A DNA stretch of 64,000 bases, taken from positions 5,103,031 through 5,167,030 of the forward strand of contig CM034142.1 in the NCBI GenBank assembly GCA_019914995.1, read 5' to 3'. The DNA is from Acanthochlamys bracteata. Taxonomy: Eukaryota; Streptophyta; Magnoliopsida; Pandanales; Velloziaceae. A program made the translations under genes and the position numbers. Within the stretch, counting starts at the first letter, position 1. Every line of letters begins with the position of its first letter. Below are positions 1-64,000 of the stretch, in pieces. Below the pieces are notes generated by a model. That model was not told where the DNA came from. It saw nothing but the letters and a program-made list of their open reading frames with translations, and did no database searches.

Positions 1-3000
1 CCAGGTAGCTTCTGAGGATGAGTATAGCATATCCCATTTTCTTCATCCACAGTTGGAATAAACTCGTCTATAAAAGGGTGAGCGCTGGAATCACCCTTAC
101 CAACCTTTGCAATTAAATGCAAGAGCAACTCTTGATCAGAGGGATCAAACTTAACCCCTTTTGGTAAGCCCGGCCATTCATGGACAACCTGAAAAAAGTC
201 TAAGCTATATCAGAAGCAACACTTATCATATGCGAAAGAGATAGTTAATTTTCTCACTATCAGGAAGCGTTAATAAACTAAACTTTGAGTAGTTATTAAG
301 CCTATAATTCGGTCGTTATTTGCACAGTCATTATTCGACCGCTAGGAATATTAAGGAACAACAATTCGATAGAGTTTCGATCTACAAAGCCCATTATTCA
401 GAGAAATTTACCTAGGAAATACTTAAGTAAGTGCATAAAGCACCTCTAAACCATCAGGTAATATTAACCACGAATACAGTACTGACAAGCATTCTTCCAC
501 CAATCAAAGAGAAGACAAAACTAAAGGAGGAGAAAGAAGCAAGTGATACTAGTTACTGTTGTTCTTGTCAGGCAGCTACTCAACCTTGTGATGGTAGGCA
601 CGCCTTACCTTAAGTACGAAGTATTGCCAAAAAGTTACTCATAGAATTTCAGCAAACAATGTAAAACATATGGTTCCTATTAGTTTAATTTACTATATTC
701 CTGCGAACAATAGCAAAGATGGGATTCCAAACAGTTAATATATTTAAACTAACCTTTACTTCTACCGACCCAACCACTAAGCTCATGCGTAGTGAGAAGC
801 AAAAAGTTAAATCCTGCAAGTGGATGTTGTATGATTAATTGTAATTTTTATTTGGAAATGGAAAAAGAGACATAAATTTACTTGACGAGACAAAAGCAAA
901 ATTAGTTTATAAATTGGGATCTTGAAGAAGTACTTTAGAATCTAAATGTCTTAAATTAAGTAGAATCAAAACAGAATAGTCATTTTAGTAAACATAGGAA
1001 TGACAATAATATTGTTGTTGGCATAGAGAATAGTACTTTACTGCAAACTAATAGTTTTAAATATTTAGATTCGATTAGTCATATGCGAAGAACAGAAGAA
1101 GATGTTACGCATAGGAGTAAAACAGAATGAATGAAATGGCGAAGTGCTACCAGAATTTTATGTGATAAAAAAAATCACTTTAAGGCTAAAATGTTAGTGT
1201 ATAGAACAGTCATTCAGTCTGCAATAGTAGTGAATGCTCTACTATCAAAGGTCAAGATGTGCATACGATAAACCTAACGAAAATAAGAATGCTAAAATGG
1301 ATGTACAAGTATACTAGAATGGACAAAATATGAAATAAAAATATACGCAGACAAACAACTGTTGCACTGATCTAAAGACAAGTTAAGAAAATGTAAATTT
1401 AGATGGTTCAGATATATTTGGCATGGACCTAAAACTGCTACACCCATAAAAGTGATGCGATGTTTGTACAACACTTAAAAAGACAAAGGTAGACTAAAAT
1501 TAACATGCCTAGGGTGGTGGCGAAGGATTTAGAGAATTAGATCTTTCCAGTCTGGTGTATAATTAAACTGAATGGAAAAAAAAAACGGATTCATATAGCC
1601 GACCTGACCCACTCAAATGGGATAAAGGGTTAGCTAGTTGCTGTTGTGATGTATTTAGAAATGGAAAAAGGGTAAGTATATGAGATTGAGATCTTACATC
1701 ACTATTATCTATAACAAAGTTGCATCTAGGGCAAGCTTTAGACGGGTTAGTCTTCCATCTAACTTTGTTCAGATCAACACCTTCTGTAGCATTTCTTATC
1801 TTTGAAGCAATCCTTTTGCTGTCAACAAGCCAGGATGGCCTGCAAAGAATTAAAATATACTTTCATCTATATAAACTCCAAGTAATAAGACTTTTATGTA
1901 ACATTTGCCAAATAAGATAAACAATCCCTAGATATGACAAATTCTATCAGCTGCCTCACCAAAAGGTCAACATGGCAATTCTTTTATGAATTATAACAAC
2001 TATGAGAATATATAGCCATGACCAAAGCTTAATACTAACAAGCACTTTTAAGAAACGCTCCCCTTAGTAACTAGAAACAAACTCTAACTTGAACATGACA
2101 CATTTTAAGCTCCATAAAGCCAGATGGTATAAGTACGTCAAAAAGCATCAAAACATCCTTGCTGCATATGTTCCATTACATGTGCGCAGGATGATACCAT
2201 AGTCATAGAAGTAAACCAACAAACAGTTTAGAAGTTTCTTGGCACCAAGATACCGTATGTATACTAGAGAGAGAGAGAGAGAGAGATTCTACAATTTTAC
2301 AGTATCCAAAAGTTTTTGAGTAACAAATAGAGCAAGATAGAACATCCTACCATTTAATAAAAATGAGGCTCAATCTGTGAACTTTGCTCGAAAAAAATCC
2401 GATCATATATTAAGAAATGTTATTTAAAGAGATATCTACGAGAACTTAGTCACAGGATGATTTGTTAGATTTAGGAAGATCTACATAGGGATCTAGCCTC
2501 CAGTTCAGACATGCATGATTGTTATACCATAGGTTACCTTACTAGATGGTAAAGCATCTCTACGTCACCCATAGATATTGTTCGAAATTAAATAATTGAC
2601 TTGAAGCCCAAATCCAGGCCAAAGAGGAGAAGAAGCATGTGGATCAAGCGACAAATACAAAAAAAGTCAAGAAGACATTTGAAGAAAATATCGTTTAGAT
2701 GAATCTAGAGATCATAGTAAATGGCGTGAAGATATAAGTTATGTGAAATAAGTGGATATACGGTGTGAAAATATCTTGTAACCAAAAATATCTACAGGTT
2801 TATTTGGTTAAATAAGAATTGACCCAACAATCGGATCGAAATCTATGATTCGAATTGCTATTGTTAGCTAAGGAGGTATCCTTTTCTAATTACAATTCCA
2901 TCCAGAACAAGATTCCTCTTCTGTCATGTATAACCGATAACAAGATGTCTCTTCCACCCGGAAAAAAATTCGTCTCCTTAATGACACTAGAATTTGAGTC

Positions 3001-5402
3001 CCATACTTCGAATAACCAAAAGTCTTTGAAAATTAGTAATTCCAATTTAATTTGGGTGCCGGTGCTTTCTAATCCTATTCAATAACAATTTTAAATTTTA
3101 TATCAAATAAGACCTAAAGGGACTATAACAGGCCCCTTGGTAGATCTCAACAAGATGTAACAATAATAATAAAAACAAGTTGCGTAAATGTTGTCCAAGA
3201 ATTGTAGTAATAGTAATAATTGAAACTTTTCAAATTCCATACTATCTTGCTCTTTTTTACCCAAAAATTGATCTCTCCCTCGTAAGGTCCAAGCTTTGGT
3301 ATCAAAGCTAGCTATCTCTGCCATATCCTAAATTCCTTTATTTCCCATCTATAAACCTAATAAAATCCCAGTTCCAAGTTGATCAATGACAATTAAGATT
3401 ATTGGTGTATTCTAATGAAGGGGCATTTATAAGATTTTTTGATCTTCCTAATTACAAAAGAATTTCACACAAAATCTCTAAAATAGCTTTACATAAATTA
3501 TATCCTTATGCTGCATAATATGTTTTCTAGTTTCATTTATAAGATATTTTCTTCAATTATCTTCAAATATATTTGTGCCTTAGTCCACATGGCACAGTTA
3601 AATTCAATTATTTGGGTTTCAGTGTAAGCCTCAAAACAAATTTAGTTTCCAATATTCTCACTTCTAAATTAGAGGAATCAATCCAAATGTGGTCCTTTGC
3701 TATAAAAACCTCCTTTTAAAGCTTTGCTGAAGATGTTGGCAACTCTATCTCACTCCTTACATAGATAAGCTCCATGATCATTTAAAAGCAAATATTAGTG
3801 GCACTCTCTACATGTGAGTCAGAATATGTAGCGATGACCTCATGTACATGTCATGCTATATAGCTTCACAAAATACACTAGGAGCTCAAGATGCCACAAC
3901 AAGCCACAAAGGTTCATATAGACAACTAGTCCACAATTAGATCATCCAAGACACTATTAGGGTAAGCACATTAACACAAAAGGCTCCATGTTATTCAAGA
4001 TTGCATCAAGTATTGGGTTATTTACACAACAGTAAAGATCAAGTCACTGACATCTGCACCAAAGCTTTGTACGAGGCTTTTTATCGGTAAAAGGTCAAGC
4101 TTGGATTAATGATACAATTCATGCTTAAGGGGGATAAATGCTGGAAACTAAACTTAATTTGGGCCACGAATTAAGGCCCTAGAAGAAAAGAATGGATCCA
4201 CATCAAAAGCCACAAATACAAGAAAAGTATAGAAAACATTTGGAGAAAATATCTTATAGAAATATATTATGTGGCAAATGGATATAACATAGGTAAAAAA
4301 TATCTTTGATATTTTGTGAGAAAGTATCTTTCATTAGAAAGATCTAAGAGGATTACAAATGCCCTTTGGAAGATCTCAACAAGTTGTAACGACAACAATA
4401 AGAACAACATAAGTGTTGTGCAAGAGTTGCCACAATAACAATGGTTGAAAGCTTTTCTATCTCAATATCCTCTTGCTGTTAGCCTTCCGCTTAGTCTTCA
4501 ATCAGAAAAATTGCAGACGTGACCTTTAGTCCATTCAAAACAGAAGATCTTTCAACCTCTTCATTCCACCTGCCTTGCTTTACCATGGTTGTCTAGGTGC
4601 TCAATACCACAAAGGTGAAACTCATACCTTTAAGTTGGTTAAAACTCCCTTCCAAACTCTCTTTATAACTCAACCATAACTCACTTTATATTAGTTATAT
4701 CCATGATTAACCATTGTTATCTTCATACTCAACTGTACTTTCTCTGTTGCAGTACGTTTTCTCCTATAATGTCCTTTTGTAATTCTGTTCACCAACTGTT
4801 GGATATAATCCACGTAACGACCTTTCCTAACAGATTATGTCCATACAGATCATGTAAAAAAGATTGAGTCTTACAGAGTTCTCACTTAAGTGTATTCACT
4901 ACACAGAACAAGTTAGGGTACCAATCTAAAATCAAAGATAGATGCTTTTGTTCTTTCTAAACATGAAGTGACTGGAGATATTACCTCCACATTCAACATC
5001 CAGAACTTTCTACCCTTTTAACAATCAAAAAAAAGTTCACTTCCTAGATCGCGTTTACACCCATCAGCAAGAGGCCCTTATGACATTTTTCTATCAAAGC
5101 TACAAGAATCACGGTTTTTATTATTAAAAAAAAAAGACTCTTGACAGTAAATAGAGCTAAAGCATAAGCAGGGACGAAAAGTCCACGCTGCGAAGCACAA
5201 AGGTCAACAAGCAGGAATCCGAGTTCTTCAATCAAGAATCAAATTTTCCAAGTGACCATTGCTTCTTAATCTAGTTCAACCAATCCCCAGATTCAAAACC
5301 CAACCGAAAATCTACATCTTTCGCCACAGTATCGTATCGCACTTGAAACAATCAATCAAGCAAACAAAAACCAGTAGAGAGACAGAGTACACACCCGGTC
5401 AT
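1..5402 (-). CDS. SOG1: SOG1-like NAC transcription factor, 5' part (3' end beyond window)
   Basis: Coding exons read 5395-5402 (ATG ACC GG), 1698-1839 (142 bp) and 1-188 (cut by the window edge), joined by GT/AG sites in consistent phase (2, then 0). The protein starts MTG, then [14 protein letters not shown], a CPRC...IDNSD segment, [19 protein letters not shown] and [19 protein letters not shown], ending at KLPG at the edge. The N-terminal SWL-D-RIA-KI and C-x2-C extension in front of WPGLP and the divergent NAC subdomain A are known from SOG1 (ANAC008), the plant DNA-damage-response regulator phosphorylated by ATM/ATR. The phosphorylation region is not in the window. The 8-bp coding exon was chosen because it is the ATG plus GT donor that gives the right phase, and it follows a CT-rich 5' leader (about 5403-5565). 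Intron 1 (1840-5394) holds a copia remnant. Related NACs such as ANAC044/085 are the alternative. Exons 2 and 3 are sure; exon 1 is inferred. Confidence 0.82.
2264..2286. repeat. (GA)n microsatellite
   Basis: A short run of GA dinucleotides in intron 1 of the SOG1-like gene; no function is suggested. Confidence 0.8.
2579..4515 (+). mobile_element. Decayed Ty1/copia retrotransposon with two LTRs, inside intron 1 of the SOG1-like gene
   Basis: Two related segments begin TGTTCGAAATTAAAT (2579) and TGCTGGAAACTAAAC (4139) and share a central part and a GATCTCAACAAG..TGTAAC stretch (from 3145 and 4371); these are the LTRs. The left one is followed by a tRNA-Met-type primer binding site, TGGTATCAAAGC at 3297-3308, and the right one is preceded by a purine tract, AAGGGGGATAAA. 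Between them only the C-terminal RNase H part survives (about 3790-4130, plus strand), readable in broken frames as EYVAMTS.. and [15 protein letters not shown], a typical copia polyprotein end. Gag, integrase and most of RT are deleted. The left LTR is about 330 bp longer than the right, so one has an insertion or the other a deletion. The LTR 3' ends are approximate. Confidence 0.7.
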
Positions 5403-5571
5403 GGTGAGGTCGATTAGTGAGAAACAACAGATTTAGTTGACGAATATGCCCTCGCCGGTGGTGATGAGTTGAAGAAGAAGAGGAAGAGAGTCTGGCAACA
5501 ACATTGGGTTTAAAAAAGGGAATAAAGGGAAAAGTCTGGTAACAAGACTGAGTCGCCCGCCCACTCACTAA

Positions 5572-5830
5572 GGGGGCGTTTGGGATTGCTTATGAAATAG
5601 AACTTTTGTGAAATGAAGGGTATTTTTGTCCTTTTTAAAAAATAAGCTTTATTTTTTTTACTTCTAAAAAAATAATAAAAATATGCTGATAAAAGATCTC
5701 ACTCAGTAGAATTTTTCTACACTTTCTAAATTTTTAAATAAATTTTTTATATATTTATAAAATATGTATTGAAAAACGTGAAATGAAGAATTGAAAAGTT
5801 AGGTTGGGGAAAGCAAAGCCAAACACCCCC
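5572..5830. mobile_element. Tourist-type (PIF/Harbinger) MITE next to the SOG1-like 5' leader
   Basis: A 259-bp AT-rich element with terminal inverted repeats GGGGGCGTTTGG at 5572 and CCAAACACCCCC ending at 5830, flanked by a direct TAA at 5569-5571 and 5831-5833. A 3-bp TAA/TWA duplication and a G-rich TIR containing GTTTGG are the hallmarks of Tourist MITEs. There is no coding capacity. It lies about 170 bp upstream of the proposed SOG1-like start codon, at the edge of the leader or core promoter. Confidence 0.85.
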
Positions 5831-5833
5831 TAA

Positions 5834-6643
5834 AAATAAAATAAGACCATTGAAAAACTAAAATTAATCTTGTCTTGCGGTGAATAAAAGTGTACTTTAG
5901 CATTAGTTCTAGATAAATTAGAAATTGAACCCTTGACCTATTTGAGTAACCAGCTCCATTCGTGGTAGTGTTTGGAAGTATTTTTAATTCTTTTAATTTT
6001 AATTTTTAAAATAATTTATAGTAAATTTTTTATAATATTTTATAGTTTTTAAAAAAATTTGAAATGTATAGAAAAATTCTATATTCTAAAATTTTGCTCT
6101 TATTTATTTTTATTATTTTTTGAGTAAAATATAGAGCTATTTTCTAAAAATCTTCAAAATACTGTTCGTTTTAAAAAATCTCATTTTCAAAACCATTCCA
6201 AAATATCTAAATATGCCACATATTCAAAATAAGATATGACCATCTTATTAAATATATTTTCTAATCCATTTTTATAAGAAAAGATCTAACCTCCACGAAG
6301 ACTGAAAGACGGATTAGTCACGTGAACTAGCTCGGTTTAATAGATTAGCGGCTTATGATAGTGTCCAACTTAAAAATGGGTTAGCTAGAGATGAGCTTTT
6401 AAGTTTGAGGTAAATTGAAATACAGAAAATGAGTTTGAATTTGAAATTTGTCCAAAAAAAAATGAGTTCATTACAATTAAAACACACTTTTATGCCTCTC
6501 TCTAAATAATCCCATATAATTGAGTGACGAAATTATATGTGAAAAGTGCTAACTACAAATAAGTTATCAATCATTTTTATAGATATCCAATCCTAAAATT
6601 AATATAAGAACTTGGTAAATGAAGCCACCTAGCGTGTTGGTGA
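5834..6643. other. AT-rich intergenic stretch, no gene seen
   Basis: Very AT-rich DNA with poly-T/poly-A runs around 5990-6130. A GTGTTTGGAAG motif near 5968 hints at another eroded Tourist-like MITE, but no matching second end was found. No coding signal on either strand. Confidence 0.5.
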
Positions 6644-7373
6644 CATAGTTGTAAGAATCGGATCGGACATTGAACCGAAAAATTGTCCGGGTCACGGTTC
6701 TTGGGTCAAACCGTCGGGTCAACCGGTCGAACTGTCGGGTCAATAATATTAAAGTATTTTTAATTAATAATAATAATAATTACAGTAAAAAATTTATTGC
6801 TAATGATACTACTAATAATAATAGCAATAGTAATCATAACAAAAAATTAAAATATTTTTATTATAACATTACTATCAACAACAACAGCAATAATAATCAC
6901 AGCGAAAATTGAAATATTGCCACCACCAATAACAATAATAACAACTAAAATTTATAATAATAAATATTTAAATAAATTAGGAGATTAGAAAAAAATAAAA
7001 TCATAAATAGAGAAATCATAAAAGAGATATAACAAAATTTTTTAGGTATACATATTTAATTCTAAATATTTTACAATATAAAAATTTAAAAATCACTAAT
7101 AATTGATATTTATAAATAAGATATAAGCAATTATATTTTTGTATTATCACATTCAAATACAAAATTTAAACTACATATTATTTTTCAAAATAGAATTATT
7201 AATAATTATTTTTGTATTAAATATATTATCAATTAAAAATTTTTTAATTAATTTTTAAATATTTTTTTAATTAATTAAAAAAAACGATTTTTTGCAGACC
7301 CGGACCGGTTTACCGTCCGGGTCGACGGTTTTCGGGTCGATCCGGACGGGTCGGTCCGAGTCTGCCAACAATG
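6644..7373. mobile_element. hAT-type MITE, 730 bp, perfect 8-bp target duplication
   Basis: Begins CATAGTTGTAAGAATCGGA and ends with the inverted copy of CATTGTTGGCAGACTCGGAC. It is flanked by identical 8-bp direct repeats GTTGGTGA (6636-6643 and 7374-7381), the duplication length made by hAT transposases. The two ends (about 90 bp each) are GC-rich with repeated CGGGTC/GACCCG and ACCGGTC words and can pair with each other; the middle is almost pure A/T with AAT/AAC triplets. No transposase is encoded. The open frame at 6670-6912 is a by-product of the triplet-rich middle. A relative lies at 23327-23983. Confidence 0.88.
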
Positions 7374-7381
7374 GTTGGTGA

Positions 7382-8144
7382 TGGGGAGATTATGAACCTC
7401 TAAGTTAAAATAGGCTTAGATTAGTAGCTTTAAGTACTAGTGGATCCGAATAAAGACGGACTAGCTAGGCAGCACTCAACTACCAGCCTTCCCAGGTGTG
7501 GCTCCAGTCACCTCCTCCCTTGCACTTACTCCCGACACCCGACACATGATCCACAGCTCGTCGCCGGCCATCTTTTTTGGCCAACTGGTCTTATTGGTTC
7601 ATTCCTCAATTCTAAGTTGGCTATCTCCTCTTTAAGCTCTATCTCAGTTGTTTGCTGGCCCATTGCATCAATCTTCTACATTAATTAAACTCAATCATAG
7701 TTCGTTGAATTTTGAGTTATTATGTTAAGAAGGTTTCTCATGCAAATGCATCTACATCTTTATTGTAGACTTCCTGTAATGTTACTATTTATAGGTTACC
7801 TTATAATTTTAGATGGTAATATTATCAATATTCGTGTGTATTTGTTAATGCTGATATTTATTCTATATGGACATACTAGGTAATTCAAATATTATAAATC
7901 AAAGTGTTGGTCTATGCAAAAATCGTCTCCACATGTGTTTAAGTTCTTTAGTAGGTAAAATTTTGAAAATATCGATACTTAGATCTTTATTTATGGCCAA
8001 TCTTTGTGAACATTTTAGGCGCCTTTTTCATTACTCTGCCAATCTAAAGTTTTAACAAATTCGTGATTTCAATGAGCTACACACGTTTTCTTGGATGCTA
8101 ATAGAATGAAATATTTACATAATTTTGATTTTTTTTATTGATTT
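7382..8144. other. Intergenic stretch, no gene seen
   Basis: Unremarkable non-coding DNA between the hAT MITE and the copia 5' LTR. An open frame at 7440-7688 has no recognisable domain and no gene context. Confidence 0.5.
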
Positions 8145-8646
8145 TGTTGGATATAAAGACATTCTGATGAGCTTCTAATCAATCAGTTCACAAGTAGCTA
8201 CTGGTAGTCCATCATTTAGTCTAATATATCTGATACGATAGTTATGTCCAGATTCACTCTAACTACCATAGAAAGTTATGCCAAGAAACCAACGCCAAAA
8301 AGTTGCTTCGGAGAGTTAGTTATTTAGTGGACTAGTTACCAAAGAATTTTCTTACATTCTATATATATGTCCCAAATGTGTAGAATTTGCAAGGAGAATG
8401 CAAGTTGAATGCAAGCAAGGAAATAAAGTTGTAAGCCTACATTGTAATCTCATCGCATAATAATATTTTTTCTGGTGTGACCACACCACCGTGGAGTTTT
8501 TCTTATTTTTTCTCACGTATATCTTTGTGTTTGTATGATTGTTTTATTCATCTTTAACAATCTCAATTTGAATTTTAAGATCCTAGTGTGTGCTAAATAT
8601 TCTACTGTGCTATTTTTTGTTTGTGCACACTACCGTATTTCTAACA
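8145..8646 (+). repeat. 5' LTR of the Tork-like copia element
   Basis: TG..CA-type terminal repeat directly before the tRNA-Met-type primer binding site. It pairs with the repeat at 14824-15326. Confidence 0.9.
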
Positions 8647-8673
8647 AATGGTATCAGAGTTTACGATTTTTTT

Positions 8674-11600
8674 GATGGCAAATAAGTTTGAGATTGAAAA
8701 TTTCAATGGGAGCAACTATCCACTATGGAGGATGAAGATTTTGGCAATTTTAGCCAAAGAAAATTATTTTGCCACTCTGTAGGATCGTCCCGACGATATG
8801 ACGAACGATAGATGACAAAATATGGAAAGATATGCTATGACAAATCTTCATCTTTCTCTTACTGATCATGTGTTTGTTAGTGTCTCAGAACTAAAGACTG
8901 CAAAAGAGGTTTGGAAAAGCATGAGAAAGTTTATGCCAAAAAGTCAAGGCAACATGTTATATTTTTTATGCGAAATTTATATTTTCTTCACATGACTGAA
9001 ACCTCTTCTATGGCTGATCATCTTAATGCAATGAAGTCTCTTTTCTCTCAATTAACAGCACTAGAGAAGAAGATAGATACAGATAAGCATGCCTTAATTC
9101 TACTCCAAAGTATTCCAAGTTTTATGATCAAGTTGTCATAAATCAAACAGATAACAGCAACTTGAAATCACTTACTTATGAAGATGTTGTTGTAGCTATT
9201 TTTGAAGAAGAAAGTCGTTAAAAGGACAAGCTTAATATTGTGCCTGGTGGACAGCAATCAGAGGTTTTTTTGTTGGCACAAGATAAAAAAAGAAAGCGAA
9301 ATTTTGGAAATAGTGGCACGGGGCAGCAAAAGAGGAACAAGCGGCAAGTAAAGTGTTTTGGTTGTGAAAAGTTTGGTCACTACAAGCGTGAGTACAAGTC
9401 GTTGGCCAAAGGAGGAAGTACAGAAGCCTCTAAGTCTCAAGCATGTGTGGCATATAACTCGGATGAGGGTGAGGCTTTAGTTGGCGAAATAGCAATTGTT
9501 ATCGAAAACGAGGCCAAATTTTCTAATGTCTAGATTTTAGATTCAAAAGCATCTTGGCACATGATATCTAGAAAGGATTGGTTCTATGAGTATGAAGTCA
9601 TTTCTGGAGGAAACGTGCGGATGGAAAATGTCAAGTCTTGAAGGTCATTGGAGTTGGTTCCATCATGCTCAAGGGAGAAGATGGAAGGATTCGCCTCATC
9701 AGTAAGGTACGCTATGTACTTGGCCTCACTAAAAATTTGATATCTCTTGGACAGTTTAATGACCTTGGTTGTAAGACTCGAATAGAGGATGGCATTAGGA
9801 AGGTCATCCAGGATGGACAGAAAATCTTGGAAGGAGAAAATATTGGTTTCAACTTATACCAAGATATGAGTATGGCATCCGGCACTAGTTTAGAGAAGGT
9901 AACTCGAATGTGGCACTTGAAGTTGGGTCACATTTTAAAGTATGGCTTTAAAATTCTCTGTGATCGGATGCTCTTGCTAGGGCTATCCGATGTTAAGTTG
10001 TCGTTTTGTGAGGAGTGTGTCACTCGAATGTGTGGGAGTCACCACAGCTTTCACTTGGGAGCGCCAAATATTTGGTAACATTTATTGATAACTTTCTCGA
10101 CGAAGCTGGGTGTATCTAATCCGAAGAAAGTCAGAGGTCTTTAGTGTGTTCAAGTACTTTAAAGCTCGGGTCAAACTTGATTCTAGCAACAGGAGCAACT
10201 GCTTACGATCAGACAACGGAGGAGAATACAACAGTGATAAATTTTTTATTTTCTTAGGCGAACAAGGGATCAAACGGTAGTCCACTATATCTTATGCTCC
10301 ACAGCAAGATAGAGTTGCGGAGTGGTTCAATAAGACATTACTTGAGCGGGTAAGGGCTATGTTTAAAGTGGTTGTTTTGCCTAACTTTTCTTGGTCAGAT
10401 GCAGCAAAGACGGCTTGTTATGTATTAAACCGCATCCATTCAACTGCTATTGGGTTGAAAGTGTCAATAGAATTGTGGACTGGTAATGTTGTTGATTGTT
10501 CTTGCCTTTATGTTTTTGGTTATCCAGTATTTGTGATGTATAAATCACAGAAGAGATCTAAGTTGGATCCTAAGTTTAGAAAGTGCATATTTTTGGGGTA
10601 TGTTGAAGATATTATGGGGTATCGCTTATGGGATCCCACTGCCCGTAAGGTTTTTCTCAGCAGGGATATGATCTTTGTAGAAGACTAGTTACAAAGGACA
10701 TCAGAAGGTGATGATGCCACTAGATATGCCATTGGAAAGCAAAATTTGCTTCGGGATAAGACTATGGTTAATCCGGAGGAGGTAGAAGATGAGTAAGAAG
10801 ACTTAAATTCTGTGCATGAACTAAGGGATAAGCATGAGAAAGAACTTCCTATGAATTCAACCCTTAGGCGTTCAACTCGTAAACGAAAAGCACCTTAGAG
10901 GTATGCGGATTATTATTTGGAGCTTATGCCTAACTTTACATATAGTCTTTTTGCTGAAGAAGGAGAACCAAGAACTCTTAAAAAAACATTGGATAGTCCA
11001 GATGCTACCCGTTGGATAGAAGCTATGCAAGAAGAAATTGAGGCACTACATGAGAATGGGACTTGGAAATTAGTTCCACTTCCTCAAGGACGCAAAGCTA
11101 TTGGTAATAAATAGGTCTATAAGATTAAACGTGGCAGCAATGATCAAGTAGAACGATTTCGTGCCCGATTGGTTGTAAAAGTGTTAGGTTTTCCTGTAAG
11201 ATTAACTCAAGAGGGGAGGGGTGAATTGAGTTAGTCAATAAAAATTTTCGTCAAGTTTAGTTATCCTACTGGCAGCAAGCTTACAGCCGGTTGTGTCAAT
11301 TCTGTAACCTGCAGACAGAGAGAGTTAGAGTGTTTACTGACATAAGTAAAAAGGGTAGTGCTCAGGATATTTAACGTGGTTCGGCAAAACCCCTTTGCGT
11401 ACATCCACGGTCGCTTTATCACCAGAGCCAAAACTTCACTAAACTTTTAATAAGCTACAAATACACCTAGAGCAAAGTGCTTCACCAAGCACACTTACTC
11501 TACCGGGTTTCTTCGCCAAGACAACCCCTAACAGCCTACTGGACACGCCTGTCCCCCTAGCTGATTTGCTAGCTCTATTACAAGGTCTAAGAGCTTGCAC

Positions 11601-14600
11601 CAAGCTCCACCTGAGCTTCCTTTACCGGTGCCCGCAGCACCACCTTCATAATGTCAGTAAAAGGTTACAAGAAAAATAAACAGAAATTGAGCACAGGATC
11701 TATCTCATGAATGTTGTGTTCGTTAAGTATTTTAGATGAGATGATCAGAGAGATTTCTTCAGTGTGATTAGCAGTAAGATTTTTAGTTGCTTGAGTAGAG
11801 TTGAGTTCTTGTATTTCTCAGTTTTTGCTTGTGTTCTCTCTCTGCACTTTCTTTGTTGCTGTGACTCTCTTCTTATAGTGTTTCTTCTCTGTGCAGGTAC
11901 CGTTGAAGAACATTGCTGTTGGCGCTCCTTTTCATTGGTGGTTCTTCACGTCAGAGAGAGAGTAGTTTTATCCAGCGGTTAATCAATCGCTTCTTTGATC
12001 TCCTTCTGTTGTCTTTGTGCAATGTCTCTATGGCATTAAATGCATTGTAGAAATTTGAATTTGCCGCCAGCAGTTAAGAGCTTAATATAGCTAAACTTCT
12101 GTCTGAAAATAGATGAGTTGATTTGGCTTGTCCATATTTAATGCATTGCTGGTTGACTGCTCGATTTGATTAGAGATCTTGACTTGTATGATGTGCTTTC
12201 TTCCCTTCATTATAGAGTTTTCCCTTTCTATGAAAAACAAGATGATTTTTGCTCGTTGTAGATCTTCTATTTGAATTGCTCCAGTGCGTTGTGAGTCCAG
12301 AAGATTTTCTACCGTGTTCAGTGGGTTTTCATTGCCGTCTATCAATCTCTATACTTGAACTTGTTCTTCAACAATGTGGTGGCTCAATATAGCTCAATTC
12401 TATGATAGTAACAAGATAATAGATTTGTTAAATGATATCACCTTGTAATTAAATTCGTGATTTTTTCTGGAGGAAAATCGAAATCTGCATGTTGAAGCAT
12501 TTTTACATTATCAGCAAGACATGATTCTGATGATACTTTGCACTATGTTCTTTGTCTTCTCTTGTTGTGATTTTTCATGATTCTTGATATGAACTTGTAG
12601 CTGATATGTTCCTCAATAAGTCTTCAAGATTTTTCTTCAAATGGATGACGAATTCTTGATTGAATTACATCTGAAAAGTTGTTCCATCAATGTCCGATTC
12701 TGCTTTTACTGAATTTTCATCTATCATTCCACGATTTTTTCAAATTTATATTGATCATCATTTGATGTGTTATTCAGTCAATCTTATAGTGTGCATGTTG
12801 GCCTGTCTCTGATGAAAAGTTGAAGTTCAAATGGAATCGGCATCATGTTTGAAATTACTTCTGAAGAGTGAATGATTATTACGATTTTCTGATTCTTCTC
12901 TGTCCAGCGAGCAGCAGCGAAATAGCCGGTTATTGAGTCTTCTGTTTTCTGTTCATCTCTGTTGGCGATACTCTGTTTTTTTGCTCTTCTCTATTCGAGA
13001 TGCTCTGTTTGCGATTTTCTGTTTTATCCATATAGCAGCAATTAGACAGCTGGCTATTCAGTGGCTGAAGGATCCTCTGTTGAATGTGGCTAATCCATAA
13101 AGCAGCAATTTTATACAATCAGTAGCTAAGAAGCTGGCTTCTTGTCTGCTGAATGTGGGATAGACCTGTTTTATAAATTTCTGCAGAACTTGATTCCAAT
13201 CATTAGTTTACCATAATCCATAAACTATAATTCTTAATTATTGTTATCATCAAAATCAATTTTGGAGTTCCAACAAAAAGGATATGCACAAAAAGAAGGA
13301 GACAACTTTGATGAAATCTTCTCTCCGGTGGTTCGTTTGGCAACAATTCGTGTGATCTTGGCATTGTGAGCATCATCGGATCTCCACCTTAAACAACTCG
13401 ACGTGAAGACGGCATTCTTGCACGGTGAGTTGGAAGAGAAAATATACATGATCCAACCAGAAGACTTTGCCAAGGTATGCAAAGAGAACTTGGTTTGTCG
13501 TTTAGTCAAATCTCTTTATGGGCTTAAGTAGGCACCAAAGCTTCGGATACAGCAAGCTAGTTTCGAACTTTTGCGCTTACATCAAGCAGTTTGAGGGAGG
13601 TGAGTATGTCATCCTGCTGCTGTATGTAGATGATATGTTTGTGGCGAGCCAAAGCATGGAACGTATCCAACAATTGAAGGCTCAACTGGCTAGTTAATTT
13701 GATATAAAGGACTTGGGTCCGACAAACAAGATTATTGGAATGCAGATATGGCGAGACAGAGATAATAGAGAAATCTGACTATCTCAAGCTGGCTACCTGA
13801 GGAAGGTATTGCAGCGATTTGGCATGCAAATAAGTAAGTCAGTGTCTACCCTTATTTTTATTAGTCTCAAGTTATCTTCTTTGTGATGTCCTAATCAAAA
13901 CAAAGAGAAAATAGAGATGTCTTGGATACCATATGCATTTGCAGTGGAAAGCCTTATGTATGCTATGGTATGCACTCGGTCAGACATTGCCCAAACAGTG
14001 GGAGTAGTGAGTAGATACATGACAAATCCAAGCAATGAGCACTAGATGATTGTCAAGAGAGTACTTGGGTATATTAATGGTACTCTAGATGCTGCATTGT
14101 GTTACAAAGGGTTTGAATGTATTGTCAAAGATTTTGTGGACTCGAATTATGCGGGTGATCTTGATAGGAGGAAATCCACTTCTGGTTATGTGTTCATCCT
14201 TATAGGTGGTGCTGTTAGTTGGTGTTCAACACTGTAATCTGTTGTACCTCTTTCAACAATAGAAGCAGAGTATATGGCAGCAACACAAGCATGCAAAGAA
14301 GGCATATGGATGAAGAGATTGCTTGAGAAATTCGGGCACAAACAAGAGTCATTGCTTCTATTTTGTGATAGCCAAAGTGCTCTACATCTTGCAAGAAATC
14401 CAGCATTTTATTTCAAAACAAAACACATTGAAGTGCAATATCACTTAATTCATGATGTGATTTTCAGTGGGAATATTAACTTACTTAAGATTCCTACCAA
14501 GGAGAATCCCGTGGATGCCTTAACGAAGGCAGTTTTTTTTGACAAATTTGAATTTTGCAGAACTTTGTATGGGATCACAATGGATAATAGAAGGAACAGC

Positions 14601-14677
14601 AGTGGTAGTGATCACAGGTATACTAAGAAAACATCTCAAAAAAACAATGGAGTTGGAGAAAAATTGACTAAGGCATG
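8674..14677 (+). pseudogene. Broken copia Gag-Pol polyprotein
   Basis: Gag opens with MANKFEIENFNGSNYPLWRM (8674 on) and ends with a zinc knuckle CFGCEKFGHYKREY (about 9354-9395), in which the last Cys is Tyr. The protease site reads DSKASWH instead of D-S/T-G-A (about 9541). The integrase zinc-finger region shows HLKLGH..CEEC (9913-10020) and the core continues to about 10690. RT starts at about 10960 (DATRWIEAMQEEIEALHENGTW), is split by the solo LTR, resumes at 13281 (YAQKEGDNFDEIFSPVVRLA) and keeps YVDDM at about 13624-13638. RNase H follows (TIEAEYMAATQACKEGIWMK, then DSQSALHLARNPAF) to about 14560. Many in-frame stops and frameshifts make it non-functional. Confidence 0.9.
11182..13275 (-). 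mobile_element. Solo LTR of a SIRE/Maximus-type copia element inserted in the older copia element
   Basis: The 2,094-bp segment runs TGTTAGG..CCAACA on the plus strand and is bounded by perfect 5-bp direct repeats AAAAG (11177-11181 and 13276-13280). On the minus strand it starts TGTTGGAACTCC and soon has TTTTGATGATAACAA, and it ends with a C-rich ..CACCCCTCCCCTCTTGAG.. stretch and CTAACA, as LTRs of the SIRE/Maximus lineage do. The phrase AACGTGGTTCGGCA (about 11372) is common in such LTRs. No primer site or internal domain is present, so it is a solo LTR. It splits the host RT gene exactly between LVVK and YAQK codons. A shorter relative lies at 42016-43586. Confidence 0.85.
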
Positions 14678-14823
14678 ATAAACTTCACAAATCAACTAGT
14701 AAGTACACTAGCCCTTATTCCGCTCTGCCTTTATCTATTTTCAGTACCTCCGATGCGGGTACTTTCTTATCAACTTCTTACTTTCTTATAAATACATGGC
14801 AAAGTATCTTTAAGTGGGAGATT

Positions 14824-15326
14824 TGTTGGATATAAAAATACTTTGATGAGCTTCTAATCAAGCAGTCCATAAGTAGCTACTGGTAGTCCACCATTTAGTC
14901 CAACATAGCTGCTATGGTAGTTATGTCTAGATTCACTCTAAATACCATAGGAAGTTATTCCAAAGAACCAATGCCAAAGAGTTGTTTTGGAAAGTTAGTT
15001 ATTTAGTAGACTAGCTATCAAAGAATTTTTCTTGCGTTCTATATATATGTCCCAAATGTGTGGAATTTGCAAGGAGAATGTAAGTTGATTGCAAGTAAGA
15101 AAACAAAATTGTATGGCTGCATTGTAATCTCATCGTATAGTGATAGTTCTTTTGGTGTGACTACACTACCGTGGAATTTTTCGAATTTTTCTCCACGTAT
15201 ATTTTTGTGTTTGTGTGATTGCCTTATTTATCTTTAACAGCCTCAACTTGAATTGCAAGATCCTAGTGTGTGCTAAATATTTCGCTGTGCTATTTTTTGT
15301 TCGTGCACACTAACGTATTTTCAACA
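14824..15326 (+). repeat. 3' LTR of the Tork-like copia element
   Basis: Follows the polypurine tract and matches the 5' LTR along its whole length with scattered substitutions. Confidence 0.9.
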
Positions 15327-16247
15327 AATTTCATTCTCTAGTCTCTAGTTATAACTCATGTATGGTCATGAAGAAAGCTTTAGAGTAGTTTTGTTGGCTA
15401 TTTGTGAGTTGTAAATCAGTACTCCATATGTTATGATTATGAGAATATATATGTTTGCAAACTAAGCATTTTATAGATCTATATTCTATTATGTACAGTA
15501 TTCAATACCTGACATTTAATAACTAGGTATTAGTATGGAACTATAGTTTATTATTTATAATGAATTATCCAAATTTTAAGATTGTCCATACTTTTTCTCT
15601 TTTTTGTTTTGACAGAAGAAGGTGGCAATCTTGGGACAATAACTTACTTGTAAAATTGTAAATCGTATGCTTTTTCTTATATAAAAAACCATGCAGTTTA
15701 AATTAAAGGGGTGCATGGTCAACATGGTTTTTTGATTAAGGACAAAGAACTTGAAAGATTATTCCCCCAACAGCTTTGGATTAGGAAACCGAGTGACGAA
15801 TAATCTGTAAGTTCAAGTGGGAAGGTAGCAGTTGTTTTACCCTATGGAACTTATTAGCCAATCAAACAGTTCTGGGCCAAGTGATAGTTCTTGAAAGCTT
15901 GATTATCATGCTTATCAAAGGCGCATGGCGTTGACTTGGTTACCTATAGTCGGCAAGTCCTGGTGAAAATTCGCCTAATTATAAAAACCAGGCTGGATAG
16001 TTGTAGATTTGATCTTTTTAACAAGTTCTATCCATTCCATTTTGCTGGTTGGTCAAGTTTTGGTAAGGTTGTCTGAGCTGGGTCAATCAAGATCAGGTGT
16101 TTACGCTTTACAATACAAGATAGAAAGTTTTAGGAGATATCTTAATCTTGTTGGTGTTCCATCAATAGTTTATACCAGACCATTGTCTTATAATTCTGCC
16201 ATTTTTTGTCTCTTAATCTGAAATGAATGAAGGTTTACCAAGCTACT
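15327..16247. other. Intergenic stretch, no gene seen
   Basis: Non-coding DNA between two retrotransposons. The open frame at 16009-16221 resembles no known domain. Confidence 0.5.
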
Positions 16248-19200
16248 TCCCAACTTGGCTGACTCTGATGATCAAGTTCCTTACATGCCATGATTCCTCA
16301 AGGTCTCTAAATAAATATTTACTGCTCCTAGTGCTGGGAGATGTTTCTTATAATTCAAATATATAATTGTAAGCTCGTTGAGCAGAAATGGGGAAGACAT
16401 GAGAGTTATTCTTATTTTCTTAACTTGTTCCATTAGAATTAGTTAACTTTTTCTTTTTGTTTGTCTATTTCTTAGCTAATAGCTAGCGATTCACTATGGA
16501 ACAGCAACAAGTGGTATCATGACCAACGATCTTCGGACAACGGCGGTGGCTCCAACAACCAAAGAATCAAATTCTTCGGCAAAGACATCATCAGGACTGG
16601 GCACAAATTTCCATCAACCTCTTTCATTCTCTTCTCTACATAGAAAAAGAGCCTGCAGAATAAGAGCAATTGCAATTTACTCAAATCATTACCAGCTTAG
16701 CGCTTATAGTTGAAAAACAAGACAAAACAGGAAAAACAAACAAAGAACTCATGCAAACTTGCGGCGATCTAAGTCTACCTCATTACAAAGACAAATAGAA
16801 TTAGTAGAATCGCCGGAGATCGCTACAATGAACATTTGCCCTATCCCTTCTCTCTCTCTGTCCACCGCAACACCTCCTTTACATAATTCTTCATTTATTC
16901 TCCTTCCTTTCCAGACACAAAACAGCCATACGCCATTCTTTCCACAAATGTCACTATCTAGTCACCACCACCTACAATTTTTAAATCCTTATCCCACCAC
17001 TTTACTTTCCACAACTTCTCCACCTGCCACCTCAAACAGTCCCCTCCTTGCCCCTCTGCCAAGTGTTAGCCTTGTACGGTCTTCTTCCACGGCAAACTTT
17101 TCTAATCCACATTACCTCCCTAATTTCAAACTATTCCACCCTCTTGCATTCGGTCCCACCAATAAGTCATTTTCTTCTTCGATATGCCACACTCTTAGAT
17201 TGGTACTTTTTCTTCTTCAGGGCATCATATCCCGTCCCAGTTTGGACATCAACCACACCTTTAGGACGCATGACATGCTATCACAATCACTACCATGCGA
17301 CAAATATAAGCTTCCTCTCTTCGACAACACTGAACCGCAAGAATGATTATACTCAACCGAGAAATATTTTTGCTACCATCGCATTGCACCTCAAGAGCGG
17401 ATTGCCCTCGTGGCTATGTACTTCACTGGGGAAGCTAATCAGTGGTACCAAAACTTTTGAAATAGACCGACCACAACATTCTTGGGACGAGCTATCAGAT
17501 CCAATTCTATGTCAGTTTGGGCCAATCGCATTCGGTGATCCGACTTTTGCTCTGCAACGACTCTCGCAAATTGGATTACCATAAGGTGTTTGAGGACCTC
17601 CGGACTCGCATGCCTTTCACAACTGAGTAAGACTCGTCGAACGATCTTACAGTGGGCTACAACAAAAGTTAGCCTTAGAGGTAATAGCACAAAGGCCTCA
17701 AGACCTACAATCCGCTTATATGTTGGCTAAGCTTTACGAATAGAAGGTCTCCATGGAGCAAACTCCTAAGCCATGGCTTCACGTCTATCACTTCCTTGCA
17801 AGGATTCTTACGATTGACCGGCTATTACCGTCGATTCGTCAAGGACTATGACAAGTTGGCCCCTACCTTAACAGCTCTTTTTAAAAAGAAATCCTTCTCC
17901 TGATCGACAGATGCAACCCAGGCCTTTCAGACACTCAAAATTGCCATGACATCTACCCTAGTGCTAGCTTGTCCTGATTTCGAGCACCTTACACCATCGA
18001 GACTGATGCATCCGGCTATGGATTAGGCCTAATTTTATCACAAGGCAAACAGCCAATTGCCTACCTCAACGAAGCAGGTGCGACACTTATCCGATCCACT
18101 TTTGAGAAAGAACTTATGGCATTAGTTCTGCGGTGCAACACTGGCAACCTTAACTTCTAGGACGTCGTTTCCTAATCAGAACTAATCATCTGAGCCTAAA
18201 GTATCTTTTGGAGCAACGACTTGTCACTCCGGCACCAGCACAAGTCGCTAATAAAATTATTGGGATATAACTATGCAATTAAATATTGATCTGAGAAGGA
18301 GAATGTTGTCACCGATGCCTATCCTGGTACCTCATCACACCACTCGCTGATTTTACCACAATTCAATCATCTTTTCCGGGATGATCTTAGGTGAGCTCAA
18401 GCTTTAGACCCATACACTCAATCTCTTATTCAACGGTTCCGTTCCGATGACACTTTGGCATTAACAATGAGCAATGGCCTCCTCCTATGGAAGCATCGTA
18501 TCTAGTTTCCAACTACCTCTTCTCTTAGGCAATAACTTTTGTTCGAAACCCACAATTCTGCGCAGGGTGGACATAGAGGTAGATTTCGAACTTATAAGCG
18601 TATTTCTAACATGTTTTACTAGCTAGGGATGTATAAAGATGTTCAACTACACATCGCTGCTTGTGACACATGCGTTAGGGCAAAAACCTCCTCCCTTCAT
18701 CCAGCTAGGCTTCATCAACCCTTACCAATTCCAAACGCTATTTGGACGGATTTGTCGATGGATTTCATTGAAGTCTTACTACTCTCTAAAGGCAAGGAAG
18801 TCATTTTAGTCATCGTTGATCGTTTGCCAAAGTACCGATGTTTTTTTCCTTTACGACGCCCCTATACAACATCTTCTATTGTAGAGATCTACGCACGCGA
18901 AATTGTTTCACGATAGACCAGAAATGATTGGAAGGGATCGAGATGCGGTATTTCTTAGCTCCTTCTGGAAGGAACTTCATAGATTGCAAGGCACCACGCT
19001 CCATATGAGCTCCTCCTACCATCCGCAATCCGATGGCCAGAGAAAGGTCCTCAACCGAGGCTTTGAATCTTGCAATGTTTTGTAGGCGAACACCCACGAC
19101 AATGGATCCGTTGGTTACACCGAAGAGAATACTCTTATAATACTAGCGTCAATTCTGCAACTGGATATCTCTATTTGAGGCTGTTTATGGTCATTCCTCA

Positions 19201-20274
19201 CCATCCTTAGTTGCTTTGTCAGCAAGACTTGCTAAGACTAACAGTATCGACTCTCAGTTGCGCGAACGTGATGTGATCCTTCGTGACGTCAAGCTTCACC
19301 TCTAGAAAGCACAAAATCAAATGAAATAGACAGTTGATCGGCACTACCGAGACACAATGTTTCAGCCAGGAGACTCCATTTTTCTTAAATTGCAGTCGTA
19401 TAGGCAAGCCTCACTCTCTGATCTTCATCATCATAAGCTGCAATATAGGTTCTATGGTACTTTCCAAGTATTGGAGGGTGAGACAAGTGGCGTATCATTT
19501 GAATCTTCCTACTGAGTCCAAAATCCATTCGGTTGTATATGTTTCCCAACTAAAGGTCAATCGTTTTATGCTTCCCCTCGTTACCGATCAGCTGTCTAGG
19601 TTGTCTGAGGATGGCTATCTACACTTCAAACCAAATCGTGTACTGGGTTATCGCAACATTCTTGTAGGCAACTCTAGCCATAGAGAGGCGCTAATTGCTT
19701 AGGAAGATCTGCCTACTAAGTATATCACATGGGAAGATTGGACAATTGTGTTCCGAAGGTTCTCCATTGAGGACGAAGTCGATTTTCAAGCAAGGGAGAA
19801 TGTTACAGCTAACAGTAATGAAGAAACTGAGAATACTAATGAACGAGCACTTGAACTCATAATGACACCCAGTGCACATAATACTAATCAGACATCCATC
19901 CTTACCAAAGCTAGAGCTGACATTTCACGTAAACGAAACTCCAATTACTTTCCATATGACACTCCATCTGATCTGACAATGATCTAGTATTTCTCTACGT
20001 TTTAGGAACAATTGTTGGATGCCTCAAAAGTCTTCGACGGTCAAGTTCCTTGCATGCCATGATTCCTAAAGATCACTGAATAAATATTTGCTGCTCCTAC
20101 TGCTAGGAGCTGTTCCTTGTAATTCAAACAGATAATTATAAGCTTGTTGAGTAGAAAGGGCGAAGACATGAGAGTTATTCTTATTTCTTAACTTGTTCTA
20201 TTAGAATTAGTTAACTTTTTTTTTTTTTTCTATTTTTTAGCTAATAGCTTGCGATTCTCCGTGGAATCACAACA
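16248..20274 (+). mobile_element. Decayed Ty3/gypsy (chromovirus-type) retrotransposon
   Basis: Short LTRs of about 260 bp lie at about 16248-16509 and 20013-20274; they share GATCAAGTTCCTTACATGCC-like and GAAGACATGAGAGTTATTC stretches. The 5' LTR is followed by a primer site TGGTATCATGACC (16512), the 3' LTR begins TGTTGGATGCC, and both end ..CAACA. The first bases of the 5' LTR have drifted, so its start is approximate. The internal part reads in order Gag-like, RT/RNase H remnant, integrase and chromodomain-type tail. Short LTRs and the C-terminal tail fit chromoviruses such as Reina; the lineage assignment is tentative. Confidence 0.85.
16519..19987 (+). pseudogene. Broken gypsy Gag-Pol with integrase and chromodomain-like end
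   Basis: Starts MTNDLRTTAVAPTT right after the primer site and runs through Gag-like segments to about 17580. Protease and the catalytic YxDD part of RT are missing: Gag-like sequence jumps near 17740-17790 to the RT thumb/RNase H boundary (LTGYYRRFVKDYDKLAPTLT, about 17818-17877). Integrase shows the zinc-binding HIAACDTCVRAKT (about 18650) and the core (AIWTDLSMDFIEVL, HMSSSYHPQSDGQ). The tail KYITWEDW..F.IEDEVDFQ..NVT (about 19717-19805) resembles the conserved end of gypsy chromodomain proteins. Stops and frameshifts are frequent throughout. Confidence 0.85.
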
Positions 20275-20299
20275 ATGACTAACAAAGCTATAGAAAGCC

Positions 20300-20568
20300 A
20301 AAAAGTCTTATGAAATATTTGTGATTGTTTATGAAATAAATTTTTCTATCATAGAAAATAATTTGAAAACTTTTAAAAAGTAAATTCTATTTTTCTTTAG
20401 TTAAAAATTATCAAAAAATGTAATAATAATATCTTATAATATAAATTTTTTTACTTTCTAAAATTTTGAATAAATTTTATAAAATATTATAAAAAATTTA
20501 ATCAAAAAATATGAAATAAAAAAGAGTATTTGAAATGAAGCTAAATGCTATGCCAAACGAACGCTTAG
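20300..20568. mobile_element. Probable eroded Tourist-like MITE
   Basis: An AT-rich segment resembling the inside of the MITE at 5572-5830 (TTATGAAATA near the left side, CTTTCTAAAATTTTGAATAAATTTTATA in the middle). It ends GCCAAACGAACGCTTA, an eroded version of the other copy's GCCAAACACCCCCTA end. The left end is not clear and no target duplication was found. Confidence 0.4.
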
Positions 20569-21064
20569 GGACAATTGGAACAAATTTGAATATCTGATGA
20601 TGTGATAATTTAATCTTGTAGTTGTGCTTGTCGAAGTAGCAGAAACTCAAAAAGAGATCTTTATTCTCATGTGCAGCTGTTCCTTTTCTTTGTCTGGTTT
20701 GTACTACCAATATAGTCTGAGCAGCAGCCTTTCTTCCAAAGTTCCGGTTACAACTTCGCTTTCTTATAAGCTGCAGATCCACACAGAGTTTTCATACAAG
20801 CACTATGAATTATCTTCGTTTCATTTGAATACTAATCCTGGTTTCTTGGGATTCATGTTTCTTTGGCTGACGAGCTATGTAGCTTGAACAGTAGTATAGA
20901 GTTGACTTCTCAACAGAGCAGTCTTGTAAAAAATATTTAAGACGAACATCAGTACGACATGCTGAGTTAGCAAAAAATATATATTAATCTGTAGCAATGG
21001 TTATTTAAATATCTGAAATCTAATTATTCTAAGGAGATCCTCGGTATTTTCATGCGCGGCTGTT

Positions 21065-21619
21065 TTGGGTGGTAATATAGGTTCATTCCGAGTCGACTCA
21101 TATAATAATCGGATCAAAATTATTCAATTTTAACTCGATTTATTTATTTATATAGATCAAAATTGTCAACCTTAATCTATTTATAATCGGATCAAACTCG
21201 AGTCGACTCATTTAATAATTAAATTATTAAATAAAAATTATAAATATTAATTTTTAATAATATTATATAAAAATTATTAATTATGATATATTTAAAAAGA
21301 AAAATATTAATTTTGACAAAATTTATAAATTAAATAAAAATTAGTTAAGATTAAGATAAATTAAAAATATATATATACAAATTAAATTCAAAATTTTTAC
21401 TATTTATTTTTTAATTATGAAGTAATATATACTATATAAATAATTATACGGATTAAACAGATCACTTTTTAATCAATCCGAATTCGACCCGAACTCGTTT
21501 AAATTTTTTAGATCATTTTCGGATCGATCCAAATTCGACTAAGGCTTGACCAGAAATCTCACTTTTTTAGATCGATTTCGGGTCGAATTTTCGGATCGGG
21601 TTGAAATTTATCACCCCTA
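21065..21619. mobile_element. hAT-type MITE, 555 bp, perfect 8-bp target duplication
   Basis: Flanked by identical CGGCTGTT at 21057-21064 and 21620-21627. The ends are TTGGGTGGTAATATAGG and the inverted copy of TAGGGGTGATAAATTTCAAC. Subterminal parts are rich in CGGATC/GATCCG and GAGTCGACTC words, with an A/T-rich core and no open frame. The segment at 28858-29380 is a relative. Confidence 0.85.
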
Positions 21620-21627
21620 CGGCTGTT

Positions 21628-23326
21628 CCTATTTTTCTAATTTCTTTTTAACAATGGATTAAATCTTGATAAAATCTCAAACAATCAAACTTACCAAAGG
21701 AAAAGGGCCACTAATGGTACCTTCTAGCGCTCTTCTATAATTATGTCCTAGCTGATTCGTACGGAGGACATGAATCTTTAAGAGATCCCACAAGTTTGAT
21801 AGTACTCTAATCAACTTCTCGAGTCAAAAATAATTTTTGTCACTCGATAAGTTTTATTCCCTGTGAAACGCATGATGACAAATTATTGCTCAAAATTGTC
21901 ATTTGAATATGATACATTTCAACAGAAGACTTATCAATACTCTAAATTTATTTTTTATATTTTCAAATTTATTTTTAACTCATTTTAAATTAAATAAATA
22001 TTAAATTTATATTAAACTTTTTTTGTCAAAAGTTTATTTTTCAAATTTTAATTTCTAAATTAAAAATTTTACTTTCAAACTCATTTTAAATATAAAATAT
22101 ATAAAAAATTTATTTTCTATCAAATTTACTTTTAATTTTGAATTTACTTTTTACAAATACATTTTCAAAAAATAAATTTAATAGCCTGATAAATATGTCT
22201 AAAATAAGGACCCGCTAGATCTACAAAATGCATCCGATCACGTGCCTATTATCAACATAAAACGAAATACGAAGTAAATAGATAACTCCCACAATTGTCT
22301 CTATATATAAGCGTGTTCTTTCCTCTATAAATCAATTCCGTTTATTTAAAATTACTTCCACTTCTGTTACTATAAATTATTTATTTTCGATTTAAATAAG
22401 TACCATGAAATATAGCCTTAGTGATCGGTATTAGGTGAAATGTTTGGTTAATCTCCAACTTTCACTTGTCGTTTATTAGGGGTTATAACAGCCATTGCAT
22501 GTTTTATTAGGGGTTATAACAGCCATTGCATGTACATATGGTTGTTTGAGAAATTCATATTCCTCTCATTTGTTTTGATGCTTTTGTAGCACAAACTGTG
22601 GGCACAACTTTTGAGGGTGAGACAACATCTATGTTACAGTTCTTCCTAGCAGTTTTTTAAGGATATTTAAAAATATTTAAAATAAAAAACTTTTAAAAAA
22701 TTACTCTAATATTGTTTGAAATAGATTAAATTTTTTATTTGAAAAATTATACATATACAATTTTATAACATAGTATTGATCTTTATTTTTTAAATTGTAA
22801 AAAATTTAAATATTATAAAAATTAATTAAAAACTATTAAAATAAACTTTTAATAGCAGTAATACCATACTTGCAGCTTTTTCAAAACCAGAACGTCTCTA
22901 TTGCTGTAGTGTCATTCATGACTGTGATTGTGAGTTCTGACCACATTAGTCTGTGAGTTTCTTCTATCTAGCCACTTTCACATCTTTTAAGACCATCTTT
23001 GATTTGATTCCATCTGAGAGTTAGACTTTAAATAAGCAGCCTCATATGACGTCCTTTCTTCAGTTTTCTAACATTAGCGTGTTGGTAAGCCAGCTTTTAG
23101 TGACTCAGGTTAGCCTGTTATGGAGGTTCATGCAAAATTGAGCAGAAGTGAAGCCATGTGGTATTGAATAAGAAATTGTGGGATTATCTTGCATAATCTC
23201 AAGGTTATAAAGGCTGAATTCAGCTGTACACTGGAAATTCATTGTTACGGTTATCAGCTTTTCTGAGTCTGCCGCAACATTCACATCATCACATGTCGAC
23301 ATTTTAGAACTTAATTACATTTGAAC
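21628..23326. other. Intergenic stretch downstream of MADS gene A; no gene seen
   Basis: AT-rich DNA with a 31-bp tandem duplication (22472-22532). An A/T-rich segment at about 22650-22860 has weakly inverted ends and could be a MITE. No coding region was recognised. Confidence 0.5.
22472..22532. repeat. 31-bp tandem duplication
   Basis: The unit TTTATTAGGGGTTATAACAG plus CCATTGCATG occurs twice, identical, with one extra T between the copies. Confidence 0.9.
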
Positions 23327-23983
23327 CATAGTCATAAAATTCAGACCGGCCGGCCCGGATATATCCGGAACGTAAACCGGTCCGAATTTATAATAAAACT
23401 GTTTATGTAATTGATCCATTCTGATCCGCTTCGATTCGTACTGACCCGCTTCGATCTGGTCAACCCGCTCGTCTAGGTCAAACCGGATTAAATTAAATTT
23501 TAAAAAATTTAATTTTGTGATATATTGATACAAAAATAATTATTAGTAGTCTTATATTGAAATATAATATATAGTTTAGATTTTATATTTGGATATGATA
23601 ATACAAAAAAATAAATTTGTTATAGTTTATTTATAAATATTTAGTATTAGTGATTTTTTAAGTTTTTATATTACTAATTTTGTTAAATTGTAAGAAAAAT
23701 AACAAAATTATTTTAAAACAAAAAATTTTTTTTGAAATTTATTATTTAAAATATTTTTTTGTTTTTCTATATCTTTTTTGTTAATTTATTTTTTCTTTTA
23801 TGCTTTCTAATAAAAAAAAAATTATTATGTTTTCTTTTGAAATAATAAGCGTTCCCACTACCGTCAATGCTTTAGTATTTTTGATGTAACGGTTCAACCC
23901 ATTGACCCGACGGATTAATTCGTGACCTACTGATTTTCGGACAGTTTTCTGGTTCAATATTCAGTCCGATTTTTACAACTATG
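23327..23983. mobile_element. hAT-type MITE, 657 bp, relative of 6644-7373
   Basis: Begins CATAGTCATAAAATTCAGAC and ends with the inverted copy of CATAGTTGTAAAAATCGGAC. It is flanked by ATTTGAAC (23319-23326) and ATTTGAAT (23984-23991), an 8-bp duplication with one change. The ends are GC-rich with GACCCG/CGGGTC words and the middle is A/T-rich, as in the first copy. It lies about 430 bp downstream of the MADS gene A stop codon and could supply transcript-end sequence. Confidence 0.85.
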
Positions 23984-24415
23984 ATTTGAATGGTTAAATA
24001 TATTGTAGATGGAATCATTGCAAGGCAGATCACCAAGTCATTCTATTAAAAGCGTGAGGGGTTTCAATCTTCCCAAACAGAACATGATACTTCATTTAGC
24101 TCCATGCACGTGTATAATACCTTTAGTACCGTAACTGTCTGTTTTTTGTTGGTTTACATTAAAGAGACTTGGGCAAATGGACATGATATAATTCATTCAT
24201 AAATAAGACCGAACATCAGCATTCGCAAACAGATAAGAAATTTACACTGGTTACTATCTTCACATCAAATCTCAATGTCATGGACCTTTGTCTGAGTCCA
24301 AACACACTTCTGAAAGCCACTCCACTTAATGAAGTTGAAGTCTGCTGTAATGTTCAAGCTCTCATGATTAAGCTCTGAATAAAAGATATGCGTACTCATA
24401 CCTAACAAGGTTAAA

Positions 24416-27400
24416 TTACCTGAGACTTGAGCTTCGTGGTTGTGCATCATCTATTTGCTGTTCTGGGTTGCTTATTTGAAGTGGTTGGGTATGTAAGTTC
24501 TCCATGATTGTGAAGCCTAACGGAATTAGTGTACGTTCATTAGCTTCGTCATTTTGTCCTCTCACTGGATATACCTGAAAAGTGACTTCTAAATAAGCAA
24601 ACATGAAAGGTGATTTTTCGTGCCTCTTTGTTAATTTAATCTCCTCTGAATTTCGAAACATATTTGAGCTTTTGAAAAAGGGTTTCTTTACCTTCTTGTA
24701 AAGCTCCACATTTTGTTCATGGAGCATTTTTTCCTGCAGCTGAATCATTTAGAGTCACATATGCATCATCTCAGAACTTAGTAAATTTAAAAACGGGTAC
24801 CTTCTTTTTTAGTTCCTCAATTTCGTTCGTTAGGATCTGGTCCTGCAGGAATAAGAAACTCAATCAACATTATTGTTCAGAAAACCCTAGCTTGTTTATT
24901 TTTATTTTGAAAAATAGTGTAAAAACCTTCTTAATTCTGATTGCACTGAGGCTCACTTCTAGTCGATTCTCTAGATTCTGTAATTCTCCAACGGAAAGGT
25001 TAGAGAGGCTTTGTCCTGTTAATACCCTGGAAATATGAATGTGAAAGATGATCATCTTGCAGCAACATTATATATGGATGCTAATTAATCAGTGAAAACA
25101 TTAACTAGAAAATTGTTCCTAATATATGCAACTTCTCTGCGAAAGATATGTACTCCTTTTTAACTGACTCTGTGAGCGACTGTTGATTAACTCTTGTAAA
25201 TTTTCAAGATTAATATGACATTCTTAGTAACTGTGTGTCAACTTCACATAAGTAGGGATAGCAATTTAACCACTAATGATTAGTTGAAGCGGTATTTACT
25301 AGTGCTAATACCAGAAAACAGGTAGGCTTGCTTGGGTATTAGCTTAATAGTTATGGTTGTAGATGGTGTAAAAACATTTCTTTTTGTAAGTTTGCATTGT
25401 TTTGTTATTGTTCTGAAAATTCTTATAGAAGCAAAAAACTTGGCATGGAGTCATTCTTTTCAATCAGTACGTTTTAAACTAACTACTGATAGCTATCGTG
25501 AATATTGTAGTCATACTATATATTCTTAATCTTTGTGTTGTATTGTGTTCAATAGGTTGTGGAATTGGTACCGGTAACCTTCTTGTAAGTGGTGCAGTTG
25601 TTGCCTCAGACTCACTGCTTCCTGCTGCCAAAACTGGTCAAGTAGAAAACATACCTGTTTCAGCCACTTTGCATATGCTAGCAACTATATCAAATATCAG
25701 TAGATTATTTCATATTTCTCATGAACAATCTTTGACGAACATGCACGTAAGCGTTTCCTTTTTCAATCATTTACCATGTCCTAAGTTATTACTTTGAAAA
25801 GGTATCAGCGATTCACTTGCATTGGTTTTAATCCAAATTAGTTTTACTCAACATATGTGAACATGCATCTGGAATATATTTTTTATAATTACTTAAGTCA
25901 ATGCCATTTAAAAGTTCTCTAGCATGCCTTTAGGAGAATGCGGATTAAGGGTTTTTCATTTAGTGTCATTTCCACCAAGTACTGTCTCATCGGAGGTATT
26001 TCGCTGTATTCTTTCAGTCATACTTTTGAGATGGCAGTACTCTTGTATTAGACACTAGAGAGATCATTTTCTTGTTTTCAATCATTTGGGTGGTCCTCTG
26101 GTCGTTACTTCGAAAAAATGTCAAATATTCTCTTTCATTTGGTTTCATAACGAAATTGTATCATAGTCAGTCATGCTCACCATCTGTGAAGATGCATCTG
26201 TAAATCTCTCTTAAATTTAATTACTTTAGTTTTAGCCATTTAAAAGTTGTCTGTGTAGCTTGCATCTGGACAACGTTGATTGAGAGTATTTCCTGTTGGT
26301 ATCCATTTCCACTAATTGCCTCATTAGAGGTATGTGCGTTATACCAATGCATTCAACACCAGCAGTGGCATACCAGTGGTGCTTGCTCGGACACTAGTTG
26401 GTCTCTTGATGATCTCGAGCTGATGAGAGCTTGGCGAGTTACTAAGATGAATTCTTATATTGTCAATAAAGGTATTCACACACAAGACTTAATTAAATTA
26501 TTTTGCTTTTTTACTTTATTATGTTACTACTTCCGTTGTTACAACAAACTTATATCTTTTTGGACAAAAGCTTTCTATGCGGTACTACCATCAAGATAAT
26601 CAATTTTCCTTAGATCATCTAATAGGATCAGCCAAATGCAAAGCCTTCCTGTATAATTTAAAGCTAGGGAAAAATGTATGATATTAAAGATCGGTAAAAT
26701 TTTTAAATTGAATTTCTGGATGTTCAAATTGCAACCCCATTACACTGGACTCTTACTGCCAAACTTATTATAATCAAATATGCTATTAAATACGTTAAAT
26801 AGTTAAAGCAGAAATCAATTTCATAATGCATTTCCTGTTAAAACTCTTTAATGATCAATTTAGAACCATAAATTTTGTAAACATATTCGCAACTTGTCTG
26901 TAGGATTGCCACAAAAAATGCAATCCATAGATTACTCTGTGGATATCTATTTATAGTCTAGCAATCTCAACTAATTTCTGGTTTATGACTGTATTATGAT
27001 ATTCCACATTTGTTTTAGTATTTCTATTGAACTTATTGACATTGCTGAATAAAGAGAGCTGGTTGTGAGCAACAGTGTTGGTGGCTCTAGCTGCTCAGAA
27101 TCTGCAGGTTGATACTAGCTTGGCAAACTGATTGGGTGCAACTAATGCATAAGAACCCGATACACAATTTTCTGCTAGTTCTTTGACCTCTCTGGTGAAC
27201 CCTAAGCCTTAAGGCTTTTTCTTTAAATTCAACTAATGAATTGAAATCTATGTCTTTTCCTTATAATGTACTTAGCCAAGCCAGAATTTGTAGTTCGCTG
27301 TCCTATTCTCAACAGCTCCTACAGTATTAGAAGGTTGTCCTCTGTGGTTAACCGTTACTCTACTTTAGTAATTTTAATTCCTGAAATTGTTTGATATTAT

Positions 27401-30400
27401 TGTCGATCAGAGATTCTCTTTTTGGTAGATAAGCCTTAAGCATCTAATGGTTCTTTCCTTCTTGATGGTATCATTCTTAAAAGAGTCTCTTTAATCTTTA
27501 TGCAGTGCTTCCGTGAGCGGGTGAATGAAACGTACCTTGGCCTCTCGTTCCGCAGCTAATTCTTTGTAACTTTCCTCCTTCATCTTCTTGTAACGATCAA
27601 TCACTGATGGCATGCTGACAAAATATAGAAATTATCTTAAACCTCTGGATGTTGAATGAAATGGCCAAGATATGTCAATTATTTTCTCCTTAAAGATATT
27701 CCGTCGACGATGATGAATAGAGTAGGTTTGCTATTGATCCTTGCCTAAGTTGTGCTTGCCTAAGTAGTACATGCTCTTGTTCCTTGGCTAAGTTCATTCC
27801 CACAAATGAACAGTGTGTGCTTCACGGTTCTAACCAGTGTGTTCCAAAAATATAATTAATGCCGTATGTTATGATTGGTACTTCATTCGAAATAAGTACA
27901 AAAACAGCCAATCATGTGATAACACAACAATCATTTGTTTAAGCATCGTTTACCTGCCTATTTGCCATTCCTATCTACTATGAATATGCTCGAGGATTTT
28001 TCGTGACTTTTTCAATGCAAGTGATTCTTATATACTTTGTGTGTGTAATTAAAATTAAGCAAACCCATTCAAATTAAAAAGCAGCCCACTAAAAACTCTT
28101 TCGCGCTAAAAATATTCTCTGGGGCTCTTTCTCCCATCGACCCTCTGACGAAATCCACCTCTTTTCCGTCAGCCCTCTGGATCTCATTTAAACATGGAGA
28201 AAATCTTGCTTGTAGCTAGCTTTAGTGAACTTTTCATATGATTTTCTTCATAATTAGATCTTACGTGATTCGTATTGATTTCTTGATAGATTTCATGTTT
28301 CTATGTCAATGAATTTCATTCTAAATATCATTCCGAATTTCATTGAAAATGTACTAAAAAAATGGCTTCGAATCTGCCAGCAAAAACTATAATGTGAACC
28401 ACTTATAACAAAGATATAGCAATTTAGGACAAAGTTACGACTTTACGATCATACGGCCACTTTATAACCTTGCAATCATATTACGACATTTTTACAATCA
28501 CGTTATGACCAAATTAAGACTAAATTATGACCACTTTATGATCTTATGATTATTTCATTACAAAATTAAGACCACTACACAACTAAATTATAACTGAATT
28601 TGCAACCTTACGACCAAATTACGATCACCTTATGAACAACCGATCAAATCTTCAAATCTTAAAGTATATGCTTTAATTTACTGTAATTGTGGAATATTTC
28701 AAACATCTGTAGTAGTTTAAATGTTTAGGATACTAATCTCTTATTTAAATATCTGAGTTCAAGTTTCTACAAAAAAATTTATGTTAGCATTTTTTTTATA
28801 TTTAAATGCAAATCTACTTACAATCTTAGGATCATATTACAACCTCACAAACACATTTAGGAGTGCCAATATGAGTTAATAGGTTAGATTCGGATCGATT
28901 AATTTAATAATCGGATTAAAATCAAAATCATTTGATCCATACTTATATGGTCCATCAATTCTAACCCAACCAATTTAATAATTAGATCAAATTTAGCTCG
29001 AGTCATTTAACCAAAATTATTAAACAAGAATCACAAAACTTAATTTTAGTAATAATATGTAAACAATGTTAGGTAGTTAATATCCAAAATAAAAAAGAAT
29101 AACTTTACAAAAATAAATTAAGTAAAAATGTAATCAAAATATAATAAATTAAATAAACATATATATAAATTAAACTAAAATTTAATAACGTTATTCTAAA
29201 CGGATTAGATGAGACGATTTTGAGTCAATCCAAATCTAACTCCAATCCATTTAATTTATTAGGTAGATTTCGAATTAACCTAAAACTAATCCGAATCCAT
29301 CTAACATCAAATACTAACCCAATTTCAATAAATTGATTTTGAATTGGGTTCATGAGTCGGATCATATATTGTCATTCCTAACCACAATGCGACCCAATTA
29401 TAACTCTGTTACAACCTCATGACATTAATGCAACCATATTGTGATCTAGTCATCATGACCGCATTACAACCACATTGGCCCTTCCTAATGAGGTCGTAAT
29501 TGAATCGTGATTTGATCGTAATGTGGTTGTGAGGACATAACATGATCGTAAAATCTTAAAGTGGATTTTTAATTAAATTAAAAGTATTAATTAATTTTTT
29601 TAAGGAGATTTGAACCTATATCTACTAATGAGAGATTAATATCCTAACCGAATTACACTATTACAAATCTTTAAAAGATTACACAATTATACAATTAAAG
29701 CATCTATCTTAAATTTTGAGATTTTTTATTGCTTGATCGTAAAATGCTCATAATTTACGCGTAAAGTGGTCGTAAGATTGTAATGTAATAGTATTTTGGC
29801 CATGAAATGATCGTAAGGTTCTAAAGTAGTCATAATTTGATCATAAAGTGATTGTAAAACGGCCACAATTTGATCATAAGGTTGTAAAATATGTTCATAA
29901 TTTGGTCGAAAAGCCGTAAGTTTTTGTGAAGTGGCATATCTTTGTTATAAGTGGTCCAGCGAACAACATGTTATTTTCTGAACTTTTTTTTTGAGCAACA
30001 TAATTTCTATAGGAAGATTTGAAACAGCTTTTGAGCTCGATTCTGATAGAAGTTGGAAAGATATTAAAACAAAAAATTCACTGATTAGAAGCATGAAATC
30101 CGTTCAGACTCTACCAAGCAAGATTTAGTCAATAAAAAATCTTTAAAGGTATGAAGGAAAATATTTGAAAAATTCACTGAAGCTAGCAGAATAAGATTTT
30201 CCTCTATTTGAAACCACTATCAAGAGGGCTGACGGAAAGGAGGGAAATTTCGCTTGAGGACGAACAGAAGCGAGGACCCGCATGGAATATATATGTTGAG
30301 CGCGACAATAATTTTGATTTGATTTTTAATTTGAACGAGGTTGCTTTTTAGTTTAAACAGGAATACACATAGGCTATAAGAAAACATTACTAAGGATACT

Positions 30401-31598
30401 TTGGTTATTTTTATTAAAAAAAACAGTTAGAAATTTTTATTTTAAAACGTAAGGTTACAAACACAAAGTGGAAAAGCGAAGGGTTGTTCCAACAAAAAAA
30501 TCCTAATAACCAAAGTGTCTTAAAAAATAACTTAGGAAGATATAAGCGATCGATGAAAGTCGTTCATATTTGACTTCTGCAATACTTCTATCGTATGATT
30601 TTTGTCTAGGGTATACCCGCTAAATATTACCTAAATAATACAATTGATTCGTATTGGAAAACCAGTTTATAGTTTAAAATTGAGTCATGTGTGTTACCTA
30701 AATTAATGTTCAGGGATTGTACGGTATAGCCTTGCTCTTATTGCATTGGGTAGGCTGAAGAACCAAATGGAGTTGGATAGGTTGTTACATGTATTTATAT
30801 AATTTCTCTACATGTCAGGATTAGTAGTTAGCATCGGTCGCGTGTATAAAAAATTATATGGTAATTGTCTTAAATATACAAGATGATTAATTTAGCGTCT
30901 CATGGTATTGCACTTGATGACCATGTGTAGCAACCAAGAAGTCCTAAAATACTAAGTGCTCAATACCTCAAAGAAGCATATCAGACAAATTTCGAGATCC
31001 AGAAGCAACAAACAGCTAGGTGAATTCTAAGAAGGCAATGCCGTAAAATTTCCAAACAACTGGTTCAAAAAGTGGAAACTTCCTGAAAAATATACTTTGA
31101 TCTTTTTGTTTTCCTCATATTCCCATCTAGGATTGATCTTCTTTGTGTTGTTTTGCTTATCTGACATATATACCCTAGGCACAGATAAGTAATGAAATCG
31201 AAGAATTACTATGGACGACACATGAATCACTCACTAGATCTACAACCTCAAGGTTCATTTTATGTATTTTTTAATAGATTTCCTAGGTTTTCCTCGAGAA
31301 GGCTAGCTGGGTAATATAAAAGACATAACACATGATCACTAGACTGCATGACTCACTTTCACTAACAAGAACAACTTAACTATTATTATATTTTATGTAA
31401 CTAGCAAGCTAGCTACCTGGTACTTCCAAAGTCATAGAGCCTGCCGCTGCTGGAGAAGACGATGAGGCCGACCTCGGCGTCACAGAGGATAGCAAGCTCC
31501 CTAGCCTTCTTGAAGAGTCCACTCCTTCGTTTCGAGAAAGTCACCTGCCTGCTCGTCGAGTTATCGATCTTCTTGATCACAATCTTTCCTCTCCCCAT
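24416..31598 (-). CDS. MADS gene A: AGL17/ANR1-clade MIKC MADS-box transcription factor, 221 aa
   Basis: Coding exons, in order on the minus strand: 31598-31417 (182 bp, MADS domain), 27614-27536 (79), 25633-25572 (62), 25026-24927 (100), 24842-24801 (42), 24733-24692 (42), 24574-24416 (159). All have GT/AG borders and the phases fit, giving 666 bp. Residues 1-60 are the DNA-binding MADS domain ([40 protein letters not shown]). The I region has [13 protein letters not shown]; the K domain begins [13 protein letters not shown] and includes [20 protein letters not shown], and a coiled-coil NVELYKK repeat follows. The C-terminus is short, ending SSSLR. Such proteins act in the nucleus as dimers; clade members control nitrate-responsive root growth, tillering and hormone responses. 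Intron 1 is 3.8 kb and holds a foldback element. The stop sits on a CAG|GTAA donor-like site, so an extra last exon is possible. Exon 3 carries a miR444-type site. Confidence 0.93.
25593..25613 (-). promoter_or_regulatory. miR444-type target site in exon 3 of MADS gene A
   Basis: The plus strand reads TGCAGTTGTTGCCTCA here, identical over 16 nt to the 5' part of grass miR444 (d type, as remembered). The mRNA is therefore perfectly complementary across the seed and the 10/11 cleavage position; the three 3' differences fall at miRNA positions 17, 18 and 21. The site encodes the family motif SLRQQLH. Targeting of AGL17-clade genes by miR444 is established in grasses; its action here is inferred. 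Confidence 0.65.
28020..30390. mobile_element. Foldback element with long inverted arms in intron 1 of MADS gene A
   Basis: Outer parts are inverted copies of each other. TTCAAATTAAAAAGC at 28069 pairs with the segment near 30334, CTTTTCCGTCAGCCCTCT near 28160 with AGAGGGCTGACGGAAAGGAG near 30213-30232, AAAATCTTGCT..GCTAGC with its partner near 30195, and CCACTTATAACAAAGATATAG near 28398 with TATCTTTGTTATAAGTGG near 29937. The inner parts of both arms are packed with TTACGAC/GTCGTAA and GACCA/TGGTC words, in opposite sense on the two sides. Arms are about 0.6-0.9 kb. A smaller MITE is nested at 28858-29380. No transposase is visible. A Mutator-related or foldback-type element is the likely class; exact ends and target duplication were not found. 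Confidence 0.65.
28858..29380. mobile_element. hAT-type MITE nested in the foldback element
   Basis: Begins TAGGAGTGCCAATATGAG and ends with the inverted copy of TAGGAATGACAATATATGAT. It is flanked by AACACATT and ACCACAAT, which match at 6 of 8 positions. Subterminal CGGATC words and the A/T-rich core link it to the 555-bp element at 21065-21619. Confidence 0.65.
30394..30520. mobile_element. Small inverted-repeat element (MITE-like)
   Basis: GGATACTTTGGTTATT at 30394 is mirrored by AATAACCAAAGTGTCT ending at 30520, giving a 127-bp stem-loop with A/T-rich loop. No clear target duplication. It abuts the right arm of the foldback element in the same intron. Confidence 0.5.
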
Positions 31599-33232
31599 GA
31601 TCTATCTTCCTTTCACAATCTGTTATAGCTAGATCAGTTAATTTCATATAATACAGGAACATAGAAACACAAAAACAACTCTACTTGTATAGATCGACTC
31701 ATGTTACTACAGCAAAAGTAGGTATTACCTAGTTACTAATCGAAGACATAATTTAAGAATTAACGCGTATAGCTTACATAGAGTGAGAATAAGGGCTAGC
31801 TAGCTAGCTGAGATGAAGAAGAGAAAGAGAGATCTGATGGAAGAAGAAGAAGTTTGTGCTGGTTGGTGGGTGGAATGATGAGCTTTTGGTAGAGCTGCTA
31901 ATCTTTTGTTATTACATAATAACTGATTTTAAAAGAAAGAGAAATGCCTCCAGGACCAATATTAATGAAGAAGACTAGCATCCCTATCCCTTTCTACTGT
32001 AACCCCTAAAACTGGATAAAAGCCAACACCTCTTTAGCTTGCAACACTTGCGCTCTTTGTACTTATATTTCTATTCTTGCATTAAGCCTGCAAGTTAGTT
32101 TCATAGGTTGTTTGTTTTGTTTTGTGTTTGAGATAGCGTATATTGGGCGAATCATGCAGCAGGAAAATGATTATAAAAAGAGTTTAACAGCCACCCGCAT
32201 GGCGATCACCGACGCGTGTTTTTGTAAAATACGAGAACATTTCTTCTTGACCAGGACAGGAAACCACATGATTTGCTAGGAGGGCAAATGGTTGTGAATT
32301 GGCGCGACCCAAACCGGCACCGGCCTAAATCAAATTCAGATTAATTCAACACGGCATAGTAAGTTTAATCCAAAACTGACATGAACAATACCTGCCAAAA
32401 TTTTCAAAAATTCATTAAAATCTTTCTAGAAAAACCAAAGAGAAAAACTTATATTAATCAACAACAATAAAATGACCATATAATATATCAACATCGCCGA
32501 TAGTAATGATTGCAAAGATTTAACAAAACCTATACGGCAGCTACCCGATGCAATAATTTTTAAACCAAAATAAATAAATAGATCCAACTGAGAGATATAA
32601 AGGTAATAATACACGTATCTAAACGTTACAGAGCCGCAAGAAAGACTAAATCATGCTAAACATATCACTTACCGCAACACTATGATCGAAAATAGTGGGA
32701 TTCACTTAAATCCAGAATAATTTCACAAAAGTACCACTTTAATATTGATTATAAATATTAGGTTGAATTAGGAAGTCAACATTAGGTCGAAATGATATTG
32801 ATATAAAGTCAAAAATAAGTCCAAAAAGAAGTCGAAATTAAGACTACATTAGATGGAAATGATGTCGACCTTAGTGGCACTTGGTCGCACTATGTCGCAC
32901 TCGGGTCTAATATATTGCACCTAGTGTGACCATACGACACCATCTTTTGAGCAAAATTCAAAAATTAAATAGGCCACTATCCTTTTGCAATCGTGTGTGA
33001 CCCTGCAATTTAAGCATCTACAATAATGCATCTGCTCAAAAATGACATAAATTGTAAAGTTTTATCAGAAGTTACAAAAATTAGATGCGTGAATATGTAC
33101 AGTCACATTTTGGAAAAAAAAAGGATTATCTGAATTTAAGAACAACAGCGTAGCGTATAGCACCCGTTGCATTGCTATCCCGCCCATATATATCACACAT
33201 AAATATGCGTACATAATAATCTATACAATGCA
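31599..33232. other. Upstream region of MADS gene A (5' leader, promoter) and further intergenic DNA
   Basis: Read on the minus strand, about 31790-31865 is a CT-rich tract (CTTCTTCTTCTTCCATC, then CTCTCTTTCTCTTCTTC) followed by repeated GCTAGC. Long CT tracts of this kind are common in plant MADS 5' leaders. Beyond about 32.3 kb no coding signal is seen; 32860-32940 has repeated GTCGCAC words of unknown origin. Confidence 0.4.
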
Positions 33233-33259
33233 CACTACTAAAAGTAAGGCCTTTACCGA

Positions 33260-35100
33260 CTGATATTGCACACTAGGGAGTCACTTAGTGTAGGATCGTG
33301 TAAGACCACATCTTTAACTTCCATCACGTTGGTATCTACAACACGCAAAGAATACACATAAAGTATCCAAGGGTAAGGATTAAGTATCGCAATTATACTT
33401 GCTTCTCAGTATGCCTATAATCCATTAGCAGTCACTATCATCTTAGTGAGTGCTCGGTATGTCCTAAGACCCACTAGTAATCAAGACCATTAAGGCTAGG
33501 TGCGTAGTATGTTCTAAAACTCACCGACAAGCAATATCATTAAGCTTGATGCCTAATATATCTTGTAATCCATTGGCAAGCAATACCATCATAGTGGGTG
33601 CCCACAATGCGCTAAGATCTACTGATAAGTAATACCATCTTATCTCGACGCCGAGTATGTCCAGGGACACACTAATAAGCAATACTATCTTAGCTCTGTA
33701 CGGATATATGATATGACTCAATGACAAGCACTACCATCATAACTTAGTGCTTAGTATAACTTCAAATCCTCTTACAAACAATATCATCTCGGATGCATTC
33801 ATCCGTAATACAACAAGTCTTTTCAAAACTTGCTAAGTCATGAATTGTCCCTCTCTATGCAGTTTTTAATAAGTAGATGCGATAAATTAGGTCTTCAATG
33901 TGAATATACTAGGGCCAAGGCCGTCAATGGTACTCATTATAATCATATTCATGCATGTTTGAAATTTAAGCGGTGATATATGTAGCAAAAATACATTCCA
34001 TAATCATACCACCTAGGTTCGTGACTAGTATGATGTTATGTAAGCATGCGCTATACGAACAATATTTAAGATAAATGATCAAGCGTAGTATGCGAAAAGA
34101 TATAAGGTATGCTAAAATTTTTAATATAGATGTTATTAGTGCCCGAATCCTAGCGATATAGTTAAAAAAAAGAAAGACATTATAACCTTCACCTAGGGAC
34201 CAAGCAATCACCTAAATACAAAAGTTATCACCAAGGAACAATAGTAGTTCCGACTTCGCAAACCTAAAAGCCGAATAAACCATAACCACTTTACTAGCAA
34301 TTAGCGAAACCAAACCAATCCTCAACCAATAGTATTCAAATCAAATACTCGACTAATGTTAGTGCTAACGAGTTATGAAGGCTTACCAAATTAAAGTAGA
34401 CGATCGGAATCCTAATTGGCCTCACGATGCAAAGACGAACTTGTTGATTTTTACCCAAGAGATGCCTAATATGAAGTGGGTTATTTAGAGGCTCATAGAT
34501 AAGTTTAGAGAGCATAAAATAAACATCAATACTCATCTCCTTTCAAGGAGCCTACTGGCTCATCGTACTTTTGGCTATTTAGGGTTCAAGCTAAAGGGCG
34601 ACTCCAAAGCACACAATAAGATAGCAACACTAATCTACTCAACCATATGGATGACTAGAGAGAAAGTGAATGCTCGTGGCTGGAATTAAGCGATTTCATA
34701 GTAGCCTAATGATCAATATCATCCTTGCAGCAAAAATTCGACTAATTGATAAAGGGGAAAGTTTAAACGAGATAAGGAGATGGTTTTCTGTATCTCATAA
34801 CGGAAGAGCCAGCGGGAAGGTCTTGTGAAGTTAGGGCTTCTCCACTGCATGGCCGCGGCCGGACATCTTGTGCATGATGGGTAATGGCTTTAGCAGTAGA
34901 GCGAGAGGAGAACGAGAACAAGATAGAAGGGCAACAACAAAGTGGACGTAATGGGCGGGAAGGATTATACGCGGCTAAGAAAGAAAAGAAGAAAAAAAGG
35001 AAGGAGAATGAGAAAGGAAAGATAAAGAGAATAGAATAGATAAAGTAATAGGGGAGACATTAGACAGAAATGGAAGAGGTTGAGGGCATGTTTTAAATGC
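33260..35100 (-). mobile_element. Probable gypsy LTR nested in the CACTA element
   Basis: On the minus strand this segment has the make-up of a long Ty3/gypsy LTR: a CT-rich start with CTTCTTTTCTTTCTTAGCCG, a CCGGCCGCGGCCATGCAG block near 34850, then a minisatellite and CACTAAGTGACTCCCTAGTG near the end (33275 on the plus strand). It separates the CACTA terminus from its subterminal repeats, as an insertion would. No target duplication was found, so borders and class are uncertain. Confidence 0.35.
33368..33795. repeat. Degenerate minisatellite, period about 50 bp, about 8 units
   Basis: Successive units follow the pattern GTATG-(T/C)CT..A-..CCCACT-..AAGCAATACCATCT-TAG-..GTGC-..GA, for example from 33409, 33457, 33508, 33557 and 33655. 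The most constant core is AAGCAATAYCATC. Units are strongly diverged, so the array is old; it appears to be part of the LTR-like segment. Confidence 0.75.
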
Positions 35101-36049
35101 ACGAAACTACGTTTCCCCTCACAAGCTTTGGAGTTACAAAAAGTTCATCTATTTCAATTGTTCATTAAACTAGAAAACTCCACTTATAGTCTACTAGTTA
35201 GAAACTCAAGACTTTAACTTTTAAACTTTTTACTTCCAATAGAGATTTTTTGGATGGTGACAAATGGTGAAGTGTATTTTTGAAATATTTTTGAAAAACA
35301 GTTTGGTTGTGCTTTGCTTTTGGATGTGACAGAAGAATCTTTTCATTATTTTTTTGATACCTAGCTTGCATCATTATCTATTATCACAAATCAAGACAAA
35401 ATTATGACTGTTTCAATTAAGAAGGTATCTTCAAACACACAATACCAATTTTGTTTAGCATAATAACATACCAACGATCAGATTGAGTTGCATAGCACAG
35501 GTTGAATAATGCTGCACGTGTCACACTAAAACGTACACATTTTCGCACCAATCGGTAGCACATAATCTTACTATATACGGCCAATATCACTTCACTGATA
35601 CCATAATAAGATAAGATAATAGCTATGAAAAATTTAGCCAAATTTTGAATTATTAGTAGAGTTATAAACGAGTGTGTTATCATTACTATGTGTAATTTCT
35701 TATTTCATTATGAGAATTGTGACCATAAGCAACCATTTCATTAACCGTGCCATTATATTAACTGTCCATTCCAAATGCCTAATTCGTATAGAGACGCAAT
35801 GTTAAATTAAAGTCGCACAAAGTCACACATAGTGTTGGGAGATACTATGTCGGTTAATGTCATGTGGAAGTGCGTAGGCACACGTTAGAGCAGAGTCATT
35901 CAGGTGCCTGTAAAAGTACATATCGGCAAATATTAAGGTTGAACATAGTTGCGTACGACCTAGGGAAGATGATATATAGCACGGGCCGAGTACCAAACGC
36001 ACACGGTCGCACATGCTAGCACGGATTAAATTCTACTGTAGAAATTAGG

Positions 36050-36535
36050 ATAGAAATGTAATGATTTGTGGACTTTAAAGGATATGCGCAACGGTTTAAC
36101 AGTTAGCCAGATGATGAAGCATCTTTCACTTTATGCGAATTTATAAACGTGCAATAACTTTACAATTAACAGCTTCACCGATTGACAATATCAGTCAGCA
36201 ACCAACTGAAATATTGGTAGTTTGTAAACCGTCGGCAAAATATCATCGATAAATCAGTTACCAACTGACTGTAACAGTTAGCCGGCGTTGCATAGTAAAT
36301 TACCGACTAATAAAGATGGATGTAATTTGCAGACTAATTCGTTCGTCGGAAAGGTTACCGAATAACAATATAGTAGGTAAAAACCGATGGAACCTACGGT
36401 CAGTAAATACCGACTGCTTCTATAGTCGGTAAATACCGACTAACTGTTTAGTTGGTCGATAATTACCAACTAACGAACATCGGTGTTTGCCACTTAACTG
36501 TTCAGTCGGTAAGTGTCGACTGATTGCTAATCCGC
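36050..36535. repeat. CACTA subterminal repeat cluster
   Basis: Short motifs TCGGTAA, TTACCGAC and TCAGTYGG occur many times in both orientations, several as hairpins (GTCGGTAAATACCGAC near 36435). Such clusters are the binding sites of CACTA-encoded proteins at element ends. Confidence 0.7.
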
Positions 36536-36539
36536 AATT

Positions 36540-37640
36540 AATATAAATATAGCGCCAGATTGCTATTTTTAATTCTATAACAGTAATCATATATGCCAAT
36601 CATATCATCCAACACTTAACGACACTAGAGTGTATACGCAACAAGATCCATTCGCCACAAAAAATTCAACACATAAATAGATGAAAAGAAAAACTAAGTA
36701 TTTGTATTCCTAAAATGGTTAAACTAATTACAGTTCGGTTTTGCGATTGCGTTCATACATTAGCTCATAATTAATTGAAGATGAACAAAGAAAGAAAGCT
36801 TGGTCTCACTTACAACGAAGCACCGTAACTAGTTATCTGAAACACCATCGTTACAATAAACAAAGAAAATAATTTACACACCTGACATACTGAGCAAAAA
36901 ATATATATGTTTTGAAATCATAATATTCTTACAGAGCTAATTGATAAATAATAAGTTGGTAGCGATATTGACAGAGCCGACTTCCCCCTGGACTGGATTC
37001 ACAAAGCTAGTAGCAGCATATATACAGATGATACATTAATAACAAGTAGATGCATATAGTGAAAGTCTACAAAAAACCATTTCACATGATGGTTCTTTCT
37101 ATATATAAACCTATTAGCTAATTAAATTAGCTCAAACATCATATATATATTTCACTCTTGAAAAGTACTAATAATATTTCTTTAATAAGAAAGAACATAC
37201 AAATGATCTTTGTTATAATAAACAAAACCCTACTTAGGCTTACACACAAGTACCTAGCTAGCTCTCTTCATGTCACTGCCATCAGTATGACAGAGATAGC
37301 ACTATTACAAATTTATATAAGACTACCTACGCATCTACATGTAATGCAACTACACTTACTAGATCAAACATTAATGCTACTCGATCAAACATATATATGT
37401 TAAAAAAAATTAATGACAAAAATCAGGCCAAACGAAAATTTTAGCTAAGCAATAAATATATCTCTTCCCTAGCTGAAATAAAGTAAAATTAATAAATAAT
37501 AAGAAACACATAATCAACTTACTATATAGGTGATCTAGTAGCATTCTGAAGCTTTCCTAACATCTTCATGAGAAATGATATTTTTTCTTCATTTTTACGG
37601 AGGCGTTGATTAGTGTCAAGCAGTTCATTTTATTGCTTCT
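36540..37640. other. Non-coding part of the CACTA region
   Basis: AT-rich DNA without recognised coding sequence between the subterminal repeats and the first protein remnant. ATATATAT and CTAGCTAG words occur, and the open frame at 37158-37403 looks accidental. Confidence 0.45.
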
Positions 37641-37659
37641 AAAGCTGAGATTATTGCTT

Positions 37660-38110
37660 CTCAAGTTGACCCTATTGTCTTTCATTTTTTTCCTCTAGGG
37701 TTACAACCTGATCTTTCAAAACCGAATTCTCATATGTTTGGGTAGAGGAACTAGCAAAACGGGTGCGACTTAGGTCCACACCCACATGCACAAATATACC
37801 CACGTGCTTTCCCAAGCACCTATCGGCATATCTCTTCATCATCGACGGCGTCCTCCTCCTACGGAACTTGATCTGCATATCTAATATTTGATTCTGTATT
37901 TCATTTAAGACAAAATATCATAACATATTATAAACCTTAACTCTTAAGGTTAATTGCTAAAAATTTGAGTAGAATGGATATAACTTACATAATTCGATTG
38001 CGACTCCTCCGACACCTAGCTGCTCTTTTTTTCTTTTGCATTTAAAATATGCGTCTCCTTATACAAATTAATATAATTGGCATTCTACAAAATTGTTAAG
38101 AGAATCAATA
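37660..38110 (-). pseudogene. Transposase_24-like remnant of the CACTA element
   Basis: A broken minus-strand frame reads LYKETHILNAKEKKSS and SEESQSNY (about 38060-37985). Further on come KFRRRRTPSMMKRYADRC and a coiled-coil-like ENSVLKDQVVTLEEKNE (37873-37675). The ETHT/N..(S/Y) segment followed by a leucine-rich coil is the pattern of the second protein found downstream of TNP2 in plant CACTA elements. Stops interrupt it. Confidence 0.5.
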
Positions 38111-41100
38111 CAAGTTAATTAATTAGAGTCCTATTGTCTTTGTTATATTAAAACCAAATAAAGCAGTTAATTACAAAACTATAAGAAAAATACCTTCTCT
38201 CGCTATATAGATACAAAAGTGTGTAAGCTTGTTGTATGCTCACTGCTATTCTTTGCACGAGCAGCTTTTGCTATTTCTGATTTGCTTTGCATATAACAAA
38301 CTATAAGGGTATTATCCACCAATGAGATACAAAAACTAAGTACAAACTTAAATAAATGAATTTTACAATCCATTCTGGTGAATCAAATTGATCGCGAAGT
38401 CAGATCCATTTTTCACGTCGGACTGCTGTATAGGAGAAGTCCTAACAGGGTTTGCTCAAGCGTTGTCTCCACCACCAACACTCCTTTGCAGTCATGACAC
38501 TCATAATTAGTAAACATGTCGTTGGAATCTTTATGATACTAATCTTTATGTCGTTGGAATCTAGTATTATGTAAACATGTCAAGTCCTAGTATCAGACAA
38601 ATCTAACTCAAACTTATCCTGCGCTAATAAAAAAATTTATAACAAATGTCAAACCCTTAATAATGTAGATTATGCCAACTTTATGATACTTACAACCATT
38701 ATGAAATAAATCTCATTCTTAATAGAGTTGTCAATCTTACTCCAACATTTAGTATTATTTATGGGAGCATAAGTTCGAATCAGATATGCAATCTCTCTTT
38801 TGAACCAACTTGCATGTTCACCTACTGGTCTCCATACGCCATTTGGAATATCAACCTTGACTTTTTCTTATTTCTCAATATATACATTTTCAGATCACTA
38901 CATCTATGGCCCGCACGCTGACGTTATGTTTGTGTGATAACAAACCTTACTTAGAGGACTACTATGAGATGTAATAATTAGTAAATGACGAAATTAATTT
39001 TAAAAAAATAACTTACTGCTACTAGAGCCATTATTAGGATATTGAGTTTCCAAATCAACGATATTCAGGGTTGATTGTAATGAAAGTCGTCTATTGTTAG
39101 ATGTTGCCAGCGCCATAAAGATAAATATTAAAAAAAGGAACACCTGTATACAAAGTTCCGTATACATAAAGAAAAAACTTAGAACTTCAAATTTAAATTG
39201 AAGAAAAAAAATTGTATAAGGTTGGTTTAATCACACATGTGACTTATAATTCAATTGCAATCATCATCACGATGGTTATATCGTCCGAGCTCTCATTTTC
39301 ATTTTGATCGTCAATAGGGTGAATGACTTCTTAGTCATCCAAAACTTCAATCACTTCATTATCAAGTTCAACTATGTTATTTAGATGATCTATCTCTATA
39401 TTATAATCTCCATTTCTTACGCTCGAACATTTCACTTCTTGATAGGCATCATTCTTGACGATGATCGCATAATCACCAAGATTTGTGTTTTCTTAATCTC
39501 TGCTTCCTCCAAATAACCAAATAACGAGTGATAATATAAATATCGATATTGTGATTGTTGTACAACAACCTAGTCGTTATCTAGCTTCGTATCAAGAACA
39601 TAAAACACTTGAGTCACATTCATAGGAAATACGAACGAGTCATTTTGATATCATCTCTTTGTAATTTGGATACTAGTAAAGTCATAATCAATCTGATGGG
39701 TTTTATGTGTTCTAAATCAAACCGTTCACATTTGAATAGCAAGATTTGACGGTCTTTGGGATATGCAAAACTCAAGATTTCATTCAAAATAACAAAGAAA
39801 TTTAAAACTTGATCTTTATAATCACCTTGCACACAAATACCACTATTTTGAGTGAACAAATGACACTCATGTTTGTTTGTTAGAAATTTCACCGAATTGA
39901 CAATGCATGCAGAATACCTAATTGCACGTTTATCTAAACCAAAGACTAGCGAATACATATCATATATGATTTCTTACATAGTGACATGGAGATATCTTAT
40001 CTATAAAAGAAAAGGAATAATTATTCATTAAAAAGTAATGGCCATAAATAAAATCTAACGATAAACTAATTACTGTATAGTATTTCATACTTCATTTTGA
40101 ATCACGTAGGAAACACATCTATTTGTCTTGTTTTTTAATTAAATGGACTCTCCATTTTTAGAAGCTCTTCTTACTCACTGTAATTATAAGTTATGATTAG
40201 TAAGCGCCAAAGAATATTGTATTTTCAAGATCTTAAATACTTACATAAGATATGGAACGTCTTCGTCGTAATTATTTAAACCAAACAAATGTGATAAACT
40301 GTACTCCTCTCCTGTGAGGATAATTTGGTTTGCCTTACTCAATGGTCAGACCTTCTAAGAAAATACAAATAATGTAGTATCAACCTATTGCTCTCCATCC
40401 TTATATCGTTCTTGTCAATTGAATCTATTCTCCAACCCTCACAAGTATCTAGAGGGAAAACTTATGCACTCATTCACTATATAAGGTTCTGCTAGAGAAC
40501 CTTCTATACGTGATCTATTATGAATAATAACTTTAAGCATACCAAGAGCCTTGTATGTATGGATGAAATAAAGAAAAACTATATGATTCCAATAGAGAAA
40601 TTAAACAAGAATTTTGAGATTCCCATAATAAAATTTCACTTCTCTATAAGATATATCCATTTATAATGAACAGACCCTCGTTGGTGATTTCTCCTGATAA
40701 GTGCACAACTAAATGTATCATGATATCAAAAAAATACCCAAAAAAATATCATTTCGTACTTGCAAAGAATAATCACAATCTTCTGTTATAACTCTTTCAA
40801 TACATCTAATCTTAAAGTCTTTGCACATAATTCCCTAAAATTACTTTCCAATTCACTGGTTACTTACAGCACCTCTTTGTTTGAAATACCCATGCAAACC
40901 AATGGGAAGTAAGCACTGCAACAGAACATGATTATATAACTCTTCACCCTTGAGATTTTTTAGTCTACCATATTTACACACCTAGAAATATTTTTAGTAT
41001 ATCCATTAGAAAATCTTACAGATTTAAGAAACTCACAAAATTTTTTTCTTTCCTGAGGTGATAATATGAACGCCACAATCGGTTTCTCCCACTTATTAGT

Positions 41101-42015
41101 ATCTAACTTCTATGTATGCAGCTCACGTCGTATACCCTAATTTTTAAAGTCCCAACAAGTCTTAAAGTTTTCCTTCGTCTTTTTATCTACAATCAATAAA
41201 GTTTCCAAAATCTTATTACAAATATTTTTCTCGATATGTATGATATCAAAATTGTGTCGAGTTGTGATATCTTTCCAATACGATAGTTCAAAAAAAATAT
41301 TTATTTTGTCCAATTAAGCTCTTCAGGAATGCGTTTCCTCTTCTTACCACATGGAGGTTTTCCAAACTTCATGTTTTGCAAATCTCTATCTGCTTAACAA
41401 TTCATCAAGTGACAACATACGAGGTAGTGTTACTGGTTCTTACTTTACATTGAATTTCTTACTCCTTCTATATGGATGAATCCTCGGCAAATAGTGACGA
41501 TGGCCGACATAACTAATTTTGTCTCTAAATTATCGAATATGGGTATTTCTTACAAATAGAGCATGCCAAATAGCCTTTTGTGCTCCATCCGAATAAAACT
41601 CTATATGTAGAAAAATCGTTTACAATCCATAGAATAGCTGCATGCAATTGGAATATAATGTTAAAGATGGTATCACATGTTGGAACTTCATTCTCCCATA
41701 ATTTCTTCAACTCTTCGATCAGTGGTTAAAGATATACATCAACATCTCTACTAGTGCCTTCTTTTCAGGAATTAAAAGTGACATTATAAAATATGGCTCC
41801 TTCAGGCACATCCATACAGGTATATTATATGGTAATAAGATAACTGACCAACAGCTATAAGCATTGCTCATATCCTTAAAATAATTGAAACTATCAGTTG
41901 TCAAGCCAATACGCAAGTTTCGAGCATCATGAGCAAACTAAGGATACTCCACATCAAAATCATTCAAACCCGCAGCATTTGCAGGATGTCTCAGAATATC
42001 AGGATTATTTGCACA

Positions 42016-43586
42016 TGTTGGAATTACAAGGATAATTTTGATGATAACAAAGAATTAAGAACTATGATTTATATAAGACTAATAATCTGAAAACAAATTC
42101 TGCAGAATTAGACAAACAAAGATCATTTAATTTACAGCAGACAAGAACAGCCATCATACAACCAACTGCTGAGCTACTACATACTGGACAGAGGACAGCA
42201 TATGGGACAGAGGATGCCACAGCCACATCACAGTTAGCTGCTCGACTGCTCGAAGCGGGACAGAGGACAGCATACGGGACAGAGGATGCCACAGCCACAT
42301 TACAGTCAGCTGTTCGACTACTGAAGCATAAGAAGACTTCTCTGTTTCGAAACAGACCCTTGTGTTCAACGGCAGCAAAATTTCCCTTGCTTCAAAAATC
42401 ACCTGCACTCACAACGGACTGAAACATTTCAAATAGAAGATTTACAAGAGCTAAAATCATCCTCAATTTCATATAAAAGCAAAGCTCAATAATCAAGGGA
42501 AGAAAGCAGTCAAAATCTTTGATCAAGTCAAGCAGTCAACCTGCATTGCATTTATTATGGACATGGCATATCAACTCATCAGCTCACCGAGTCTCAGACA
42601 GAAGCTTAGCTGAATTAAGCTTTCAACCGTTGGCAGCAAATTCAAACCTCTTCAACGCATTTAATGCTATGGAGACTTTACACAAACACAGCTGAAAGAC
42701 CACTGGACAACACCACTTCCTCTATGACGTGAAGAACCGAGCGCCAACGGCAACGTTCCTTAACGGCTCCTGCACAGGAAAGAAACTCTATAAGAAGGGA
42801 GTCACAGCAACGAAGAAACAACGTGAAGAAAGAGAGAAAAATAGGGAGAGAACATAAAGAAAATAGAAGTAGAAAGAACCCAAACAAAAATAGAGATATA
42901 CAAGAACTGTACCATTCTACACAAAAATATCCTACTGCTAGTCACGAACTCGACTACTCCACACAAACAAATCTTGCTGCAAATCATACTGAAGAAATCT
43001 CTCTCAGCAACCTCTCCGATCATCTCATCTGAATCACATCATAAACACTTAACATTCATGAGATAGATCCTGCGCTCAATCTTTGTTTATTTTCTTATAA
43101 CTTCTTACTGACGGTGTAAAGGTGGTGCTGCAGGCACCGGTAAAGGAAGCTCAGGTAGAGCTTGGTGTAAGCTCTTAGACCTTGTAATAGAGCTAGCAAA
43201 TCAGCCAGGGGGACAGGTGTGTCCAGTAGGCTGTTAGGGGTTGTCTTGGCGAAGAAACCCGGTAGAGTAAATGTGCTTGGCGAAGCACTTTGCTCTAGGT
43301 GTATTTGTAGCTTATTAAAGGTCTAGTAAAGCTTTGGCTCTGGTGATAGAGCGACCATGGATGTAGGCAAAAGAGTTTTGCCGAACCACGTTAAATACCC
43401 TGAGCACTACTTTTTGTCACTTATGTCAGTAAACACTCTAACTCTCTCTGTCTGCAGGTTACAGCATTGACACAGCCGGCTGTAAGCTCGCTGCCAGTAG
43501 GATAACAAATTTGATAAAAAAAATTCTTATAGACTAACTCAATTCACCCCTCCCCTCTTGAGTTAATCTTGCAGGAATATCTAACA
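42016..43586 (+). mobile_element. Solo LTR of a SIRE/Maximus-type copia element, inside the TNP2 gene
   Basis: The 1,571-bp segment starts TGTTGGAATTACAAGGATAA and soon reads TTTTGATGATAACAAA. It ends CTCAATTCACCCCTCCCCTC and ..CTAACA. Flanks are GCACA (42011-42015) and GCACG (43587-43591), a 5-bp duplication with one change. It is the same family as 11182-13275, in opposite orientation. CCGAACCACGTTAAATACCC near 43381 is the complement of the AACGTGGTTCGG phrase in the other copy. No primer site or coding part. Confidence 0.85.
42186..42328. repeat. 72-bp tandem duplication within the solo LTR
   Basis: GGACAGAGGACAGCATAYGG and the following 50 bases occur twice in a row (from 42186 and 42258) with few differences. 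Each unit itself contains GGGACAGAGGA twice. The repeated ASSVPYAVLCP peptide on the minus strand is a by-product. Confidence 0.85.
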
Positions 43587-44000
43587 GCACGTTTCTTTTT
43601 ATGTCATCTCATATCTAGGGCTATCTTTCTTGACATATAAAATCATCGCAATTTGGGTACTAATGAAAATGACGAAAAGCATTTTTAGGAACCATCTTAT
43701 TGGTGCCATCATTAACCTTCCACTTTGATGCATTACATTCTACTCTTTTTTTTATCAATTCCTTTCTAAAGAGAACACAATCATTCTCGCATACAATAAT
43801 AGATTCCCATCCCAAGTCTAAGTCCTTAAGAACCTTCAGACTAGTAGTAAAGCGAAGGAAGTAAATGCCTTTTCAGAAAAACATCATTAAAAAATCAAGC
43901 AGCATATTTAAAACCTTTGTTGCTCCAACGATTAAGCACCTTAACATGAAGCAGTTTTACGAGGAACGATAATTTTGAGGTTGTACATCCCTCGTATAAA

Positions 44001-45779
44001 GGCTTCTTGACATCTTCAAGCAACTTACCATATCTATCAATATAAATATTATATGAGAGATTCACTCCCCATGGTTCAGATTGCAGTTTTGAGAAGTCGC
44101 AACATGCAACTACATGCTTATAATCTATAGCATGGAAATAAATTTTGTTCCTAATAGATCAGACATGGACTTTGGTGTTGCTAATTACCTTCTGACAGAA
44201 AGGGCTTGGAACAAAAGAAGAAATCGCCTTCGAAGGAGGTATTCCGTAAGAAACTTCATCCTCAAACAGCGAATGGCAAAAGTTGAGAGACAAGATTGCA
44301 ACGATACGTTGAATAATTATATAGCAACATTTTAAGATTATCTTTACTTGCTCGATGAACTTGCTCTTTTAATGTATGATGTTTTTCATTTTGCTTATCT
44401 GCTTGAATTGGAAACGGTTTTATGTACTTGATAATAAATATTTGTAAGAATTTCAATGCTATGAAATATTTGGCTATTTGATTAGTTTTCTCAAATGATG
44501 GCTTGTGAGGTGTGCTTTCTTAGTAAGATTTTCCTGAGATTTGTCCATATGATGTCAAGTGATTAAATATAATTCATGTTCTCTATTAACTGGTTTTGTT
44601 ATTGTTGTTGGTCTGTCTATATTTGTAATAAAAATAGTAACATACAATTTTATTTGTGAGTAAGTGAAATGTATGCATTTGATTTATATAATATTATTGC
44701 TATTGGAGAAGTGAATTTGTATTATATTTGTAGGTTACCTATACCACGTATTTGTTGATTAATTTACATAAATGTTGTTGTGGAGAGAGATAATGCAAAA
44801 TGGATTCAATAATGCATATTTGTTGACTTTCTAATATTGATATATAGTTATTAATAAATTAATAATTTAAAAAATAAATAAAAAGTACTTTTAGTTTCTT
44901 ATTTGTAGAAATGATCAAACATAATATCGAGCTGAACCCAACTCAGAACTGAACTCAAATCTAATAACTTAATTTTCAGAAGTTCATCTCCCCATCGCTT
45001 CTTCGCAAATAACGCGCCCTTAGTTGGAGTAACTAAATAATTGGAAGCTCTGCTAAAGTACAACAACAGATGGTTCGCTAAATGTGCTGATGCGATAAAA
45101 CCCTCGAGTTGAATCTAACGGAAGGAAAATGAATACCTGACTCTTGATCATATTTGACTTCAGCTTTTAATTTTCAGTCCATATGAGCAATGCTATCTAT
45201 TTTCAAATTAATTAATAAATTATGTCGTGAAAGTTGAGTAAAGATGAACTTGAATGTAACTCGCAGTGAACATAGGAAATTTTCACCTTCAACTGATTGC
45301 TCGGTTTAACCTTTTGAGAGAAAAGCGGGGCCCACCTTTTTCTTTATATGTAACAGTTCATAGGTTTAATCCCCAAGCATTTAAGGAAACCAAGAACTAC
45401 ATGCTGCAAGCGAAACACAGATAGACAGCTACTAAAATCTAGAACAAGGAAAAAGCCAAGTAGCCAACCACCAACGCTTGCCTTATTGTCATGACATTGT
45501 TTTAATATTAATATATAGCAGCAGTAACTCAAAGCCCCAAAAACCAGAAGGCCTATACCCAGATAAGGCATTCACCAGTTCATTCGCAGATCTCCTCTCC
45601 TCTGAATTCCTTTTTCCATAAATCGATTGTATTGATCGCGTATTTCTATCAAATACTTTCCTAATTTGGTCTTCCTAAACATTTGTTTCTTCTTATCAGG
45701 AATCATCGTCAAATTTAGTAGTATTAGTTGGTCGGCAATCCAGACTTCTCTGGTCAGATTGCATCTTGAGCACACACTG
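44001..45779. other. Upstream region of MADS gene B
   Basis: The left half has no recognised content and may still belong to the CACTA element. Near the gene, TTTATATGTAAC at about 45344 could be a TATA box; a CTCCTCTCCTC tract precedes the ATG at about 45588-45602. No other coding sequence was found. Confidence 0.4.
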
Positions 45780-48700
45780 ATGGGGAGGGGAAAGATTGCA
45801 ATTAAAAGGATAGACAACGCAACAAGGAGACAAGTTACCTTCTCCAAAAGGAGGAAGGGTTTGTTCAAGAAGGCCAATGAGCTTGCCATCCTCTGTGATG
45901 CTGAAGTCGGTGTAATTGTCTTCTCAAGCACCGGCAGGCCCTACGAATTCACAAACACAAGGTGACATGCATGCGTTTTCATCTAGAAATCCCTCCTCGA
46001 ATTCATGCCATTCAATCATCTTACTTTCAATTCAATGAAAAAAGGGGGCAAAAGGGAAAGGATACATAACAATTAATTAGGACATTGTTTCATTATTGAT
46101 TCAAATTCTATTACTGAAAGATTCAAGATATACCAGAAAAGCTCCTTATTTTGGGAGAGAGCAACTAGAATTTGACTCCCCCAAACATGGTTTCACAACA
46201 TTTTGCTTAAACAGTAAGGTTACCAAAGAAAAGCATTTAGTGTATTGCTGATCATTTTATCTACACCTTGCAATTGCATACCTTAAAACTTCTGATTTTC
46301 TAATTTGTTTTTTAATTCTAAACTAGGTTGACATCTGAGAAATCATCATACCATGCACTTAAAAGCAGTTAAAAGTCACTTCAACTCTAGGGATAATATC
46401 AAACTTACCTTTCTATGATCTACCTAGTAAATCAGTTACATCAGATGCAGTATCTGATGTTCTGAACTCTTGATAGGAGCTTAGCTGATGTTCGAGTACC
46501 ATAATCTTGCCTTTACTCCATTTAACTATAATTTATATAGTCATGTTGATCTCCCAGACTTCGACCCTAATCTAAATTATCACCAGCCAAGGTTGATCAC
46601 CAATCTGGCTGACTGAAGAAGAGAGGCATGAAGATGTACAGAAGAAATTTGCAACAAAGATACATCATTCTTGACCATTAACAATAACATAAGAGGAAAG
46701 TGAGGGAAGGCAGGGAACAACCTATGTTTGAGAGAGCCATTAGGGAACAAATTTATGATTGTAGGTGGCCTTGAATTGAGTTGCTTTTGTTGCCAACTTC
46801 TTCACCGGGCAGACCCAACTGGCATGCCATCAAAGCCAAGTAGGCCTGCAATGTGAGTGCAGACATCAGCCGAAATGTGTAAATTTGTCATATTCAAATG
46901 AATTTTTTATGCGCATATAGTTATCTTAATGCAAAAGGTAAGAGAAGAATCTAGCAAACCATATATTCCTGCTTGCTGATGGAGTCACAATTTCTTAGGA
47001 AGAATGTAGCAAGGTCTAATCGAGATCGACTACATGGTTTTGCTTTTTTCTCTCACAAAAAGACTGAAACTACAACTGATAATCAACTAGCTGATCCTAT
47101 CAGATCAATGGTAGAAATTTGATATTAGTAGATGCATAAGAAAAATATAAAGCACACACTGATTCAATGACGAAAACAAAGAGGATAAAATCGGAGAGTC
47201 CTGTGCACAAACTAGAAGATGTCATAACTCTTTTTTTTTCTTTTTAATTCCTGATATGCTATTATCAAAGATAACTTGCTCTTCACTACTTTAATTGTCT
47301 TGCAGCAGTCTGCACACCAGACAAGTTACATCTATTTTAAAGAGTTAAAAAATCTTGATAGATAAAGAGCCCTCAAAAGTAAGCCAGAAAACATGTAAAC
47401 ATGTAAGTGGAAATCTGGTACGAAAAAACTTCTAAAAGAAATTGTCAAATAATGGCCAACCTTCAGCGGTTGCACATGCCAAAGAACATATTTCCCCTGG
47501 CTATACAGCACCAAGCAGTCACATTTGAAGTATTGTTATGACATTTAGGTACCAAAATTAATAGAGAAATGCCTATACTCAACAAAGTGAGGGTGATGCA
47601 AAGAATTGATACAAGAAGATACTAAATTATGTAAATTCCAAGTAACATTTGGAGCCAATTCAAACTATAAGATGTTATCACCCCTTGAGGCTTTACATGA
47701 GAGGATTCATTCAGAATCCAAACAAAATCATTGAGAGTAGACAAATAAGTAAAGAGATGTCAAACGAAAAGCAGATTATCTCAACAACCAAAATCATGAA
47801 AACTTCCAGAATTTCATACAGCTATTCCATTTGTGTGTGTGTGTTTGTGTGTGAACTGGTATAGTGATTATATCCTTTAGTAGAGCAAAATGCATAATGC
47901 TACATCCATTATGCAAACCATCACTCTTGCATTATGAAACCCTCCCACCATCTAAATCTTGACATTAAGTTCTATTTCAGTATAAACTCAGTGATCGACA
48001 GATACAACAAAACAAAAGAGGGGCATTCCGAAGAGCCAAATGCAAATTCAGAAGCCCAGGTATGTTTAATCCAACTGTCAGTGACTAATCAAACTTATTA
48101 AGTCTTACCAGGCCATTAACAATAGCATGACTAAAGTGGAACATAGACCAGCATCGAAAAAAGAGTGAAGGAAACAGCTACACTTGAGTCATATATTGCT
48201 TGTAGATAGAAATTAACTCATTACATGACAGACTAATTTGTAAATATGTGATGACAAGCAATAAAATTTATTTAACATTTATGAAATACGTTTCAACATA
48301 ATGCTTCTAGTAAAAAGGTTTTCAAAAGTATTAAGTTAAATAAAGGGCCTTAAATCTTACCTTGTGATCACCACTTTGCAAATTGAAGCTGAAAAAAAAG
48401 GCCTTAAATCAGTTTATCATGGTTATTGAGTGCAACTCTTTTCTGAATACTAGGCATTAGATCCAGTGATAGCAACACATCTGCTTGAGGTTCTGCACGT
48501 TATCTATAGCACAATGCAGGTGCATGTAAAATGCTTCACTTCACATGTATAAATAAAAAAATAAATAAATACTGAACTTGTGTTTGCAAGAACACCAGTG
48601 AGAATTGAATATTGCAAGGACTGATGGAGACAATCGACAAAAAAGTTCTGTGTTATGGAAGAAACCAATGACTATAGGCAAATTATTCTAGCTATTGCAT

Positions 48701-50082
48701 TGAGGTTGTGTAAGGAATAGTTTACCTACCAGTATCTGCCTACTACTGCTTTTCTAGTGTGTATTGTCTATAGCTAATCAAGCATTTTGTGACTATCACA
48801 TGCCTTCATATTCAAATTTTCAATTAGACTAAAATCTATTGGATACTTATTCTCTAGCACCATGCTAACATATTGAATCTGGTATGTTATATACACTAGT
48901 TTTGGCAGAAGGAAGCAGCAAGTCTGAGGCACCAATTGCATAACTTGCAAGAAGATCACCGGTACAAACCAATACCTGTCAGACACATAATTAGGAACAA
49001 TTTAGTGGATGCAGGCATCTTTGATAGTACACAATATGATCCATTAAGCATGCAACAAGTTAGTTACACGAAGGTGAAAGTTAGTTTGTCTTTGCACAGG
49101 AAATTAGTGTAGTTTAAACACATTAACATGTCTCCCAAGGGGTAACAAAATAATATAAGACACTTCGAAACAAGTTACAATGATAGATAAATGCCAAGCT
49201 ACATAGTAAGAGCCTAGATTGATCAAGGAATTCATCATTTCAATAACTCATGAATATGAAAAGAGCTCAAAACATTATGAGATGATACAAAATATAAGAA
49301 AAAGTACTTTGTTCTGCATGTTTATGGTGGTTCTAGTGAAGTTCGCTTCTTTTAGGAAAACAGCATTGCACATGTAGAAAGCAATCCCACACATGCATTG
49401 CGTAACTTTTTACAAGATAAAATTGCATAATCTCAACTTTCAAATTCATGGTTCCAGGAAGCTGACAGGAGAGAATCTTTCTGGTCTCTCTGTTAATGAT
49501 CTGCAGATGCTAGAGAACCAACTAGCGACGAGTTTTCGAGCAGTTAGAACGAGAAAGGTCTTCAAACTACTGCTTTTTTGTCAAACTTAATCAACCAATC
49601 TTCATATGAAGTATGAAACTCATTTTTCAAATTTTGCCTCACCTACACAGGAGCAAATTTTTGTAGATGAAATCGAGGATTTAAGAAGGAAGGTATGCTT
49701 GTGAGAATGAAGTAGACCTTACGTTGATGAATATCATTACTGAATTAGTGATTTGTCTGCAGGAAAAGATAATCCTCGAAGAAAATGTGAAACTTCACAA
49801 GAAGGTACACACATTGATAGCATTGCTGTCAAACTAAAAAGGCTGATAGACACCTCAAAACTTCTAGAGAGAAATTTCAAGAAAACACAAAGCAACCAAT
49901 TGACATTGAAATTTCTGTTCCAGGTTTATGGATCAAGAGGACTAAATGAAGAAGTTACTCACGGACCGACTCTACCATTAGGCTTGAGAATCACAGACAA
50001 TTTGAATGTGCGACTGAAGCTTGAACTGAGCTCTCCACAGCAGCATGCAGATGAGGCCAGTGAAGACCCCAAATTAGGCTAA
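45780..50082 (+). CDS. MADS gene B: AGL17/ANR1-clade MIKC MADS-box transcription factor, 221 aa
   Basis: Coding exons 45780-45961 (182 bp), 47981-48059 (79), 48900-48961 (62), 49458-49557 (100), 49651-49692 (42), 49763-49804 (42) and 49924-50082 (159), all with GT/AG borders and fitting phases, total 666 bp. Every exon has exactly the same length as in MADS gene A. The start was set at 45780 because [20 protein letters not shown] is the invariant MADS start; the frame is open further upstream. The I region has [15 protein letters not shown], the K domain [13 protein letters not shown] and [20 protein letters not shown], and coiled-coil parts [14 protein letters not shown] and EENVKLHKK follow. 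The C-terminus ends DPKLG, just where related proteins go on to LQL. Intron 1 is 2.0 kb. Expected role: nuclear transcription factor acting as a MADS dimer. Exon 3 has a weaker miR444-type site, with an inverted exon-3 copy 4.7 kb downstream. Confidence 0.94.
48920..48940 (+). promoter_or_regulatory. miR444-type target site in exon 3 of MADS gene B (degenerate)
   Basis: AAGTCTGAGGCACCAATTGC occupies the position where grass AGL17-clade genes have AAGCTTGAGGCAACAACTGC. Against canonical miR444 the differences fall at miRNA positions 17, 18 and 9, plus a G:U pair at position 6, so regulation by a canonical miR444 would be weaker than for gene A. On the minus strand this segment is the candidate miRNA arm of an antisense transcript; the sequence CTGACAG|G just upstream on that strand (exon start 48975) would serve as its splice acceptor. 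Confidence 0.5.
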
Positions 50083-52793
50083 GTACTTTAAGGAATAAAT
50101 AGACATTGATATGACATTCTTGACTTGACAGCAGCCATCAACTCCATTGAAAATAATTTGCTGCTGGGAATATCCTATCTCAATCTAGAGTACTAATCAT
50201 GTCATTTTCAGATTTCTTCAAATTAAAGATGTGGTTTAATGTTACGGTATATTAAGCTCATATCAAATCTATGGGAACCGAGAAGCAAATGACTTCATAG
50301 GAAATACACAAACTCTATCATTGAGAAATGGGAATCACTAAAATACTTTTACCATCTGGGCATTATAAACTTCAAGTATTATTGCTGCTTGTAACCAAAT
50401 TCAAATGGGTAGGTTGAAAGAAATGTTTGGTGAAAGTTTGGCATCTAGGTGAACTTTAACAATGGTGTTGTAATACCAAGGAAAAACAATTTCCATACCA
50501 TGGTATGTCAAAAGGAAATAGTTTTGAGCTTCATAAGAGTGTTTAGTAATGCATGTTTTAAGCTACCTCAATAGTTTTCAATTTATGCTTAATGCTATAT
50601 TCAAATTTTGGGTGCATTGTAGAACTGCTAAGTTGAGTTGGTAGAGCTTTGATTAATGCCATATTAAATACCTAATGAATAGAAAAGAGACATGGTTTTG
50701 TAATACTTGGGAATACTAGGGAGTCATTGGACCATAAGTAAGCATCACCAAACACTAGATTTGTTGTTATTAAACAATGGTTTTTACAATACAATTGTAA
50801 TAGCTCAAAGACCATGGTATAAGGTTCAAATACCGTACCTTCCTAATAGGCCCTTAATTCAAATGGTTACATAATTCTGAAAATAAGAGTAAAATATTAA
50901 TATTATATTCAAATACAAAGGAAAGTGGATAAATTGAGAATTTGTCTATATAGCATTTTTGTTATCTCAACTATCTACCAAGTCTACCTCGTCTTGATCT
51001 GTTTGCGTCTTGCTTAATGAGGATTGAGATCATTAAACCCAACATTCTAAAAGAACGGAATGCGGTATGAGCATGCACTTACTGATCATTAAACCCAACA
51101 TAGGTGTTATGAAGGTACCTAACCTAAGGCATCTAGAAAATGACATTAGAGATTTAATTACACAAATTTCTGTTTAAACATTACAATTTTTTATGTATTA
51201 TCATGTAAATACATGTGGACTAGAATTTTGATTATTTGAGATCAATGTGCTAAGCCCAGACAGGGAAGGTGCAATTTCTTTTAACTCTTATATGAAGCTA
51301 ATATCTATTAGGCTAATCTCTAGTCAAAGTATGAATTGAAGTGTTCGCACCACCACAATCTGCACACTCTGACGTCTATAGATGATGACTGAGCTTTAAA
51401 AAGATCTCAACCCAGATACTTGAAAACCTGGAAAACAAAAAACTATCAATATAACTTTTAGTTGTACATTGCAAGGCCTGCCTAGGCCAGCCTGAATGCA
51501 GCACAATGCAATGTAAGCCCCTAGCCCAACCTGGTATACATATGGGCCAATAACATGCAGTCTGTCTAAGACTCTAAGTCAGCATCTGGTAGTCTGCACT
51601 AAGGTGTGGTACATGCTTAGCCACTTGAATAAGAAGGTCATGCAAACACATTTTAGAACACTGGTTACCCCAGCTTGGAGCCTGAAAGGTAGACTCCGTT
51701 CATTTTAGACCAGACTAATGACAGCCGTCCAGCAGAGAATTTATCTATAGTTTACCCAATTCAAGAAGCTCTTCTATCACCACTAAACCACTGGGTAGTT
51801 TAATATTTGTTTGGGACTCACGTCGCCAGGCTCCAAGCAAAATGGAGTTTCAAAACAAGGAATTAAAGTGAATTAGAACTGTATGGAGTCTAACTCCATT
51901 TTCTTATGTTTGAAAAGTTCGCTTTAAAATTTCAGTTCTGGAAGACCATGGTTCCTGTCCTCCAACTACAATTCAAAGGGGAACTTATCTCTAGAATCAT
52001 TCTACAAGTCTCTTGACTGCAGATCGCTCTTTTAATTTTGTCATACAACTAAAAGACAGCCAGCACCTCAGATTAAGCATGAGAATAATCCTTCTAGCTA
52101 TTTACTAATACAGAGAGCATCCGCTTTCTCTCAGCTTTAGTTTCTGAATCAAAAGCTTAATTTCCTTGTTGCTGACTCCAAAATGGTATTACTCGATTGA
52201 GTACCTTCAATCTCGCCGTCGATGCATGATTCGATGACCGGGTCTTAAGAACCGAAATGGGATTGTTGCTTGGCAACCCCACTACTTTGAAGATGCTTAT
52301 TCTAATCTTGCAACAAAGCTTTTATGGAATGCCTATAAAAAAGAGGGATTTGGAAGACGAGGAATAAATTGCTTATCTATGTCTGTATCCACAAAAACTT
52401 CAATACCATGACCAAATGAGGAAAGAACAAGAAAGGTGCCTCTATTGATTCAGAACGAAGACTTTGTCGTACTTCTCTTTGGATCATCATATTCCAAGCA
52501 AAACTCTATCGATCACCTCAACCAGTTAACTTCAGTTTTAAGAAGTCCACAAACAAAATTAGAAATGAAAGGCTAAATGTGCAAGTAATTGTTTAGGGAA
52601 TGAAGAAACTCATTTGATTCATATTTTTATTCAAATACAAATATGTTGAACAGGCACAAAGAGAGGTGGGAAGTTTATAAGCACATCAGCCAACCGAAAA
52701 CTGTGGAGATTTTAAGTTAACTTTCAGATTTTAGTTATTAGTTAAGACCGACCCATCAATCTATAACAATGGAAACAACATAAGCAGTGCAAC
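50083..52793. other. Intergenic DNA downstream of MADS gene B; no gene seen
   Basis: No intact coding region. A stretch near 52240-52150 read on the minus strand has a short frame (DPVIESCIDGEIEGTQSSN) with no recognised family. A segment at about 51450-51640 rich in CCTGGCC-like words may be a remnant of the MITE family at 52794. Confidence 0.45.
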
Positions 52794-53302
52794 CACAGGT
52801 GTAAATTCGGGCCAGGCTAAACGGGACGGCTTTCTGTGGCCTGGTTTTCACACTGTGTCTAGCCTGCCTCAGTCAGTGAATAGTAACAGACTGCGGAAGG
52901 TCTTAATTTCTGCACCAGTGGGCCATCCGGCCTGGCCTGGACTGAGAATGACTTGGGTGCAGCTTGTCGCTACAGGATGCTGCAACGATCAGAAATCTGA
53001 CCATTGCCAGGTGATACAAGGGAGATTCTAACTTGTTTAAGAGATTGGGAACATGATGCTAAAGGGATGCAACATAAAACCTATAATTATAACTTGACAT
53101 AAGATTTTTTATGACTTGTTCTTATATGATGATATTCCTGCACCAAGCCAAAATGCATAAATATTACATTAAGACCTTAGATAATAATTCTTCTCGTGTT
53201 TAGCTGCTTAAATAATTCTTCTCTTAGCTGCTTTGCTAAAAAAATTGGGTCTTGTGGGGCCAATCAACTCAACACACCCGGACTGCCATATTTACACCAC
53301 TA
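52794..53302. mobile_element. hAT-type MITE, 509 bp, perfect 8-bp target duplication
   Basis: Flanked by identical AGTGCAAC at 52786-52793 and 53303-53310. The ends are CACAGGTGTAAATTCGGGCC and the inverted copy of TAGTGGTGTAAATATGGCAG. The left part is GC-rich (GGCCTGG words) and no transposase is encoded. It lies just beside the MADS exon-3-like fragment. Confidence 0.85.
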
Positions 53303-53651
53303 AGTGCAACTGTGATATATGATCAACACAAGTGCTATTTCTACATTATAGCTTTATGATTGCCAAAATAAATCAGTTCCCTACTGCATGTAAATATCGT
53401 AAAGACACAAAATTATATAAAGACTTCAAAGAAAAGACTACTTAGACAAATCACAAGCGACAAACTAACCCCGGAATCACTGTAAACCATACTTCGAATT
53501 CAATGTCTGCAGACATTCTTGTATCAGTTCACTTGTTATCTTTTGGTTTCTTAAATATCCCAAAATGAAAATCATAACTTTACAAATTTTTAACCAAAAA
53601 TGGAACAATTTCTTAGGCCTTTCTGTAATTTTAGGTTAATAGAAATCATAC

Positions 53652-53714
53652 CATCACTACTTTTTGCAAGCTATGCAGTCATTGCCTCAAGCTCGCTGCC
53701 TCCACCTAGCAAAA
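53652..53714 (-). ncRNA. MADS exon-3-like fragment; candidate miR444 star arm (or pseudo-exon)
   Basis: Read on the minus strand, 63 bp starting TTTTGCTAGGTGGAGGCAGC and containing GAGCTTGAGGCA, then TGACTGCATAGCTTGCAAAA, align along their whole length with exon 3 of MADS genes A and B (about 76-80% in the core). The intron borders are conserved too: CTCTGCAG before it and GTATGA after it. All three frames are unsuitable for the K domain (stops, one extra base), so it no longer codes MADS protein. The opposite strand reads TGCAGTCATTGCCTCAAGCT at 53674-53693, close to miR444. Two readings: the 5' (star) arm of an antisense miR444 precursor whose 3' arm is antisense to gene B exon 3, or a relic of a third MADS gene. 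Confidence 0.6.
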
Positions 53715-56700
53715 CTGCAGAGAAACTATTTAAGAATGTATGTATATATGAAGTAAGATAAGCAGGACCCAACCATAATTGTTGCATATTCCATCATGTA
53801 GTAGTATAAGAATTGGAGTAGGAGAAATAATGATCACTAGTATAATGACATTTAAGAAAGAACTACAGCAATTTGACAAAATCATTGTGAGCAACTTTCA
53901 ACTTCTGCAACTACCATATGCCATCAAATCTCAGCTTATAATGATTCCAATAAACAAAGTAATTTTCAAGGTTTTAATATGACAGCATCGACAGGCACGT
54001 TGCCAAATTAAAGCATGACTACAGGCAGCCAAGAGGTACTCAATGCATTCACTAATGGCATAATCAAAAGTCAGGCCACATGACTACCATGTAGGACGAT
54101 AGATCCAAATCCCCCTTTGGTTCAGATTGGACTACGTTTAACTCGGATGGCCAGAATTTTCAACATGTAAGGATTTAGAAAATCCCAACTACTCACCATA
54201 AAGATCTTGCCAAAACAATAGTCAAGATGGATTTTTCTATTCAGGTCTACTCTGATAGTTTCAGTTTGTTATAAGTTCATTTGCTTACATATTCTACATT
54301 ATTTCGGTAGTTGTATTTTGAGTTTAACTCTGTTCTTGGAAGGTTCACGTCTATTTGAAGATATATAAACAGCCATTAGCTCATTATAGCCTTATTATTA
54401 TCACAAATGATGTTTCGGACTTTACAATGAACTACAACGCAGATTGGCATGTACCACCTTGAAAGAGGTTTATCATCCTACCTTAATCATGAGCAAAACT
54501 TTTGATATGCATGTTGTGTGATCTGGTATCAAATGCCAGGTTCCATCTCCTACCGTGAACAAGAGTAGCATTTTGACAAAACCTTAGTCATACATTGTGA
54601 AGGCTCACGGCAGCAATTGAGATAACAATGGAAATGACGACCAGAAATACTTCTAATTTTTTAGTGTTCCATATTACCATAAGATCCGTTGCTTTGATGA
54701 TTATTTCACTGAAAGGGCTTTTTGGTAGTTGTGGTCATTGAGTAATACAACACCAAAATCAACTCTTTGAGACTTACAATGAAGTTAAATATTGGTTGGA
54801 AATCCATCCTTTAATATAATGTGAAGAGCTTAAGATGCAAATTTTGATCATTTCAGAAATTTTTGCTGAAAATACCAAGATCTGTTTTGGCTAAGTTCAA
54901 AAGCTAAAAAAGAAAGGGAAAAAAAAGTTAGCAAGGTCAATACCAATGAAAATCTTGCCCACTATGCCACCTACTGATATTGTGAATAAGTGCGACAAGA
55001 AACTCCACACTAACAAATAGAGTAGAACAGTACTTTAATTCAACAATAAGACTTTTATAAACACAACATGCATCACGCCACAATAGTGAGATTGCAAATT
55101 CTCAAAGCGCATTATCTCAATCATCAAATTCGTAAATAATAGAGGTAAGGGAAGAAATTGAGAAGGATGATAAAGACAGTTGTCATCGCACCTAGGACAA
55201 CCATAGTCGAGAAGAAATTAAGTCTACAACAAAGCTACATCACAACAACAAATTTCGGACAAGGGTCATGGAGTTTAAGAACATCAAAGCTTTTTCAGTT
55301 TCTTGCTCATGATATTCTTGCAATACACCAAAAGGGTATAGAGCACAAGCCTCTTGTTGTCCAATAAAGATCATGCTACATTCAAAGCACTTAAACAATT
55401 GGCATGGAAAAGTCTAATTGTAACCATCAAACTCAAGAACAAGTTTTTTGTGCGGATCAAAACGACAAGATAAAAAGATAGACTGCAGAACTACCCGAAT
55501 GAAACATGGATTCAAGATTTAGTTCATATTTCAATTGGATAGTGCACTCTAACTTTGAACAATTATAACTTTCAATTTGGAAGGAGTTTTGAAGGCACAC
55601 GAGTACTCATTGATAAAATTATTTCATGTACAAAGATCGGAATTCGAATTTGGGCATGTTTCCTAACTAGAAGGACTAGTTTTCTATTCAAATTTAGTTT
55701 GGTAGTTTATTTTAGTGACTTGGTTAGGTGTTGAATTATCATCCCATATTTGCTTTGGTAGGCTTGAAGTGATTTGAAACAGGTAGTGTCAATCGTTCAT
55801 CAAGGTCCTATTACTATCTTCAGTAAAAACAAATTTAATTCCTTTACTAGAATTACGTAGTCATCATTATGGATTAGACTTGTTTCACTCCTTAAAAAAG
55901 GTCACAAGCAATAGGAACTTGACAATCTCACTTTGCATCAACTGTTGTTGCACTATAGCATCTAAAACAATTAGAGATTTGGAAAATTAGAGTGCTAAAA
56001 TCCAACTTTTAAATGATTTTGTCGGTCATGCTTTTACATCCTTTAACGATAGGAGCAACTTCTCAATATCAATTGACATCACAGACTTGGCCTTTTAGAA
56101 ACACGGAAGTCTCGTTTTTCTTCTCATATCATGACCAAGGTACTCTCCGTTCCCAGTGAGAAGTGTGTCAGATTTGTAAAGAAACTGAGAATATCTTTGG
56201 ACTTGTAGAACACTTTTCGGGTATGGGTACATATCAAAGATTGAATTCTTAATCAATATCCCAAACACATATTACAATTTACAATAGGTAGCACTCCTAT
56301 TTTTAAAGTATCAATCCAGTTTCAAATTAGAAGGTAAAGAACAGGGTTGAATATCAAAGACAAGGATCCAAGTGTTGGCCACAAATACAAACAAAATTTT
56401 AGAATTTAGTAGCCTATATAATACAGGACATGTATTAGCAGCACATTCAAAGCTAATAATAGGAGAGTTTCACTAAGGACTGATGATATACCAATGAAGA
56501 GAACACGTCTAGGTTTAAGCTCCTCAGTATTCCTTTTCTCAAAACAATTATCTAGCAAACTTTCTGGTTAGTCAACTAACAAGTTTGCAATTTTTCATAT
56601 TAGTTTTACGGAACTGAGTGTTTAACACTAAAGCTTCACCATCTTCAGAAGCTATGCATGCAGAAGAAGGGATGTTTTGATCAATATGGGGATATACAAT

Positions 56701-57962
56701 TACAGGCAGAATTCAAAATGAAGTAATAGAAAAGAAGACGAACGGTGCCGATTGAGAAAAAATTGAGGGAAGCTCACTTGAGGTAGTGAGAAGACTTGTA
56801 ATGCGCTAGCTAGAAAGAAGAAGCTCAATGTGTTAAGAGGGTTAAAAGGAGGCATACAAAGACCAATAACAGACCCCAAAAAAAAAGCATACTGGCATGG
56901 AAAATCCATGCAGCCAAACCCACCTAGTGAAATTAGACTTGATTGTTGTTGTTCTTCTATGGTTGTGGTTGTTGTTGTTGTTAATACGATAACTGCAAGC
57001 TTTGACCAATCAGTCAGGTGCTTATCATATGCCATCTCACCACAGTGCATCTAGACATTTTATTACACTTCCCTAGAACTCTTCCAAACCAACTAGCGTA
57101 CACAAATTCCAATATTGGAAAGAAGCAGCAGAGACTTTGTTTCAGTTAAGGTGCTTATATTTAGTAACAATAACTATAAACAGGTATTCTAAAGTACTAC
57201 TGCCTTATAAAGTCATTCTGAGGTCTCATTTTACTTGAGGTGTTTATGTAGTCACAATAAATACAGAACGGTAAAACTTAATCAGTATCTTCTGCCTTTT
57301 TATGTTTAACAGATCAGCTTATATAAATTCCAATATATACATGTTCTAAGGAATTTGAAGTTAGGATATGATTCACGACATGCAACAGCATGAAGGAAGC
57401 AATGTAGCTGATTAGACATTGCCTAACAAGTGTCATTTTATTGCCAAACCTAGGAATTTATAAACTTATGTAACAAGTAAGAAGAAACGAACTTATGTAA
57501 CAAGTAAGAAGAAACAAAGTATCCATCGCTTTCAACAAACGAATTGTGCGTAAAAAAGGATCGTTTTACAGGGAAGGATAAAAACAAACTAATGTTTACA
57601 TTCTAAACCGGTAAAACATTAACGAAAATATTTTCTAAAAGAAAAACTAAATCAACTGAATTTCCAAAAAAGAGTAAACGATATTTCCATTAGTTGATCA
57701 AATTTTAAAACATCTGGTGAACTCATTCTCGTGAAGGACAAAACAACATGATCATCAAAACTCGTTTTAAATAATTTTCTAGAGTGTAACTCTAAATATT
57801 GGGTATAATGCTAGAGCGTACAACAGCAGCATTCATAAGAAGTTAAAAAAACTGAAAGGAACCTAAACACCTAATTCCATACGCTAATACTGTAAATCAA
57901 AATTGCATTCGGATCAAATCGAATTAAGAGAAAATGGGCTACGACAAATTCGAAATTCTCAC
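53715..57962. other. Probable intron or intergenic DNA, no coding exon recognised
   Basis: No conserved protein was found on either strand. If a minus-strand transcript starts near 58 kb, this would be its first intron. The frame at 56700-57050 (minus) contains a GTTGTT-type triplet run and no known domain. Confidence 0.4.
57463..57516. repeat. 27-bp tandem duplication
   Basis: AACTTATGTAACAAGTAAGA plus AGAAACR occurs twice in succession, with one difference in the last base. Confidence 0.85.
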
Positions 57963-58058
57963 CTGAAACGGTCGACAACTTCCACCGCCATCCGCAGATC
58001 TCAACCTCTCTCGCTCGATCGCTCTCGTATTGATTAGAAGAAAAAGGAGAGATTGATA
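57963..58058 (-). other. Probable first exon of an unidentified minus-strand transcript
   Basis: A TATA box TATAAATACT lies at 58090-58081 (minus). A CT/GA-rich leader follows, then an ATG at 57991 in a short frame MAVEVVDRF, and TTTCAG|GTGAG, a perfect donor at 57963/57962. The 9-codon start has no recognised family, and no continuing coding exon was found within 8 kb. It could be the first exon of a protein gene whose later exons I failed to see, or of a non-coding transcript; if it runs leftward it crosses the MADS exon-3 copy and then MADS gene B in antisense. Confidence 0.45.
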
Positions 58059-58080
58059 TGTCGCTACTGCGGCAAAGCGA

Positions 58081-58090
58081 AGTATTTATA
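58081..58090 (-). promoter_or_regulatory. TATA box of the minus-strand transcript
   Basis: TATAAATACT on the minus strand, about 30 bp ahead of the inferred transcript start and about 90 bp ahead of the ATG at 57991. Confidence 0.45.
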
Positions 58091-58099
58091 ACAGTGAAC

Positions 58100-59560
58100 T
58101 AGTATTATTAGTGAAAGAAGTAACATAAATAAACGGAATTGAAGGTAATAGACGAATAGTCGATAGATCTCCAATCATGCCTAACAGCTGCTCCTAATTA
58201 TTTTTTATTTTAATTAAATCCAACATATTCCACGAAGACTCGACACGTAGAAGTATTAAGTTAATTAACAGCAGACGAAAACGATGGCGTCTTTCTTAGA
58301 TTCAATCCTTCACTGCAAACACCAAACAGAATAACGAAGTTTCTAATTGGCACTTAATAACATCCAACATCGCATTTATTAGTTTCAAAAATATAGTCCT
58401 TATTCAAACATTTTAAAGTATTAACAAAATAAATTTAAATTAAACTGATCGATCGGACTGAAATTTTTCAAAACATGATCGTTAAAATTGTTTTCGTCCT
58501 GTTACCTTTAATACCACTGTTGTATTATTTGATCGTGTCTGCCAAGCGAGAACGGATACGTCGGATAGCATTAATACCTACAATCGAGACGAACGGGAGG
58601 GAGGAGTCTTGGTGTTATGCTGTTACGTTAAGGAGAGGTGATTTTGCTTGTATAATCATTGTAGGGTTTTCGATTAAATAATAAAAGAAATAAAACTTAA
58701 ACAAATAGATGATTACATGGCTACCATGCTTCCACGTCGCTCCTTTCTTGTTAATGATTAAATGATTAGAACGATAGGATCAGCAACTAATTCAATTCAG
58801 TATAGTAACGAAAGAATTTTCGCTTTGGCCAAGGCTTTACTTTTTTCTCTATTAGGATTGATTCCAACATAGTTTGCAGATTCGGAATGAATTGTTACGG
58901 TAACCCAAAATGTTTTAACTCAAATCTAAACCAATTCTGATCGACAACCAAAGGCAAATAGTTCTGTCCACCCACTGCTTTCGAGTTTTGCAAAAAGGAG
59001 TGTTTTATTGAAACTTTAAAGCAATTATTAAGGCAACATTTTATGAACTAGATCTGCTGTCAATCTGAATTGATCTAGACCGATACAATAATTTGGGAAA
59101 AAACAGTAGTGATACCAGCAATAAATTAGCAATAATAACAATAAATGGCAAGTTCTATCAACAACATAAAGACAGCAGCAACAATACTAAAAGTAGCAGC
59201 AATAACAACACCAATAATAGTAGCAATAACGAACAATATAATACAAGCATCAAACCACGGAGAAGAAGAAAGAATTCACTGACAATAAATACCAAATCAA
59301 CCATTCACTAGCATTAAAATCACTATCAATAATAATAATAATAATCAAAATTAAATCGTTTTATTCAGCATGGTGACGAAAAAATTCTATGATGAAATAT
59401 GCAAAAGCAGCAGACAGTGGGGTAATTCAATCAACATGTTAATCAAGACAGCAATCCCAGCTAGAGAAAATAAGTACGGCAGCAATTTGATGCTTGAATG
59501 AAGTAAAGGCAGCATATTGGAAGTGGATTGTAGTGATGTGTAGGTTTGAGTTCATTTCAT
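58100..59560. other. Intergenic stretch, no gene seen
   Basis: Non-coding. At 59100-59340 there is a low-complexity run of AAC/AAT/AGC triplets (imperfect trinucleotide repeat). Confidence 0.5.
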
Positions 59561-60989
59561 AGACTCTTCAGGATCTGTTTTGATACATTGGTAATGAATT
59601 TGAGTAAGAAGAAGGATAAAAAGAATAATAGAATGATGGATAGAAAAGAATAATCATTTATCTTTACTATGTTTGGATATATTAGTAAGGGTATAAATCT
59701 AATCGTGTTTGGATGAAAGAATAAATATATAAGTAATGATTGAAAACTCTACTAAAAGACTAAAACATTTTTTTCATTTATACTAATTTAAGTTTAGATT
59801 AATATAAATTTTATTAATGTAGTTTTAGATTAAATTTTTATAATAGTTTTTGTAGTGCAGACTTCATAAGTTCATCTAACTGTTGAATTTTTCATCTTAT
59901 TTTTTTATCTAATAGTTTAATGAAATGGAATGGGTAAAATTTGCATAAGGTCTTCACAACTTCTAACTCATTCTTTGTAATGCAAAATGACATTGTCCAT
60001 CAAGGGGGAAAAAACAACATTCATAAGTTACACTCTTACGGTAAGTATTATATTAGAAAAACGTACTTTCCAGTGATCTAATGTTAGATACCGGTAGTTA
60101 TTGATAGTTAATTGTACATAGTACAATCTTCAAAATAATATAATACAACTTAGAAACACAATTACAACTCATTTTCAAACAAAATAATATACGAGTTGTC
60201 AAGTTTCTTTAGAGCTCCAAAATCATCTCTATAACAAAATAAGGTAACATGGTCTACACTCTCCATCCAAAATTTCAATCTAGTAACTCCATCTTGTCTC
60301 TGAAATATTTGACAGATATTAACATATAAGGTGTAAGCACAAACAAACTGAAGATAATAACGCGATGCTCTTACCTAGTATGCACTTAACATCATCTTTA
60401 TAAGAAGATTATGATGTCGTCCATATGGATAATTAAGTAATATTTTTAACTTATTGGGATTGTCCATAAGAAAATATAGCATTCTTTATGAAGATGATCG
60501 TCATCCTCAAATTCATCTAACAGAGTCACAATCTCAAACTCTTTAATCGGAAGGTGATCCTTACGACTAGGCATGTCATGTGCAAAATCCTTTATAGCTG
60601 CAATAATTTCTCACATTGCTTCTTTCATAAACTCTAGACTAGCATCCTTTTTGACTTTTTCTTTTAATCTCTTATAAGGATGTCCTAACATTTATGATTG
60701 TCCATCAGTTTGTGCACTTGAAGGTCTAGTGCTTAGGAGTTGCCTGATCATTAATATTAGAACCCTCTAAATCAACACTTATAAATTACTTCAATGGTGT
60801 CTGCAGTTGTCGCCCCTCCCAAATCATCTCTTATCTCAGTCGAAGTTGAAGCTATAACACTTGTAACTATATCACTCCCACAAAGTATGCGGACTTGTCA
60901 AAAGGGAGTAGAAATGATTTTTTCTATACTCAACAACTTCAGGAGTTCGTTGAAAATTTTAATTAAAAAATCATCTTTGTAAGATCAAT

Positions 60990-61320
60990 AATAAAAAATT
61001 AAAAAAGAATAAATGTACTTGAATTAGTTGTTCCTACACATCAAGCTCAGCCTCAAATTTACGAGTGATATTGTTCCAAGCAAACCCACTTAAGCCACAT
61101 TTATAATAAGTTTCAAACGAGAGCAAATTCTTTCTTCATATACTTAATGCGATTGTGGATTTTATCCTTATTTAGTGGTTTATCAGGAAAGTATTTAAGT
61201 ATATTATCATAAATGTATGTCGTGAAGTTTCCATTGACATGGTTTCCAATGTTATGTTGATGAAAAAGGGCATCGATATAGCGTCATCCATAACAAAAGT
61301 TCATAGAACGGGAGTACTCC
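60990..61320 (-). pseudogene. Harbinger Myb/SANT-like protein remnant
   Basis: Broken minus-strand frames contain pieces equivalent to HGN..VNGNFTTYIYDNILKYFPD, then KPLNKDKIHNRIKYMKKE, and GLSGFAWNNITRKFEAELDV. This is the typical course of the Myb/SANT-like DNA-binding partner protein of PIF/Harbinger elements. Several frameshifts. Confidence 0.55.
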
Positions 61321-61689
61321 TTGCACATACTTTTTGCTTTTGTGACATGTTAAAATCTTGAATATGATAAAAACAACACAAACAAGGAATCAGATTAACT
61401 TATCAATTCAACACACTACTAATATAACATAGAAGTTCATTACAACAACAATAGCCAACAAAAAAAATAAAAATAAATGTATAAGATTATACACTGTAAT
61501 CCTTTCACATATCAAGTACAATTGCATCTTTAATTGACTCTCCTCGTTCTGTATCTTCACCACAATCACTATCGTCGTAGCTGTTGACTTCATTATGTTG
61601 GTTAGCAAGTTCTATATTTTCTTCTCTAATAATATCACCATCCACATCTTCACTCATTAACTAGTTATGCATGTAATTTGTATAGCTTT

Positions 61690-62660
61690 CAACACAAAAG
61701 AAGGTTCGTCTGAGCTTGTTTATAATAGGAAAGCATTTTTTAAGGATGCTGAAATGCTCTTTCAATTATATTTCGCAATGATGCATGTCGAAAGTTGAAC
61801 AATTCTTGATAATTTTTCAATGAATTTGATGTATACTCTCATAAGTGGTACCAAACCCTTCTATAAGGGATAATTAGTCCACTCCTCATAAAACTAGTAT
61901 CAACAAGATAGATTTTTTTTAAAAATCTAAGTGTCAATCATATGTTATTAGAAAGTTGAATTTACATAAGTACTTAGTTAATTCATTACTACCTTACTCT
62001 TAATGGACATAGCTTTATTAACGCATCCTTTATAATTTTAGAATCAAATGTTGATCCATCCCAACCAACTAAAAAATATATGAATTTGAGATCATAAGTA
62101 CATACAACCAGTATATTTTGTGTGAGGTATCTTTTTATCGCGATAGTTAAGAGCAATTGTGTGAGAAATATTAGCTCGAGTATACGTTCCATTAGTTACA
62201 CGAATATAATCCTAACATTATAATTTATTATTTAGTAAGTTATGTAAAATAAATTTATTGTAAATAATTAGAGAAAAATTATTTTCATCTTGAAATATGG
62301 ATAATATCTATGGGTATTGTAGATTTTAGCAGAACTCGTGACTATTACGCTGTTGCAAGAACCTTCCTTTTATTTCTATGGTAGCTCTTAAAAAATTGTG
62401 AAACTGAGGACAAATACTTTCTCCAGATCGCTGGAAGATACATTATGCTAAACGATTTTTAGCTTTATCCAACAATACAAATAAAATTAATAACTTGTTC
62501 TTTGATAGTAGCTCGTGGTGTAGGTCGAAACTTGCCATTAGTCACTAAAATGTCACACTATTTAGCAAATGTCGACAGACTCATTTGATAAACGCTACGA
62601 CATCTAGCATTATTAGCTAGAGAACCAAATACTCCAATCTAATCCTTTCTATTTCTTCAG
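61690..62660 (-). pseudogene. Harbinger-type DDE transposase remnant
   Basis: In order: CRSVYQMSLSTFAK.CDILV (about 62600-62540), RPTPRATIKEQV (62525), KRYLTQNILVVCTYDLKFIY then VGWDGSTFDSKIIKDAL (62140-62010), RVWYHL..Y (61855) and NYQELFNFRHASLRNIIERA (61810-61750). These are conserved blocks of the Harbinger nuclease, including the TQN-(V/I)LVAC-D and GW-GS-HDS regions around the first catalytic Asp residues. Stops break the frame, so it is inactive. Confidence 0.85.
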
Positions 62661-63327
62661 TAATGTTCGAATAAATTCAATTAGCTTTTCTCTTACATTA
62701 GTTTTGTAACAAAAACCAATAAGTAACATCATAAATAATATATCATAGTCAAAAGATACAAATGCAATAGTTTATGCTTATTACCCATTTGAATATGAAC
62801 AAATCTGCACAACAGAAAAGAACCAATCCGTAAAAGAATTCTTTAGGCAAAAAAAAAATCAAAAGTCAAAACCACAACTATAGCACGCAAGCCTGTAAAG
62901 CAATCAAAACAGAGCATGCGTGCATGCAAACAAAACAAGTAAAGAAACTAAAGTAATCAATGCAAGCGTACTAGCAATGTAGAACCAAAATCATGATAGA
63001 AAGCCAGTAAACAAGAACTTCGTTTCATCATGTAAAGCACCAATTGGTCTAGGTAAGTAAGATGCTATCAAGTAACACAAAAACAAAAACAACAAAAAAA
63101 GGGTACCGAAACAACCAAATAGAAAAAAGTAAATAAATAATAAAAAGCCATTCTCAGATCTGCTTCTATTTTCTTCTTAGAAACAAATCTTAAATAACAC
63201 CACCATCAACAACAAAATTCCAACAAAAATTTAGAAATTAAAATACCAATCAATATATTAAAAAAAGAACAACCAAAATTTGAAAAATTAAAAAATAAAA
63301 TCCGATTTGGCCAAAGAAGATGAAATA

Positions 63328-63361
63328 GAGAATGAGAGAGAGAGAGAGAAAGAGAGAGAGA
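63328..63361. repeat. (GA)n microsatellite
   Basis: Run of GA dinucleotides with one AA interruption near the right end of the Harbinger element. Confidence 0.85.
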
Positions 63362-64000
63362 TCAAACCAGTAAAGAAGAGCGAGAAGAAGACAGGATGAA
63401 GGAGAGGCAGCCATCAATAGGGAAAAAAAATGGCACGAAAAAGTTAGGTGAGTTCGACTGCTCAAGAGAAGGAGACACGAAATTAGATTAGGTAGGGTAG
63501 CAGACGAGGACAAAAGTGAAAACAAATTTCTCTTCTTATGTGTACCAGGCGAATCGACGAGTACGTGTTTTAAGTATAAAATAGTGAGAATAATGGAGAA
63601 CTGTTCTCTTTCTTAATTTTTAATAAAGTATTACCAAACGTGGGTAGCGGTAAAAAAATACTTCATCTTACCTTCACTCCCTACCTTTACGTATATCCGA
63701 ACATGCGTAACAACACTAAGGCTAGCATCATTCGAACAAAAGAAGGTTGGAGGATAAGATCATACCGATCTGCTTAGAGAGGCTAAGATGGAAGGAGGTT
63801 GGAGACGTGATCCGCCGGAGAACGCATAAGTACAAATCAATGTGGAGTTAGAAGAAAAGTGTTTGGTGACTGATAAGAAAAATTAGTAATATTTAAATTC
63901 TTAGAAATTCTTTGGAGCAGTAAAAGAGAATGAGAGAAAGAAATAAATCATAGAGGAAAAATAATCTAAGTGCTCACATGTGAACACACCAGAGGACAAA

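Follow-up and report, generated by a model that had tools for sequence, protein, structure and literature searches.

A predicted intron-split antisense MIR444 gene opposite an AGL17-like MADS-box gene in Acanthochlamys bracteata

The minus strand opposite gene B, an AGL17-like MADS-box gene, very probably carries a three-exon MIR444 gene whose hairpin would form after splicing and which would have been inherited from before the parting of Pandanales and commelinids. This reading of the DNA sequence draws on both hairpin arms, their splice borders, the fold, the recurrence of the layout at a paralogue (C), the rarity of the arms in the genome and the fit to the grass consensus, all of which the sequence analysis shows. 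The split antisense arrangement of MIR444 is best known from cereals, and MIR444 genes linked to a full-length target have been described before, so this linkage by itself is not new. The features are collected in Table 1, where positions are those of the window, i.e. the whole stretch of 64,000 nucleotides that was analysed. The source plant, Acanthochlamys bracteata, is a non-grass monocot of the Velloziaceae (Pandanales); a matK fragment places it in this family, with Acanthochlamys bracteata as the most likely species.

Table 1. Coordinates of observed and predicted features in the window
Feature	Position	Strand	Basis or remark
Gene B, AGL17-like MADS-box gene	45780..50082	+	exon borders from sequence
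Gene B coding exons	45780-45961, 47981-48059, 48900-48961, 49458-49557, 49651-49692, 49763-49804, 49924-50082	+	
Gene B exon 3 (62 nt)	48900..48961	+	miR444 target site at 48915-48940
Predicted antisense exon 3 of MIR444-B, 3' arm	48900..48975	-	start 48975, acceptor AG 48977-48976, far end provisional; paralogue AG|GT and fold
Predicted mature miR444-B, UGCAAUUGGUGCCUCAGACUU	48920..48940	-	same register as osa-miR444f; adjacent register at 48915-48935
Predicted antisense exon 2 of MIR444-B, 5' (star) arm, inverted MADS exon 3 copy	53652..53714	-	acceptor GCAG|TTTTG, donor GATG|GTAT
Candidate antisense exon 1 of MIR444-B	57963..58055	-	donor after 57963, transcription start guessed; sequence features without paralogous support
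Gene A (AGL17-like MADS) exon 3, miR444 target site	25572..25633	-	
Inverted remnant, probably of the gene A star arm, ~10 kb past exon 3	15606..15673	+	local score, nhmmer

The joined exons of gene B encode a protein of 221 aa, for which the best match among the 120 listed is from Phoenix (63% over 100%), and its MADS box exceeds the Pfam cut-off. One predicted arm is antisense to exon 3 of this gene, as expected for MIR444 and nat-miRNAs. The other lies 4.7 kb beyond the target site and duplicates MADS exon 3 in inverted orientation, with splice borders of its own, as an earlier note on this DNA had described with correct distances; it measures 63 nt against the 62 nt of the exon and is flanked by ...CTCTGCAG and GTATGA. 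The copy derives from exon 3 together with the exon's splice site and has in-frame stops, features that would also fit a leftover from duplication of a MADS gene, lying outside any microRNA gene. This is nevertheless the least probable of the readings considered, since a tblastn search of the minus strand at 50-58 kb (2 proteins, E 5) found no other MADS exon besides the inverted copy, the same lone exon stands beside C and probably beside A, and pairing to the opposite exon is maintained in both B and C.

The acceptor TTATGTGTCTGACAG|G, proposed earlier for position 48975, is also present, and AG|GT occurs at the identical place in all four aligned paralogues. Borders are conserved between the paralogues, and the arms of B and C fold once joined in silico. 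Folding of the predicted spliced RNA, which had been suggested as a check, gave -71.8 kcal/mol for B (z -9.36) and -71.1 kcal/mol for C (z -9.10), with 0 of 200 shuffles as good in either case and near-continuous pairing of about 45 bp in the predicted joined hairpins. In that of B, 3 of the 21 nt of miR444-B are unpaired, which is inside the usual limits for plant miRNAs. Arm order, both splice borders, the fold and the second copy at C agree with the proposal that splicing of 57963 to 53714 and of 53651 to 48975 would unite the star arm (5') with the miR444 arm (3'), and the same evidence argues for a nat-MIR444 over a full-length target gene B. The long pairing and the overlap with a coding exon would also suit arms that feed hairpin or sense-antisense siRNAs in place of one precise microRNA, and sequence alone cannot discriminate between the two; however, stem length and layout are as in grass MIR444, the source of defined 21-nt species according to the available text of PMC2292181, and we regard the siRNA reading as very unlikely.

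Differences between star and exon are still G:U paired in the core in 6/6 cases in C and 5/8 in B, where the core count is not significant under an all-transition assumption (P 0.36), nor is the count over the whole exon (6/17, P 0.23). This weak wobble signal, mismatches of the B star at two gene-B-specific bases, and the decay of such an arm at A would be in line with a fading MIR444 at B, the arms being relics and miR444 being made by C alone or by neither. Such a state of B is improbable, though less so than the two alternatives above, given its fold, the small number of unpaired nucleotides and the kept borders; A, unlike B, has lost its hairpin and folds no better than chance (z -0.34, 68/200 shuffles as good).

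The layout of gene B and its star arm recurs at paralogue C, 10 kb outside the window, where the star arm lies 3.1 kb from the target site and the star exon has 61 nt and, like that of B, ends in GATG|GTAT. Mature miR444-C would come from C17:5176859-5176884 (plus) and its star from C17:5173744-5173770, and the star of miR444-B from 53674-53699. The star regions of B (400 nt) and C (500 nt) are alignable over 71 nt only (75%). The MADS gene of C is broken and the hairpin retained, so this locus may represent a MIR444 that has survived the loss of its host. miR444-C has no mismatch to D and one G:U to A, in one register. The probable arm of A has a local score of 20.9 against the B arm and 17.6 against the C arm (elsewhere up to 18.1 and 17.3), and an nhmmer score of 11.1 bits (E 0.072; top of 10 shuffles 8.7). 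A place at 43395-43456 (minus), with 18.1 against the B arm, was rejected because the similarity comes down to two short blocks within repeat-like DNA. A search for a star arm of gene D gave no signal above background in the 35 kb downstream, of which C9:3595645-3604462 reads N.

Across the genome (195.5 Mb, with some stretches of N and thus unseen by pattern searches) the arms are rare. A star-arm pattern derived from B and C has two perfect matches, B and C themselves, and at 3 mismatches three matches, in exon 3 of A, C and D. The local target pattern occurs at only four sites, all of them MADS exon 3, while a 26-nt grass-type target pattern, allowing up to 3 mismatches, matches the inverted copy of B, exon 3 of C, exon 3 of D and, on C12, a single unrelated site. 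The reversed controls of all three patterns gave 0 matches.

Spliced B and spliced C align with the Rfam MIR444 consensus without internal gap over columns 6-121. In this alignment 6 of 47 pairs are changed on both sides in some row and 11 of 47 lose their pairing in one row. The covariation term, at -1.65, is small. On unspliced DNA the Rfam search gave partial sub-cut-off matches only; the model scores B at 32.7, C at 32.4 and D at 36.7 bits against a cut-off of 110, as expected for B since an intron-split precursor should fail the model, and sub-threshold matches of this kind were also obtained from 7/14 unrelated control genomes. Of the 31 matches listed in one such scan, most are to other families, with many falling within a simple-repeat stretch. 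A sub-threshold place on C4, which differs from the target at 6 positions, was set aside. The grass 5' arm resembles the B star (32/43) no more than it does B exon 3 (33/43), and in the arm tree the best support is 76, the stars do not form one clade and the branching is not settled, so that the argument for a single old origin is drawn from layout and length.

The minus-strand TATA box and first exon claimed by the earlier note at 58 kb are partly borne out. TATAAATA at 58090-58083 (minus) and the donor CAG|GTGAGA are present, and the GC content there (0.467) is the top of 39 segments of 150 nt, the others reaching up to 0.43. The exon sequence is single copy genome-wide and no counterpart was found near A or C; a promoter and first exon of MIR444-B at this place are plausible, and are the weakest part of the model. 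A bacterial promoter scan of the region was set aside as uninformative in a plant.

In the proposed mechanism, a minus-strand transcript with a probable start near 58.06 kb would be spliced at the two junctions given above, and the spliced RNA alone would juxtapose the star arm and the sequence antisense to exon 3 of gene B. From the 3' arm of this hairpin, dicing would release a miR444 of 21 nt. By origin it matches the mRNA of gene B perfectly, against one or two mismatches (some G:U) to those of A and D, and all three would be cleaved in exon 3. We infer this transcription, splicing, dicing and cleavage of MIR444-B from sequence features. Since the star exon retains the splice site of its parent MADS exon, a simple origin is suggested, in which one exon was copied inverted with splicing ready-made. 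The layout was probably copied with its MADS gene, and on balance we favour a split antisense MIR444 that is older than the split between Pandanales and commelinids (> ~110 million years) and met four fates: B, with both parts kept, as a self-silencing pair; C, a hairpin preserved within a broken MADS gene and directed solely in trans against A and D; A, an intact MADS gene and target with a decayed arm; and D, likewise intact and a target, for which no arm was found.

MIR444-B resembles barley MIR444c, which in the available text of PMC9511987 carries the miRNA in exon 3 and the presumed star in exon 2 and overlaps the AGL17-like HvMADS27 on the opposite strand by about 60 nt; barley is a grass and its structure was obtained by RACE, whereas MIR444-B is predicted from sequence. 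With rice nat-miR444 (RF00920), as described in the available parts of PMC11706861 and PMC3017846, it shares the antisense relation to MADS targets and, as predicted, the intron between the arms and the 3'-arm miRNA, besides the gap-free consensus fit. It differs in its place in Pandanales, in one copy lying within a broken MADS gene, and in the mature sequence: by-eye identity to osa-miR444f, as given in the available part of PMC2292181, is 17/21 for B and 19/21 for C, i.e. differences at 4 and 2 positions. The intron-split microRNA against LPR in Solanaceae likewise has its arms in separate exons, but it is from dicots and unrelated in sequence and target (PMC11706861, available text).

The available text of PMC3017846 describes nat-miRNAs as seemingly restricted to grasses and less than 50 million years old. 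The root miRNA families reported for banana (Musa acuminata) include miR444, as far as that source is available, and miR444-like reads from outside the grasses are therefore already in print. No literature combining miR444 with Cyperaceae was found, none of the monocot-order papers among the matches listed has miR444, and the available text of the literature on Spirodela and miR444 held no mention of it in Spirodela. No priority is claimed for miR444 in Pandanales or Velloziaceae.

If the reading is true, a complete and duplicated MIR444 in Pandanales would at least double the age of nat-miRNAs, and would be an example of a microRNA born antisense to its target and later released from it. MADS genes under miR444 in rice and barley are linked to root nitrogen responses (PMC9511987, available text), and it is tempting to speculate that the miR444/MADS wiring of these responses might predate the cereals.

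An earlier note proposed a natural-antisense MIR444 gene over MADS gene B. The inverted copy of MADS exon 3 that it described, the predicted 5' arm (star arm) of a MIR444 hairpin, lies downstream of gene B where it had been placed, and the antisense acceptor adjoining exon 3 of this gene is also where the note put it. The acceptor of the B arm, GCAG/TTTTG, is in register with the MADS exon 3 acceptor, and its donor is GATG/GTATGA. The minus-strand first exon suggested at 58 kb has its TATA-like box and strong donor in place; a paralogous counterpart was not found near A or C. Together with its GC content, which forms the peak of 39 windows (others up to 0.43), and its single copy in the genome, these features make it a candidate first exon. 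When joined by eye on the minus strand, the exon and the arm would encode the short peptide MAVEVVDRFSFARWRQRA; PEP444c, a peptide of barley MIR444c, is named in the reference list of PMC11706861.

Coordinates of the features (C17 and C9, contigs of the same assembly)
Feature	Position	Strand	Remark
Gene A	within window	minus	AGL17-like
Gene B	within window	plus	AGL17-like
Gene C	C17:5176.8 kb, ~10 kb beyond window		AGL17-like
Gene D	C9		AGL17-like
B arm	53714-53652	minus	63 nt
Candidate first exon	57963-58055	minus	
Probable decayed arm of gene A	15606-15673		local score and profile of B and C arms
Broken AGL17-like gene C	C17:5173727-5190577		retains near-perfect predicted MIR444 hairpin
Repeat-like DNA	43395-43456	minus	two short blocks similar to B star arm
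Repeated element	C17:5167841-5168735		several matches around gene D (C9), forward and inverted

The fold of the predicted spliced B RNA (arms joined at 53651^48975), which the earlier note had called for, gave -71.8 kcal/mol (z -9.36), and none of 200 shuffles was as good. The predicted spliced C RNA behaved likewise (-71.1 kcal/mol, z -9.10, 0/200), and the A arms joined at predicted borders gave -35.3 kcal/mol (z -0.34, 68/200). Taken in the osa-miR444f register, the predicted mature sequence has 3 of 21 nucleotides unpaired in the B hairpin and 1 of 21 in that of C. An alignment of the predicted spliced B and C RNAs with the Rfam MIR444 consensus has no internal gap over columns 6-121, and this equal length supports both predicted splice junctions. 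Of the 47 predicted pairs in this three-row alignment, 6 have two-sided changes in some row, and for 11 one row cannot form the pair. The covariation term, at -1.65, is small, and covariation in three rows is no proof.

Pattern searches covered the 195.5 Mb genome except stretches reading N. The local target pattern matched exactly four places, one in exon 3 of each of the genes A to D, and the star-arm pattern, built from the B and C arms, had two perfect matches, at B and C, and three more at 3 mismatches, which fall in exon 3 of A, C and D. The grass-type target pattern, allowed up to 3 mismatches, found exon 3 of C and D, the B arm and a place on contig C12, the last of which is unrelated. 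Reversed controls of all three patterns gave no match. The predicted miR444-B is a perfect fit to B; paired with C or D it has two mismatches or one, depending on which of two registers is taken, and with A it has G:U pairs in addition. The predicted miR444-C has no mismatch to D and only G:U pairs to A.

Gene C is accompanied by an inverted arm of its own, which lies 3.1 kb downstream and likewise ends GATG/GTAT. The MADS box of this gene is recognised in its second half (E 2.6e-6), with a weak trace of the first half (E 1.2) about 490 bp off; exon 4 is shorter than that of D by 4 nt, and a stop comes early in exon 7. The predicted C hairpin thus sits in a gene hardly able to produce its protein. 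Gapped collinearity of C and D runs from exon 1 to C17:5174314 / C9:3593275, ending about 0.5 kb before the C arm. Identity is 56/62 in exon 3 (40/41 over nt 1-41 by visual count), 84/96, 37/42, 38/42 and 88/120 in exons 4-7 (exon 7 with 123 gap columns), and 67-80% in six intron pieces. An arm for D was not found in 35 kb downstream of this gene, of which 8.8 kb read N. It is possible that C is an orphan, trans-acting nat-miRNA.

The probable arm of A scores 20.9 locally against the B arm (next unexplained place 13.7 on the same strand, 18.1 on the opposite) and 17.6 against the C arm (another place 17.3). The B and C arm profile ranks it directly behind the two arms and four exons (E 0.072, 11.1 bits; best of 10 shuffles 8.7 bits). 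The B-arm (400 nt) and C-arm (500 nt) regions are alignable over 71 nt only (75% identical), which suggests constraint on the arm. Where a star arm differs from its own exon 3, G:U pairing is clearly retained in C and weakly in B: in the core (nt 13-41) the differences that still allow it number 6/6 in C, 5/8 in B and 6/15 in A, with P of 0.00024, 0.027 and 0.15 if chance is taken as 0.25, and of 0.016, 0.36 and 0.85 if all changes are transitions. From nt 13 to the end the counts are 10/17, 6/17 and 10/28 (P at chance 0.25 of 0.0031, 0.23 and 0.14); these tests are not independent, since two positions are common to all three arms.

A matK fragment shows 93% identity to Acanthochlamys bracteata over 92% of its length; among the best 120 of 2987 matches, those that come next stand at 80% and at 78% (Velloziaceae; Carludovica), which places the plant in Velloziaceae, most likely as A. 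bracteata. For neither MADS protein are grasses closest among the 120 matches listed: B comes nearest to Phoenix (63%), and D to Elaeis (70%) and Phoenix (67%). The organelle sequence is broken up, with 67 matK matches in the genome, many of them with stops, and this may be why the identity falls short of 100%. C40:1-2000, on a further contig, has long open frames which we take to resemble mitochondrial rps3 and rpl16, organelle DNA being seemingly spread across small contigs. The commelinid split predates the Pandanales stem. That stem is placed at 109.7 million years, and a genome duplication on the Acanthochlamys stem at about 24 million years ago, in PMC11891173; we infer that C and D derive from this duplication.

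Intron-split MIR444 genes are described for rice, maize, sorghum and barley in PMC11706861, and barley MIR444c, as presented in PMC9511987, has the layout predicted here for B. One paper calls nat-miRNAs restricted to grasses (PMC3017846), and miR444 is listed for banana roots in PMC6757108. The grass 5' arm resembles B exon 3 (33/43) at least as much as the B star (32/43), and a tree of the arms gave no resolution; layout and length would argue for common descent with the grass arm. This kind of system is known, and what is new here, without any claim of priority, is this member, the lineage that carries it and the way in which hairpin and host gene have separated at C.
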